Below, one piece after another: positions 1-64,000 of a DNA stretch of 64,000 nucleotides. Location of the stretch: NCBI GenBank assembly GCA_027459505.1, contig DAIDIE010000004.1, positions 43,726 to 107,725 of the forward strand. Direction: 5' to 3'. Both the position numbers and the translations under genes were made by a program. The notes beneath the pieces are model-generated. The model made no database searches and was not told the origin of the DNA. It worked only from the letters and a program-made list of their open reading frames with translations. Position 1 is the stretch's first letter; each line of letters opens with the position of its first letter. This stretch comes from Acidobacteriota bacterium. Lineage in GTDB: Bacteria; Acidobacteriota; Terriglobia; Terriglobales; SCQP01.

Positions 1-181
1 TCTACTCCTGGTCGCCGGGGGCCTGCTGATTCCTCTGCTCTGCCACAACCGCCTCGCGCTCGCCGCCGGCCTGCTGCTCGCCTTTGCCGGTGAAGTCCTC
101 GGCCGCTGGCTCTTCTTCGTCACGGTGGTCCCCAAAAACATGGCCGCCTGCTTTCTCGGGGTCGAGCAGGAGGCGGCATGA
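1..181 (+). CDS. C-terminal end of a DmsC/NrfD-like membrane anchor subunit (truncated by window start)
   Basis: In-frame reading ...LLLVAGGLLIPLLCHNRLALAAGLLLAFAGEVLGRWLFFVTVVPKNMAACFLGVEQEAA* ends in TGA 179-181, overlapping the ATG at 178 (ATGA) of the molybdopterin oxidoreductase. Confidence 0.6.
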   Translation, partial: LLLVAGGLLIPLLCHNRLALAAGLLLAFAGEVLGRWLFFVTVVPKNMAACFLGVEQEAA

Positions 182-2379
182 AAATCAACCGTTGGCTGGG
201 CCTCGATATCCTTGAACAGCAGTATGCCTACGGCCAGGATCCTGAACGCGGCCATACCTCGCAATCCCGCATTCCGCATCATTGGGTGACTACCACCTGC
301 GGCTACTGCTCGGTGGGTTGCGGTATGCACATTGGCGTACGCGACGGGCAAGCGGTCGCTGTCCGCGGCAATCCCGACCACCCCGTTAACCGCGGCTTGC
401 TCTGTCCCAAAGGCCTCTCCGAACACCACACCTTGAGCGCGCCCAACCGCGCCCAGTATCCTTTGCTGCGCGAGGGAACGCAGTGGAAACGTATCTCCTG
501 GGACGAGGCGCTGCGTACCATGACGACGAAATTCCGTCAGGTGCAATCGCGCTATGGAAACGACGCGGTGGGCGTTCTCAGCACGGGTCAACTGGTTACC
601 GAAGAGTTCTATGCGCTCGGTAAGCTGGCTCAGCTCGGCATTGGCACGCGCAACTACGACGGCAATACCACTCTCTGCATGGCAAGCGCGGTCTCCGGCT
701 ACAAGCGCAGCTTTGGCAGCGATGGGCCGCCGGGCGCCTACGAGGATCTGGAGATCGCGGACGTCATCCTGCTCTTTGGCGCCAATCTCGCCGACAACCA
801 CCCCATCCTCTGCAGTCACCTGGAGCGCAACTTCGGCGCCACCCTGATCGTCGCCGATCCGCGCGTGACCAAAACGGCGATGCTCGCCGATCTGCACCTG
901 CCGCTTCGCCCGCGCTCTGACCTGGCCCTGATCAATGCTCTTATCCATGTGCTGATTGCGCGTGATCTGATTGACTGTGCGTATATCGAAGCACACACCG
1001 AAGGCTTTGAAGAGCTGCGGGAATCTGTTCGGGACTGCACCCCGGAGGCGATGAGCGCCACTACTGGTCTGAGTGCGGAACTGATCGTCAAGACCGCTTT
1101 GCTCTATGGCCAGGCGCGCGCGCCCTTCCTTGGCTGGACCATGGGAGTGAACCACAGTACGCAGGGAACGGAGACGGTCAACGCCCTCAATAACCTTGCG
1201 TTGATTACTGGAAAGATTGGCCGGCCCGGTGCTGCGCCCTTCAGCATCACCGGGCAATGCAATGCCATGGGGACGCGGGAGGCGGGGTTCACCTCCAGCT
1301 TGCCGGGCTATCGCAAGTTTGAAAGCGCCGCTGACCGTGCTGAACTCGCCGCGCTGCTGGGCGTGGCTGAAGAGCGCATCCCCCAGGCCCGCGGCAAAGC
1401 CTATCCCGATATCGTGGAGGCCGCGCTTGCGGGAAGCATCCGCGCCCTTTGGGTGATTGCGACCAATCCCGTCGTCAGCTTTCCCAACCTCGCGGTCCTG
1501 CAGCAAAGTCTGGAGCGGCTCGATTTCCTGGTGGTGCAGGATGGTTTTCACCCCACCCCCACCTCGGAACTCGCCGATCTAGTCTTGCCGGCCGCCATCT
1601 GGGGAGAAAAGGAAGGCACCTATACCAACTCCGAGCGCCGCGTCAGCAAGGTCAATGCCGCTGTTCACCCTCCTGGTGAGGCGCGCAGCGACTTTCAAAT
1701 CTTTCTCGATCTGGCCCGCGCCTGGGGCTGCGCTGACGAGCTGTTTGCCGGATGGCGCCAGCCGCAGGACGCCTTTCAGGAGTGGCAGCGGGTCTCAGCC
1801 GGCCGCCTCTGCGATTACTCGGGCATGAGCTACGAACTCATCGAACAACACGGAGGCATCCAGTGGCCTTACCCCGCTGATAGCCGCGAAGCGCCACGCG
1901 CCACGCGGCGGCTCTATGCGCACGGTCACTTCGCCACCCCCTCGGGACGTGCCAAGCTATGGCCCACCGCATGGCAGCCATTTCCGGAACAGCCCTCCAC
2001 CCAGTTCCCCTTTGTTCTCAACACGGGACGCACGGTCGAGCACTGGCATACTCGCACCAAGACCGGCCGCGTCAGCATTTTGGAGCGCATGGCGCCACGC
2101 GCCTGGCTGGAAATGAACCCGCGCGACGCCTCTACCCTGGGCCTGTCACCGCACAACCTCGTCGACGTCATCTCGCTCCGCAGCCGCGTCGAGCGCGTCG
2201 AGTTACGAGTCACGGAAACCATCGCTCCGGGACAGGTTTTTATGCCCTTTCATTTTGCCGAGGCCAACGTCAACCGGGTCACACAGAGCGCTTACGATCC
2301 CATTTCCCGCGAACCCAACTACAAGCAGTGCGCGGTTCGCGTGGAAAAGAGCCCTCCCCGCAAAGCCGGGTTGGATTAG
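178..2379 (+). CDS. nasA: Molybdopterin oxidoreductase, assimilatory nitrate reductase catalytic subunit-like
   Basis: N-terminal CGYCSVGCGMHI...LLCPKG 4Fe-4S motif, MopB signatures (GWTMGVNHSTQGTETVNALNNLALITGKIGRPGAAPFSITGQCNAMG), followed by NarK. Confidence 0.85.
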   Translation: MKINRWLGLDILEQQYAYGQDPERGHTSQSRIPHHWVTTTCGYCSVGCGMHIGVRDGQAVAVRGNPDHPVNRGLLCPKGLSEHHTLSAPNRAQYPLLREGTQWKRISWDEALRTMTTKFRQVQSRYGNDAVGVLSTGQLVTEEFYALGKLAQLGIGTRNYDGNTTLCMASAVSGYKRSFGSDGPPGAYEDLEIADVILLFGANLADNHPILCSHLERNFGATLIVADPRVTKTAMLADLHLPLRPRSDLALINALIHVLIARDLIDCAYIEAHTEGFEELRESVRDCTPEAMSATTGLSAELIVKTALLYGQARAPFLGWTMGVNHSTQGTETVNALNNLALITGKIGRPGAAPFSITGQCNAMGTREAGFTSSLPGYRKFESAADRAELAALLGVAEERIPQARGKAYPDIVEAALAGSIRALWVIATNPVVSFPNLAVLQQSLERLDFLVVQDGFHPTPTSELADLVLPAAIWGEKEGTYTNSERRVSKVNAAVHPPGEARSDFQIFLDLARAWGCADELFAGWRQPQDAFQEWQRVSAGRLCDYSGMSYELIEQHGGIQWPYPADSREAPRATRRLYAHGHFATPSGRAKLWPTAWQPFPEQPSTQFPFVLNTGRTVEHWHTRTKTGRVSILERMAPRAWLEMNPRDASTLGLSPHNLVDVISLRSRVERVELRVTETIAPGQVFMPFHFAEANVNRVTQSAYDPISREPNYKQCAVRVEKSPPRKAGLD

Positions 2380-2591
2380 GCCCCCGGGCGGCGGCCCCTG
2401 CCGGCCGCAAGCCCGTTGTATGTTTTGCCGTTGTTGGACGCAGTGGAATTCCCTGCGCCGTTATTGCCGCTATCAAGGTTGCGCCCTGTTTGCGCTATCG
2501 GGCTCAGAACGCCCTCATCGCGAGAACGAACCACTCGCGTTTGTCGCGAGAGGCTCCTTCGAGCCCTCGCTGCGCAGACAGGGAGCACCTC

Positions 2592-3935
2592 ATGAAACCT
2601 GACACCGGTATTGTCTCTTCCGCTCGCGACCCCAGGGGTCGCGCCACTCAGATTCGCCTATTCGACCTGCGCAGCCCGGTCATGCGCACCTTCCACCTCT
2701 CCTGGCTGGCGTTTTTCGTCTGCTTCGTTGCCTGGTTCGGAGTCGCGCCGCTGATGGCGATTGTCCGCGCCGATCTCCATCTCACCCCGCCGGAAATCGG
2801 CAATATCCTGATCGCTTCGGTGGCGATGACGGTCATCGCCCGCATTGTGATTGGCTGGCTGGGCGACCGCTTTGGTCCGCGCCGCACCTACACCGCCTTG
2901 CTGCTGCTGGGATCGTTGCCCGTGATGCTGATCGGCCTCGCCCACAGCTATGAATCTTTTCTGCTGTTCCGTCTGGCAATTGGCGTCATTGGCGCCTCCT
3001 TCGTGCTGAGCCAGCAACATACCTCCCTGTTGTTTGCCCCGCGCGTGGTCGGCACCGCCAACGCCATGACCGCCGGTTGGGGCAACCTCGGTGGAGGCGT
3101 AACGCAGTGGGTCATGCCGGCGCTGGTTGGCGCCTTAATGGCGTTCGGCACTGATAAGTTCCTGAGCTGGCGCTACGCCATGGTGCTACCCGGCTTGGCG
3201 ATGGTGGTGGTGGGCTTGCTGTATTACCGCTTCACCGTCGATACGCCTAACGGCAGCAGCTTCCAACCGGCGCGCGGCGCCTACGCCTTCCGCCGCGCCG
3301 CCGGTGATTTCCGCGTCTGGCTGCTGTTCATCCTCTATGGAGGATGCTTCGGTATTGAAATCACCATGGACAACGTCGCGGCTCTCTACTTCCGCGACAG
3401 CTTCCATGTATCGCTTCTCCTTGCCGGGGTTCTCGCCGCGGCGACGGGGATGATGAACCTGTTCGCTCGCGGCCTGGGCGGATGGTTCGGCGATCGCGCC
3501 GGCAACGCATGGGGCTTGCGTGCGCGTACCTCCCTGTTGGGCGCGGGGCTGCTGCTGGAGGGCCTGGCGCTCGCCGCCTTTGCCCACAGTTCCTCGCTGC
3601 AGACCGCCATGCCGGCCTATCTGCTGTTTGGCCTGTTTGTCTGCATGGCCTGCGGCTTGACTTATGCGGTGGTGCCCTTCCTGCAGCCGGATGCGCTGGG
3701 GTCGGTCTCCGGCATTGTCGGCGCGGGCGGCAACTTTGGCGCCGTCGTCGCGGGCTTCCTTTTCCGCTCTCACGGCATGACTGCGCCCCATGCTCTCGCC
3801 ATCATCGGCCTCACCGTCGCCGCGATGTCGCCACTTACCTTCCTCGTGGGCGCCCGCGACACGGCGCCGGTTACCGCCGGCTACGCTGCCGGCGCCGAGC
3901 CCGTCGCTGCATCCCTGGCCGAGGCGGGAGATTAA
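2592..3935 (+). CDS. narK: MFS nitrate/nitrite transporter, NarK family
   Basis: ORF from MKPDTGIVSS; MFS motif GWLGDRFGPRRTYTALLLLGS; nitrate-signature-like region GWGNLGGGVTQWVMP; position next to NasA. Confidence 0.85.
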   Translation: MKPDTGIVSSARDPRGRATQIRLFDLRSPVMRTFHLSWLAFFVCFVAWFGVAPLMAIVRADLHLTPPEIGNILIASVAMTVIARIVIGWLGDRFGPRRTYTALLLLGSLPVMLIGLAHSYESFLLFRLAIGVIGASFVLSQQHTSLLFAPRVVGTANAMTAGWGNLGGGVTQWVMPALVGALMAFGTDKFLSWRYAMVLPGLAMVVVGLLYYRFTVDTPNGSSFQPARGAYAFRRAAGDFRVWLLFILYGGCFGIEITMDNVAALYFRDSFHVSLLLAGVLAAATGMMNLFARGLGGWFGDRAGNAWGLRARTSLLGAGLLLEGLALAAFAHSSSLQTAMPAYLLFGLFVCMACGLTYAVVPFLQPDALGSVSGIVGAGGNFGAVVAGFLFRSHGMTAPHALAIIGLTVAAMSPLTFLVGARDTAPVTAGYAAGAEPVAASLAEAGD

Positions 3936-3975
3936 TATGCACTTTTTCTCTTCGAGTTCAGAAAGGAATCATTCC

Positions 3976-5472
3976 ATGAAATCACGAACACTGGGCATTG
4001 CCCTCGCTGTTGCGCTTGGCGCTGGCCTTCCCTCCGCCGCGCAAAGTGCGGCTACCGCCAAGCGCCCCCACAAGACTGTCCGGAAAAAATCCTCCTTGCC
4101 GAGTTGGCGGGGCTGGAAGCCGTTTGTCAATGAGCGCTTCCGCGCCGAGGACTGGCACTGGTTTCCCGGCGCCGCTGACAGCAGCTATGGCTACGCGCAT
4201 TCGCTACTGCAGGTGGGCGCCACCTATCGCGGCGAAAAGGTCTTGCTGCACTTTGCCGGCGCACAGGACACACTGCTTGGCCTCCCCACCGACGCCACCG
4301 CTCCCGGTGCGCAAGGGCAATTGGGCCAGGGAGCAAGCTACTCGGCCGCCAACGGCGGCCGCTCCAATATCGCCGACGTCTTTCTCAAACAGGCCTTCGC
4401 CACCTTTGACCTGCCCCGGGACAGCTGGCTGCAGGCAGGGCGTTTTGGCTTCAATGACGGCGCCGAATATCAACCCACAAATCCTGTTTTAAAGCTGCTC
4501 ACCAACCTGCGCATTTCGCAGCGCCTGATTGGCGAGTTCGGCTTCTCGGCCATCGGACGTAGCTTCGATGGCGCTCAGTTCCAAACTCCGCTGCAAGGCG
4601 GACACTTGACCATCACGGCCCTGCGCCCAACCGAAGGTGTCTTCCAGGTCAACGCCATGAAGGAGTTGCCCATCGATGTCCTCTATGGCTCCTACATTCA
4701 CACCCAGCATTACGGCGGCGGGGAGAGCGAATTCCGCCTCTTCAGCATGGGCTATGACGATCAGCGCACCACCGTGCTCAAGACGGATAACCGCCTGCTT
4801 GCCACCCGTAAAGCGGACCAGTTGCCCGTCAAGATTGGCACCTATGGCGCCGACTATGCCGCGGTCTTTCCTCTCGCCAGCCTTGGAAAGGCGGACGTAA
4901 TCGGCTGGGGAGCGGTACAGAACGGACGCTGGGGAACCCAGCGCCAGAGAGCCGGCGCTTTTTTCGCCGAGGCCGGACTGCAGCCCCAGGGCGCCCCGCT
5001 CAAAGCCTGGATCAGCGGCGGCTTCTCCTATGGCAGCGGCGATTCCAATCCCGGCGATGGCGTTCATGGAACGTTCATGCAGATGCTGCCCACACCGCGT
5101 CTGGCGGCGCGCTTCCCGTTTTACAACATGGAGAATAACGAGGACCTCTACGCCAGCCTGGTGCTGCACCCGGTTGGCAAGCTGGTCTTGCGCAGCGAAG
5201 CGCACGTCCTCAAGCTGGCCAATGCCGCCGACTTTTGGTACCTCGGCGGCGGCGCCTTCCAGGGAAATACGTTCGGCTATGTCGGGCGTCCTTCGGGAGG
5301 TGCGCGCGGCCTGGCCAACGTTGGCGACCTCAGCGCCGACTTCCCCCTCACTGCCCACCTGGCGGTGACCGCCTATGTCGCGCATGCCTGGGGCCAACAG
5401 GTAATGAGCAACATCTACCCCAATGGATCCGGAGCAACCTTCGCCTATCTGGAAACCAACATGAACTTTTGA
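3976..5472 (+). CDS. Alginate-export/AlgE-type outer-membrane porin-like protein
   Basis: Signal peptide MKSRTLGIALAVALGAGLPSAAQS; SD GAAAGGA upstream; beta-barrel-like sequence with FxxRxRxE-type start and aromatic C-terminus (YLETNMNF). Confidence 0.65.
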   Translation: MKSRTLGIALAVALGAGLPSAAQSAATAKRPHKTVRKKSSLPSWRGWKPFVNERFRAEDWHWFPGAADSSYGYAHSLLQVGATYRGEKVLLHFAGAQDTLLGLPTDATAPGAQGQLGQGASYSAANGGRSNIADVFLKQAFATFDLPRDSWLQAGRFGFNDGAEYQPTNPVLKLLTNLRISQRLIGEFGFSAIGRSFDGAQFQTPLQGGHLTITALRPTEGVFQVNAMKELPIDVLYGSYIHTQHYGGGESEFRLFSMGYDDQRTTVLKTDNRLLATRKADQLPVKIGTYGADYAAVFPLASLGKADVIGWGAVQNGRWGTQRQRAGAFFAEAGLQPQGAPLKAWISGGFSYGSGDSNPGDGVHGTFMQMLPTPRLAARFPFYNMENNEDLYASLVLHPVGKLVLRSEAHVLKLANAADFWYLGGGAFQGNTFGYVGRPSGGARGLANVGDLSADFPLTAHLAVTAYVAHAWGQQVMSNIYPNGSGATFAYLETNMNF

Positions 5473-5587
5473 ACGGTTGGCCGCCTGCTGACCCCAGTGT
5501 CAAAACCGCAACACCCAACTGGGAATACGTGGAGCGCAAAGACGAGCGCAATCGCGTAAGCCAACCGGCAACAACTTGACAAACGAC

Positions 5588-5616
5588 AAGAGCACCCTCT
5601 TCTCGGGGGTGCTCTT
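5588..5616 (+). terminator. Rho-independent-like hairpin downstream of porin gene
   Basis: AAGAGCACCC...GGGTGCTCTT inverted repeat followed by T-rich ATCTTT. Confidence 0.65.
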
Positions 5617-5656
5617 ATCTTTGGAATTTAGATTTCCTAAGAATCAGAAGGGCAGA

Positions 5657-5707
5657 CACCCCACCCATTTGGGTGGGGCTGCGGTCTTGCCACCCCACCC
5701 ATTTGGG
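5657..5707. repeat. Two copies of CACCCCACCCATTTGGG, the first forming the perfect palindrome CCCCACCCATTTGGGTGGGG
   Basis: Copies read at 5657-5673 and 5691-5707; the palindrome core spans 5659-5678. Confidence 0.8.
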
Positions 5708-5803
5708 GGGATTTGCGGGCTCGGAGAAGGCGTTCACTCAGGTCCAAGCCCCAATCTGCCGAAACAGTACAGTGGGTAGCTGGTATCCTGTGAGCGCAGG
5801 AAA

Positions 5804-5839
5804 CTAGCCAAGGATCGGGGGCCAGAAGTCGACGACCAT
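5804..5839 (-). CDS. Candidate 11-aa leader/small ORF (MVVDFWPPILG*) with strong Shine-Dalgarno
   Basis: Minus strand AAGGAGGTGA CGTC ATG GTC GTC GAC TTC TGG CCC CCG ATC CTT GGC TAG. Confidence 0.3.
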   Translation of the reverse strand: MVVDFWPPILG

Positions 5840-5872
5840 GACGTCACCTCCTTCCCGCGAGCTGTGTAGCTT

Positions 5873-6532
5873 ATGCCGCTAAGCGCGATTATCCTCTGCT
5901 TTGTCGAGTTCGGCCTGGAGTTATTGGCTGCGGGGGTAATACTGCGTCGCGGTTTAACTAAGTGGTTGACCCCTGCATTACTGCGGTTAGTTTGGGGTGC
6001 TGTCGCAATCCTAATAGGGCTCTTAGCGGTGGAAGTTCCTGGCCGTTGGGAGGCGCTGTTCTATCCGGCCTTAGCCCACTACTACCTTGGGGCTTCCATC
6101 CTCATCGCCTGGATGGCCTGGAATGCGCGTGCGCACCGGCATGCGCTGTCGGGACTCACCTTCCGCTGGCTGACGGCTTGCACGCTGCTCAACGCGGTGG
6201 CCGGACCGATGTATACATTCCTGCCCTCGGCCCTGGTGCAGGCCATCTGCAGTGGATCGGTGATCCTGGCGAGTTTGCGGATTGCCTGGGTGGTTGTGGA
6301 TCAGCGGGAGAGCGAGCAGGCGCGCCTCATCTGGCGTCGCGATGGCACTTGCCGCCTGGAGCCGCAGCCGCAGTCCCCGGATTTTCTGGTGCGTAACCCG
6401 GAGCTCTTGCTGGAGATCGTCGCGCGCGCCGCCTCACCCGATTGCCGTTCCGCGCTGCTAGGCCTGCTGCGCGTCCGCTATGGTCAACAAGCGCCAGTGC
6501 AAGCGCTGCAGCCGGAAGTCGAGCGCTGCTGA
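5873..6532 (+). CDS. Hypothetical multi-pass membrane protein
   Basis: Several hydrophobic segments (MPLSAIILCFVEFGLELLAAGVIL...); no recognised family. Confidence 0.6.
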   Translation: MPLSAIILCFVEFGLELLAAGVILRRGLTKWLTPALLRLVWGAVAILIGLLAVEVPGRWEALFYPALAHYYLGASILIAWMAWNARAHRHALSGLTFRWLTACTLLNAVAGPMYTFLPSALVQAICSGSVILASLRIAWVVVDQRESEQARLIWRRDGTCRLEPQPQSPDFLVRNPELLLEIVARAASPDCRSALLGLLRVRYGQQAPVQALQPEVERC

Positions 6533-6661
6533 GCGGAGCGCTGCAAAACACAAGCTCAATCGACCACGTTCGGATCAGCTACTGATTTATCTCTACCCAC
6601 GCTCATCCTCCGGCGGCTTCCGAGGTTGCAGCCGCTGCAGCAGTTCTAGCGTAGTCGCGAC

Positions 6662-8521
6662 CTACAACCGCGTCTCAAAAATGTTGTGCTCGTTGCCGAG
6701 GTCGCGAGCGGCGGGGGTGATGATGGTCTTCTGGTTCACCAGCAGGCGGCGCTTTTCCAGAAGCGCTTCGCGCACATCGCGTTCGGAAACGAAGTCTAGC
6801 GGCTTGGGAGCGGGTGCCTGGGATGCGGAAGGCGCCGGATTCGCCGCCGCGGAGCTCGGCGCCGGGGCCACGGGGGTGGGGGCCATAAGCGATTCCGGCC
6901 GCTCCGCCAGCACCTGCTGTACGACCTCGCGAATCAGGGTGGAGGTCAGATTGGAGGAATAGCTCGCCGCTGCGGCGGGGCCGGGCGGGCGCACCGCTTC
7001 CTTTTGCGGCGCCGGACAGCCGCACGCGGCCGCAGTGGCGGAAGCTGGGACCGGAACTGCGGTTGCGGATGACGCAGCCGCCGCGTTGGAAGCGTTGCCC
7101 GTAGCGAAGCGCACCGCGGCCGCGCCGGTGCCAGCGGCAACCCCAGCCCCAGCTGCGGCGGCCTGCTGCTGTGTAACCGGACGCTGCTCGTAGGCAATGC
7201 GCTTCAGGTTGACCAGATGCTGCGGGCCGATGTTGTCGGAAGTAATGTTGCCGCCCAGTGCGCCGCAGCCCAGCGTCATGGCGGGAAACAGTTCGGTGCT
7301 GGCGCCAATCGAGCCCAGCGGCGAGGGACTGTTGACCACAATGCGGTAAGCGGGCATGCGCTGGCCGTAGGCCCGCACCAGCTCGTCGTCCTGTGCATGA
7401 ATGACGCAGGTGTGGCCCATGCCGCCAAAGCGCAGGATGCTCTCACAACGGTCCAGCGCGGCGGCGCGATCGGGCACAAAAAACAGCGCCAGCACCGGGG
7501 AGAGCTTTTCCGCCGAGAGCGGCTCTTCCCTGCCCACCTTCTCGAGTTCGACGACCAGCGCCCGCACTTCCGCAGCCACGGAAAAACCCGCCATCGCGGC
7601 CAGCTTCTGCGGCGCCTGCCCAACGCACCTGGGATTGACCGTGCAGGAACCCTGCAACATCAAAATGCGCGCCAGCGCCTGCGCCTGCTCCGGAGTGCAG
7701 AAGTGCACGTTCTGCCGCTGCAGTTCCGCCATGATCTGGGGACGGATAGCCTGCTCGGCTACGATGGCCTGCTCCGAGGAGCAGATGGTGCCCCAGTCAA
7801 AGCTCTTGCCGTAAATAACATCCGCGACGGCTTTGGGAATATTCGCCGTGCGGTCTATTAAAGCGGGAACGTTCCCGGGCCCCACGCCAAAAGCGGGCTT
7901 GCCGGAACTGTAGGCTGCCTTCACAATACCGGTGCCGCCGGTGGCGAGAATCACCGCCGTGCGCCGGTGCTTCATGAGCTCCTGCGTGCCGGCCAGGGTT
8001 GGAGTGGAAAAGCAGCCGATCAGCCCCTCGGGAGCCCCCTGCTGGCGGGCCGCCTCCACCAACACCGCCACGGTTTCGCAGATCGATCGCATGGCGGTGG
8101 GATGCGGGCTGATGACGATCGCATTACCGGCCTTAAGCGCGATCAGGGTCTTATAGATCGCCGTGCTGGTGGGATTGGTGCAGGGCAGCACCGCGGCCAC
8201 GACCCCCACCGGGGTGGCCACTTCCAGGACGCCGCCCGGCTTTTCGCGCACCACGCCCACCGTCCGCATGCCGCGGATCGCCTCAAACACGCGCTGCGAC
8301 GAGAACAGGTTTTTCCGGAGCTTGTCTTCCGGCTTGCCGTAGGTGGTTTCTTCAACCGCCAGACGCGCCAACCGTTCCGCCTGCGCGGTCGCAGCCGCCG
8401 CCATGGCCTCAACCACGGCGTCGATCTGCTGCTGGGAGAATTGCCGGTACTGCTGCCAGGCTTCCCAGGCGCGCTCGACCAGGTCGCGCGCTTGTTGAAT
8501 GCTTTCCAGATCGCGATCCAT
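6662..8521 (-). CDS. Microcompartment-associated CoA-acylating aldehyde dehydrogenase (PduP/EutE-like) with long C-terminal extension
   Basis: ALDH motifs ([73 protein letters not shown]); downstream of a BMC-H gene; start placed at [10 protein letters not shown]. Confidence 0.88.
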
Positions 8522-8671
8522 GTGCAATCTCAAGCGCCCTGCCGGCAGGCAAGGCGGTCCAGCGCAAGAGTGTTTCCTGCCACGGCCGCGAGCCGGCAAT
8601 ACCAGCCCCGCGGGAGCGCAGCAACTCTACGCACTCTTCCGCAGCCCACGCGCAAGCAGACGCCGGCGCGC

Positions 8672-8983
8672 CTACTTCTTCGCCGGCTCGCTCGCTCCGT
8701 GCGCCGCCGCCAAACCCTTGTTGGGGAGGATCTTCTCAACTTCGGCGTGCGGACGCGGAATCACATGGACGCTCACCAGCTCGCCCACTCGCCGCGCGGC
8801 GGCCGCGCCCGCGTCAGTGGCGGCTTTCACCGCACCCACATCGCCACGCACCATGACGGTCACGTAGCCGGCGCCAATGTATTCCCGCCCGATGAGCACG
8901 ACGTTGGCGGCTTTCACCATGGCGTCGGCGGCTTCAATGGAACCCACCAGGCCCTTGGTTTCGATCATTCCCAAAGCTTCCAT
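8672..8983 (-). CDS. BMC-H domain microcompartment shell protein (EutM/PduA/CcmK type)
   Basis: [63 protein letters not shown]...[10 protein letters not shown] is a canonical Pfam00936-type sequence; SD AGGAGGAG upstream. Confidence 0.95.
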
Positions 8984-9268
8984 GCGCTCCTCCTGAAATG
9001 ACTGCACAAGCGCATAACGCTACCACGAGAGAAGGAGCGAGAGCAATGGGGGCGGCCCGCCGGGTTGGCAGTAAACCGTGAACAGTTCACTGCGGCGCGC
9101 GACTCGGGGCGGCGGCCCCTGAAGATGGTCGAGGTCTGCCCAACCGCTACCCTCCAGCAACGCCCAACTGTTCGCTGCCCACCTCACAGCGCTGCTCGCA
9201 CTAGTAAGCGGAAGCAGCATTTCCCTGCTCCGGCAGCCTCCTGGGCTGGAACTGGGCTATGCTGAAAT

Positions 9269-9901
9269 GTGCGTCATCTCCTGCATTTCGCCCATTCCCT
9301 GCAGCTCATCTTCGCCTCGCTGGGAGCTACCGGGATGTTCTTCATGGGCATCATCGACTCGGCGCTGGTGGCGCTGTTCCCCGACGTAGTGATGATCGAT
9401 CTCACCCTGCAGCATCCTCACCTGCTGCTCTGGTACGTGCTGGTCTGCACGGCGGGTACCACCCTCGGCAGCATCATCCTGCTGCAGGTGGTCAAACGGC
9501 TGGGCGGCCCCTGGGTGGAGAGCAAGATTCCCCCCGCTCGCTTCAAACGCATCCACGCCAACTTCGAGCGCTACGAGCTCATGTCGGTGGCGGTGCCCGC
9601 CTGTTTGCCGCCTCCGATTCCTTTCAAGCCCTTCCTGCTGGTGGCCGGCCTGGTGGAAATGTCGTGGTCGAGTTTTGGCATTTCGATGTTCGTGGGCCGC
9701 GGCATCCGTTATTTACTGGAGGCTTGGATTGCCCTGCGCTACGGCCCCGCCGCACTGCAGGTCCTCAAGCACCACCCCATGCTGGTCGTGATCGCGGGAA
9801 TCGTTCTGCTGGCCGGCGGCTACTGCTACGGACGCTGCCGTAATCCCAAACCCAGCCCCACCCTCTCCGAAGAAGAGCACATGGCGAAGGCATCCGAGTA
9901 G
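9269..9901 (+). CDS. VTT/DedA-superfamily membrane protein (YqaA-like)
   Basis: LGATGMFFMGIIDSALVALFPDVVMI...LPPPIPFKPFLLVAGLVEMSWSSFGISMFVGRGIRYLLEAW pattern of SNARE-associated/VTT proteins. Confidence 0.7.
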   Translation: MRHLLHFAHSLQLIFASLGATGMFFMGIIDSALVALFPDVVMIDLTLQHPHLLLWYVLVCTAGTTLGSIILLQVVKRLGGPWVESKIPPARFKRIHANFERYELMSVAVPACLPPPIPFKPFLLVAGLVEMSWSSFGISMFVGRGIRYLLEAWIALRYGPAALQVLKHHPMLVVIAGIVLLAGGYCYGRCRNPKPSPTLSEEEHMAKASE

Positions 9902-9988
9902 CCTTAGGCCGCAGGCGGCGCCGCTTGCAGCCATCACTACCCGCTATCACTCCCCCCGCCATCACTCCTCGATTGACTTCAAAACAAT

Positions 9989-10023
9989 AAGGGCCCGAAT
10001 GCGCCAGGCGCATCCGAGCCCTT
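9989..10023. terminator. Bidirectional-type hairpin between convergent genes
   Basis: AAGGGC(CCGAATGCGCC AG GCGCATCCGA)GCCCTT inverted repeat between 9901 (+ stop) and 10048 (- stop). Confidence 0.6.
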
Positions 10024-10047
10024 GTCATTGCCACCCGCTGCAAGCGC

Positions 10048-10368
10048 CTAAACCGAGAAGGAGCTGCCACAGCCGCAGGTGTGTTTCACGTTGGGGTTGT
10101 TGAACTTGAAGCCCGAGCCTTCCAGTGTCTCCAGGTAGTCGACTTCCACCCCGTCCAGGTACATCAGGCTCATCGGGTCAACAAAGACCTTGAGGCCTTC
10201 AAACTCATAGGTCTTATCCTGCCCGGTGCCGTTGTCAAACTGCATGGAGTAGGAGAAGCCCGAGCATCCGCCGCCCACCACCGCCATACGCAGGCCTGCC
10301 GGCTTGGGCTCTTGCTGGTTGAGAATCTCTTTAACCTTTTCGATCGCCTTGGGGGTGACCTGGATCAT
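10048..10368 (-). CDS. erpA: Iron-sulfur cluster insertion protein (HesB/IscA/ErpA family)
   Basis: MIQVTPKAIEKVKEIL...GLRMAVVGGGCSGFSYSMQFD...TCGCGSSFSV; conserved Cys at GGGCSG and CGCG; SD AGGAGAG. Confidence 0.92.
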   Translation of the reverse strand: MIQVTPKAIEKVKEILNQQEPKPAGLRMAVVGGGCSGFSYSMQFDNGTGQDKTYEFEGLKVFVDPMSLMYLDGVEVDYLETLEGSGFKFNNPNVKHTCGCGSSFSV

Positions 10369-10724
10369 GAAAGCTCTCCTCGAAACAAATGATTGCTCTT
10401 CTAATTTAGCCATTCTCTGGGCAAAGACGCAACTGCCGCAGCGCCAGAATCCACAGACAAAAGCCCAGTTCTGAGATGCCCGGAGTGGGCTGCGGGATAC
10501 ACCGCGGGCTTGCAGATCGGTTGCCGGTTGTCCGGTGTCCTTAGAGCGCCGGTACTATGGCAGGCCGCCGCAGCGCACCCGGCTAGCGTCGCGGTGACCT
10601 CCACTGGAGTGTTGGCGCTGGCGACAGGCCAGCGTGATACTGGAGGCAGGCGGAGACGAACCTCGAGCGGCTTCCAATCGTTCCCTTCGAGGCTCTTCCA
10701 CGCCTCCGCCTCGGGAGTCGTTCT

Positions 10725-12257
<1,533 letters not shown>

Positions 12258-14691
12258 GCATGGCAATCGAACTCGCCGGGTAATTGGCTGAAGCCGGGAA
12301 GAAAATGCTGAAGGTACTGCCCTTCCCGACTTCGCTGCGCACGCGGATGCCGCCCCCGCTTTGCGAAATGATGCCGTACACGGTGGCCAGCCCCAAACCT
12401 GTTCCCTTGTCTTCTTTTGTCGTAAAGAACGGCTCGAAGATGCGTGACTGAATTTCGGGAGGCATGCCGGATCCGGTATCGCTGACGCTGACGCAAACAT
12501 GTTGCCCCGGGTGCAGCCCGGGCAGGTCCGCAATTTCGGCGGCGGCCAGCCACACATTCCGGGTGGTGATGGTCAGAGTACCGCTGTCCGGCATGGCATC
12601 GCGCGCATTCACCACCAGGTTCATGATGACCTGCTCCAGTTGCGTGGGATCGGCCAGGACCGGCAGCAGGTCGGTGGAGAGCGCAAAGACAAGCTGGCGA
12701 TCCTCACCCAGAAGGCTGCGCAGCAAAGGACCTGTCTCGCGGACCACCTGATTCAGATCCAGTTCCACTTCCTGCAGCATCTGACAGCGGCCATAGGCGA
12801 GGAGTTTTTTGGTCAGGACGGCGGCGCGTTCGCCGGCGGCAATGATCTCCCGCAGGCCTTCGGCCCAAGGTGCGGGGAGATTGTGCTCCTCAGCCAGCAC
12901 TTCTGCGCGGCCGATAATGACGGTTAGCAGGTTATTGAAATCATGGGCCACACCTCCTGCCAGCCGCCCCACCGCCTCCAGCCGGTGCGTCTGTTGAATG
13001 CGGCGCTCCAACTCATGATGTTCGCGCATTTGCGCCCGCAGCAGCCGCTCCTGGCGGGCCAGTTGTTCGCGCAACAGCCAGACCCAGGCCAGCACCAACA
13101 GACCGGCCGCGCACAGCACCCCCAACAGCCAGAATACGTGGCGCAGGTTCCACCACGAGGGCCGCCGCACCACGACGATGTCGGAACCGCGGCGCAGTAG
13201 CAGCCGCAGAGAGCGGCCATCGGCCCCTCCCCAATAGACCCCGGTCAAACGCAAGATCGATCCCGGCCGCAGACTCTTCACAACTGAGGGCGTCCGCGCT
13301 CCCGGCAGCAGCGCCTCGAAATAGTAGCCGTCCAACTCCATGTGCAGATACTGCTGTTGGTCCGCATGGGAGGACTCGACTGAAACTAACCTTGCCGTCG
13401 CGCGCACCAGCCGGTTATTGAAGCGCGCCTCCGCAGGCTCGTGGCGCGGCAACTGCAGCGGAGTGATTGCCAACTGCGGACCGCCCGGCCGCGCCTCGGG
13501 ATCGCGCAAAACCAGACTGGAATCCAACAAGCGGGCGAATCCCGCCACCTCGACCGGTGCCCCGATCTGGAACACGCGCCGGGGGTTACCAGCCACAAAC
13601 ACCGCCCCCGTGCGGTCCTGCAGGGTAAAGCGGCCATCGCCGGCCTGCGATGTCACCACGCCTTGCACCAATACCCTATGTCCGGAACTGCCCCCATGCG
13701 GAAGGAAGCGGGGCAACGCGGCAATCGGGATCGCCGGACCGGAAAAAGGATCTGATGGCGCCACAGTGACGCGGATCTGGGAAGGAGAAGCCAGGTAGAG
13801 CTCTTCTCCGTGTTGCCGCCGGTCCCGATCGAATAAGGTGGCACAAACGCCGGTCATGCTCACCTCGGAATCCACCAACGCGGGGACCGCCGCGTCCCGC
13901 TGCAAAAGAACCCGTACCGGTAAGACCGCGCCATCCTGCTCGATGCGCAGCAGCAGGAACCCATCGCGCACCTGCTCGCTCCGCACCAGACCATTTACGC
14001 GAATCCACTGCGCATCCAGATCGCCGGTCTGCACTTGGGAAAGCGGCGCCGATCGAGCGGCTTCCGGCAGTGGACCCCGCCCCAGCACACTGACATGCTC
14101 CGCGTACAGGATAGGAGTAAAGTCGCCAGCGCCGGAGACGCCCTTGATAGCCACCCGCATGCCCGGCCGCAGCCGGAGCGCTCCATCCTTGGGCACCACG
14201 TACAGACCGTTGCTGCCGTCCCAAATGTAGATCTGCGGCTTGGCGGTCCCGCGGTCCGGATGTGGACTGGCCTCAAAATAGACGACCGTTGCCCGCAGGC
14301 TTACTGGAAGTTGAGCATTGGCCTGAGTCGCGGAAAGCGCACGCACTTGCCCTGCGCTGCGGAGGGGAGCGGGCGAAGGGGCAAGGGCCGCCGCTACGCC
14401 AAAATTCAAGCTCAGCACCAGCATGGCCCTGGCGCAAGCACGGCTAAAAACCTTCTTCAATCGCGTCTACGCCCGAAGTGCGCGCTCCTCTTCTGCCCTC
14501 TTTCGAAACAGGCCGCTGTAGCCTGATTCTGAGAACCCCTACCGGCAAATGTCAACGGAGAAAATCACCAGTGCCCCAGCGACACCCTGTGCGGCTGACC
14601 GTTCCCGCTACTGGCGCAACACGAGAACCCGCAGTCGGAACCAGTTAAAGCGGCACCGCCGCGCTTCTTCCACCCGCACCCATTGGGTGCC

Positions 14692-14756
14692 GATGTGGGG
14701 TGCTGATGTGGGGTGCTCACGTGGGGTGCTGACGTGGCGCGCTGAGGTGGCGTGCC
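14692..14756. repeat. 13-bp tandem minisatellite, 5 units (GATGTGGGGTGCT consensus)
   Basis: GATGTGGGGTGCT GATGTGGGGTGCT CACGTGGGGTGCT GACGTGGCGCGCT GAGGTGGCGTGCC read directly. Confidence 0.9.
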
Positions 14757-15220
14757 TAGGACTTCTCCGCCGCGCTCAGGGCGGGCACTGGCGCCAGCAG
14801 CTGCTCTTTGCGATACACCAGGTTGCTGGCGTCGTAGGTGGCCAGCTCAAAGCCGTGCCCATGGGTGATGGCGTCGGTCGGACAGGCTTCCACGCAATAA
14901 CCGCAGAAAATGCAGCGGTTATAGTCGATGTTGTAGACTTTGGCGTAACGCTCGCCGGCGCTGATGCGCTCGGTTGCGGTGTTCTCCGCCGCTTCAATAT
15001 AAATGCAATTGCTCGGGCACGCCGCCGCGCACAGGAAACAGGCGACGCATTTCTCCAGGCCGTTCTCATCGCGCTGTTGCACGTGCACACCGCGAAAACG
15101 CTCTTCAAAGCACACCGGCCCATCCGGGTAGGGCTCGGTCACCGGCGGGCGAAAGAGGTTCTTCAGCGTGACCGCCATGCCCTTGGCGATGGCGGCGGCT
15201 TCTTGGATCGGATCAGCCAT
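14756..15220 (-). CDS. nuoI: NADH-quinone oxidoreductase subunit I (2x 4Fe-4S)
   Basis: [12 protein letters not shown] and [12 protein letters not shown] motifs; [27 protein letters not shown] typical of NuoI. Confidence 0.92.
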
Positions 15221-15307
15221 GCCTCAAGTATAACGTGCGGCGCGGCCCCGCAGTTTGTGAGGTGGATCAAGAAATCTCCCGTAAAATTTCATCAGGAGAT
15301 CAATACC

Positions 15308-16039
15308 CTGCGAAGCGATCAACGCGCCAGCGACCAGATGCGTCCGGTGGAAATCACCCCGGATTTTTTGCCCACCGCCGAAGGTTCCGCCCTGATCCGC
15401 GTCGGCCATACGCGCGTACTGTGCACGGCCAGCGTGGAAGAAGGCGTCCCGGCGTTCCTGCGCAACAGCGGCAAGGGGTGGGTGACCAGTGAGTACGCCA
15501 TGCTGCCGCGCGCGACGCTGACCCGCACCCCGCGCGAGTCCGCGAAAGGACGCGTCTCCGGCCGCACCCACGAGATTCAACGCCTCATTGGCCGTTCGTT
15601 GCGCGCTGTGGTCGATCCCACCGCCTTGGGCGAGCGCACCATCTACATCGACTGCGATGTGCTGCAGGCCGACGGCGGCACCCGCACCGCTTCCATCACT
15701 GGCGCCTTCGTCGCCCTCGGCCTGGCGCTCAAGCGCCTGCATGGCGCCGGCGTCCTGAAGGCGCAGCCGCTGCGCGATTACGTGGCGGCCACCAGCGTGG
15801 GCATGATCAATGGCGCGCCGCTGCTGGACCTGAACTATGAGGAAGACTCGCGCGCCGATGTGGACATGAACGTGGTCATGACCGGCAACGGCCGTTTTGT
15901 CGAGTTGCAGGCCACCGCCGAGCATGAACCGTTCGACGATGAGCAGTGGTCTTCCCTGCTAACGATCGCGCGCAGTGGCATCCAGCAGTTGCTCGCCGCG
16001 CAGCGCGCTATCCTCGACCCCCTGGGGACGCAGTCCTGA
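15308..16039 (+). CDS. rph: Ribonuclease PH; family-like N-terminus ([17 protein letters not shown]) implies a possible CTG start at 15308, alternative ATG at 15338
   Basis: [28 protein letters not shown]...[20 protein letters not shown]-type motifs as in E. coli Rph; CAGGAG SD upstream of 15308. Confidence 0.93.
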
Positions 16040-16040
16040 A

Positions 16041-16625
16041 ATGCGCTTCCTGATTGCCACCGGAAACCCCGGCAAGCTGCGTGATTTCCAGGGAATGGAA
16101 CCGGAAATCGCTGTCGAGTTGCTGCCCGGCTTTGCCGCCCTCCCCAGCGTCGAAGAAGACGGCGACAGCTTTGCCGCCAACGCTCGCAAAAAAGCCGAAT
16201 TCTACAGCAGGTTTACCGAGTTGCCGGTGCTGGCCGACGACTCCGGCCTGGTCGTCGACGCGCTTAACGGCGAGCCGGGCATCTACTCGGCCCGCTACTC
16301 GGGCGGCACTGATGAGGACAACAACCGGCTGGTGCTGGAGAAAATGCGCGGCGTTCCCTGGGAGCAGCGCACCGCCCGCTTCATCTGCGTGCTGGCAGTA
16401 GCGCGGAAGGGAAAAACCCTGGCTACCTTTGAGGGCGCGACTGAAGGCCGGCTGTTGGACGCGCCTCGGGGCGCCCACGGCTTTGGCTATGATCCCCTGT
16501 TTTTCTCAACCGAAGCGAATATTGGCTTCGCCGAGATTCCCGCCTCTGAAAAGGCGCGCTATAGCCACCGCGGCAAAGCCGCGCGCCAGTTGTTGGCCTG
16601 GGCTCGCTCCGCCGGCCAGCAATAA
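16041..16625 (+). CDS. rdgB: XTP/dITP diphosphatase, RdgB/HAM1 family
   Basis: MRFLIATGNPGKLRDF; LPVLADDSGLVVDALNGEPGIYSARYSG; GFGYDPLFF. Confidence 0.95.
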   Translation: MRFLIATGNPGKLRDFQGMEPEIAVELLPGFAALPSVEEDGDSFAANARKKAEFYSRFTELPVLADDSGLVVDALNGEPGIYSARYSGGTDEDNNRLVLEKMRGVPWEQRTARFICVLAVARKGKTLATFEGATEGRLLDAPRGAHGFGYDPLFFSTEANIGFAEIPASEKARYSHRGKAARQLLAWARSAGQQ

Positions 16626-16697
16626 GCCAATCCTGCTCCGGCGCAACGGCATCGGATTTCGCTCGCTCCGCGGGAGCGAGCCATCGAAAGCCGTGCC

Positions 16698-17705
16698 TCA
16701 CCCACACGCGCCGAAGGTAAAGGCAAACCCCGCCAGCCCGGGACTGCTGGTTCTCAATTCCAGCAGATGCTCCTCCATCTCCTCATGGCGCAGCAGGCGA
16801 TACATACGCGGCAGATCAACGGAAACGATGGGCGCGCCGTTCCGCTCCCGCACATCTTCGCCCCAACTGCCCGCCGGCAGCGGTTTGCCATCGATGAGAA
16901 GCTGCACGGTCGCGGGCGTCTCAGCCAACGGCGCGAGAACAATATTGACCTCTGCCGCCTGGTAATGCAGCAGGATCGAGGCCGGCTCCCCGCCGACATG
17001 CCCCAAAAACTCCGGCGTGGCATGCCACTCCCCCTCCAGTGCGACCGTGTCCAGAGGCTGCTCCGTCGGCCGTTGGTAAACGATAGTGGTATTCAGCTGC
17101 AGGTCTTCGGCGTTGACCACCTGCCCGCGCTGATAGCCGAGATATAGCTCACGCGTACAGGGCAGGCAGGCCGCCCCATCCCGCACCGGACTGGCGGAGA
17201 GCCGCACCAGTTCAGTCGGAAGCGCCTCGGCTCTCGCCGGTGACAACTCCAGCAATAGTTCCCGGATGGCCCGCTCCATCTCTTCATAGCCGCCTTCGCC
17301 CCAATGCCTCACCCGTATGTAACCCTGCCCATTCACAAGGTATTTCGCCGGCCAGCAGCGGTTCGCAAACGCTTGCCAGAGCTGGTAATCATTGTCGAGC
17401 ACGATGGGATAGCTCAAGTCGAAGCGCCCCGCCGCGTCGGCTACCAGTTGCGGGTCGCGCGCGAAGGAAAACTCAGGGGTGTGAATGCCAATCACGCTCA
17501 GACCCTGTGCCCGGTACTTGCGCGACCACGCCTCCACGTACGGCAGGGTGCGCAGGCAGTTCACGCAGGTGTAATCCCAGAAGTCGATGAGCAGAACCCG
17601 GCCGCGCAATTGAGCCGTGTCCACCGTGCCGCCGCGCAGGTTCGGACGGCTGAACCCAGGCACGTGAATGGGAGAAGCGGGAATATCCATAGCCGGCAGA
17701 CTCAC
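16698..17705 (-). CDS. Redoxin/thioredoxin-like protein (DipZ/TlpA-type)
   Basis: LLIDFWDYTCVNCLRTLPYVEAW (CVNC) and IGIHTPEFSFARD; C-terminal DipZ-like beta domain. Confidence 0.85.
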   Translation of the reverse strand: MSLPAMDIPASPIHVPGFSRPNLRGGTVDTAQLRGRVLLIDFWDYTCVNCLRTLPYVEAWSRKYRAQGLSVIGIHTPEFSFARDPQLVADAAGRFDLSYPIVLDNDYQLWQAFANRCWPAKYLVNGQGYIRVRHWGEGGYEEMERAIRELLLELSPARAEALPTELVRLSASPVRDGAACLPCTRELYLGYQRGQVVNAEDLQLNTTIVYQRPTEQPLDTVALEGEWHATPEFLGHVGGEPASILLHYQAAEVNIVLAPLAETPATVQLLIDGKPLPAGSWGEDVRERNGAPIVSVDLPRMYRLLRHEEMEEHLLELRTSSPGLAGFAFTFGACG

Positions 17706-17737
17706 GTCCTGCCATTCCCCGCCCGTTGCGTTGAACT

Positions 17738-18622
17738 TCAGCGCACCACGTAGGTTTTGACAAGCGTGCCGTTTTTAGTGTGCCAGAGCTCGCGGCCGGA
17801 GAGGTGAATGACCGTCTTTCCCCACACCCAGGCATTGCCGGAGCGCTGCATGGTAAACGTACCGCTGATGTGGTCGAAATTGGCCAGCATGCCAAAACCG
17901 ATCTTTACCGGCTGATTGTTATGGAAGGTGACCTTGAGGATTTGGCCGCTTTGGGGATCCATCCACAATCGCCCCTGCATGAGCTGCATGAGGTGCACCA
18001 TGCGCGAATTGGCCGGGTCGCCGGGGCGGGCGCTGAAACGAAACACCTGGCAGGGCTGCCCTTCAACGTTATCGGCGCCAAGGTGCTGCCACTGATAATG
18101 CTGCAGCAGTTTGGGAAGGCTCACAATACTGTCGGCGATCCGCACCAGCCGGCCATCGTCCATCGGACCCTTCCAGCGCTTGTCGATTCTTTTCTGCGCC
18201 TGGGCCAGATCGTGCTGTTCCATGAAGCGCTTGTAGGCGCTCACCGGCTCGCCATCCTTGGAGACGGTCACTTCCAGCTCGACAGATTTGTAGAACATCA
18301 CCCTCGATGTCTCCCGATCGCTCACCGCTCCATTGCTCTTTTGCCACCATTCTTTGGCCTGCAGATGAACGGTATTGAGCGCGTTCGGGTCCGAGGCCAG
18401 GGTGGCTTTGGCGACGATCTGGTTCCAATCCTGGGGTTCACTTTCCGGGGGCGCCGCTAAAGCCGGCCGCCCGGGACGGCGCAGGCGCGCCAGGCGTTGA
18501 GCCGCGTGGCTGCGGTGCTCACGGCGGGCTTGCTGCGCGAAGAGAGGGGAGCCGCAAAGCACTGCCAGCGTCAACAGCGCTGGACTGAGGCATCGTACAC
18601 AGGTTTGCGTGCCGCCCTTCAT
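17738..18622 (-). CDS. Secreted hypothetical protein
   Basis: Signal peptide MKGGTQTCVRCLSPALLTLAVLCGSPLFAQQ; no recognised motif. Confidence 0.6.
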   Translation of the reverse strand: MKGGTQTCVRCLSPALLTLAVLCGSPLFAQQARREHRSHAAQRLARLRRPGRPALAAPPESEPQDWNQIVAKATLASDPNALNTVHLQAKEWWQKSNGAVSDRETSRVMFYKSVELEVTVSKDGEPVSAYKRFMEQHDLAQAQKRIDKRWKGPMDDGRLVRIADSIVSLPKLLQHYQWQHLGADNVEGQPCQVFRFSARPGDPANSRMVHLMQLMQGRLWMDPQSGQILKVTFHNNQPVKIGFGMLANFDHISGTFTMQRSGNAWVWGKTVIHLSGRELWHTKNGTLVKTYVVR

Positions 18623-18871
18623 AGCAGATTAGAGCGGGTCAGCGAACCAGACCGTTGTACGGGCGGCAACGAAGGGGCGTAAATGCTGGTAGTAGATGCT
18701 GGCTGTAAAAGCTGGTTGTAAAGGTTGGCTACCGGCTGGCCACCACCCCGGGCAAGCGCCTATGCACGATAGTCAAGCGCGGAGGCCTGGCCGGCTCCTA
18801 AGCCACCCGCCTGGCATGGCCATCAGCCAGCGCCAGCCAAGGCGGCAGCGACAACCTCAGGAGCGCGCCCT

Positions 18872-19618
18872 TCAGAACGAAACCAGCACCTTGGAGGCGA
18901 CCGCAACCTGGTTGCCAGGATCGGGAAAAGCATCAACGCTTACCGAAGGCGCCATATCCAGACTGAGCTGCCGCACTTGAATCATGTCGCCCTTGCGCAT
19001 TCCCCGCACCAGCACTCGCAGGTCGGTAGTGACATTGGCTTCGCGCAGTTGCCGGGCCGCCTCGTCGGACCCCGCCTTGTCAAACCGCACGTAGTCGCCC
19101 CCGGACAGCATCACTCCCAAGCCACTCGCCAGGCACTCCGGGCTCAGCGCGCAGGCCTTGTAGTGATCCTGGGGATGATCGGCGTACTTGGCGGCGCAAT
19201 GTTGATCCACCAGCCAGCCCTGTAGGGTGGCCATGTGCGCAGCCGTAGAGTGCAGATGAAGCCCGCCAAAAATCACCAACAGCGTCATCAACGCGGCCAT
19301 CGCCAATCCCCAGACCCAACTCCGCCCACGCGTAGCCTCGCTCGCGGGAGAGACCAGCTTCGGCCCCGCCTCGTGCGCAGCCGAAAGCGCGTCAATGTGT
19401 TGCTGCAAACGCGCATGCAAACGCTGGCTCACCCCTTCGGGTAGCTCTATGATTTCGTCGTTGTCCAGGAATCGCAGCGTGTTCCGGGTTGTGTCCACCA
19501 GAACGTTACAGGGCGAGCACGCGCGGCAATGTTCCAGCACGCGCCGGTGCAACTCGGGGTCGAGTTCGCCGTCCAGGAAGTCATTCAAGTAGGAGAGAAG
19601 TTCAGCGCAGCTAATCAT
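18872..19618 (-). CDS. Anti-sigma factor, zinc-finger (zf-HC2) type
   Basis: MISCAELLSYLNDFLDGELDPELHRRVLEHCRACSPC (C-x..H-xxx-C-xx-C); one TM; overlaps the upstream sigma gene. Confidence 0.85.
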   Translation of the reverse strand: MISCAELLSYLNDFLDGELDPELHRRVLEHCRACSPCNVLVDTTRNTLRFLDNDEIIELPEGVSQRLHARLQQHIDALSAAHEAGPKLVSPASEATRGRSWVWGLAMAALMTLLVIFGGLHLHSTAAHMATLQGWLVDQHCAAKYADHPQDHYKACALSPECLASGLGVMLSGGDYVRFDKAGSDEAARQLREANVTTDLRVLVRGMRKGDMIQVRQLSLDMAPSVSVDAFPDPGNQVAVASKVLVSF

Positions 19619-20271
19619 GGCTGCTGCTCCTTTTTCTCTTGCCGGAAATGGGGCGCAAGGCGCTCGCGCAACTGTAACCGTGCCCGCAACAACCGCGTTT
19701 TAACATTTGCAACACTCAATCCCAGGGCCTGAGCCGTCTCCTCGGTGGACAAATGCTGCAAGTCGCGCAGCACCAGCACTGAGCGGTAGCTCGGATGCAT
19801 TCCCTTCAGAGCCTGCATCAACAGACCCTGGCGCTCCTCGCGCGTGTATTGTTGTTCAGGGTTCTCGCGCCATTCCGCCACATCGCGCGACACCGAACCC
19901 TCGTCCGTCTGCACCGGTTCGTCCAGCGATTCCCAGAGATGCGCGTGATTTTTACGCAACTTCATGCGCGCCGTGTTGACCGCAATCTGCGTCAACCAGG
20001 TGCTGAAGCGCGCATCTCCGCGAAACTGGTCCAAATGCTGAACGGCACGCAGAAACGTCTCCTGCGTGACATCCTCGGCGTCCTCCGGATTGTGCAGGAT
20101 CGCTAGCGCCGTCCGGTAGACCGCCCGTTCATGCCGCCGCACCAGTTCGTGGAACAGCTCAGGATGCCCAGCGCGTATCTGTTGCACTAAGGCAAAATCC
20201 TGATCCACCTTGATGCCGACGGCATCCGGTTCACTGTTCATATCGATTCCTGACTCACCCCGGCGTGACAT
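19615..20271 (-). CDS. ECF-type RNA polymerase sigma factor
   Basis: Sigma-70 region 2 (YRTALAILHNPEDAEDVTQETFLRAVQHLDQFRGDARFSTWLTQIAVNTARMKLRK) and region 4 (YRSVLVLRDLQHLSTEETAQALGLSVANVKTRLLRARLQLRE). Confidence 0.95.
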   Translation of the reverse strand: MSRRGESGIDMNSEPDAVGIKVDQDFALVQQIRAGHPELFHELVRRHERAVYRTALAILHNPEDAEDVTQETFLRAVQHLDQFRGDARFSTWLTQIAVNTARMKLRKNHAHLWESLDEPVQTDEGSVSRDVAEWRENPEQQYTREERQGLLMQALKGMHPSYRSVLVLRDLQHLSTEETAQALGLSVANVKTRLLRARLQLRERLAPHFRQEKKEQQP

Positions 20272-20727
20272 TAAAGACGGCGAAAAAAGCTCTCCCGGCA
20301 GAAAGAACTACCGCCTCCAGCGTACCCGAGTGCGACACCCAGCGTCACCCCTTAACACTGTACGGCAATTCTCGTTTGCTGACGCGCCAGTCAGTGAAGC
20401 TGCCGCGGATCACAACCGCTTCAGCCCGCTCGCGCCACATCTTCACGGCCCACCGTGGCCTACCTGGCCGCTCCAGAAACGCATTTCGAAGCACTTTCTG
20501 CACTTTGGCCCCCTGCACTCAAACGGCTCTTGAATGTCGATGCCATACCCCGCCGCTCAGCTCCCCGCAGTCCTTGTGAAGGCGATCTTTTATCCCACGC
20601 CAGGCGATCTTTTACCGCACCAGCCTGCAGGACGCCACTCGCACGCCTCCCGGCAAAAAAGTCGCCACGCTAGCTGAACTCTTCCGCCCCAACAGCGTGG
20701 GTTGTATGGGCACGCTAAAATAATGGG

Positions 20728-23454
20728 ATGACTGGTGCAGAAACCCGCCGCCGCTTCCTGGAGTTCTTTCAGGCCCGTGGCCATAGAATCGTTGCCTCCT
20801 CCTCTTTAGTTCCGGCGCAGGACCCCACCCTGCTCTTTACCAACGCCGGGATGAATCAATTTAAGGACGTCTTCCTGGGCAGTGAAAAACGCGACTACAG
20901 CCGCGCCACCACCGCCCAAAAGTGCGTCCGCGCGGGTGGCAAGCACAACGATTTGGAAAATGTAGGGTTCACCAACCGGCACCACACCTTCTTCGAGATG
21001 TTGGGGAACTTCTCCTTTGGCGATTACTTCAAGAAGGACGCAATCCGCTTCGCCTGGGACCTGGTCACCTCCAAAGAAGAGGGCTACGGCTTTGACCCCA
21101 ACCGCCTCTACGCTACCGTGTTTACCGATGACGATGAGGCCTTTGAGCTCTGGGAAAAGATGATTGGGCTGCCCAAAGAGCGCATCTTCCGCCTGGGGGA
21201 GAAGGACAACTTCTGGGCCATGGGCGATACCGGTCCCTGCGGCCCCTGCTCGGAGCTGCACATTGACCTCGGGCCGGCCGCCAGCGAGAGCCATGTCGAT
21301 TGCCGTTTCCCTTGCGATTGTGGCCGCTACGTCGAGATCTGGAATCTCGTTTTCATGCAGTTTGAGCGGGACTCCAGCGGTAAGCTGACCCCGCTGCCCC
21401 GCCCCTCCATCGATACCGGCGCTGGCCTGGAGCGGCTCACCGCCGTCCTCCAGGGCAAGGTCTCCAACTTCGAAACCGACCTGTTTCAACCCATCATTGC
21501 TCACGCCGGACGCTTGGCAGGGGTGAAATACGGCGCCTCGGAACGCAGTGACGTCTCGTTGCGCATTATTGCCGACCACAGCCGCGCCGCCACCTTCCTG
21601 ATCAGCGATGGCGTGCTGCCCTCCAATGAAGGTCGCGGCTACGTGCTGCGCAAGATTATGCGCCGCGGCATCCGCCATGGACGCATCCTCGGCATTGAAG
21701 GCCCCTTCATGGACCAGCTCAGCGGCACGGTCGTGGCGGAAATGGAAGGCGCCTATCCGGAACTGCGCGAAACCCACACCCGCGTGGCGGCCATCATCCG
21801 CGCCGAAGAAGAGCGTTTTGCCCAGACCATGGCGTTGGCGCTGAAAGAGCTGGACCGCACCGAGCTGGTCATGCCGGATGGCCGCAAGCTGCCCCTCGCC
21901 GAGGCGCTGGCCAATACCCAAACGTTGAAAGAGCACCAGGCCTTGCAGGAGAGCGGCAAACAGGCGCCGCAGCCGGTCTTGGCCGGCGATCGCATTTTCA
22001 AGCTGTACGACACCTTTGGCCTCCCCCTGGACCTGTTGCGCGAGATCGCCGATGAGCGCGGCTTCAGTCTCGATGAAGAGGGCTTCCAGCGCGAGCTGCA
22101 GACCCAGCGCCAGCGCGCCCGTGCCAGTTGGAAAGGTGGCGACAAGGCCAGCGCCAGCCCCGTCTTTCAGGAACTGGCGGCTGAAGCAAAAACCCAGTTC
22201 GAAGGATATGAAAAGACCAGCACGTCGTCGGCGACTATTCGCGCCCTCATCCACAACGGCGAACGCGTCAACGAATTGCCCTCCGGCGTGGAGGCCGAGG
22301 CCGTCCTGGATCACACCCCGTTTTACGCCGCCAGCGGCGGGCAGATCGGCGATCACGGCGAGTGGCGCACCGCTTCCGGCGCGCTGGCCGCCGAGGTGCT
22401 CGACACGGTGGCGCCCGTCAGCGGTCTGATTGTGCACCGCATCCGTACCCACCAGCCGCTCAAGACCGGCGCGCAAGTCAGCGCCCAGGTGAATGAGGAG
22501 CGCCGGAACGCTACACGCCGCAATCACACCGCCACGCACCTGCTGCATGCCGCCCTCCGCCAGGTGCTGGGCACGCACGTGAAACAGGCCGGCTCGGTGG
22601 TTGAGCCCGGGCGCCTGCGCTTCGACTTCTCCCATTACGCCCCGCTCTCCCCGGCCCAGATGGAGGAGATCGAGCGCATCGTTAACCAGCAGGTTCTCGC
22701 TAATTCCGGCGTGACCACCGATATCATGCCGCTGGAACAAGCGGTGGAAACGGGCGCGATGGCGCTCTTTGGCGAGAAGTATCAGGACCGCGTGCGCGTG
22801 GTCAGCGTGCCCGGCTTCAGCAAGGAACTCTGCGGCGGCACGCATTGTACCCGCACTGGGGATATCGGAATGTTCCGCATCGTCTACGAATCGTCGGTGG
22901 CCTCGGGGGTGCGCCGCATTGAAGCGGTGACCGGCGAGGGCGCATGGCAACAGGCGCGTGAGGCTGGCGAGCGCCTGCATCGCTTGAGTGGACTGCTGCG
23001 CGCCTCCGAGCCCGAACTGGTCCAAGCAGTTGAAAAGATCATCGAGCAGCAGCGCGCGCTGGAACGCGAATTGGAAAAGCAGCGCATGAAGTCCGCGCAA
23101 TCGCAGGCCGGAGCCCAACTGGAAAGCAAACGGCAGGTCAAGGGCGTTGACGTGCTCGCCACCCGCGTCGACGGACTGGACCGCTCGCAACTGCGCAACC
23201 TGGTCGATGAGTTGCGCTCCAAGCTGGGCAGCGGCGTCGTCGCCCTGGGAACGGCGCAGGACGGCAAAACGGCGGTCATTATCGGCGTCACGCCCGACCT
23301 GACCGCAAAGCTGCCGGCGGGCAAGCTGATCAAAGCCATCCCCGGCCTGAGCGGCGGCGGCCGCCCCGATCTGGCCGAAGCCGGTGGCAAAGACCCGCAG
23401 GCCCTCGACGCTACCCTGCAGCAAGTCTACGGCGCCGTCGAGAGCATGCTGTAG
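20728..23454 (+). CDS. alaS: Alanyl-tRNA synthetase
   Basis: MTGAETRRRFLEFFQARGHRIVASSSLVPAQDPTLLFTNAGMNQFKDVFLG; editing motif HTATHLLHAALRQVLGTHVKQAGS; CGGTH. Confidence 0.98.
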   Translation: MTGAETRRRFLEFFQARGHRIVASSSLVPAQDPTLLFTNAGMNQFKDVFLGSEKRDYSRATTAQKCVRAGGKHNDLENVGFTNRHHTFFEMLGNFSFGDYFKKDAIRFAWDLVTSKEEGYGFDPNRLYATVFTDDDEAFELWEKMIGLPKERIFRLGEKDNFWAMGDTGPCGPCSELHIDLGPAASESHVDCRFPCDCGRYVEIWNLVFMQFERDSSGKLTPLPRPSIDTGAGLERLTAVLQGKVSNFETDLFQPIIAHAGRLAGVKYGASERSDVSLRIIADHSRAATFLISDGVLPSNEGRGYVLRKIMRRGIRHGRILGIEGPFMDQLSGTVVAEMEGAYPELRETHTRVAAIIRAEEERFAQTMALALKELDRTELVMPDGRKLPLAEALANTQTLKEHQALQESGKQAPQPVLAGDRIFKLYDTFGLPLDLLREIADERGFSLDEEGFQRELQTQRQRARASWKGGDKASASPVFQELAAEAKTQFEGYEKTSTSSATIRALIHNGERVNELPSGVEAEAVLDHTPFYAASGGQIGDHGEWRTASGALAAEVLDTVAPVSGLIVHRIRTHQPLKTGAQVSAQVNEERRNATRRNHTATHLLHAALRQVLGTHVKQAGSVVEPGRLRFDFSHYAPLSPAQMEEIERIVNQQVLANSGVTTDIMPLEQAVETGAMALFGEKYQDRVRVVSVPGFSKELCGGTHCTRTGDIGMFRIVYESSVASGVRRIEAVTGEGAWQQAREAGERLHRLSGLLRASEPELVQAVEKIIEQQRALERELEKQRMKSAQSQAGAQLESKRQVKGVDVLATRVDGLDRSQLRNLVDELRSKLGSGVVALGTAQDGKTAVIIGVTPDLTAKLPAGKLIKAIPGLSGGGRPDLAEAGGKDPQALDATLQQVYGAVESML

Positions 23455-23482
23455 CAGCAGCGGAGCAGCAGCTTCACCTCAC

Positions 23483-23660
23483 GAGCCAGGGCCGAGTCGA
23501 ACTGCTTTCGAGTTCGAGATCGCAGGCCGAAGTGCGGAGTTGCCTACTAGGTCCCGCACCGCTGGCGACTAGTAAAGCGCGGCCACCATCCGTGAGCTTC
23601 GGCCGGACACCGAAGCGGGTGGAATAAAAGCGGCCGTGCCGCAACGCTGGCATCGATCGC
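23483..23660. repeat. Dispersed intergenic repeat, copy 1
   Basis: GGGCCGAGTCGAACTGCTTTCGAGTTCGAGATCGCAGGCCGAAG...GGCCGGACACCGAAGCGGGTGGAATAAAAGCGGCCGTGCCGCAACGCTGG. Confidence 0.65.
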
Positions 23661-23739
23661 GCGCATTCCACTGGCACGTACACGTCGCCTGCGGCCTCCC
23701 GCCGGCGACCGCACCGGGCTACCTCAGGCGTTGCTCCGC

Positions 23740-25044
23740 CTACCATCGCAATACACCCAGACTTGCCGCCGCCAATGTCATCACGATAGAAATCGCCAAC
23801 AAGTAGGGGATGGAGAATTTCTGGTGTTCTTCCAACTCCACCTCCGCCAGTCCCGTCAGGAGGTAAGTTGCCGGGGTGAGTGGACTCACCGGAAAGCCGG
23901 TGGTCATTTGCCCCAGCACCGCGGCCTGTGCAATCTGCACTTGCGGTACCCCAAGCGCCGCGGCGGCATTGGCAAGCACCGGCAATACCCCGAAGTAAAA
24001 CGAGTCCGGATCGAACAAGAGACTGAGCGGCATTGAAATCAGGCCAAGGACAAATGGTATCTGCCCCGCCAACCTCTTCGGCACAAACGCTGCAACCGAC
24101 TTCGCCATGGCGCTCAGCATCCCCGACTGCCGCATGATTCCGGTAAAGCAGCCTGCCGCAAACAAAATCGCCGCCATGAGGAGCGCCGGTCGGGCATGCG
24201 CGTTGAGCCGCGCCGCCTGCGCTTCGAGTTTGGGGTAATTGATTGTCAACGCCAGCACCAGTCCCACCATGAAGACCGCGGCCGGCTGCAGGCGCAATCC
24301 GATCATCGTGCCAAACAGCGCCAGCGTCAGCAACAGGTTGACCACAAACAGACGCGGCCGGCGAAGTGTCCGTTCTTCATCGCTCAGCCGCTGGACAAGA
24401 CCCATCGCCGTTTCGGAACTCGTTTTTCCCTTGAATCCCAGTCTCGCCGCCTCCCGCTTTCCCATCCACCAGCACAGGGCAAAAACAAAGACCAGACCCA
24501 CTCCCTGTACCGGCGCAAGCGGGTTAAAAATCGCCGTGACTGGAATTCGCAACGCTGCGGAGGCGCGAATCATCGGCCCGGTCCAGGGCAAAAAGTTAGT
24601 CCCCGCCGCCATGGAAACGGCACAGGCCAGCACCCGCCGGTCCATACCCAGCCGGTCGTAGAGCGGCAGCATTACAGGAACCGTCACCAGAAAGCTGACC
24701 GCCCCGGAGCCGTCCAGATGGGTTAGCAGCGCCAGCAGCGCCGTGCCCGCTACAATGCGCGGCGGCGACACGCCGACCAGCGTAAGAATCCGGTCAATGA
24801 CCGGATCCAGCATCCCGGCGTCGGTCATCACGCCGAAATAGAGAATGGCAAAGACAAACATGGCCGCCACCGGCGCGACGCTCTTGATTCCCTGCGCCAC
24901 AAAACCGGCGGTCGCCAGCCCAAAGCCTCCCGCAAACGACGCCAAAACCGGTACGGAAATCAGCGCCACCATGGGAGAGAGGCGCCGCGTGAGAATACAA
25001 ATCAGCAGCACCAGAATTGTCGCTAATCCGAGAAGTGCCAGCAT
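23740..25044 (-). CDS. CitMHS-family citrate/carboxylate transporter
   Basis: [37 protein letters not shown]...[27 protein letters not shown]...[14 protein letters not shown] typical of CitM/CitH. Confidence 0.85.
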
Positions 25045-25079
25045 AACGGCCCTGCGGTCGGCAAAACACGTTTACCCCT

Positions 25080-25406
25080 TCAATCCCTCTCGCCGCGAAC
25101 TGCTCCCTCGATCTCCAGCGTCAGCAGGACGGAGCTGAGACACTTCCCGTGCGCGTCCAGAGCGAGCGAACGGGTCACCGATTCTCCCTGGCGCCGCTGC
25201 AGCACGAAATTGAGCGCCCCTAAATCCGGCAGCACGAAGCGCCGCACCGCACCGCCAGTGATCGCGGCAAAATGCGCCGCCACCCGCTCAGCCGTGACCT
25301 GCCGCTCCAGCAGCGGAAAGTCCTCCAGGCGGCGCGCAATCACCGACAGAGTGACAATGTCGCCTTTGTCGCCGGCTCGCCCATGAGCAATTTCGCGCAA
25401 CTGCAT
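25080..25406 (-). CDS. AtuA-like C-terminal ferredoxin-fold protein (small subunit)
   Basis: MQLREIAHGRAGDKGDIVTLSVIARR (HxRSGDKG-type motif); adjacent to the large AtuA-like gene. Confidence 0.8.
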   Translation of the reverse strand: MQLREIAHGRAGDKGDIVTLSVIARRLEDFPLLERQVTAERVAAHFAAITGGAVRRFVLPDLGALNFVLQRRQGESVTRSLALDAHGKCLSSVLLTLEIEGAVRGERD

Positions 25407-25526
25407 TTCCACCTCCTTCGCAATGCTCTCCCCCAAGCCTTCCGCTGGGCAAGAAACCGCACTCCCGCCCGCACCGCACCTGCAATGAACGCCCTGGCGG
25501 GCATGCCTTCGCCAACAGCGCCGCCT

Positions 25527-26858
25527 TTATGACACTTCGATCGTCCATTGGGAGGCCGCCGCCGATCGCGGAATGCATGTGGAAACAATCCCAATCGTTT
25601 CGCGCACACATTGCGACACACCGCCACCGCCCGCCGGACCGTTGGTATAGAGCGCTTCAACCTCGCGCGCAATCCTTGCCGCGGCCTTTCTGGCATCCGC
25701 CCGCCCCACCGCCCGCAGCCGAACTTCGGCGGGCTCCCTCATCCCATCCGGCACGATTCCAGCGGTCACCGAGTTGACCCCAATCAGGTCAAAGCGCAAG
25801 TCGCGCAAGGAATGCTCCTGTAGGCGCTCGCGCAAAATCGCCTCCGCCAAACGCGCCCGGCCCAGCGCGCCGGCGCCGGCATAGGAAATCTGCCCCTCAC
25901 CGATGAAGCCGTCGCGAACGCCGATGGAAACCTTGAGCGACTCGGGGCGGGCGCGGCCACCGCCCCCGCTGACTCGCACCCGGTCAGCAACGATCTGTTC
26001 AAACCGCACCTGCGAAAAATCCGCCACCACGTCGGGAGTCACGTACGCGGCGGGATCCTGGACTTCGTAGAGAAGCTGCTGTTTACAGGTAGCGGCATTG
26101 ATCAGTCCCCCCGAACCCTCCACTTTGCTCAGCACCGCGGCGCCATCCTCGCCAACCTCCGCAATGGGAAATCCGAGATGCGCCAGATTCGGAACTTCAT
26201 CCCAGCCCGGATCGGCAAAGTAGCCGCCCGTAAGTTGACCGGCACACTCCAGAAGGTGTCCCACGACGGTAGCCCGGCCCAGCCGTTCCCAATCCGTTAT
26301 CGTCCAGCCAAACTCATGCGCAAGAATCGCAACAAACATCGACGGGTCGGCCACCCGCCCGGTCAGCACGACATCGGCGCCCGCATCGAGCGCACCAAGC
26401 ATGGCCTCCGCTCCCAAGTAGGCATTGGCGGAAACCAGTCTGCCGGGGTCGGTTTGGGCAAGCTCACCCCCCGATGCCCGCGGCAGCGTTTCCTTGATCA
26501 GCCGCAGCACGTCGTCTCCGGCGACCGCCGCCACGCGCAGCCCGCGGATACCAAGACGCCGCGCGATTTCACACGTCTTGCGCGCCGCCGCCAGCGGATT
26601 GGCCGCGCCCATGTTGCTGACAATTCGTATCCTGCGCGCCGAGCAGACCGCAAGCACGGCCTCCATGCGCTCTTCCAGCAGCGGATCAAAACCAGCTTCG
26701 GCGTCTTGCAGACGCGCCTTCTGTGCCAGCGCTATGGTCCGTTCGGCAAGACATTCGAAAACCAGCCAGCCTAACTCGCCCTGCTGCGCCAGCTCGACCG
26801 CGGGCTCGATGCGGTCGCCGGAAAATCCAGCACCCGCGCCAATTCGAATGCTCTTCAC
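25527..26858 (-). CDS. DUF1446 / acyclic terpene utilization AtuA-like protein
   Basis: VKSIRIGAGAGFSGDRIEPAVELAQQGELGWLVFECLAERTIALAQ...SNMGAANPLAAARK...DVVLTGRVADPS. Confidence 0.85.
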   Translation of the reverse strand: MKSIRIGAGAGFSGDRIEPAVELAQQGELGWLVFECLAERTIALAQKARLQDAEAGFDPLLEERMEAVLAVCSARRIRIVSNMGAANPLAAARKTCEIARRLGIRGLRVAAVAGDDVLRLIKETLPRASGGELAQTDPGRLVSANAYLGAEAMLGALDAGADVVLTGRVADPSMFVAILAHEFGWTITDWERLGRATVVGHLLECAGQLTGGYFADPGWDEVPNLAHLGFPIAEVGEDGAAVLSKVEGSGGLINAATCKQQLLYEVQDPAAYVTPDVVADFSQVRFEQIVADRVRVSGGGGRARPESLKVSIGVRDGFIGEGQISYAGAGALGRARLAEAILRERLQEHSLRDLRFDLIGVNSVTAGIVPDGMREPAEVRLRAVGRADARKAAARIAREVEALYTNGPAGGGGVSQCVRETIGIVSTCIPRSAAASQWTIEVS

Positions 26859-27000
26859 TGCGTCCCCTCCACAACCTGTCCGGCCTCCGCCAGCGCCGGC
26901 GGCCACTCCCCGCTCGTCTGGAATGACCACCTCCGCAGTATAGAAACCGCGCTATCCCCTGTACAATTGATTGATCCGCACCTGACGATCGGAATTTCAA

Positions 27001-27897
27001 ATGATTCACGACCTGCGTCACGTCAAGGCCTTCCTGGCGGCGGCCCGCATCGGCAATTTCACTCGCGCGGCCGCGGAAATGCACATTTCCCAATCGGCTT
27101 TCACCGTGCAAATCCGCCAGCTTGAGGAGGCGCTGGGAGTCCGGCTCTTCGACCGCGGCAAACGCCGGGTGGCGCTCACCGCCGCGGGCCGGGAGTTGCT
27201 GGATCCGCTGGAGCGGATCATTGTTGAAGTGGAAACCATCGTCAGCAACACCCGCGAGCTGTCCGGCTTACGGCGCGGCATCGTCAAAGTCGCCGTGCTC
27301 CCTTCTGTCGCCGCCGCTTTGCTGCCCGAGGCGATCCGCCGCTTCACCAGCCGCTACTCAGGCGTGGTCGTGCAGGCCAGCGATGTCGTCGGCGAGCGCG
27401 TGCTGGACGCCGTGAAGAAGGACGAAGTCGATTTCGGCATTGGCAGCCGCATCCGCGCCGACCCGGAACTGCGGATGAAACCGCTGCTGACCGACAGAAT
27501 GGCCGCCTTTGTCCCCCGCCATCACGCCCTGGCGCGCCGCGAAGCGCTGACGCTGCAAGAGCTGGCGGCTTACCCGCTAATTGTTACCGGCAAGGAAAGC
27601 AGTGCCCGCGAGGTTCTGGATAAATCCTGCAAGCGCGAAAAAGCACCACTGACGATCGCCTGGGAAACCAATTACATGACCACCGCGCTCGGACTGGTGC
27701 GCGCCGGCCTCGGCGTCGCGGTCCTGCCGGAATCCGCCGTCACCCTGGAAAACACCGCTCATATCCGTCGCGTGGCCATTACCAGACCGGTGCTCTCACG
27801 CAGAATCGATATCATCCAGCGTAAAGACCGCACCCTTTCCCCAGCCGCCGGGAAACTCGTCGAAATTCTCCATGCGCTCGCGACCCCACCTGCGTAG
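27001..27897 (+). CDS. LysR-family transcriptional regulator
   Basis: N-terminal wHTH HVKAFLAAARIGNFTRAAAEMHISQSAFTVQIRQLEEALGVRLFDRGKRRVALTAAGRELL; divergent from the AtuA/CitMHS genes. Confidence 0.95.
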   Translation: MIHDLRHVKAFLAAARIGNFTRAAAEMHISQSAFTVQIRQLEEALGVRLFDRGKRRVALTAAGRELLDPLERIIVEVETIVSNTRELSGLRRGIVKVAVLPSVAAALLPEAIRRFTSRYSGVVVQASDVVGERVLDAVKKDEVDFGIGSRIRADPELRMKPLLTDRMAAFVPRHHALARREALTLQELAAYPLIVTGKESSAREVLDKSCKREKAPLTIAWETNYMTTALGLVRAGLGVAVLPESAVTLENTAHIRRVAITRPVLSRRIDIIQRKDRTLSPAAGKLVEILHALATPPA

Positions 27898-27992
27898 GCC
27901 GCCCGGGACGGTTCCGGCAATCAATAATTCCGAACGTTGTGATCTCGACTTTTCATTGTACAAATCGCCATCACACTTCTTATAGTGCTTTC

Positions 27993-29618
27993 ATGAAGAC
28001 ACTCCGGCTGGTTTTCCCCGCGGTCGCTCTGCTGCTGGCGCCTTTCTCCGCGGCTGCCGCACAACCCTCCCTCACCCGCGTGAAGATCGATACGGGCATG
28101 CTGCGGGGCTCGACCCACAACGGCGTGACCTCCTTTAAGGGCATCCCATTCGCCGCGCCGCCCGTGGGCGCAAACCGCTGGCGCGCTCCCCAGCCGGCGG
28201 CGCACTGGAAAGGCGTGCGCGCGGCAACACGCTACGGCGCCGACTGCATGCAGTTGCCCTTCCCCTCCGATGCCGCTCCACTGGGTACGCCGCCCAGCGA
28301 GGACTGCCTCTATCTGAACGTGTGGACACCGGCTCACCAGGCCAGCGCCAACTTGCCGGTGATGGTTTGGATCTACGGCGGAGGGTTTGTCAACGGCGGT
28401 AGCTCGCCGCGCGTTTATAGCGGCAGACATTTTGCCAAAGGCGGAGTGGTCTTCGTCAGCTTCAACTACCGCGTGGGCCGCTTTGGCTTCTTCTCCTTCC
28501 CGGCACTCTCTAAAGAGCAGGCTGGCCAGCCTCTGAACAACTACGCTTACATGGACCAGATCGCCGCTCTCCAGTGGGTGCGGCGCAACATCCGCGGCTT
28601 CGGCGGCAACCCGCATGACGTCACCATCTTTGGCGAGTCGGCGGGAGGCGGTTCCGTGCTGACGCTGCTGACCTCCCCGCTGACTAAGGGACTGTTTGAA
28701 AAGGCAATTGTCGAATCCGGCGGCGGACGCGATGCCCTGCTGGGCGTCCGCTATGTCCATAAGACGTCCCCGCAAGGCGTGCCCTCGGCGGAAAGCATTG
28801 GAGTGAACTTCGCCCGGGCCAATGGCATTGAGGGCACTGGTGCGGCGGCGCTGGCCAGGCTGCGCGCCCTGCCCGCGGAAAAAATCGTAGACGGGCTCAA
28901 CATGGCCTCCATGGGCAAGCAGCGCGACACCTACGGCGGACCGGTCATTGACGGCAAGATCGTTACCTCTACACCGCAGCAGGCGCTGCAGAGCGGCCAC
29001 TACTGGAAGGTGCCCCTCATCATTGGCGGTAACTCCGCCGACATCGGCTTTCCCATGTGGCACTCTCTGCCCGCCATCTGGTCCGCCTTCGGCCCGGCGG
29101 CCAAGCAGGCCCAGTCGGCCTTTGACCCCAGCGGCAAGGGCACGGTCATGCAGGTCGGCTTCCGCATTGCCGGCGAGATGATGATGATCGAGCCGGCCCG
29201 CTTTGTTGCCTCCACCCTCGCCGCCGATGGCGTCCCTTCCTACGAGTACCGCTTCTCCTACATTGCCAAGTCGCTGCGCGGCAAATGGTTTGGCGCCTAT
29301 CACGCCTCTGAAATTCCGTACGTGTTTGATACGGTTGCGGCGAAATATGGCAGTGCGCTTGCACCTTCGGATGCGAAGATCGCCCGCCAGGCCAACCAGT
29401 ACTGGCTCAATTTCGCCAAAACCGGAAACCCCAACGGCCCAGGCCTGCCGCACTGGCCCGCCTATCACGCCTCCTCCGACAAGCTGATCAACTTCACCGC
29501 ACAGGGTCCCATAGGCGAGGCCGACCCGTGGAAGAAGCAGTTGGATCTGGTGGAGGGACTGGAACAACGGTTGGCCACCATGCGCCAACACCATCAATCC
29601 GCCGCGACCGGAAAATAG
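27993..29618 (+). CDS. Secreted type-B carboxylesterase
   Basis: GIPFAAPPVGANRWRAPQP, EDCLYLNVWTP, FGESAGGGSVL nucleophile elbow; signal peptide. Confidence 0.95.
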   Translation: MKTLRLVFPAVALLLAPFSAAAAQPSLTRVKIDTGMLRGSTHNGVTSFKGIPFAAPPVGANRWRAPQPAAHWKGVRAATRYGADCMQLPFPSDAAPLGTPPSEDCLYLNVWTPAHQASANLPVMVWIYGGGFVNGGSSPRVYSGRHFAKGGVVFVSFNYRVGRFGFFSFPALSKEQAGQPLNNYAYMDQIAALQWVRRNIRGFGGNPHDVTIFGESAGGGSVLTLLTSPLTKGLFEKAIVESGGGRDALLGVRYVHKTSPQGVPSAESIGVNFARANGIEGTGAAALARLRALPAEKIVDGLNMASMGKQRDTYGGPVIDGKIVTSTPQQALQSGHYWKVPLIIGGNSADIGFPMWHSLPAIWSAFGPAAKQAQSAFDPSGKGTVMQVGFRIAGEMMMIEPARFVASTLAADGVPSYEYRFSYIAKSLRGKWFGAYHASEIPYVFDTVAAKYGSALAPSDAKIARQANQYWLNFAKTGNPNGPGLPHWPAYHASSDKLINFTAQGPIGEADPWKKQLDLVEGLEQRLATMRQHHQSAATGK

Positions 29619-29724
29619 TCCACCGTGCGGCGACCCGCTGCGGTTCCTCCAACCCAGCGGGTTCGCCGCACCGTTTCACCGGTAACGGCTTACCACCTAC
29701 CCTTTAGCTGTGCTTTGGGCTGTC

Positions 29725-29778
29725 GTCTCCGCCTGCGATCTCGAACCCGAAAACAGTTCGACTCGGCCCTCGCTCCAT
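29725..29778 (-). repeat. Dispersed intergenic repeat, partial copy 2 (reverse orientation)
   Basis: CGCCTGCGATCTCGAACCCGAAAACAGTTCGACTCGGCCCTCGCT = reverse complement of the copy-1 left half. Confidence 0.6.
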
Positions 29779-29832
29779 CAGCTCGACACCGCCCTGCTTG
29801 CTCGCCCCGCGGCAGGCTGCGCATTTGGGGCT

Positions 29833-31047
29833 TTACGCGCCGGGAATCAACGCCAGCAGCCGGAAGGGCGGATCGAATGCGCCTAACTGCGCCCCAGTAT
29901 GCGCATCCAGCCGAAAGATCTTCCCGCTGGCGCCTGGAAACCACATGCTGTGGCCATCCGGTGCGGGAAAAAATCCCTGCCCTTCCCTGCTAACCCCAAC
30001 AGCGGGGGTGTCTGGCAGACGCCACCGCTTCATGAGCTTCAGAGTCTTCGCATCGAAGAGCAACCCCTGCGCGCCCGAGGCGGCGAAAACGGCCAATCCG
30101 TCCGGTGAAGCTACCGGCCCCTCGTCCAGCATCTCCAGGCGACGCACCGGACGCTTCGGCAAAGGTTCACCCGTCCTGGGATCGCTCACCGTCTCATAGC
30201 TGGTCACCTTTTGGGTGTCGCTCCAGGACCGCAAAACCTTCTTGCCGCCGGGGTCAACCAGAACCAGGCTGGAGGCGCTGCCGTCGCTGAGCCGCAGCAC
30301 CAGTCTGCCGCTCGGCAACAAGGCGGCACGCTGCACGGCAAAGGCGTGCTGCCCAGCTCCGGGCAGGTGGGCGCCGCGGGCAATACTTGCGGCCGTCCAG
30401 TAAAAAACCTGGCGATTGGCGGAATCAAGAGCGGCCAGATCTCCACCCGCCAAATACAACCGCTGCCGTGCGCCATCCAGCAGAAACTGAGCATTGAGGA
30501 TTTCGCTGCTCCCATCCACAGAAGCGGGATGCAGCACGCGCAGCAGACGCAAGCCGGGAACGGTGACCACCGCCACGCCAGCTTCGCTCTTGCCGGCCCC
30601 ACAGGAAAAATAGGCCTCGCTATTGAGAGGATTGAAGAAGACGTGGTCGAAGCAGTCGATGGCGCGCCGGCTGAGCACTGCCTGCTTGAGCGGCTTAAGG
30701 GCTGGGGAGAACAGCGTTAAGCGGGAGAGCCCATCGCTGAGCAGAAGAGATTGCCCCCGTTGTATGAGCGCGCCCGAGGGCGACCAACCCAGATGCAGCG
30801 GGGCCGATTCCTGGATGCGCAACGACGGCGCTTCGAGAACGAAAACCCGCGCCGTTTGGGCGGCAGCGTGGGGCGGAACCCCAATCGCGTAAACCACCTG
30901 TTGCGCGGCCGCGCGCGAGCAGGCGGCCAAAGCAAGCAAAACCGCCACTCGCGCACAAATCGCGGCAACACGCGCCCAGCGGCGACTGGGCGCGTACGCT
31001 CGACACTGGCCGAAGCCCGTGCCTCGCTCCTCCAGCTTCACTGACAA
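29833..31047 (-). CDS. Secreted beta-propeller-like hypothetical protein
   Basis: Signal/lipobox-like LLALAACSRAAAQQ; repeated strand-rich segments; 3'/5' overlap with the next gene. Confidence 0.55.
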   Translation of the reverse strand: MSVKLEERGTGFGQCRAYAPSRRWARVAAICARVAVLLALAACSRAAAQQVVYAIGVPPHAAAQTARVFVLEAPSLRIQESAPLHLGWSPSGALIQRGQSLLLSDGLSRLTLFSPALKPLKQAVLSRRAIDCFDHVFFNPLNSEAYFSCGAGKSEAGVAVVTVPGLRLLRVLHPASVDGSSEILNAQFLLDGARQRLYLAGGDLAALDSANRQVFYWTAASIARGAHLPGAGQHAFAVQRAALLPSGRLVLRLSDGSASSLVLVDPGGKKVLRSWSDTQKVTSYETVSDPRTGEPLPKRPVRRLEMLDEGPVASPDGLAVFAASGAQGLLFDAKTLKLMKRWRLPDTPAVGVSREGQGFFPAPDGHSMWFPGASGKIFRLDAHTGAQLGAFDPPFRLLALIPGA

Positions 31048-33713
31048 CCTCGCTTGGGATTGTTTACCCAGCGTTGTGTCGTAAACGCGTTCTGCACATC
31101 AAGCGCCGCGTTTTGCGAAAACCGGATGCCGCGCCGGTGCTTGGCTGTGATATTCGTGTCTTTCGAGTAGTCAACCATGCTCAGTTGCCCGTTGGAATAC
31201 TGGAAGCCCGGCGGAATGTTGGAACCGTGATTGTAAATATAGTAAGCCACCGTCACCAGATCCGCGTCGGTGGGAGTGGTGTCACCCTGGCTGATCAGGT
31301 AGTTCTGCGCCCTGACCAAATCGCTGTTGAACAAAGCTTCTCCGATTTCCAGGTTATATTGCCAGTTGTTTTCCAACTGATTGTCGTCGAGCGTTACGGA
31401 CGTGCCATCCGGCAGCCGGATCGATCCCTCGTTGGCATCCTCATTGACCTGCATCAGCCCGACGTCGCCGGTGCTGCTCCAGAGCGGAGCGTAATTGTCG
31501 TTGGGATCGAACTGCGTCCAGCTGCTTTCGTGCATAGACACAGCGCGATCCATGTCGCTGTTGAACGGCCCGGAATAGGTGTCGAAGGCGCTATCGAGAG
31601 TAGAGCAACTGGGGTTGGGGTTCACTTTCGGCGGCTGCGTGGTGCTGCCGCCAAACAGTCCGCCTTCGATCAGGAACCCGACCGGCGTCCCATCACTGCT
31701 GGACATGATCCAGACGCTGCCGATCCACGAGTTCATGATGAACGTGCTCTGCGGAATGGTGATCGAGTAACCCGCGTTGATCTCATTCTCGATGTTGTAA
31801 AGCACGCCGGGAAAGACGTTGAGGGTGGGCAGCAGGGTAGCGGCATTAGAGGCGTCAATATGTAAAATGGAAATGCCGTTGGCGTTGGCCCACTGCAGCC
31901 CGCGCGTTGTCGAAATCGACTGCAGGCCCGCCCAGCGATCCCATAGACGCGATTCCAGCAGCGAACTGCCCAACCCAACCACTTGACTCATCGTGACGGC
32001 CTGTCCGTAATTGCCGTTTGCGGGAATCAGCGCGCCATTGACCCGTTTCGCGTCCACGGTCCACCCAATGGGCTGAAAACGCAGTACCCCGTTGATGTAT
32101 TCCATCGAAATCTGGTGCATGGTCAGCGCTTCGGAAACATCCATGACCTGGTTGGCGGAGAAGAGCGCGCCGGTGGCGACACGATCCTTTTGCACGCTAT
32201 CGAGGTAGACCCAGGCGGCCAGACTGAGCGACTCGCCGGTTACATTGTCGTCATACTGCGGATCGCTGCTGGCCTGGGCCGCGGCCACACGCGCCGGCAC
32301 GTTGCCGCGCTGCTGAATGTCCATCGAGGCATCGCCCTGAACGTCCAGCCCCAGCCCGTAATACTCACCCGCAAACCCCTCATGGAAGACGGTGTCGGGC
32401 TGCGTGGCGCCAGGATAGTAAAAATCGACGACGATGTAATGGCCCGCCCCAATCGCCACGGGACGCGAGCCGGTGGCGACCGCCTGCCCGTTGACGTTGA
32501 TCGATGCGACCACGTGGAGCTGATCGGCGGGAACGTTGTAATAGCCGCCGTCCTGCTGCACCAGTTGCTGGTCAGCGGCGGTGGCGGGTGGAAACGAGAC
32601 CGTGAGCCGCTGCCCGTACACTTCCGGCAGACGCAACTGTGCCTGCGCACTTAGGCCCTGTGCGTCAACTGTGGAGACGACCACGAGATAGCGCTGCGCA
32701 TCCGTGAGCACGGCCGCCTCCGCCTTGGGATGGGCGTGGTTTTCCAGCCGTGACGGCAGTTGGGTCCAACTGGTGGGAACGATACTGCTCTGCCGCACCA
32801 CCTGAGCAACCGTAGTTCCCGGCGCCGCGGTATTCAGGTAGTTCTGCAGATTGCCGGCCAGGAACTGGTAAGCCGTCCGCTCATCGCCTGGAGCCAGCGA
32901 TAAATAGGCCGACGAATCAAACGCCACGGCGGTCGCCAGAGGTGACGCCGGAGTGATCTGATACTGCTTATACGCGGGGTCCATGGGAACCCAGCGCGGG
33001 TTGGGACCATGCACATCGATCAGGGCCTCCACCCACACCCGGTCCAGCACCAGCGCGCCGCCACCGGCTTTGACCACCTTTGCCGGTATTCCCTGCCATT
33101 GCAGCATGTCGAGCGCGGCGGTGACATTGTCCACCCGCAACCAGTTCAAGGCGTTGCTGAGCGGAATCTTCATCGAACCAAAAACATACCGCGCCGGAAT
33201 ACCCGCATCGCGCAGCAGCGCAATCAGCAGCGATGCCTGATCGTAGTCGTTTCCGGCAAACTCCAGCTCTGTGCCGCGCGACCCCTTCTGCGAGCCGAGG
33301 TAGGGAGTGAAGTCGTAGCCGTTCTTCACGTACAGATACAATTGCAGCGGATCGGCGCGATAAGTGGCGACAATGTTTTGCACCTCGGGAGTGAACTGCA
33401 CGTCCGGCGTCTGCGCGAGGTCGGCGGGGGTGGCCGTCACGTTCCCGCTGGTTGCGGTACTCAGATAGGCAACGCCCGCGTCGGGTCCGTCGTAGGGCGA
33501 AGCGGTTGTACCCAGCGGATCGTGCCGCAAAGCGGGATGATCCACAATCGTTCGATGCAGCAGCCTCTGTAATTCGGCCAGCTGCTGCGCGTGCGATGGT
33601 AAAGGGCGCCCATAAGGGTCGGTGGCGCGCGATGACTGCGCCTGCACAGCTGTCAACAGTGAAAGCAGGACAACCGCCAGCCAAACGAAGCGATGGACTC
33701 GATGAGCGCACAT
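31038..33713 (-). CDS. Secreted transglutaminase-like protein with C-terminal lysozyme-like region
   Basis: Transglutaminase-like LLIALLRDAGIPARYVFGSMKIP...VWVEALIDVHGPNPRWVPMDPAYK; C-terminal MHESSWTQFDPNDNYAPLWSSTGDVGLMQVNEDA SLT-like motif. Confidence 0.75.
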   Translation of the reverse strand: MCAHRVHRFVWLAVVLLSLLTAVQAQSSRATDPYGRPLPSHAQQLAELQRLLHRTIVDHPALRHDPLGTTASPYDGPDAGVAYLSTATSGNVTATPADLAQTPDVQFTPEVQNIVATYRADPLQLYLYVKNGYDFTPYLGSQKGSRGTELEFAGNDYDQASLLIALLRDAGIPARYVFGSMKIPLSNALNWLRVDNVTAALDMLQWQGIPAKVVKAGGGALVLDRVWVEALIDVHGPNPRWVPMDPAYKQYQITPASPLATAVAFDSSAYLSLAPGDERTAYQFLAGNLQNYLNTAAPGTTVAQVVRQSSIVPTSWTQLPSRLENHAHPKAEAAVLTDAQRYLVVVSTVDAQGLSAQAQLRLPEVYGQRLTVSFPPATAADQQLVQQDGGYYNVPADQLHVVASINVNGQAVATGSRPVAIGAGHYIVVDFYYPGATQPDTVFHEGFAGEYYGLGLDVQGDASMDIQQRGNVPARVAAAQASSDPQYDDNVTGESLSLAAWVYLDSVQKDRVATGALFSANQVMDVSEALTMHQISMEYINGVLRFQPIGWTVDAKRVNGALIPANGNYGQAVTMSQVVGLGSSLLESRLWDRWAGLQSISTTRGLQWANANGISILHIDASNAATLLPTLNVFPGVLYNIENEINAGYSITIPQSTFIMNSWIGSVWIMSSSDGTPVGFLIEGGLFGGSTTQPPKVNPNPSCSTLDSAFDTYSGPFNSDMDRAVSMHESSWTQFDPNDNYAPLWSSTGDVGLMQVNEDANEGSIRLPDGTSVTLDDNQLENNWQYNLEIGEALFNSDLVRAQNYLISQGDTTPTDADLVTVAYYIYNHGSNIPPGFQYSNGQLSMVDYSKDTNITAKHRRGIRFSQNAALDVQNAFTTQRWVNNPKRGCQ

Positions 33714-34071
33714 AGAGTTCAGCCTTTCCACACCGAAGTAGCAGCAACCGCCGTGGCGGCCCCAGAGATAGGTTGCTCTCTTGTCAACAAAGGGCGCGCC
33801 TTGACAGTGTGGGCCAATATACCAGCAAGTGGACCGACATCCATCCACCCTTTTTGGGGGGGACCGCCTTTTCCCGATTGATTAATTGCTGGTGACTGAC
33901 GAGTGATCTATAGCGGACTTATGCCTAACCTGCGCGGAAAAAGATCATTCACGGAAAGCAGTCAGGGAAAGATATGCCCGGCTATGTTAAAGACGTTGCG
34001 ACCTGAACACGGCTTCCGGCCCTCTTATAGGCGTGCCGCCTTGCACGGTAAACGGCGGGGCAGTCTTGCAG

Positions 34072-35544
34072 TTATCGCGTGCCGGCCGGCGCGGTCTGTG
34101 CACCGGCGCAAAGCTGTTCGACGGACTGGCCGGGCTGGTATTCGATTTTCCGGGGTGGCGTGCATCCCTCTTCGCGGCTGATCAGCAGGCTGGGTTTGTC
34201 TTCATCCTCGCGCTCGGCCGCCGCGGTAATCGGGGCTAGCCGCTGTTTCATCTCCAGAAATTGCGACGTCTGCACGATGCTCTGCTTGTGTGCCGGCAGA
34301 AACATGATCTCCCGCTGCGCATTGACCATGCGCGTGTAAAACGGCGGGTGGGTGCGGAACCAGCTCACCCCTTTGATATAACCAGCCTTGGTGGCCATCT
34401 TGTCGAAGAACAGGATGAAACCTTCGGGATCGTATCCTGCCTTCCAGGCGTATTGAATACCGAGTTGATCGGCCTGCAACTCGAAATCGCGGCTCACTCC
34501 CAGGAGGTTAAGGTTGATCACCAGCCCCAACCCGTAGAAGCCATATTGCAGGGCGTAGTAGAGTCCCGCGCCCGCCACACCGCCGGTCAACAGCACCGCT
34601 GCAACCTGGGCCGCCTGGTAAAAGATGCCGGCGATCGTGGCCCGCTTCATGAGCTTGGCGCCGTGCCGTGCGGCATCATGCGCGATTTCATGGGCAATCA
34701 CCCCGGCAAGTTCCGCCTCGTCATCCGCCTCCTCCAACACCCCACGCTCCACAAACAGGTAGCCGCCGGGCAAAGCGAACGCGTTGACTTCTCGCGACTG
34801 CAGCACGACCACATGCAAAGGGATTTTCAGATCCGAGTTCCGCGCAATACGCTGCGCGATTTCGTTGACATACCGCTGGATATCCGCGTTGGGCAGGTCG
34901 GGAGGCAACAAGCGGCTCCGCCGCAACTCCTCGATTGCCTGCTGCCCCCGCTTGATGTCGTCCGGCTGTCCGGCGGCAATCTGCCGGAAACCAATGTCCT
35001 GGACGTCGCCCCAGCGCCGTTGCCGGTACACACCGCTCGCCAGCTCCCGCCGCGCCTGTGCATATTGCGCCGGCCAATACTGCAACAGGTCCAGCTTGGC
35101 CGCCAGATTGTCGTACGCGGTGGGAATACCTTGCCCGGCCAACACCTCCGCCTCGCTGCGCAGCAGATCCAGGTTTTGAATGCGGCAGTGCAGATTGTGG
35201 CGGTCTAGATTCGAAAGCCGGCTCCCTTGCGCCTTGAGTTGCTTGCGTGCCTGCTCGATCTGCTTGGCGTAGTCCTTGGCATCGGCTTTAAAGCGCCGCC
35301 GGCAGGCAGTCTCCCCCTTTTGCAGCATGCTCCTCTCGCTCTTAAACGCGGAGGAGGGAAAGCTCAGCGTGGGCGCCAGCGCAAAAAGCTGCTCGTAGGG
35401 CAACTGCAGCGCCGCATGAAGCGTCAGCTGCGCCGGTGCTTGCGTTTGAGGCCCGGGCGTCTGCGACAGCGCCGTTGACCACGGCGCCAGGACCAAAGTC
35501 CAGCCCACAACCACAGAAAGCAGTCTGCGGAGGCGCTCGCGCAC
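34072..35544 (-). CDS. M48-family metalloprotease
   Basis: VIAHEIAHDAARHGAKLMKRA (HEXXH) and downstream ExxAD-like DFELQADQLGIQYAWKAGYDPEG. Confidence 0.9.
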   Translation of the reverse strand: MRERLRRLLSVVVGWTLVLAPWSTALSQTPGPQTQAPAQLTLHAALQLPYEQLFALAPTLSFPSSAFKSERSMLQKGETACRRRFKADAKDYAKQIEQARKQLKAQGSRLSNLDRHNLHCRIQNLDLLRSEAEVLAGQGIPTAYDNLAAKLDLLQYWPAQYAQARRELASGVYRQRRWGDVQDIGFRQIAAGQPDDIKRGQQAIEELRRSRLLPPDLPNADIQRYVNEIAQRIARNSDLKIPLHVVVLQSREVNAFALPGGYLFVERGVLEEADDEAELAGVIAHEIAHDAARHGAKLMKRATIAGIFYQAAQVAAVLLTGGVAGAGLYYALQYGFYGLGLVINLNLLGVSRDFELQADQLGIQYAWKAGYDPEGFILFFDKMATKAGYIKGVSWFRTHPPFYTRMVNAQREIMFLPAHKQSIVQTSQFLEMKQRLAPITAAAEREDEDKPSLLISREEGCTPPRKIEYQPGQSVEQLCAGAQTAPAGTR

Positions 35545-35819
35545 AAATCACCTCCCCGCCAACTCTCCTATGATGCAAAACAGGAAGATGCGCGCCATCC
35601 CCAAGCTGCTGCTGCACGCCGGCTATTAGCCCAAAGCGGGAGCGCGAGCTAGGCTTTCTCCGGCACCTGCAACGGCCCAACACGTTGACATTCGCTGACC
35701 GTCAGTCCGCAGCTCTTGAACGCCAGCCAAAAGAAGGCAACGACTGCGACCGCTGTCACACTCCCTAAACACTTGCAGCGCCACGAGGCGCGGAGACCCC
35801 AGGGTTGCATCACTTCCCC

Positions 35820-37646
35820 TCATCCCCGCACGTAAGTCGTATAAACCTCGTCTTTCACCGCGTAGAACGGCATCAGCCGCGGCGGCGCCTGGCGCAGTTG
35901 CGGCGCCTGGGCCCCCACCTCCGGCAATGCGCTGATGGCCACCATCATCACCGGACCATGCAGCAGCGCCACCAGACCGGGATGTTGCGCGTCCACCGCT
36001 TCCTTACGCCAGCCCATCGGAAGGCGCAGTTGAATCTCGTCTCCAGCTTTCCAGAAGCGTTCTAGACGCACCACCCCGGCGCCGGCGTCAGTGGAAGCGC
36101 TGATCTCTTTGCCGTTGACCCGCACCTCGGCGGGAGCGCTCATCCAGCCCGGCATGCGGAGCGTCAAAGGAAACTCCGCGGCACTCTCCGGCGAAACCCG
36201 CAGCAGCACCTCCTCGCTCTCCGGAAAGCTGGTCTCCTGGGTCAGCCTGACCGCTACCCCTTTGCCCGTCTTCCAGCGCAGCTCCGACGGCACATAGAGA
36301 TTCACATACGCGCCATCCCCATCCAGGTAATACGAGCTAATCAGATAATCGGAAACCACTTCCGGAAGCGTGCCGCTGCAGCACGTCCATTTATCCGGGT
36401 GATAAAACTTGGTCGTCATCGGGTGATAGCTGCTGTAGTAAAACCCATGCCCGTCCGGCTTCAGCACGAACGCCCCAAGTATGGCGTTATAGAAGACGCG
36501 CTCCAGGTGATCGCCAAAGCGGGGTTCGCCCAGCCGCTGCTGCAGGTAGCGCGCCAGCTTGAAGCTGGCATAGGAACCACATGGCGTTTCGAAGTGCGCC
36601 TGGGTTGTTGTCAGGCTCTTCCCCAGCTCACCCCTGCCCGGAGTCACATAGGCTTCATTCGGACCCCAGCCGCCGGAGGCGTACTGCTGCTCACGAATCA
36701 GCTCATAGCCGCGCAAGGCGGCGTCGAGATAGTGGCGCTCGCCGGTGTTGTAGTAGGTGCGCGCGGCCGAACACAGGCAGTTGTAATGACTGTAGGCGTG
36801 CTTCCCCGGCAGGGGGTTTTCGCCCCGCGTCAGCGGGTCGTAATACTCACGATTGAACAGATATTGAAGCGCCATCTGGCGGTACTCGGCCTCGCCGGTC
36901 ATCTCCCACGCGTACCAGAGGTTCTCCGGAAGCGTGTACGGCTCGTCATAGGGCGCCGTGGGCGGCAACTCGCCGCGCTCCAGCGCGCGCCCCTCAAGGT
37001 GGGGTTTGGCCCCGCTCACGTTCTTGCGGATCAGGTCGCGCGTATTCACCCCGGCAAAACGCCAGGCGTCCAACAGCCCAATCATGTTCTTGTCGAAAAT
37101 GTAGGAGGGAAAAAAGCTGGCCGCATGCGCGCTCACATAGGGAAACGTTGCTCCCGTCTGAGTGGCGCCCCATCCGGCAATCAGGCGCTGCACCTTCGCG
37201 CGGTACGGGTTTGCCGCGCCCGCGGGTTGCGCCGCCGCCATCCGCGCCAGCCCGCTGATGTACTGTCCCAGCGAGTGGGCCGGGCAAAAGCCGTTCGGAT
37301 CGTACCAGCCGCCCATGTCCTTGCCCGGCGCGGGCAGGCCCGCGGCCTGGCGGAAGCCTTTCAGCAGCCGGTCTTCATCCAGCCCGAGGTAGGCGGCGCA
37401 CACCGCTTCGTACTGCTCCAGCACCGGCCCGCCCGTCAGGCGCACCTGTCCATATTGGACGCTCCGCAGACGCGGCTGCACAGGAGAATGGCCCAGTGAA
37501 GGAGTTAAAGTATGGCCCGTGGCAGAACTCGTGGAAGAACTCGTGGCAGAACTCGTCGCGGGAACCTTGGCCACAGCGGCACCGCTCACCGCCTGCGCAG
37601 CGGCGGCCGCGCCCAGCGTTTTCATGAAGCTTCGGCGGGAGGACAT
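35820..37646 (-). CDS. GH127/DUF1680 glycoside hydrolase (beta-L-arabinofuranosidase-like), Tat-exported
   Basis: MSSRRSFMKTLGAAAAAQA Tat signal; HAYSHYNCLCSAARTYYNTGERHYLDAA; CSGTLPEVVSDYLISSYY. Confidence 0.85.
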   Translation of the reverse strand: MSSRRSFMKTLGAAAAAQAVSGAAVAKVPATSSATSSSTSSATGHTLTPSLGHSPVQPRLRSVQYGQVRLTGGPVLEQYEAVCAAYLGLDEDRLLKGFRQAAGLPAPGKDMGGWYDPNGFCPAHSLGQYISGLARMAAAQPAGAANPYRAKVQRLIAGWGATQTGATFPYVSAHAASFFPSYIFDKNMIGLLDAWRFAGVNTRDLIRKNVSGAKPHLEGRALERGELPPTAPYDEPYTLPENLWYAWEMTGEAEYRQMALQYLFNREYYDPLTRGENPLPGKHAYSHYNCLCSAARTYYNTGERHYLDAALRGYELIREQQYASGGWGPNEAYVTPGRGELGKSLTTTQAHFETPCGSYASFKLARYLQQRLGEPRFGDHLERVFYNAILGAFVLKPDGHGFYYSSYHPMTTKFYHPDKWTCCSGTLPEVVSDYLISSYYLDGDGAYVNLYVPSELRWKTGKGVAVRLTQETSFPESEEVLLRVSPESAAEFPLTLRMPGWMSAPAEVRVNGKEISASTDAGAGVVRLERFWKAGDEIQLRLPMGWRKEAVDAQHPGLVALLHGPVMMVAISALPEVGAQAPQLRQAPPRLMPFYAVKDEVYTTYVRG

Positions 37647-37908
37647 AGCGCAAAAACCTCCTGGAACTGCAACGCTCCCATGCTAGCCGCGAGGCCGCCA
37701 AAGCACAACAGAAAACGTTTTCCCGCCCCGCGGCAGTCAGCCCCACCGCTTCACTTTCTTAGCTGATGCGCTGCCCTGCCCAAGCCAAGCACCGCCATTC
37801 CCTTTCGACAACCGGCAAGTCACAACTCCTGCCACCCCGGACCCTCCCAAGGCCCCTGTTGTCATACCCAGCTCAACCCGACGGGTGGCAACCTTCAGCC
37901 GGCGCTGC

Positions 37909-38388
37909 TTACTGGTTCAGCCGGTGGATGAAAGCCAGCAGATCGGCCAGGTCCTGCTTGGAGATCTGATCCGCGTACGGCGGCATACCTCCGCCGCCAT
38001 AGAGAATATGGTGTTCCACATCCCCATCCGTAACGTGCGTGCCTTTGAACACCGAGGCCAGCGAGGGACCAACACTCTGCTCTCCCGGCACAATGGAATG
38101 GCAGTTCGCGCAGTTCTGGCTTTGAAACAGTTCGCCGCCATTTTTAGCGTCGCCGGCCGGCAGCGGCCGCGCGGCGTAATGTCCATCCGCGCCCCGCTTT
38201 TCATCGCTGGGAGCGAGCCGGGAAACCGCCGGTTCCGGCGTCCCCTTCGCGCCCGGTGACGCATTCTGACTTGCCGCCAGCGTTCGCGACGCTGCTTGGG
38301 ACGAATGCCGCGTGCAGGCCACCGCGGCGGCGGCACACAGCGCCACTACACCAATCACAAACCGGGAGAAGCTGGTTCGAACACTCAT
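37909..38388 (-). CDS. Secreted c-type cytochrome
   Basis: CANCHS heme motif, signal peptide, C-terminal GGGGMPPYADQISKQDLADLLAFIHRL. Confidence 0.9.
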   Translation of the reverse strand: MSVRTSFSRFVIGVVALCAAAAVACTRHSSQAASRTLAASQNASPGAKGTPEPAVSRLAPSDEKRGADGHYAARPLPAGDAKNGGELFQSQNCANCHSIVPGEQSVGPSLASVFKGTHVTDGDVEHHILYGGGGMPPYADQISKQDLADLLAFIHRLNQ

Positions 38389-38539
38389 AGTCTTATCTTA
38401 AGGGTTGTTCGCCACTGGCGGCCTCGCTCGTCAATCAGCTCGGTGATCCCCCTTTTAAAGGGAGAACCCGGTGGCTAGCTCCTGACGAGGGCCCTTTGCC
38501 GTTCAGGTGTAAACTGCACCTGCTTCCCAGGTGTGCGCC

Positions 38540-39547
38540 ATGGCTCGTTCTGATCGCAAGCTCTCCGCCGCCATCGTTCTCTTTTTCACCGCCCCGCTGG
38601 TGGCGGAATTCCTCCTCGGCAATCTCTCGCTCAAGGCTCTGCCCGCGCTCGTCGCGCTCACCCCTATGTACGGAGGCGGGGCACTCCTGGCGCGTGAAAC
38701 GGTTCGCCGCAGCGGCCGGGGCTGGCCCTCCATCCTGCTGCTCGGCATCGCTTACGCGATTATTGAAGAAGGTTTCGTCACCCAATCGCTCTTCAACCCA
38801 GACTACCTGCGCTTCCACCAGCACTTTCTTTCCCACGCCTGGGTGCCCGTTCTCCACATCGGCGCCTGGTGGACGCTGTTCATGTTCAATCTCCATATGT
38901 TCTGGAGCGTCTCCGTCTCCATCGCGCTGGTGGAAGGCTTGTTCCCCGCCCATGCCGGACGTCCGTGGCTGCGTCCCTGGGGCGACTCCGTGACCGGCCT
39001 GCTCTTCTTCGCTGGATGTGCTCTCTGCTCCTACTTCACCCTGCGTCAGGACCCCTTCGTTGCCTCGCCCGTTCAGTTCCTGGTTGCCGCACTCGTGTGC
39101 CTGGCTCTGATAGCGGGCGCCTTCAGGATCGCACCACGCCGCCCCCGCACTGGCACAGGCCCCGTACCCAGCCCATGGATCACTGGCCTCGCCGCCTTCC
39201 TGCTGGGAGTCGCCGTGCTCCTCATCCCCGCCGCCTGGAACTGGGGCGCCTTCGGCCTGATGCTCGCTATCGATCTCGGATTCCTGATCGCAGTCGCCAC
39301 GGCCTCCCGCCGGGCCGCATGGACCTCGCTCCATACCCTCAGCCTGGCCGCCGGAGGAGCCATGGCCTATGGCAGCCATGCCTTCATAGAAACGCCGGTA
39401 GTCGGCGGCTCAACCTTGCTCATCCGCACCGGCAACGCCATTTTCCTCGCCAGCGCCGTTACGATCATCTTCCTCGCCGCGCAACGAACCAGCCGCACCC
39501 TCAGCGCGGCAGCCAATCCGTCCGCTCAGCCCACTGTCGCAAGTTGA
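38540..39547 (+). CDS. Multi-pass membrane protein, CPBP-like (EE motif) hypothetical
   Basis: Many TM segments; GIAYAIIEEGFVTQSLFNPDY. Confidence 0.6.
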   Translation: MARSDRKLSAAIVLFFTAPLVAEFLLGNLSLKALPALVALTPMYGGGALLARETVRRSGRGWPSILLLGIAYAIIEEGFVTQSLFNPDYLRFHQHFLSHAWVPVLHIGAWWTLFMFNLHMFWSVSVSIALVEGLFPAHAGRPWLRPWGDSVTGLLFFAGCALCSYFTLRQDPFVASPVQFLVAALVCLALIAGAFRIAPRRPRTGTGPVPSPWITGLAAFLLGVAVLLIPAAWNWGAFGLMLAIDLGFLIAVATASRRAAWTSLHTLSLAAGGAMAYGSHAFIETPVVGGSTLLIRTGNAIFLASAVTIIFLAAQRTSRTLSAAANPSAQPTVAS

Positions 39548-39755
39548 GGCGGCCGCGTCTTTCGCCGAGCCCCGCATTCCGCATCCGATCTCCTCCGCCG
39601 GTGCTTCTCAAGCGAGGCCGCAACAGCTCGCTCTGGCTACGGCGAACCAACTCCGGCAATACCCGCAAATATTTTTGCTACAGCCCCTTGACACTGCCGC
39701 CGTGGCAACGGCATAGTAGTGCCTGCCGGACGCTCTGGCACTCCGCCCCCGGCTC

Positions 39756-40307
39756 ATGGCTCTATCCGCTTCTGTAGTGATCGACACACGCGAGGTATTG
39801 CGTTGTGTTCACTGTCAACTGACGCAATTTCGCACGGCCAGCAACTTGTGCCGTCGTTGTCATCAATCCCTGGATATCCCCGTCGAGGCGCCCGCACCGG
39901 TGCCCGAAGCGGTGGTTATTGAAGACACCGCACCCGACGTCGCTGGCGCCATCCGTCTGCTGCGCCAACGCACCGGCATCAGCCAACGCGAGCTGGCTCT
40001 GCGTATGCAGGTGCCGCGCACTTACGTCAGCAAGATCGAGAACGACAAGGCCTGCCCCACCATCGGTTCCCTGCACCGCCTCGCGCAAGCCATGGAGACC
40101 AGCGTCGCGCATCTGCTGCGCTGCTGTACCGGCGACGGCGGCGCGGCCTGGAGCGCCGACAACCAGCCCGGACAGGAGTTGCCGGAAGACTCCTTTGTGC
40201 GCGCCATGGAAGACTATTTGCCTTCCCTGGACGCGACACAGCGCGAACTGGTGCTGGGTGAAATGCGCAAGCGCAGCCAGAAGGCCAGCGCCGCAGCCGC
40301 CCGCTAA
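39756..40307 (+). CDS. XRE-family regulator with N-terminal CxxC...CxxC zinc-ribbon-like segment
   Basis: CVHCQLTQFRTASNLCRRCHQ followed by HTH IRLLRQRTGISQRELALRMQVPRTYVSKIENDKACPTIGSLHRLAQAM. Confidence 0.9.
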   Translation: MALSASVVIDTREVLRCVHCQLTQFRTASNLCRRCHQSLDIPVEAPAPVPEAVVIEDTAPDVAGAIRLLRQRTGISQRELALRMQVPRTYVSKIENDKACPTIGSLHRLAQAMETSVAHLLRCCTGDGGAAWSADNQPGQELPEDSFVRAMEDYLPSLDATQRELVLGEMRKRSQKASAAAAR

Positions 40308-40330
40308 TCTCTACTAGCGACCTCCTTTGC

Positions 40331-40380
40331 AAAGCGGGGTGGCGTGCCCTAAGAGCCTGGGCACGCCGCTCCGCTTTTTT
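40331..40380 (+). terminator. Strong Rho-independent terminator after XRE gene
   Basis: AAAGCGGGGTGGCGTGCCC-TAAGAGCCT-GGGCACGCCGCTCCGCTTTTTT. Confidence 0.85.
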
Positions 40381-40408
40381 CTTGCGGCCGGCCCTCACCC
40401 AAAATGTT

Positions 40409-41863
40409 TCAGTGCTTCTGTAAGGCTCCGGTCTCGGAGTTGCTCACTGACCTCGGCACCGCCCCCTTGCGGGTCTCCAGGAAGGCCACGATATCGTCCA
40501 GCTCGCCCGGTTTCAGCGCCGTCGCGAAGCCCGGCATATTGAATCCGCCATTCAAAATCCGGATCGTCATTTCCACCTTCGTCAGCCGCTCCCCCACCGT
40601 GCTCAAATCGGGGCCGCGCCGCCCACCAGACCCGTCAATGCGGTGGCAGTACTCGCAGCCCTTCTGATGAAACAGCAACGCACCCTGCGCCACTGGACCC
40701 GTGCTGGTCCCCACCACCGCGGCAGAAAGGGGCTGCGCCGTGAAGTCCGGCGACCAGGGAGCGCGCTTCCCTTCCCACCACAACGTCCACATAATGATGA
40801 GCACGATAATCACGCTGCCCACCGCCCACGGACGGCGTGATGGGGCGCGTTCGCCTTTGCTGCCGGCAAAGGGCAAAACGAACAACAGCAGCCCAAACAG
40901 CGTTGGCCCCAGCACCACAATGAACGGCTCCAGCTTGTGCGGGCTGAGCGCCAGCACGGAGAAATACCACAGGAAGTACCAGTCCGGCCGGGGATAGGCG
41001 TTCAGAATCGTCGGGTCGGGAATGCGCCCCAACTCCGGCGGCCCGATCACGATGGCCAGAATCGCAATCACCACCACCACCAGCAAGCCGAAGATCGCGT
41101 CCCGCCAGGCGGCATCCGGCCAGAACGGTACCCCATCGCGCCGCAGCAGCTCTTCGTATTCCTTGCGATAAGTCTTGGGATCGACCGGGTGCCCGGGTAC
41201 CGGCGGTTCCGAGATACCGTGTTTCACCACTAGATAAAGGTGAATGGCGATAAACAGGAACAGCCCGGCGGGCAGGATGAAGACGTGCAGCGCAAAGAAG
41301 CGGCTCAGCGTCGCCCCGCCGATGGTATCGCCCGCCATGACGAAGTGGGCGATGGCCGTCCCTATCCAGGGCACGCGTGCCGCCTGCTCGGCGCCCACCA
41401 CCACCGACCACAGCGCGGTCTGATCCCAGCGCAGCAGTTGACCGGTAAAGGCCATGCCCAGCGTGAGCACCATCAGGATCGATCCGCTCAGCCAGTTCAC
41501 CTCTCGGGGAAACTTGTAGGCGCCCATCAGGAACACGCGAATGGTGTGTATTCCGATCAGCAGCACCATCGCCCCCGCGCCAAAATAATGCAGGCCGCGC
41601 AGCACGTTCCCAAGAAAGGCGTCATGGGTAATGAATTGCAAGCTGGAGTAGGCCTGCGAGGTCGAGGGGACGTAGGCGGTCGCCAGGATGACCCCGGTGA
41701 CTACCTGCAGCACGAAGGCAATCAGGGTGGCGCTGCCAAAAACATATTTCCAGCCGGTGGCGCGCGGCACCGGATGCCGCATGATTGGCCCCAGCCAGGC
41801 GGCCAGCCCCAGCCGGTCTTCAATCACTTCCAGACAGCGCTTCGTTTTCGACTTGATGGACAT
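40409..41863 (-). CDS. Cytochrome b with C-terminal fused cytochrome c domain (bc complex)
   Basis: Cyt b core (GWKYVFGSATLIAFVLQVVTGVILATAYVPS...ALHVFILPAGLFLFIAIHLYLV...) and C-terminal CEYCHR heme motif. Confidence 0.93.
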   Translation of the reverse strand: MSIKSKTKRCLEVIEDRLGLAAWLGPIMRHPVPRATGWKYVFGSATLIAFVLQVVTGVILATAYVPSTSQAYSSLQFITHDAFLGNVLRGLHYFGAGAMVLLIGIHTIRVFLMGAYKFPREVNWLSGSILMVLTLGMAFTGQLLRWDQTALWSVVVGAEQAARVPWIGTAIAHFVMAGDTIGGATLSRFFALHVFILPAGLFLFIAIHLYLVVKHGISEPPVPGHPVDPKTYRKEYEELLRRDGVPFWPDAAWRDAIFGLLVVVVIAILAIVIGPPELGRIPDPTILNAYPRPDWYFLWYFSVLALSPHKLEPFIVVLGPTLFGLLLFVLPFAGSKGERAPSRRPWAVGSVIIVLIIMWTLWWEGKRAPWSPDFTAQPLSAAVVGTSTGPVAQGALLFHQKGCEYCHRIDGSGGRRGPDLSTVGERLTKVEMTIRILNGGFNMPGFATALKPGELDDIVAFLETRKGAVPRSVSNSETGALQKH

Positions 41864-41880
41864 GCCTTGCGTGCTCCCCG

Positions 41881-42396
41881 TCAGACGGTGGGAATGGGGC
41901 TGGTCAGGATGCGCACCTCGCCGTTATAGACCTGCACCGGATAGCGCACCAGCGGGTGTGGCGGCGGACCGGCCGCCACTTGCCCGTCCTTGTAATAGAC
42001 CCCGCCATGACAAGGGCACATAAACAAGTCCGCGTGGGGCAGCCACCGCACCGGACATCCCAGATGGGTGCAGTTCACCGAGAAGGCGATAAACTCGGTC
42101 TCAGTCTCGCGCCGCAGCCATGCCGCCGTCTTGGCCGTCACCCCCGCCCACGCCAGCGGCGAGGAATCCAGAAACGACACCTCTACGGTCTGCCCCACCT
42201 GAAAATTGTTCACCGGGCCCACTGAGCGCCACAGCCGCGGAGCCCGCCGGATCAGGGGACTCAACAGAAATCCCACGCATGGCACGGCGATGATGGCGGC
42301 AATGGCCGCGCCGCAGATCACACTCACCATCGAGAGAAACTCGCGCCGCGTCGCCTCAACCGGGTCCCGCTCAGCCAGTGGCTCGCTGTCATGCAT
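41881..42396 (-). CDS. Rieske [2Fe-2S] iron-sulfur protein
   Basis: CTHLGCPVRW and CPCHGG motifs. Confidence 0.95.
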   Translation of the reverse strand: MHDSEPLAERDPVEATRREFLSMVSVICGAAIAAIIAVPCVGFLLSPLIRRAPRLWRSVGPVNNFQVGQTVEVSFLDSSPLAWAGVTAKTAAWLRRETETEFIAFSVNCTHLGCPVRWLPHADLFMCPCHGGVYYKDGQVAAGPPPHPLVRYPVQVYNGEVRILTSPIPTV

Positions 42397-42694
42397 GATG
42401 TTGCTCTCCCTGCCCTGCCGCATTGTTCAGTGCCCGCGATTTCAGCCCGTGATCAGCCGCGCTGCGCGCAACCTCCAGCATCTGGTAAACCCAGTGGGCA
42501 ATCGCGCCCACAAACAACACCGCGCCGATCAGCGTAATCACCAGCATGGTGACCACCCCCAGCGCCATCAGCGTCAGCCCAAAGGCGACCACCAGCGGGG
42601 TGTAAGTCGCCTGGGGCAGCACCAGCGGCTGCGGAACGCTCCAACCCTCGGGAAGCTCCGCTGGCGGATGTGTCGCTTCGCGCGCTTCAGACAT
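42389..42694 (-). CDS. Small membrane protein, possible respiratory complex accessory subunit
   Basis: Two TM segments; translationally overlapped with Rieske and CtaG-like genes. Confidence 0.65.
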   Translation of the reverse strand: MSEAREATHPPAELPEGWSVPQPLVLPQATYTPLVVAFGLTLMALGVVTMLVITLIGAVLFVGAIAHWVYQMLEVARSAADHGLKSRALNNAAGQGEQHHA

Positions 42695-43554
42695 CAGAGG
42701 CGCCCTCCTTCAAGTTCAGGGATGCCGGTGTGATCCGGCTGGCTGTGCCATAGCAGAATCTTGCCGAGGATCACCGCGAAATAAACCGCGCAACCGGGCA
42801 CCCACATGATCAGACCGCCCAATTGCTGATCCGCCGCCGCTGAAAGCCCCCACGTCTGGCGCACCAGCGTCAGCCACGCCCCCTGCGGCGGATGCATGTA
42901 CAACGGATACAGCCCCACAGGAGCAAACGTCAGCGCAATGCCGAGCGCCGTATTGCTGGCGGCGGCGGCAAACAGGTAACCCACACTGGCGCCCAGGCCC
43001 AGGCGGTCGCCGGCAAGAGGCGAAAACACCGGCCACCAAAAAATCGTTCCGGTCACCAGAAACATCAGGTGCTGCACCACGTGCACGCCTTCATGCGCCA
43101 GCGCCAGGTTGTAAAACCACGGCACATGCCAGAACCACATCGTCACGGTCGCCAGCGTCCACGCCAGCCAGGGCGTGGAAAGGCGCCGGTGGCAGGCGGC
43201 CAACCCGCCGCGCCAGTGGGGCCCTGGCCGCCCTGAACCTGATTCCGGCGCTTGCAGCCAGCCTTCCACCCACCCCCGCGGCAGACCCCAGATCAGCAGC
43301 GGCGGAACAATCAGCACCAGCACCAGATGCTGCACCATGTGCGCGCTGAACAGATACTCATCCGACAGCGTGTCCAGCGGTGAAATCAGATCCAGCAGCA
43401 ACACCAGCACTCCCGCCCAAAAACTCAGCATTCGTGCCCAGCCCGGCCATGCGCGGGCGCTGCCCCAGCCATAGAGCACTAGTAACCCGGCGCAACCCGC
43501 CACAATCGAGGGCTCGATATCCCAGCCATCCGGTGGTAGCAGGCAGGCGATCAT
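42694..43554 (-). CDS. ctaG: Cytochrome c oxidase assembly factor CtaG (caa3-type)
   Basis: SAHMVQHLVLVLIVPPLLIWGLP...FWHVPWFYNLALAHEGVHVVQHLMFLVTGTIFWWPV. Confidence 0.88.
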   Translation of the reverse strand: MIACLLPPDGWDIEPSIVAGCAGLLVLYGWGSARAWPGWARMLSFWAGVLVLLLDLISPLDTLSDEYLFSAHMVQHLVLVLIVPPLLIWGLPRGWVEGWLQAPESGSGRPGPHWRGGLAACHRRLSTPWLAWTLATVTMWFWHVPWFYNLALAHEGVHVVQHLMFLVTGTIFWWPVFSPLAGDRLGLGASVGYLFAAAASNTALGIALTFAPVGLYPLYMHPPQGAWLTLVRQTWGLSAAADQQLGGLIMWVPGCAVYFAVILGKILLWHSQPDHTGIPELEGGRL

Positions 43555-43557
43555 GAG

Positions 43558-44139
43558 TCACTTCACCAGGTAAACCAGCGTAAAAATCACCACCCAAACC
43601 GCGTCCACGAAATGCCAGTAGTAGGCCGCGGCGTCGAAGGCCACATCCGGAATGGCGTGGCGCCGGTCCGCCATCACCAGTCCGGTGAGCGTCAGCAAAA
43701 TCAACAGACCGGCAAACACGTGCAGTCCGTGGAAACCGGTCAGCGTAAAAAAGCTGCTGCCATACACGTTGCGCGCGATGGTGAACTGCTGCCGGTAGAG
43801 GTGCACGTACTCCAGTCCCTGCCCCAGCAGGAACGTCGCTCCCAAAACGATGGTTAGCCCCAGCCACAATGCCAGCCCCCGGCGCTGCGGGTGATGCACG
43901 CGGCGGTGCGCCACGCCCATCGTCGCGCTGCTGGCGAAGAGCGCAATGCTGAACAGCCCGGTCTTGAATGGATCCAACTCCTGAGCCGCGGTCGGCGTGG
44001 TGTGCACCATGACCCGGTAATACACGTACCCGGAAATCAGGAACACGAAAAACGTCGCCTCGGTGGCGATCAGCAGAAGCACGCCCAATCGTATGGGATC
44101 GAGGTAGCGCGAGGTCAATGCGGGTGCGGCGGCTGCCAT
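43558..44139 (-). CDS. ctaE: Cytochrome c oxidase subunit III
   Basis: LGVLLLIATEATFFVFLISGYVYYR...TGFHGLHVFAGLLILL...YWHFVDAVWVVIFTLVYLV; start at MAAAAPALTS. Confidence 0.93.
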   Translation of the reverse strand: MAAAAPALTSRYLDPIRLGVLLLIATEATFFVFLISGYVYYRVMVHTTPTAAQELDPFKTGLFSIALFASSATMGVAHRRVHHPQRRGLALWLGLTIVLGATFLLGQGLEYVHLYRQQFTIARNVYGSSFFTLTGFHGLHVFAGLLILLTLTGLVMADRRHAIPDVAFDAAAYYWHFVDAVWVVIFTLVYLVK

Positions 44140-44149
44140 AGGGATTCGC

Positions 44150-45817
44150 CTAATGAGAATCTTTCCAGTCCGGGTCTTCCGGATGCATGAGGTCCCACAC
44201 CGGGCGCCGGCTGCGCACGGGAGGCACCGCGTCAAAGTTTTGCGGGGGCGGCGGCGAAGTCGTCGCCCACTCCAGCGTCCACGCGTTCCACGGATTGTCG
44301 CCGGCGATGGCGCCGTGTCGCCGGCTGTACTCGATGTTGATAATGAACAGCAGCGCCCCAAACCCCAGGATGAAAGCTCCAATCGTGGAGATCATGTTGT
44401 ACAGGCCCCAGTGCGGCAGGTCGGGGTAGGTGAACACACGCCGGTTCATGCCGTCAAAGCCCAAAATGTGCTGCACAAAAAAGGTCATGTTGAAGCCAAT
44501 CAGCACGGTCCAGAACTGCCACCGGCCCAGCCGCTCGCTCAACATGCGCCCGGTGATTTTCGGAAACCAGTAATAGCCCGCCGCAAACAGCGCAAACGCC
44601 GTTCCCCCAAACAGCACGTAATGCATGTGCGCCACCACGAAGTAGGTGTCGGTCACCTGCCAGTCCACCGGAACCAGCGTGAACATCACCCCCGTCAATC
44701 CGCCGATGGTGAACTCCAGCAGAAAGGCCAGCGCGTACATCATCGAAGTGGTGAACTGAATGCTGCCGTACCAGAGCGTGGCGCACCAGTTGAAGATCTT
44801 CACTCCCGTGGGTATGGCGATCAGCATGCTCCCCACCGCGAAGAACACGTCCATGGCGTGGCCCATGCCCACCGCGAACATGTGGTGCGCCCAAACCGCA
44901 AAGCTGAGCAGCCCAATGGCCACCGTCGACGCCGCGACGAAGGGATAGCCAAAAATCTCCTTGCGGGAAAAGACCGGAATCACCTCGGAGATGATGCCGA
45001 AGGCCGGCAACACCATGATGTAGACCTCCGGGTGTCCAAAGGCCCAGAAAAAGTGCTGCCACAGAATCGCCGAACCGCCGCTGGCCGGAGTGAAAAAGTT
45101 GCCCGACAACTTGCGATCCACCAGCAGCATGACCAGCGCGGCGTTCAGCGCCGGCAGCGCAAACAAAATCACAAACGAGTTCACCATGCTCATCCACACA
45201 AACAACGGCAGACGCCGCATGGTCATCCCCGGCGCACGTAACGAGAAGGTGGTGACAATGATGTTGATCGCCGAAGCCACCGTTCCAATGCCGGTGAGCA
45301 GCAGGCCAAGAGCCCAGAAGCTCGGACCGGGAAGAGGCGCAAATGGCTTTTCACTCAGCGGCGCGTAGCTGAACCACCCCATATCCGGGGCTCGCGAGGT
45401 CAAAAAGCTGTAGTACAGCAGCGCCCCGCCCAGCAGCAGAAGCCAATAGCTCAGCGCGTTCAGCCGCGGGAAGGCCATGTCGCGAGCCCCGATCATCAGC
45501 GGCACGAAGTACGTCGCCAGCCCAATGAGCACCGGCATCACCACCAGAAAAACCATCGTGGTGCCGTGCATGGTAAAAAGCTGGTCATAGACCTCGGGCG
45601 AAACAAAGTGATTGTTGGGAATGGCCAACTGCACTCGCATCGCCAGCGCTTCCAGCCCGCCCACCACGAAGAAAAAAATCGTGGTGATCAGGTACATGAT
45701 GGCGATCTCTTTGTGGTCAATCGAGGCCACCCAGCTCAGCAGGCCGCCATGCGCGCGCGACTCCGCTTGCGCGCGCGGCCACTCCGGATTCAATGGCGAA
45801 AGGGGAATATCGCTCAT
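44150..45817 (-). CDS. ctaD: Cytochrome c oxidase subunit I
   Basis: WQHFFWAFGHPEVYIMVLPAFGIISE; THMHYVLFGG-type motifs. Confidence 0.97.
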   Translation of the reverse strand: MSDIPLSPLNPEWPRAQAESRAHGGLLSWVASIDHKEIAIMYLITTIFFFVVGGLEALAMRVQLAIPNNHFVSPEVYDQLFTMHGTTMVFLVVMPVLIGLATYFVPLMIGARDMAFPRLNALSYWLLLLGGALLYYSFLTSRAPDMGWFSYAPLSEKPFAPLPGPSFWALGLLLTGIGTVASAINIIVTTFSLRAPGMTMRRLPLFVWMSMVNSFVILFALPALNAALVMLLVDRKLSGNFFTPASGGSAILWQHFFWAFGHPEVYIMVLPAFGIISEVIPVFSRKEIFGYPFVAASTVAIGLLSFAVWAHHMFAVGMGHAMDVFFAVGSMLIAIPTGVKIFNWCATLWYGSIQFTTSMMYALAFLLEFTIGGLTGVMFTLVPVDWQVTDTYFVVAHMHYVLFGGTAFALFAAGYYWFPKITGRMLSERLGRWQFWTVLIGFNMTFFVQHILGFDGMNRRVFTYPDLPHWGLYNMISTIGAFILGFGALLFIINIEYSRRHGAIAGDNPWNAWTLEWATTSPPPPQNFDAVPPVRSRRPVWDLMHPEDPDWKDSH

Positions 45818-45971
45818 GACGTTACCGCTCGCATGACCTCACCAGAACTGCCTTCAACTCTCACCTTCACGGCCCCAGAAACCAGGCCGCCTCACTCACC
45901 ACTGCGCCGCACCTCGTCGCCCACCTCATTCACTCGGGAGCCAGCCGCGGGCCCAGGCCGGTTGCGCTCCC

Positions 45972-46934
45972 TTACTTCAAGCCCTCCAAATACGCGGTGA
46001 GCGCATCCAGTTGCGCCGGCGTAAGCCGCAGGTTGGGCATATAACAGCCGGGCTTGTATGTCTCCGGACTGCGCAGCCACTCCCGCATATTTTGCGGGTT
46101 GTTGATCAGCCGTCCCGCGCCCAGGGTCAGCCGGCTGCCCACATGGGTCAGGTCCGGCCCCGCCACCCCGCTGCTCGCCGCCGTTCCCGCAATGCGGTGA
46201 CAATTGGCGCAGGTAAGCTGCTGAAAGTCTTTCGCCCCCTGCTCCGCCTCCGCGCTGGAAGGTGCCGGCGGCAACTGCGCCTGCTGGCTCAGCCACGCGG
46301 TGTAGTCGGCCGGGGTTTGTGCCACCACCTTGAAGCGCATCCACGCATGTTCCCGCCCGCAATACTCCGAACAGCTTCCTTGATAAACCCCGGGCTGGCT
46401 GGCGCCAATCCACATCTCGTTGGGTTTGCCCGGAATCATGTCCATCTTTCGCCCGAGCCGCGGCACCCAGAAATCGTGAATCACATCCGCCGCCTCCAGA
46501 CGGATCAGCAGCCGCTGCCCAGCGGGGATATGCACCTCATTGGCGGTTACTACCCCATCCGGATAGCGCACCTCCCACCACCATTGGTGGCCGATCACGG
46601 TCAGCGCCGGCGCCGCATTTTTGGCGCTGGGATCGGTGCCCGCCATACTGTGCAGGGTGGCTATAAAGAGGTAGACCAACAGCAGAAATGGACCCACCGT
46701 CCAGGCAATCTCCAGATTGCGATTGCCGGATATGCGTTTTGGCGTGCCCTGCCCCGGACGGTAACGAAAGCGGATGATGGCGTAAAACACCAAAAAACAA
46801 ACAAGCGCGAAAATGCCTGCCGCCATCCACAAGCTGATCAGCAAAAGATGATGGGTGGCCGCAGCGTAGGGGGAGGCCGGGTCGAAGGTGGGGAGCAGAA
46901 CGAGCATTGCTAGGCCCACAGTGAACCGCCTCAC
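45972..46934 (-). CDS. ctaC: Cytochrome c oxidase subunit II with fused cytochrome c (caa3)
   Basis: CuA motif GSCSEYCGREHAWM; CANCHR heme motif at C-terminus. Confidence 0.95.
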   Translation of the reverse strand: MRRFTVGLAMLVLLPTFDPASPYAAATHHLLLISLWMAAGIFALVCFLVFYAIIRFRYRPGQGTPKRISGNRNLEIAWTVGPFLLLVYLFIATLHSMAGTDPSAKNAAPALTVIGHQWWWEVRYPDGVVTANEVHIPAGQRLLIRLEAADVIHDFWVPRLGRKMDMIPGKPNEMWIGASQPGVYQGSCSEYCGREHAWMRFKVVAQTPADYTAWLSQQAQLPPAPSSAEAEQGAKDFQQLTCANCHRIAGTAASSGVAGPDLTHVGSRLTLGAGRLINNPQNMREWLRSPETYKPGCYMPNLRLTPAQLDALTAYLEGLK

Positions 46935-47157
46935 CCCCCCGCACGCCGCGCGAGAGCTACCCGGTTCCCTGAATGCCTCATAGATGCCGTGCTGCCGGGT
47001 GAGGGTGCCCGCCGCCGCGGAGCTTCCTCCCCACCGCGCTCAGCGCAAGTGCCTGAGCCGGCAGCGCCCCGAGCAGTCGTTCGTGCTCAGGCCCTGCGCG
47101 CCGCAAGAGGCTTAGCGCCGCACCGCCAACCGTCAACTGTCAACTGAATTTCCCGGA

Positions 47158-47346
47158 CTAGCGCCGGTTCACCAGAAACATCGCCCACCCCGCCACAATC
47201 GCTCCGCCGAGAAAGCAGACAAAGCAAAACAGTCCGTAGCGGATCTGCTCCTTCACCTCTTCGCGCAGAGTGATGCCAAAAATCACCGAGGAAAACAGGG
47301 CAAACAACGTGAGAGCGGCAAAATGCGAGAGCGTCAGGGTAGGCAT
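47158..47346 (-). CDS. Small two-TM hypothetical protein
   Basis: MPTLTLSHFAALTLFALFSSVIFGITLREEVKEQIRYGLFCFVCFLGGAIVAGWAMFLVNRR. Confidence 0.55.
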   Translation of the reverse strand: MPTLTLSHFAALTLFALFSSVIFGITLREEVKEQIRYGLFCFVCFLGGAIVAGWAMFLVNRR

Positions 47347-47353
47347 GATGGTT

Positions 47354-47770
47354 TCAGGACTTGCGGCCCAGGGCGATGTCGCGCGCATCCGAGGCGGTCA
47401 GCAGATTCAACAGCCCGGCGGCCACCAGGAACTTGGTTCCGTAATCTCCCATGACGGTGAACTGGTTGCCGGCGCCCCAGCCAACCGCCCGGCTGATCCA
47501 ATACAGCAGGCCGCTGGAGAGATCGCCAATCCAGCCCAGCAAATCCAGCAGATCGCGCGCATTGGGGCCATAGAGCTGCCCCTGCATCGCCAAGCCCAGC
47601 ACAAACATCGCGATAATGCAGACAAAAACCAGTGTTCCGCGCACCCAGCGCCGCACCAGGAAGTACCCCGCTCCGGGCACCAGCCACCCGGTAACGGCAA
47701 CTACATTCGCTTTCCCGGTCTTCTCCGCGGCTTGCACGCTTACTGGTTCAGACACTTTGGTCGAGGCCAT
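47354..47770 (-). CDS. Hypothetical membrane protein
   Basis: VVAVTGWLVPGAGYFLVRRWVRGTLVFVCIIAMFVLGLAMQG. Confidence 0.6.
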   Translation of the reverse strand: MASTKVSEPVSVQAAEKTGKANVVAVTGWLVPGAGYFLVRRWVRGTLVFVCIIAMFVLGLAMQGQLYGPNARDLLDLLGWIGDLSSGLLYWISRAVGWGAGNQFTVMGDYGTKFLVAAGLLNLLTASDARDIALGRKS

Positions 47771-47776
47771 CGCTTT

Positions 47777-48955
47777 TCATATTCTCACGATTTCCCGCTG
47801 AATGGGACCGGTCACCTCCGCCGAGCGCTCATGCAGGTACATGTTTACCTCCGAGCGAATGCCAAAGCGCTCAAGGTAAATTCCCGGTTCCACCGAGAAG
47901 GCGGTATGCGGCAGCAGACGCCGCTCGTCGCGTGTCTCCAGGCTGTCGAGGTTGGCGCCGTTGGCGTGCAGGCTGGCCCCCAGCGAATGCCCGGTGCGAT
48001 GCACAAACGCCTCCCCGTAACCGGCCTGCTCGATGACGCCGCGCGCCACCCGGTCCACTTCAAAGCCGCGCAGCTCACGCCCCTCGGCCACACCCTTCTG
48101 CACAAATGCGATCGCGGCGTCACGCGCCGCCACGACCACTCCAAAGACCTTTTCTATCTCTGCCGGAATCGTCTGGCCCGCTCCCACCACATACCCCACC
48201 CAGGTCACGTCGTAGAAGCCCGCGTCGGGCTGCCGCTGCTTTCCCCAAACATCCAGCAGCACCAGATCTCCGGATTGAAAGCGGGCGGCCCGCTCGGGCG
48301 TGGGTTCATAATGCGGATCGCCGGCGTGGCCGTTAATGGCAACAATCGGCAGGCCCTCCAGCAACAAGCCGCCACCCTCCAACCGCTCTATCAGGAAGTG
48401 CTGCAAATCGCACTCGCTCATCGGCAACCCACGATCCACTGCGCGCCGTATCTCTTGCCAGGCGGCGCTGATGGCCTGATCAATCACTTTGCCCGCGGCT
48501 TTGTGAGTGGCCATCATCCCCTCCGGCCACACCGCTTCAAACATGGAGACCAGATCGGCCGAACTCACCACCTCCAATCCAAAACCGCGCAGCAGTTCCA
48601 CCGTCCCCGCATCCACCAGCGAGACGGTGGGAATGGCGTTCTCCGGCGAGTATTGCATGGCAATGCGCCGCGCCCCCGCCAGCATCTGCCGAAGCAGCGC
48701 GTGCTGCTGCTCCCAGGAGGCGTAACCCTGCTTGTCGCCCGGCAGCGCGTCGAGGTGACCCGCTTCAATGCGGTGCACCAGCTTGCGCGGCTCGCCCTGC
48801 GCGGGCACCCAGTAGTACCAGCGGCGCGTCACCATCGCATCGCTCGATAGCCCCAAAATCCGGTAAGCAATGGGATCGCGATGATGGTGATCGTAAAACA
48901 ACCAGCCATCCATGCCTTGGGCGCGCAGCGCCGCTTGCATCTGTTCCAATTTCAT
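47777..48955 (-). CDS. M24-family (Xaa-Pro) aminopeptidase
   Basis: FVHRTGHSLGASLHANGANLDSLETRDERRLLPHTAFSVEPGIYLERFGIRSEVNMYL. Confidence 0.9.
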   Translation of the reverse strand: MKLEQMQAALRAQGMDGWLFYDHHHRDPIAYRILGLSSDAMVTRRWYYWVPAQGEPRKLVHRIEAGHLDALPGDKQGYASWEQQHALLRQMLAGARRIAMQYSPENAIPTVSLVDAGTVELLRGFGLEVVSSADLVSMFEAVWPEGMMATHKAAGKVIDQAISAAWQEIRRAVDRGLPMSECDLQHFLIERLEGGGLLLEGLPIVAINGHAGDPHYEPTPERAARFQSGDLVLLDVWGKQRQPDAGFYDVTWVGYVVGAGQTIPAEIEKVFGVVVAARDAAIAFVQKGVAEGRELRGFEVDRVARGVIEQAGYGEAFVHRTGHSLGASLHANGANLDSLETRDERRLLPHTAFSVEPGIYLERFGIRSEVNMYLHERSAEVTGPIQREIVRI

Positions 48956-49149
48956 AAAACCATTATTAGCGAACCACGCCCTCCCCAAAACGAACCTTTG
49001 CCCAGTGGCGCCGCTCACCGCCGGCAACCACCACTGCCGCTAACCAAAAGCTCCCGCGCCATCGTGAACGTCTCCCCAGCGCCTCACTCGCTCCTGCGCG
49101 CGCTTGCAACCTTCTCCCCCGCTTTTGTAAGCTGCACAAAAGCCAGCAC

Positions 49150-49272
49150 TGAGTTGAACTGATGTCGAGTTCGAGATCGCAGGCCGCAATGGCAGCCGAA
49201 GTCCGGGTTTGCCGTTCCGTCCGCCGGATATCGAACTGGGTGCAATCAACGCGGCCCTGCCGCTCCGCTGGC
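49150..49272. repeat. Dispersed intergenic repeat, copy 3
   Basis: GAGTTGAACTGATGTCGAGTTCGAGATCGCAGGCCGCAATGGCAGCCGAAG...CCGGATATCGAACTGGGTGCAATCAACGCGGCCCTGCCGCTCCGCTGG. Confidence 0.6.
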
Positions 49273-49282
49273 TCAGTCTGGA

Positions 49283-50458
49283 ATGACCCTCATGTCCCAC
49301 GCGCGCCGCTCCCAACTCATCCTGCTGCTGCTGACTTCCCTGTTTGCGCCCCGCGCCGCTGCACAATTCTCCAGCGGGTTCACTGAAGCCCGCCTCTCGG
49401 CCGCACTGCGTTCCGAGGTTCTCCAGAAGAACCGCGAAATTGTGAACACTCCCGCCAACGCCCTGGCGCAAAGCGTGCTCCAGCAGCTCACCTCAACCCC
49501 CTTTGCGGAAAACAATCCCCGCCGCGACGCCTCCTATCACGTAATCCTGCTCGACTCACCAGAGATCAACGCCTTTGCCATCGGCAGCGGCGACGTCTTT
49601 GTCTATAAAGGGCTCATGCCGCTGCTGGGCAATACTCCGGGATACTGGGCGGCGGTCCTGGGACACGAAACCGGTCACAACCTCGCTCATCACGTCTACC
49701 AGAAGTACACCCGTGAGATGGCGCGTGAAGCCGCCATGACCGCCCTCCAACTGGAGCTCCGCAAGGGCAAGAAGTCGGCCGCCTATGAGCTGCTCGCGCT
49801 GCAACTGGCCGGGAATCTGCTCATGCAGAAGTTCTCCCGCGATCAGGAAAACCAGGCTGACCACCTCGGTTTGCAGATGATGGTCCAGGCCGGCTATCAC
49901 CCCGACTTCATGCTCTCCCTCTATCGCCAGATGCAGCTCAAACTGGGCGACCAGGGACGCTTCGCCGCGCTGTTTTCCGATCACCCCACCTGGAACACGC
50001 GCGAGGAACGAACGGAAAAGTTCTACCAGCAGGCGTTGGCCGAATTTCACCAACGCTGGCCCAATGCGGAGTTGAGTCCGGGAGGCGAGCCCCCGCCCGT
50101 CGCCGACCTCGGAACCCCGGATTACTCGCTGGAGCCCGCTAACAACCCCGGCAACAATCCCAACGGCAGTGAAGTCCTCGTGCAGGTACCCTTGGAGATC
50201 CGCCACGACGCGGGCCTACCGACCGAAGTATTGTCCCGCTGGATCGTGAAGAAGAAAAAGTTCCCGGTGCTGCACACTCCTCTGGACATCGGCATCAACG
50301 ACCTCAATACCAATGTGCGGATCGCCATGCCCGCCCCTCCCGGCAATCCCAAACAGGCGGAGCTGGTGGTTGGCATCAAGAGCAAGCAGCTTCTCGACGT
50401 GCGCGCCTGGAAGCTTGCCCTGCGCGGCAAACACGAGGTCAAGAAAGCCAAGCTCTAA
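49283..50458 (+). CDS. M48-family metalloprotease, secreted
   Basis: AVLGHETGHNLAHHVYQKYTREMARE (HEXXH), QENQADHLGLQMMVQAGYHPD. Confidence 0.92.
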   Translation: MTLMSHARRSQLILLLLTSLFAPRAAAQFSSGFTEARLSAALRSEVLQKNREIVNTPANALAQSVLQQLTSTPFAENNPRRDASYHVILLDSPEINAFAIGSGDVFVYKGLMPLLGNTPGYWAAVLGHETGHNLAHHVYQKYTREMAREAAMTALQLELRKGKKSAAYELLALQLAGNLLMQKFSRDQENQADHLGLQMMVQAGYHPDFMLSLYRQMQLKLGDQGRFAALFSDHPTWNTREERTEKFYQQALAEFHQRWPNAELSPGGEPPPVADLGTPDYSLEPANNPGNNPNGSEVLVQVPLEIRHDAGLPTEVLSRWIVKKKKFPVLHTPLDIGINDLNTNVRIAMPAPPGNPKQAELVVGIKSKQLLDVRAWKLALRGKHEVKKAKL

Positions 50459-50566
50459 ACAGGCTCTAAACAAGGTGCGGCTTATCACCCGCCCCGCCGG
50501 CATTTGTCCGCGCGGCCTCTCCATCGCCCGCGTCCCCACACCGCTGCTGCTAAAATAAAACTCGCA

Positions 50567-50881
50567 ATGACAGCTCTCGATGTCACCTTCAACTACTCCG
50601 GCGAACTCGGCGTCGAGCAGATGCGCGCCCTCAACGACGCCTACGAAGTTTATGGCATCCGCCGCATTGATATTGACGAGGCGGCCCACACCATCACGAT
50701 CGAGTACGATGCCACGCGCATGAACGACGCCAGTGTGGCCGCCATGCTCCGCCGCAGCCGCATTGTGTTGGGATCGCGGGTCGAGAAGCTCAAGCCGCTT
50801 CCTCCTCCCCCGCCTCCACCCGCTCCCGGAGAAGCCCCCGGCGCCCCGTCTGCCGTGCCTGCGGGCGAAAAAAAGGCCTGA
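50567..50881 (+). CDS. Small HMA-like ferredoxin-fold hypothetical protein with polyproline tail
   Basis: MTALDVTFNYSGELGVEQMRALNDAYEVYGIRRIDIDEAAHTITIEYD...PLPPPPPPPAPG. Confidence 0.6.
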   Translation: MTALDVTFNYSGELGVEQMRALNDAYEVYGIRRIDIDEAAHTITIEYDATRMNDASVAAMLRRSRIVLGSRVEKLKPLPPPPPPPAPGEAPGAPSAVPAGEKKA

Positions 50882-50991
50882 CCCGCGCGGCCCCTCGATC
50901 CTCGCGATCCACCAAAGCCGCGCTCCGTTCTCCCGCCCGCTCAAACTCTCGGCTCGCACGGTCTTGCCGCGGCGCAGTCTGCCCGTCAAAG

Positions 50992-51045
50992 CGTCCGGCT
51001 GGCGCGGCCGCCTTTATTCCACCCGCCTCGGTTTCCGGTCAGCTC
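50992..51045 (-). repeat. Dispersed intergenic repeat, partial copy 4 (right half, reverse orientation)
   Basis: GCGGCCGCCTTTATTCCACCCGCCTCGGTTTCCGG = reverse complement of CCGGAAACCGAGGCGGGTGGAATAAAGGCGGCCGC, matching CCGGACACCGAAGCGGGTGGAATAAAAGCGGCC of copy 1. Confidence 0.55.
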
Positions 51046-51240
51046 TACAGAATCCCTGCCCGGGATTGCATCTAAACGCTCGAGCTTCTCTGTGGACCGC
51101 TGGCCAGCGCCCGCCCCGTTGTAACTGTCCGCTCCCTCATCGCGTAAAGGCACAATAGGTGTGGCAGCGAAAGTGGCACAGTGCCCCTCCACCGAGCGGC
51201 TGTCCGCGCCTCCGCACCGAACCAGAAAGGCCCCGTCTTA

Positions 51241-52596
51241 ATGCCAACCCGAACCACCCATCGCTTGCTCCTGGCCTCTTCCCTGCTCGTCACCGCGCTG
51301 GCGGTGGCCTGCAGTTCCAATAAGCCTTCAGGACAAGGTGGAATGAGAGGACATGGCCCCGGCGCCTTCCCGCCCCCCACCGTCGCCGCCGTCCCGGTAG
51401 CGCTGCAGGACATCCCCATTTACAAGCAGGGGCTGGGTACCGTCGCCGCCCTCAACACCGTCATCGTTAAGCCGCAGGTCAACGGTCCACTGATTGACAT
51501 CGACTACCACGAGGGACAGTTCGTCAACAAAGGAGCGGTGCTGGCCGACATTGACCCGCGCCCTTTTCAGGTCCAGGTACAGCAGGCCCAAGCGGCGCTG
51601 GAGCGCGATGATGCCCAATTAAAGGTGGCCCAGGTGAACCTGCGCCGCGATCTCTTACTGCAGAAGGCTCAGGTCATCGCTCAGCAGCAACTCGACGCCC
51701 AGAAAGCTTTGGTGGGACAACTCCAGGGCTCGGTCGCGGTCGATCAGAGCCAGCTCGCCGCCGCGAAGTTGAACCTCAGCTACACCCACATCCGCGCCCC
51801 CATCAGTGGCATTGCCGGCCTGCGTCAGGTGGATATCGGCAACATGGTCACCTCGACTGATCCCAATGGCATCGTTGTGCTGACGCAGATTCATCCCATA
51901 GCCGCCACTTTTACGCTGCCGGAAAAAGACCTCCAGGAGGTGCTGCAGGCGATGCACGGCGGCCACCCGTTGCAGGTGCAGGCGCTCAGCAGCGATCAGA
52001 ATCAGCTTCTCGACACTGGCGAGCTGCGCGCCATCAGCAACCAGATCAACACCACGACTGGAACCGAGCAGCTTAAAGCGGTCTTCCCCAACCTTAAAGG
52101 GCAGTTGTGGCCCAACCAGTTCATCAACGTGCGCCTGCTGCTGCGCACGCTCTCCAACGCGACCGTCATTCCCACCGCCGCCATCGAACGGAATAACAGT
52201 CAGGTCTTTGTCTACGTCATCCAGCAGGGACCGCCTGGCGCCGCAAAAGGGCATGGCGGCAATGCCGGGCCGGCTTCTCACCCCGCGGCCGCCGCTCAGC
52301 AAACCAGGCAGCATTCCCAGTCCGCCCGTCATCAGCCCCCTGCCGGACAAAATGGCCCCGCCGCTCCCAATGGTCGTCCCCGTCAGATCGCCGTCATCCG
52401 TAATGTTCAAGTGGCATTGACCGAAGGCAACCTCTCCGTGATCAATGGAGGCCTCCAGCCAGGCGAATTGGTGGTGGTCGATGGCCAGGACCAGATCCGC
52501 CCCAACGGTCCGGTCAACGTTCAGCTACAACACATGCCCGAGCTGCAGTTGCAGAACTCCCAAGCACAGGGCGCCCAGGCGAGTAATCAGCCATGA
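51241..52596 (+). CDS. RND efflux periplasmic adaptor (MdtA-like)
   Basis: Lipoprotein signal [74 protein letters not shown]. Confidence 0.93.
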
Positions 52597-55500
52597 GTCC
52601 ATCGCGCATCTTTATCCTGCGCCCGGTCGCCACCTCCCTTTTAATGGTGGCCCTGCTGCTGGTAGGCATTGTGGCCTACAAGCAGTTGCCCATCTCCGCC
52701 CTGCCGGAGGTCGAGTACCCCACCATTCAGGTGGTCACCATGTATCCCGGCGCCAGCCCCGGCGTGATGGGCTCCTCCGTAACTACCCCCTTGGAGCGTC
52801 AGTTCGGAGAGATTCCCGGCCTCACCCAGATGACCTCCACCAGCTCCTACGGCAGCTCCATCATCCTGCTGCAGTTCGACCTCAACGAGAACATCGATGT
52901 CGCCGAACAGGACGTCCAGGCCGCCATCAATGCCGGCTCCAGCTTCCTGCCCCGCGATCTCCCCTACCCGCCCATCTATAGCAAGACCAACCCGGCGGAC
53001 GCGCCGGTACTGACGTTGGCGCTGACCTCCACCCGTGTGCCGCTGGCGCAGGTGGAAGACGCCGCCGACACCATCCTGGCCCAGAAGATTTCCCAGTTGA
53101 GCGGCGTCGGCCTGGTCACCATCAGCGGCGGCGCCCGTCCCGCCGTGCGCATCCAGGCCAACCCCACCGCTCTCGCCAGCAAAGGTCTCAGCCTGGAAGA
53201 CCTGCGCAACGCCATCGCCGCCGCTAACGTCGATCAGCCCAAGGGCGACCTCTCCGGCCCGCGCCAGGATTACACCATCGCCACCAATGACCAGCTCACC
53301 AGCCAGCAGAGCTACGCCAACCTGATCGTCGCCTACAAAAACGGCGCCCCGGTCCGCCTCTCCGACGTCGCCAACATCGAGAACGGTATCGAAAATTCCC
53401 AGGTCGCCGCCTGGATGAATCGCCATCCGGCCGTGCTGGTCAACATCGAGCGTCAGCCCGGCGCCAACATCATCAACGTCGTCGATGCCGTCAAAAAGCT
53501 CCTCCCCTCGCTCAAGCAGGCCATCCCCGCGCAGGTCAAACTCACTATCCTCACCGACCGCACCAACACCATCCGCGCTTCTATCTCCGACATCCAGTTC
53601 GAGCTCATGCTCACCGTCGCCCTGGTGGTGTTGGTCATCTTCCTTTTCCTGCGCACCCTGGCCGGAACGGTGATCCCCAGCGTCGCCGTTCCCCTCTCCA
53701 TTGTCGGCACCTTCGCGGTGATGTATCTGCTGGGCTATAGCCTCGACAACCTTTCTCTCATGGCGCTCACCATCTCCACCGGCTTTGTCGTGGATGACGC
53801 CATCGTCATGATTGAAAACATCAGCCGCTTCATTGAAGCCGGCGATCCGCCCCTGCAGGCCGCCCTCAAGGGCGCCAGCCAGATCGGTTTCACCATCATT
53901 TCGCTGACCGTCTCCCTGATTGCCGTGCTCATCCCGCTGCTGTTCATGAGCGACGTGGTGGGACGCCTCTTCCGTGAGTTCGCCGTCACCCTGGCGGTCA
54001 CCATCCTTGTCTCCGCGGTCATCTCGCTGACGCTCACCCCCATGCTCTCCGCCCGCCTGCTCAAGCGCCGCGAAGAAGCCCAACAGAGCCGCTTTTACCG
54101 CACCACCGAACGCTGGTTCAACACCGTCATCGGCTGGTACGGCGCCACCCTGCGCTGGGTACTGCGCCGCCAGACCTCGGTCCTGCTCATCACCGCCGCC
54201 ACCCTGGTCTTCACCCTGGTGCTGTTCTGGTTTATCCCCAAAGGCTTTTTCCCCGAGCAGGATACCGGCGAAATCCTGGGCATCTCCCAGGCCCCCGCCT
54301 CGGTCTCCTTCGCCGCCATGTCCAACCTGCAGCAGCAACTGGCCGGCGTGGTCCTGCAAAACCCCAACGTCGAGAGCATCGCCTCCTTCATCGGTATCGA
54401 TGGCGTCAACACCACCCTCAACTCGGGCCGCATCCAGATCAATCTCAAGCCCAAGGATCAGCGTAAAGACGATGTCATGCAGGTCATCCGCGAGCTGCGT
54501 CCCGCGCTCGCCAAAGTTCAGGGGATCCAGCTCTACCTGCAGCCGGTCGAAGATATTAACGTCAATGCCCAGGTCAGCCGCACCGAATACCAGTACACCC
54601 TCGATGACCCCAGCGCCAAGGAATTAGCCGCCTGGACGCCCCGCCTCGTCCAGGCTCTGCGGCAGCAGCCCGACCTGCGCGATGTGGCCAGCGACGCGCA
54701 GAACAATGGCCTGCAGGCCAGCCTCGTCTTCGACCGCGACAACGCCGGACGCCTCGGCATTACCCCCGCCGTCATCGACAATACCCTCTACGACGCCTTC
54801 GGTCAGCGCCAGGTCTCAACCATCTTTACCGAAAGCAACGAGTATCATGTGGTGCTGGAAAACCAGCGCGCCTTTGCCCTCAACCCCAACGCCCTCAGCT
54901 CGATCTACGTTCCCACCAACACCGGCGCTCAGGTGCCGCTCAGCTCGGTAGCGCACTTGGAAATGACGCGCGCCCCGCTGACCCTTTCGCACTTCGGCGA
55001 ATTCCCCGCCAGCACCGTTTCCTTCAATCTCGCTCCCGGCGCCTCGCTGGGCGCCGCCGTCACGGAAGTCAATCGCGCGGTCGCCCAACTGCATATGCCG
55101 GCCAGCATCCGCGGCCATTTCGAGGGCACCGCCCAGGCCTTCAACCTGGCCCTCGCCCACGAACCTATCCTCATCCTCGCCGCCCTGGTCACCGTTTACA
55201 TCGTCCTCGGTGTCTTGTACGAAAGCTACATCCACCCCATCACGATTCTTTCCACCTTGCCCTCCGCCGGCGTGGGCGCACTGCTCGCCCTCATGCTGTT
55301 TGGCCTCGACTTGAACGTCATCGCCATCATCGGCCTCATCCTGCTCATCGGTATTGTCAAAAAGAACGCCATCATGATGATCGACTTCGCTTTGGAAGCC
55401 GAGCGCGATGAGCACAAGAGCCCGGAGCAATCCATCTATCAGGCCTGCCTGCTGCGCTTCCGCCCCATCATGATGACGACCATGGCCGCGCTGCTCGGCG

Positions 55501-55712
55501 CCTTGCCGCTCGCCCTCGGCGCAGGGACCGGCTCGGAGTTGCGCCGCCCCCTCGGCATCTGCATCATCGGCGGCCTGCTCGTCTCCCAGGTCTTAACCCT
55601 CTACACCACCCCAGTGGTCTATCTCTGGTTTGATCGCCTCGCCCACCGTTTCCAGCACCAGCGCACGCCACTGCTTCCCGCTCCCCACGGCAGCGAGGTG
55701 GCAACGGACTAA
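52593..55712 (+). CDS. RND multidrug efflux permease (MdtB-like)
   Basis: HAE1-type: [44 protein letters not shown] overlap with adaptor. Confidence 0.95.
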
Positions 55713-55715
55713 CTT

Positions 55716-58700
55716 ATGGGTTTCTCGGAAATCTTCATACGCCGTCCGGTGGCCACCTTTCTGCTGACCGCTGCCATCCTGATCGCCGGCTTCGCCTCCC
55801 TGCATCTGCTGCCCCTGGCGCCCCTGCCGCGGGTTGACTTCCCCACCATCACCGTCGGCGCGGGCCTGCCCGGCGCCAGTCCCGAGGTCATGGCCTCCTC
55901 CGTGGCCGCGCCCCTCGAACGCCAGTTCAGCCATATCGCCGGGGTCACCCAGATGACCTCCAGCAGCACCCTGGGCGCTACCTCCATCACCTTGCAATTT
56001 GACCTCAGCCGCGACATCAACGGCGCCGCCCGCGATGTGCAGGCTGCCATCAACGCCGCCCAAAGTCAGCTCCCCGCGGATATGCCCATGCATCCGCAAT
56101 ACCGCAAGGTCAACCCCGCCAATGCCCCCGCCGTCCTCCTGGTGCTGCACTCCAAAACCATTCCCCTGACCCAGGTCTATGACGAGGCCGACTCCATCCT
56201 GGCTCAGAAAATTGCCCAGGTCGCCGGCGTGGGCGAGGTCTTCGTCAGTGGCGCCGCCCAGCCCGCCGTCCGCGTTGACGTCAACCCCGCCGCGCTCGCC
56301 CATTACCAGCTCAGCCCCACCGATATCCGCGCCTTCCTCACCCAGCAAAACGTCAACATGCCCATCGGCATGCTCTGGGATGGACAGAACGCCTACACCC
56401 TCTCCAGCAACGATCAGCTCTACAAAGCCGCGCAATACCGCAACCTCGTCGTCGCCTACCGCAATGGCGCCCCCATCACCCTCAGCCAGGTGGCCGACGT
56501 GGAAGACAGCGTTCTCAATACCCGCATTGCCGGACTCGCCAATGGCCAGCCTTCGGTGATCATGTTTGTCATTCAGCAGCCCGGCGCCAATGTCGTCCAG
56601 ATGGTGGATAACATCAAGGCCCTGCTGCCCCAGTTCCAGTCCTCCATCTCGCCCGCCATCAAATTGGGCATCTGGGCCGACCGCTCCGTCACTATCCGCG
56701 CCTCCGTCCATGACGTCGAACTCACCTTGCTGGTCACCGTCATCCTGGTGATCCTGGTGATCTTCTTCTTCCTGCGCAGTCCCCGCGCCACCGCCATCCC
56801 CAGCATCGCCCTGCCCCTTTCCCTCGTCGGCACCTTCAGCGTCATGTACCTGATGGGCTACAGCCTGGATAATTTCTCGCTGATGGCCCTCACCATTGCC
56901 ACCGGTTTCGTCGTCGACGACGCCATTGTCGTCATTGAAAACATTGATCGCCATCTGGAAATGGGCGAGCCCCCCTTCCAGGCCGCCCTGCATGGCGCGC
57001 GGGAAATTGGTTTCACCGTCCTCTCCATGAGCCTCTCGCTGGTCGCCGTCTTCATTCCCCTGCTGCTCATGCAAGGCATCGTCGGCCGCCTCTTCCGCGA
57101 GTTCGCCGTTACCCTCAGCACCGCCATCGTCGTCTCCCTGGCCGTCTCGCTGACCACCACCCCCATGCTCTGCTCGCGCTTCCTGCGCATGCAGAAAAAT
57201 GTGCATGGCCGCCTCTACCGCTTCTGCGAACACATCTTTGACGCGACCCTGCGCGCCTATGAGCGCGCCCTGCGCTGGGTGCTGCGCTACAGCTTCATCA
57301 CCCTTCTGGTGACCCTCGCCACGGTCGTCCTCACCGCCTACCTATATGTCGAGATCCCCAAAGGCTTTTTCCCCCAGGAAGATACCGGCCGCATCATGGG
57401 CATGGTGAAGGCGCAGCAGGATATCTCCTTTGCCGCCATGGCGCAAAAGCAAAAGCAATTGGTCCACATCGTCATGAGCGACCCGGCGGTGGCCACCGTC
57501 GCTTCCTTCACCGGCAGCGGCACTGGATCCCCGACCAACACCGGACGCATGTTTATCCAGTTGAAAGACCAGCGCAAGGCCACCTCCGACCAGGTCATCG
57601 CCCGCTTGCGCCCCAAGCTGGCCCAGGTGGCCGGCGTGCGCCTGCTGATGCAGTCCGTGCAGGACATCAATATTGGTGGACGCCTCTCCGGCGCCCAGTA
57701 TCAATACACCCTCGAGGACAGCAACCTCACCGAACTCAATCATTGGGTCCCGCGCGTGGAGGCCGCCCTGCGCAAAATCCCTCTCCTGCGCGACGTCAAT
57801 TCCGATCAGCAGACCACCGGCTTAAAAGCCCAGCTCACCATTAACAAAGACACCGCCGCGCGCCTCGGCGTCTCCACCGCGGCCATCGATCAGACCCTTT
57901 ACGCCGCCTTTGGCCAGGCCCAGGTCTCCACCATCTACACCGAGCTGAACCAGTACCACGTGGTCATGGAGGTTCCCGCACAGTTTCAGCAAAACCCCGG
58001 CGACCTGGCCAATATCTACGTCCATTCCGCCAGCGGCGCCGCCGTTCCCCTGAGCGAACTCATCACCTATACGCCCGAAAATGCCGCCCTCTCCGTCAAC
58101 CATCAGGGCCAGTTCGCCGCCGTCACCATCTCCTTTAACCTCGCCCAGCGCGCCGCCTTAGGCGACGCGGTGAACGCAATCAACAAGGCGGAGGCCGCGC
58201 TCGGCCCTCCCGCCAGCTTGCATGCGGGGTTTCAGGGCACGGCGCAGCAATATCAGTCCTCCAACTCTAACGAGCTCTGGTTGATCGTCTTCGCCCTGAT
58301 CACCGTTTACATCGTCCTGGGCATTCTCTACGAGAGTTACATTCACCCGGTCACCATCCTCTCCACCCTGCCCTCCGCCGGCATTGGCGCGCTGTTGTTT
58401 CTCAAGTTGTTCGGCATGGAGCTGACGATTATCGCCCTGGTTGGCATTCTGCTGCTGATCGGGATTGTGAAAAAGAACGCGATCATGATGATCGACTTCG
58501 CCTTGCAGACCGAACGTGGCGAGGGCAAGTCGCCGGAGGAGTCCATTTATCACGCCGCCGTGATGCGCTTCCGCCCGATCATGATGACCACCATGGCGGC
58601 ATTTTTCGGCGCCTTGCCGCTGGCAGTGGGAACTGGCGCCGGCGCTGAACTGCGCCGCCCGCTGGGCGTCAGCATCATGGGCGGCCTGGTCGTCTCCCAG

Positions 58701-58832
58701 ATGCTCACCCTCTTCACCACCCCCGTCGTCTACCTCTACATGGACCGCCTGCGCCTCTGGGTCAGCCACCTCGGCGTGCAACAAGCCGCCGCCCGCATCC
58801 TCCGCCTCCCCTCCCGCCCCACCGCCTCGTAA
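55716..58832 (+). CDS. RND multidrug efflux permease (MdtC-like)
   Basis: FIRRPVATFLLTAAILIAGFASLHLLPLAPLPRVDFPTITV; conserved TM4 DD (VVDDAIVVIENIDRHLE). Confidence 0.95.
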   Translation: MGFSEIFIRRPVATFLLTAAILIAGFASLHLLPLAPLPRVDFPTITVGAGLPGASPEVMASSVAAPLERQFSHIAGVTQMTSSSTLGATSITLQFDLSRDINGAARDVQAAINAAQSQLPADMPMHPQYRKVNPANAPAVLLVLHSKTIPLTQVYDEADSILAQKIAQVAGVGEVFVSGAAQPAVRVDVNPAALAHYQLSPTDIRAFLTQQNVNMPIGMLWDGQNAYTLSSNDQLYKAAQYRNLVVAYRNGAPITLSQVADVEDSVLNTRIAGLANGQPSVIMFVIQQPGANVVQMVDNIKALLPQFQSSISPAIKLGIWADRSVTIRASVHDVELTLLVTVILVILVIFFFLRSPRATAIPSIALPLSLVGTFSVMYLMGYSLDNFSLMALTIATGFVVDDAIVVIENIDRHLEMGEPPFQAALHGAREIGFTVLSMSLSLVAVFIPLLLMQGIVGRLFREFAVTLSTAIVVSLAVSLTTTPMLCSRFLRMQKNVHGRLYRFCEHIFDATLRAYERALRWVLRYSFITLLVTLATVVLTAYLYVEIPKGFFPQEDTGRIMGMVKAQQDISFAAMAQKQKQLVHIVMSDPAVATVASFTGSGTGSPTNTGRMFIQLKDQRKATSDQVIARLRPKLAQVAGVRLLMQSVQDINIGGRLSGAQYQYTLEDSNLTELNHWVPRVEAALRKIPLLRDVNSDQQTTGLKAQLTINKDTAARLGVSTAAIDQTLYAAFGQAQVSTIYTELNQYHVVMEVPAQFQQNPGDLANIYVHSASGAAVPLSELITYTPENAALSVNHQGQFAAVTISFNLAQRAALGDAVNAINKAEAALGPPASLHAGFQGTAQQYQSSNSNELWLIVFALITVYIVLGILYESYIHPVTILSTLPSAGIGALLFLKLFGMELTIIALVGILLLIGIVKKNAIMMIDFALQTERGEGKSPEESIYHAAVMRFRPIMMTTMAAFFGALPLAVGTGAGAELRRPLGVSIMGGLVVSQMLTLFTTPVVYLYMDRLRLWVSHLGVQQAAARILRLPSRPTAS

Positions 58833-58920
58833 GACACGAACCCCAACACTCCTGCCGCATTGCCGGCAGCTCAGCACATGCGGTAGCCATCCCCGCAGAA
58901 CCGCTCTCTGGATCTCTCTG

Positions 58921-61005
58921 GATCGGCCCCTCCCAGCCATCCCGCGTCAGCGGGATAGCAGCAACCCTAGCCCGGCATAGCGGGCGCTTCGCCCGCGTAT
59001 GCCGGGTCAAGCCAACAAAGCAGATTCCGCACCGGGGCGCAGGCCCCGATGCGAGCAAGGCCTGCGCTCACCACGCAAGCAACGCCGAAGGCTACGCCGC
59101 CCATATTCGCCAAACGCGTTCAACGTTTGGGCGTCCAAGCCAACTGGAACACCACAAATCGCCGCCCCGAAAAACACCAGGGTGCCCCAGCTCAACGTTT
59201 TTGTTGACTGGGCGCCGCAGGCGCCGGTGCAACCGTCCGTGTTGAGCCCCAACCGCCTGAACAATGCATGCAACCCCCGCGTAGCGGAGCGATGCCCGGA
59301 AACTAGCCACGGTGAACTCCCTGGATCGGCCCCTCCGAGCCATCCCGCGTCAGCGGGATAGCAGCAACCCTAGCCCGGCATAGCGGGCGCTTCGCCCGCC
59401 TATGCCGGGTCAAGCCAACGAAGCAGATTCCGCATCGGGGCGCAGGCCCCGATGCGAGCAAACCCTGCGCTCACCACGCAAGCAACGCCGAAGGCTACGC
59501 CGCCCATATTCGCCACCCGCGTTCAACGAGTGGGCGCCCAAACCAACTGGAACACCAAAAATCGCCGCCCCTGAAAAACATCAGGGTGCCCCAGCTCAAC
59601 GTTTTTTGTTGAGTGGGCGCCGCACGCGCCGGTGCAACCGTCCGGGTCGCACCCCAACCGCCTGAACAATGCATGCAACCCCCGCGCAGCGGAGCGATGC
59701 CCGGAAACTAGCCACGCTGAACCCCCTGGATCGGCCCTTCCGAGCCATCCCGCGTCAGCGGGATGGCAGCAACCCTAGCCCGGCATAGCGGGCGCTTCGC
59801 CCGCGTATGCCGGGTCAAGCCAACCAAGCAGATTCCGCATCGGGGCGCAGGCCCCGATGCGAGCAAACCCTGCGCTCACCACGCGGGCAATGCCGATGGC
59901 CACGCCGCCCACATTGGCCAAACGCGTTCAACGTTTGGGCGTCCAAGCCAACTGGAACACCAGAAATCGCCGCCCCTGAAAAACACCAGGGTGCCCCAGC
60001 TCAACGTTTTTGTTGAGTGGGCGTCGCACGCGCCGGTGCAACCGTCCGGGTTGGGCCCCAACCGCCTGAACAATGCATGCAACCCCCGCGCAGCGAAGCG
60101 ATGCCCGGAAACTAACCATGGTGAACTCTTTGGATCGGCCCCTCCGAGCCATCCCGCGTCAGCGGGATGGCAGCAACCCTAGCCCGGCATAGCGGGCGCT
60201 TCGCCCGCGTATGCCGGGTCAAGCCAACGCAGCAGATTCCGCATCGGGGCACAGGCCCCGATGCGAGCAAGGCCTGCGCTCACCACGCGAGCAACGCCGA
60301 AGGCTACGCGCCGCCCATATTCGCCAAACGCGTTCAACGTGTGGGCGTCCAAGCCAACTAGAACACCACAAATCGCCGCCCCTGAAAAACACCAGGGTGC
60401 CCCAGCTCAACGTTTTTTGTTGAGTGGGCGCCGCACGCGCCGGTGCAACCATCCGGGTCGGGCCCCCACCGCCTGAACAACGCATGCAACCCCCGCGCAG
60501 CGAAGCGATGCCCGGAAACTAACCATGGTGAACTCTTTGGATCGGCCCCTCCGAGCCATCCCGCATCAGCGGGATGGCAGCAACCCTAGCCCGGCATAGC
60601 GGGCGCTTCGCCCGCGTATGCCGGGTCAAGCCAACGAAGCAGATTCCGCATCGGGGCGCAGGCCCCGATGCGAGCAAACCCTGCGCTCACCACGCGCGCA
60701 ACGCCGAAGGCTACGCGCCGCCCATATTCGCCAAACGCGTTCAACGTGTGGGCCTCCAAGCCAACTGGAACACCGAAAATCGCCACCAGGGTGCCCCATC
60801 TCAACGTTTTTTGTTGAGTGGGCGCCGCACGCGCCGGTGCAACCTTCCGGGTTGGGCCCCAACCGCCTGAACAATCCATGCAACCCCCGCGTAGCGAAGC
60901 GATGCCCCGAAACTAGCCACGGGGAACTCCCTGGATCGGCCCCTCCGAGCCATCCCGCGTCAGCGGGATGACAGCAACCCTAGCCCGGCATAGCGGGCGC
61001 TTCGC
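58921..61005. repeat. Tandem array of ~400 bp imperfect units (5 full + 1 partial) rich in palindromes
   Basis: GATCGGCCC(C/T)TCC(C/G)AGCCATCCCGC anchors at 58921, 59334, 59729, 60133, 60540, 60934 (spacings 413, 395, 404, 407, 394); each unit carries CCCGGCATAGCGGGCG..CGCCCGC.TATGCCGGG and GCATCGGGGC-GCAG-GCCCCGATGC-type stems. Confidence 0.95.
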
Positions 61006-61190
61006 GCTCATTGCCATGCTGCTGCTCCGCTTCCTGCAGCTCAAGGCCAAGTTCGGCTGGGCCACTTCCAACCCGCTGGCGCTGCTGCACCAACAACTGT
61101 TCGTTTACCGTTGACCTGTGGGCCTGGATCGACGATCCGTTCCAGCCTCCGCCGCTGCCGCCGCATGTGCAATTGGCGCTCCCGCTCTAA
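61006..61190 (+). pseudogene. C-terminal remnant of a transposase (IS4/IS1182-like style), frameshifted
   Basis: ALIAMLLLRFLQLKAKFGWATSNPLALLHQQLFVYR / +1 shift / DLWAWIDDPFQPPPLPPHVQLALPL*; starts exactly where the sixth repeat copy stops. Confidence 0.65.
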
Positions 61191-61437
61191 CTCGGACAGC
61201 ACAACCGCCCGTTCTGCCCCCAAACCCAGGAGACTCCGCCCATCCTCAACCCTAACCCTAACTGGGGCAGCAGAATCGCTCCCAGCACAACCAGAAGCCG
61301 GCTCGGCGCCCCCAACCTGAACGCGCGCGGGCGTCTACGCCCCCGCCTTCCCCAACGTTTTCACTACCGGTCCAACCCGATTCGCGTTAATTTGGACGGC
61401 AGTGATCATAGATGGCTCAGTTCGTTCCGCTCCCCCA

Positions 61438-62610
61438 ATGAAATCGCGCCTTGTAGCAATCGGCGTTACCCAGGGAGACGCGTTCTTCCTAGAACGGCGC
61501 GATGGCTTCACCGCTCTGATTGACGGCGGCAGGTCCGCCAGCGGATTCCCCGCGGAATTCCAAAGAGCTACGCAGCGTGACAGTGTGGACGTAATCGTCT
61601 GCACCCACAACGACGCCGACCATGCAAACGGGATCATTGGGTTCCTTCAGTCTGGTCTCCGGTGCAAGGAAGTATGGCTGCCTGCCTCTTGGACAGACCG
61701 GTTGCGCGACCTCTTCCGGCCCGAGCAGTTCACCCGCGAACTGGTTGACAACGTGATGGATCTTGGCGAACCGGAAGCCTCGAACATACGGGAAACGGAT
61801 ACCCTGCTTGAGCGCCTGGCGGACGGCTACCAGATGCGCGACCAGGCTCGAAATCAAAGAGAGACACTGGATGCCGAGAGCTTAGTAGAAGGGACTCTTG
61901 AAGAAAGCAGCGACGACCAGATTGGGCTTTCCCATTATCCGCTGTTTTGTTGGCATCCAGACTGGCCGTTCTTCTGGCGCAAATTCTGGGTGCACGACCC
62001 ACGGTTCCGATTGTTCGTAGAGGCGGTTGCAGCCGGAGATCGAATCCGCCAGATCACGCGCTTGGCGTTTCATCGCGGGTGTCGGATTCGGTGGTTCGAG
62101 TTTTCATCAGAAGCGGAGGGCGGGTTTCCGGCAACTCTCGTCCCGGTTAACGCTCGGGAAATGCAAAAAGTCAGCGTGAACAACTCAACCGCTTTGATGT
62201 ACCTGGCTCTTACCATCACAAATCGCCAGTCGCTCGTCTTTTGCGCGCCGCGGGAGAGGACCGCTCCGGCAATTTTGTTCACGGCTGATTCTGACCTGTC
62301 ATTTCCCAACGTCGTGCCCTGGAGTGAGGGCATGCTCGTCAGTGCTCCGCATCACGGTTCGGAAGCGAATGCGGCAGCCTATAAGCGGTTCCGCAGCGAA
62401 ATGCCGATTCCAACATCGACTGTTTGGTTAAGAAGCGATGGGAGATTCCGGTCGAGGCCAGGCTCCTCATTCCTGGGCCTTCGGGTGTCGAATGTTCCAG
62501 TCTTCTGTACGCTCTGCCGCCGTGCTTCGCAGCCGAAGCAAGACTTGCTTTTTGCGATGAGCCTGCGCCGCTGGCGTCCGGTGAACACGCGGGCATGTCT
62601 GTGCAAGTGA
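61438..62610 (+). CDS. ComEC/Rec2-like metallo-beta-lactamase-fold hydrolase (soluble)
   Basis: CTHNDADHANGI (HxDADH) and LVSAPHHGSEANAA motifs; C-terminal CTLCR...CLCK cysteine pairs. Confidence 0.8.
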   Translation: MKSRLVAIGVTQGDAFFLERRDGFTALIDGGRSASGFPAEFQRATQRDSVDVIVCTHNDADHANGIIGFLQSGLRCKEVWLPASWTDRLRDLFRPEQFTRELVDNVMDLGEPEASNIRETDTLLERLADGYQMRDQARNQRETLDAESLVEGTLEESSDDQIGLSHYPLFCWHPDWPFFWRKFWVHDPRFRLFVEAVAAGDRIRQITRLAFHRGCRIRWFEFSSEAEGGFPATLVPVNAREMQKVSVNNSTALMYLALTITNRQSLVFCAPRERTAPAILFTADSDLSFPNVVPWSEGMLVSAPHHGSEANAAAYKRFRSEMPIPTSTVWLRSDGRFRSRPGSSFLGLRVSNVPVFCTLCRRASQPKQDLLFAMSLRRWRPVNTRACLCK

Positions 62611-62670
62611 CGGGCCAGTCACGAGGCTGTTGGGCTTGGGCTAAACGGCTATTGTTTGAGGAGAGACGAT

Positions 62671-63207
62671 ATGAGCGACTCAAAAGGCGCGGCTCCGGCG
62701 CAAGAAGCACCACAACCAGATTTTCGCCCGACCGAACCACCTTCACAGCTCAGGTGGGTCATGTCTCGGGAATCTACGTGGGACATGAGTAAGGAACGTG
62801 AGTTCATTGAGAAGCTGCTCAATCAGAGATTCAGCTTCTTCCTGGTGTTCTATGCGCTAGTTCTCAAGGCTGGTATTGACTAAAACAGGATTGCCACGCG
62901 CACCTTCGTCTCCTCGTGGGGATTTTTAATCGCGGCGTTTTTTGTGTTAGCGATTGCCAGATAACAGATCAAGCTCGATTTGATCCTCGGTAAGACATTC
63001 CTCTGCTAGGAAGACAGCCAACATCCCGCTTACGTTACCGATGTGGCGGCGAAGGCGATGGGCTGGGAAGCTCTGTGGAGTATGCGTCGGTTTATCGGCA
63101 ACGTAATACCGGCGTTGTGCTGCCTCTCTCTACTTGTCCTCGCTGTACATGCGGCAAGTCACGCGCGGTTTGGCTTTCCTGTCCAAGGATGCCGGTGGTG
63201 GAAATGA
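62671..63207 (+). pseudogene. Small multi-TM membrane protein gene interrupted by three in-frame stops (TAA 62881, TAA 62962, TAG 63007)
   Basis: Single frame reads MSDSKGA...EKLLNQRFSFFLVFYALVLKAGID*NRIATRTFVSSWGFLIAAFFVLAIAR*QIKLDLILGKTFLC*EDSQHPAYVTDVAAKAMGWEALWSMRRFIGNVIPALCCLSLLVLAVHAASHARFG...; SD GAGGAG before ATG 62671. Confidence 0.65.
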
Positions 63208-63235
63208 CTATGAGCCGGTGCCGCCAAGGGATGTC

Positions 63236-63860
63236 CTACAAGCTATAAATTGTCGGTTTTGGCGGCGGAAAGATGCCGCCGGGCGGCTCCACTTTGAAGT
63301 GAGCAATCAGCGTCCGCCGCACTTTCTCCTTGTATTTGCCGAACTCTGTGCGCATTCGCACTAGCTGATCGTCGAGCTTGAGTCGCTGTTGATAATCGCC
63401 GAAGAACGTCTGCTCCATCGTGAAGCAGGTGAGCAACATCGAGAACAGGCTCTTCGCCCACAATTTTGTGTCTTCGACGCCGGTATAGTTCAGCCGGAAT
63501 TCGATGTGACCGTCTGACGTAATCGGCACGAAACGGTCCACCAGAGCATCGATGCTCGCGTGCGATCCCGCTTCGGACAGCTTTTTCCAAGTCCTGTGCA
63601 ACTCATCGAGCCCCTTGAACAGGCCCTGCGTCTTGTGCCACTCGAATGCCTCCTTGAACGCCTTTAGCGCAGCCTTGTCGTTGTTCTTGCTCAGCCATTT
63701 CTTCTGCAATTCGGGGTCGCTGACCGTTGCGTGGGCGTGCGCGACGAATTCGATGGCATCACGGAGGATCGAACGAGCCTCTGCCATGCAGCCCGTGAAC
63801 GCCAGTTCTATCGCGACGCGCACTTTGGCATGCGCGTTGATGTACAGCAGGAGCGGGAAC
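63236..63860 (-). pseudogene. Hypothetical alpha-helical protein, 5' end disrupted by an IS3-type element
   Basis: The open frame continues upstream of the GTG at 63823 as ...FPLLLYINAHAKVRVAIELAFTGCMAEARSILRDAIEFVAHAHATV and runs into the IS terminal sequence at ~63861. Confidence 0.6.
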
Positions 63861-64000
63861 TGTAGTGGACCCCAAAAACTGGACCAGGGAATAGGTTAAT
63901 GTTTTGGCGGTGTCGTAACAAGGGAAAGTATGACGACGACGCGCAAACGGTACAGCCCTCAGTTCAAGGCCAAGGTGGCGGTAGAGGCGATTCGAGGCGA
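63861..64000 (+). mobile_element. Left end of an IS3-family insertion sequence (truncated by window)
   Basis: TGTAGTGGACCCCAAAAACTGGACCA terminal-repeat-like sequence followed by OrfA start. Confidence 0.85.
63930..64000 (+). CDS. IS3-family transposase OrfA (N-terminal fragment)
   Basis: MTTTRKRYSPQFKAKVAVEAIRG... is the typical HTH_Tnp_1 start. Confidence 0.9.
   Translation, partial: MTTTRKRYSPQFKAKVAVEAIRG

Follow-up and report, generated by a model that had tools for sequence, protein, structure and literature searches.

The question raised by this locus is whether a tandem array of multi-hairpin units, located in the 64,000-nucleotide stretch of DNA that was analysed as a whole (the window), represents a structured RNA of a new family, as originally predicted, or a repeat of another kind. 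The array is interpreted here, with a probability of roughly 0.87, as a BIME/REP-type composite that was dispersed by Y1 transposase activity and then amplified in tandem by recombination. TRF placed the array at 58914-61005 (period 405, 5.2 copies, 93% matches, score 3539), and alignment of units whose starts were anchored on GGATCGGCCC delimited 58920-61005 (+), i.e., about 2.1 kb with five full units (pairwise identity 92.6-95.0%) and a 73-nt partial sixth:

58920-59322 (+): unit 1, 403 bp
59323-59727 (+): unit 2, 405 bp
59728-60131 (+): unit 3, 404 bp
60132-60538 (+): unit 4, 407 bp
60539-60932 (+): unit 5, 394 bp
60933-61005 (+): partial unit 6, 73 nt

The predicted array of five units and a partial sixth is hence real according to both TRF and alignment, and the last three of the predicted spacings (413/395/404/407/394) were reproduced, whereas the first two are 403/405 (a small counting error). 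The private changes ascribed to units 4 and 5 and the 3′ end ascribed to units 3 and 4 were both seen in the alignment. Since the unit lengths are not multiples of three and no gene was predicted from 58832 to 61402 by a GC-phase caller (i.e., the array is wholly intergenic), a repeated protein was rejected; the proposed non-coding multi-hairpin array, spread via duplication, was supported.

All five inverted repeats reported per unit are present as quoted, and a sixth, decayed hairpin (CTAGCCA..CCCTGG), overlooked previously, was found in the unit. Hairpins 1-3 are henceforth called module A. The elements of the array are located as follows:

58930-59063 (+): module A of unit 1 (model R1)
59333-59466, 59738-59871, 60142-60275, 60549-60682, and a partial copy from 60943: further array copies of module A (model R1)
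59744-59767 (+): hairpin 1 of unit 3, GCCATCCCGC/GCGGGATGGC
59775-59814 (+): hairpin 2 of unit 3 with a CTAG foot, CTAG-CCCGGCATA...TATGCCGGG
59836-59861 (+): hairpin 3 of unit 3, CGCATCGGGGC/GCCCCGATGCG
59916-59941 (+): hairpin 4 of unit 3; the others are at 59108-59133, 59511-59536, 60322-60347, and 60729-60754
59989-60028 (+): REP5 hairpin of unit 3, CTCAACG-TTTT-GTTGAG (model R2)
59180-59219, 59584-59624, 60395-60435, 60789-60829: other array copies of REP5 (model R2)
59273-59331, 59678-59736, 60883-60941 (+): decayed GTAG-type element at the unit end (model R3); in units 3 and 4 it lies at the same place, by alignment

The array copies of the GTAG element are decayed and carry CTAG. Classical BIMEs alternate in palindrome orientation, whereas all palindromes and feet of the array are on the same side.

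Folding of the unit was compared to shuffled sequences and yielded z-scores of -5.55 for DNA, -5.54 for plus-strand RNA, and -4.82 for minus-strand RNA. Stem positions varied less than the remaining positions among the five units (7/105 vs 58/299, Fisher p = 0.0018). The fourth stem had been put forward as evidence for selection on pairing; its change in unit 2 is as described (one compensated pair and one C-A mismatch), but hairpin 4 carries an A-G mismatch in units 4 and 5, and the stem is thus neutral evidence inside the array. That pairing is maintained via compensatory change was nevertheless supported, clearly so only when dispersed copies were compared. Hairpin 1 showed one compensatory pair (C-G to G-C) between the array and the copies on contigs C37 and C43, and hairpin 2 one pair changed on both arms (C-G to G-C, array vs dispersed copies), with a home-made covariation score on its upper stem being weak and left out of the argument. 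REP5, a short imperfect palindrome with pairing conserved in 97% of the cells of an alignment fitted to the model, had 6 compensated cells in 3 pairs (including T-A to C-G), and the GTAG element had 30 compensated cells in 8 pairs, both above shuffles and slid controls; these REP5 and GTAG counts lean upwards, as the alignments were fitted to the model, one of them (A6) includes some matches tallied once per strand, and changes are shared among related copies. The compensatory changes are evidence that pairing matters across the lifetime of these repeat families. Compensated pairs are equally predicted by DNA hairpins of transposable repeats and by RNA hairpins.

The unit, and covariance models derived from dispersed copies, were then compared to the genome of origin (a 45-contig assembly of 4.06 Mb), with each model search scoring up to 150 candidates such that copies may be missed. 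Pieces of the unit were found elsewhere, and the whole unit only at the array. The model of module A matched 29 places at E<0.05, a number that counts the six array copies as well as matches to parts of the module. Full-length copies outside the array were present at five places, i.e., three on C37 and two on C43, in both cases unaccompanied by REP5; each of the C37 copies (L010:3700-7700) is joined to a similar gene fragment of Rhs/YD-repeat type, as judged by eye. Within module A, its central hairpin, hairpin 2, is dispersed most widely; it was found at ~15 further places and recurs with its CTAG foot on C2, C9, C10, C14, C19, C20, C22, and C43. Hairpin 3 is unaccompanied by hairpins 1 and 2 at C1:237831 and by hairpin 1 on C21, while no convincing dispersed copy of hairpin 4 was observed in the genome stretches that were read. 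REP5 was located at about 40 places, of which five belong to the array and ~30-35 lie outside it, and the GTAG element, which is GTAG-footed and has two hairpins, at ~25 (model R3). The part from REP5 to the unit end, comprising REP5 and the GTAG element, stands alone at C1:1491-1636 without module A. Matches were mostly located outside predicted genes: according to a simple GC-phase gene caller, 5 of 34 REP5 matches and 2 of 20 matches of the GTAG element were inside predicted genes, compared to a coding fraction of 74%.

REP families typically comprise >100 copies, and about 20-35 per family were found here. REP5 accordingly has the many dispersed intergenic copies of a REP, albeit below the typical number, and is classed as REP-like rather than as a canonical GTAG REP based on its foot, which is GGTGCCC/GATGCCC and not GT[AG]G. 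A GTAG foot, dispersal, and compensated stems, i.e., the features of GTAG REPs, were present at about 20 places in the forms AGTAG-CCAGCG..CGCTGG and AGTAG-CCAGGGA..TCCCTGG; GTAG is the classical REP foot (PMC3733652, PMC6006769).

Many clusters combine two or three families in varying order, and some of these composites are tandem repeats themselves. The GTAG element and module A form a 324-bp tandem repeat running off the end of C43 (L009:1-445), a 453-bp composite on C9 (L084:6143-6991, 1.9 copies, 96% matches) holds REP5, hairpin 2, and a CCCCGTCCCGCC...GGCGGGACGGGG hairpin, and a 161-bp repeat with REP5 is present in 3.3 copies on C13 (L095:4307-4839). The composites on C9 and C13 resemble that of the array in kind but differ from it in sequence. 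REP clusters accumulate near contig ends: 22 of 36 lie no more than 8 kb from one, a zone representing 18% of the genome (contigs C1, C2, C9, C10, C13, C18, C34, C37, C40, C42, C43, and C45). The assembly therefore breaks at these clusters, and the copy numbers obtained are probably too low.

Two Y1 transposase genes were identified in the genome, on C42 and C40. The C42 protein reached 76.7 bits against the NCBIfam model NF047646 (REP_Tyr_transpos), just under the cut-off of 80; it keeps the HFH motif and a catalytic-type Tyr (YMHRYP region), while its first part is out of frame, leaving the N terminus broken. This RAYT gene (123703-123957) is flanked by inverted copies of REP5, at 123447 (+) upstream and at 124119 (-) and 124252 (-) downstream, which matches the REP-rayt-REP arrangement described in PMC2817692. 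The C40 gene is of IS200/IS605 type, matches IS200 and not RAYT, and is cut by the contig end; a GTAG element is located ~50 bp from its stop codon, and its other side is off the contig. Module A was not seen adjoining either of the two Y1 genes, and hairpins 1, 3, and 4 were without a RAYT link. With hairpins occurring singly or in varying combinations throughout the genome and REP5 flanking a RAYT gene, the claim of a new structured RNA of no known family was not supported. The original prediction had itself named copies of a REP-type family as the outcome that would speak against it, and the findings come close to this, except that pairing is conserved and that the REP families themselves look undescribed.

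The proposed covariance-model comparison with Rfam and relatives returned neither an Rfam family for the unit at gathering score nor a relative with the whole unit, which was absent from the 60 relatives searched, bar one 29-base match taken as chance. No match was obtained with the REP5 model in 40 relatives or with the module A model in 119 others of the order, and the GTAG model gave three weak matches in two relatives. Scanning of GTDB contigs yielded the exact REP5 core on 0 contigs, and phages and plasmids had no match to the unit. The hairpin 2 core on two GTDB contigs, whose flanks look unrelated, and three sub-threshold minus-strand matches to Rfam sR40 were set aside as chance. Y1 genes were present in 31 of 40 relatives and REP5 in none, so the count of Y1 genes is no predictor of these repeats. 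Because no other genome of the same genus was among the relatives listed, their distribution can be described at most as lineage-private.

For the REP-type composite, the following sequence of events is proposed. Several families of short DNA hairpins, specific to the species and footed by CTAG/GTAG or GGTGCC, would have spread through intergenic DNA, most likely by means of a RAYT/IS200-type (Y1) transposase acting on single-stranded hairpins, and composites would have been assembled from neighbouring insertions. One composite of ~404 bp may then have been amplified head to tail, via unequal recombination or slippage, with some homogenisation between units, as suggested by the changes shared by units 3/4 and 4/5. 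An IS4-type element would later have removed the 3′ end of the array. Weighing against this account are the broken frame and sub-threshold score of the only RAYT gene found, the truncation of the C40 gene and its match to IS200, the foot of REP5, the low copy numbers, the failure to link hairpins 1, 3, and 4 to a RAYT, the uniform orientation of the palindromes, and the fragmentation of the assembly into 45 contigs. The upstream neighbour is a transporter gene:

55716-58832 (+): second of two adjacent large transporter genes (ORF list)

These genes, of RND efflux type by eye, are read towards the array and end 88 nt before it. By analogy with REPs in the literature, any present role of the array is probably the general one, i.e., 3′-end stabilisation or termination of transcripts behind the transporter operon, or gyrase binding. 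Recruitment of the 404-bp composite as a single functional element of several hairpins, with selection on its copy number, is improbable; such an element could, e.g., buffer supercoiling as an array or, behind the transporter operon, act as a decoy RNA or long 3′ stabiliser.

Fold energies far below those of shuffles on both strands and covarying pairs would also be accounted for if the 404-nt unit were itself the functional entity, namely a structured non-coding RNA (or a long leader or decoy with multiple hairpins) arrayed in tandem. This is considered very unlikely, as the hairpins are shuffled between loci with the whole unit existing only at the array, no Rfam family reaches its cut-off, a promoter-like site was not found and terminator-like sites were not in excess, and folding is equally good on the two strands, which must hold for any set of palindromes.

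At its 3′ border, the array adjoins a transposable element:

61003-61405 (+): 3′ part of an IS4-type IS remnant, cutting the sixth unit

The 403 bp following the sixth unit match, at 97% identity, the 3′ part of a C8 element of IS4 type whose transposase frame is open (DDE_Tnp_1, DUF4372). As the sixth unit stops at 61003-61005 with IS4-type sequence next to it, the array was probably longer once and was trimmed by an IS-linked deletion. Directly after the remnant follows a metallo-beta-lactamase-fold gene (61402-62610, PF00753), whose listed start overlaps the remnant's end. The contact with the remnant, together with the open frame of the C8 copy, could also be taken to indicate that the repeated unit is a MITE or non-autonomous transposon moved by a classical DDE transposase. 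We give this little credence, given that the IS4-type element breaks a unit mid-way instead of framing it, that its ends (CCGTCCAAATTA) were not found at unit ends by eye, and that the dispersed copies begin and end at hairpin borders with no common terminal repeats visible by eye. Selection for copy number in an array of sites that serve protein binding or replication/segregation (gyrase-, IHF-, or partition-type), for which BIME-2 arrays binding gyrase in E. coli are a precedent (PMC2817692) and which is compatible with the REP reading rather than exclusive of it, is scarcely credible on its own, since the locus is not conserved in the relatives searched.

The REP-type composite has its closest counterparts in Pseudomonas fluorescens SBW25, where direct-orientation tandem arrays of GI-GIII REPs, and also REPINs repeated in tandem together with their flanks, have been described (PMC3116915). 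Shared with these are the direct-orientation tandem arrangement of REPs of different families at fixed spacing in intergenic DNA and the presence of dispersed copies and RAYT genes in the same genome. In contrast to the SBW25 module of 184 bp and two families, the unit here has 404 bp and at least four palindrome types in a 2.1-kb array, the sequence families are unrelated, copies are fewer, and the RAYT has decayed. Like BIME-2 and hybrid BIMEs of E. coli and Stenotrophomonas (PMC2817692), the unit is a REP composite, a hybrid of families, and a repeated module with compensated stems, but it lacks alternating orientation within the unit. Within the same phylum, an association of hairpins or inverted repeats with Y1 transposases is known for acidobacterial TnpA-Y1 class 3, which has a CnGA foot and numbers about 600 copies in Solibacter (PMC6006769), and for the TIRYT repeats in Koribacter (PMC3733652); based on the descriptions, the present families are set apart by their GTAG/CTAG and GGTGCC feet instead of CnGA and by a C42 protein that matches the RAYT model.

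The array is an ordinary one, albeit of some interest in that it is large, draws on several REP families, and comes from an acidobacterium. It extends multi-family tandem REP arrays to another phylum, in a lineage with several private REP-type families joined in composites that were tandemly amplified repeatedly (with units of 404 bp here and of 453, 324, and 161 bp on C9, C43, and C13, respectively), and provides a setting in which the conversion of Y1-transposase repeats into long arrays can be addressed. For genome scans, it serves as a warning that covarying multi-hairpin tandem arrays can be REP mosaics and not RNAs. Heptamer microsatellites of the GTTGTCA/GACAACT type were additionally observed to be common beside REP clusters (L009:6487-6584, L094:7257-7326, L025:1095-1240).
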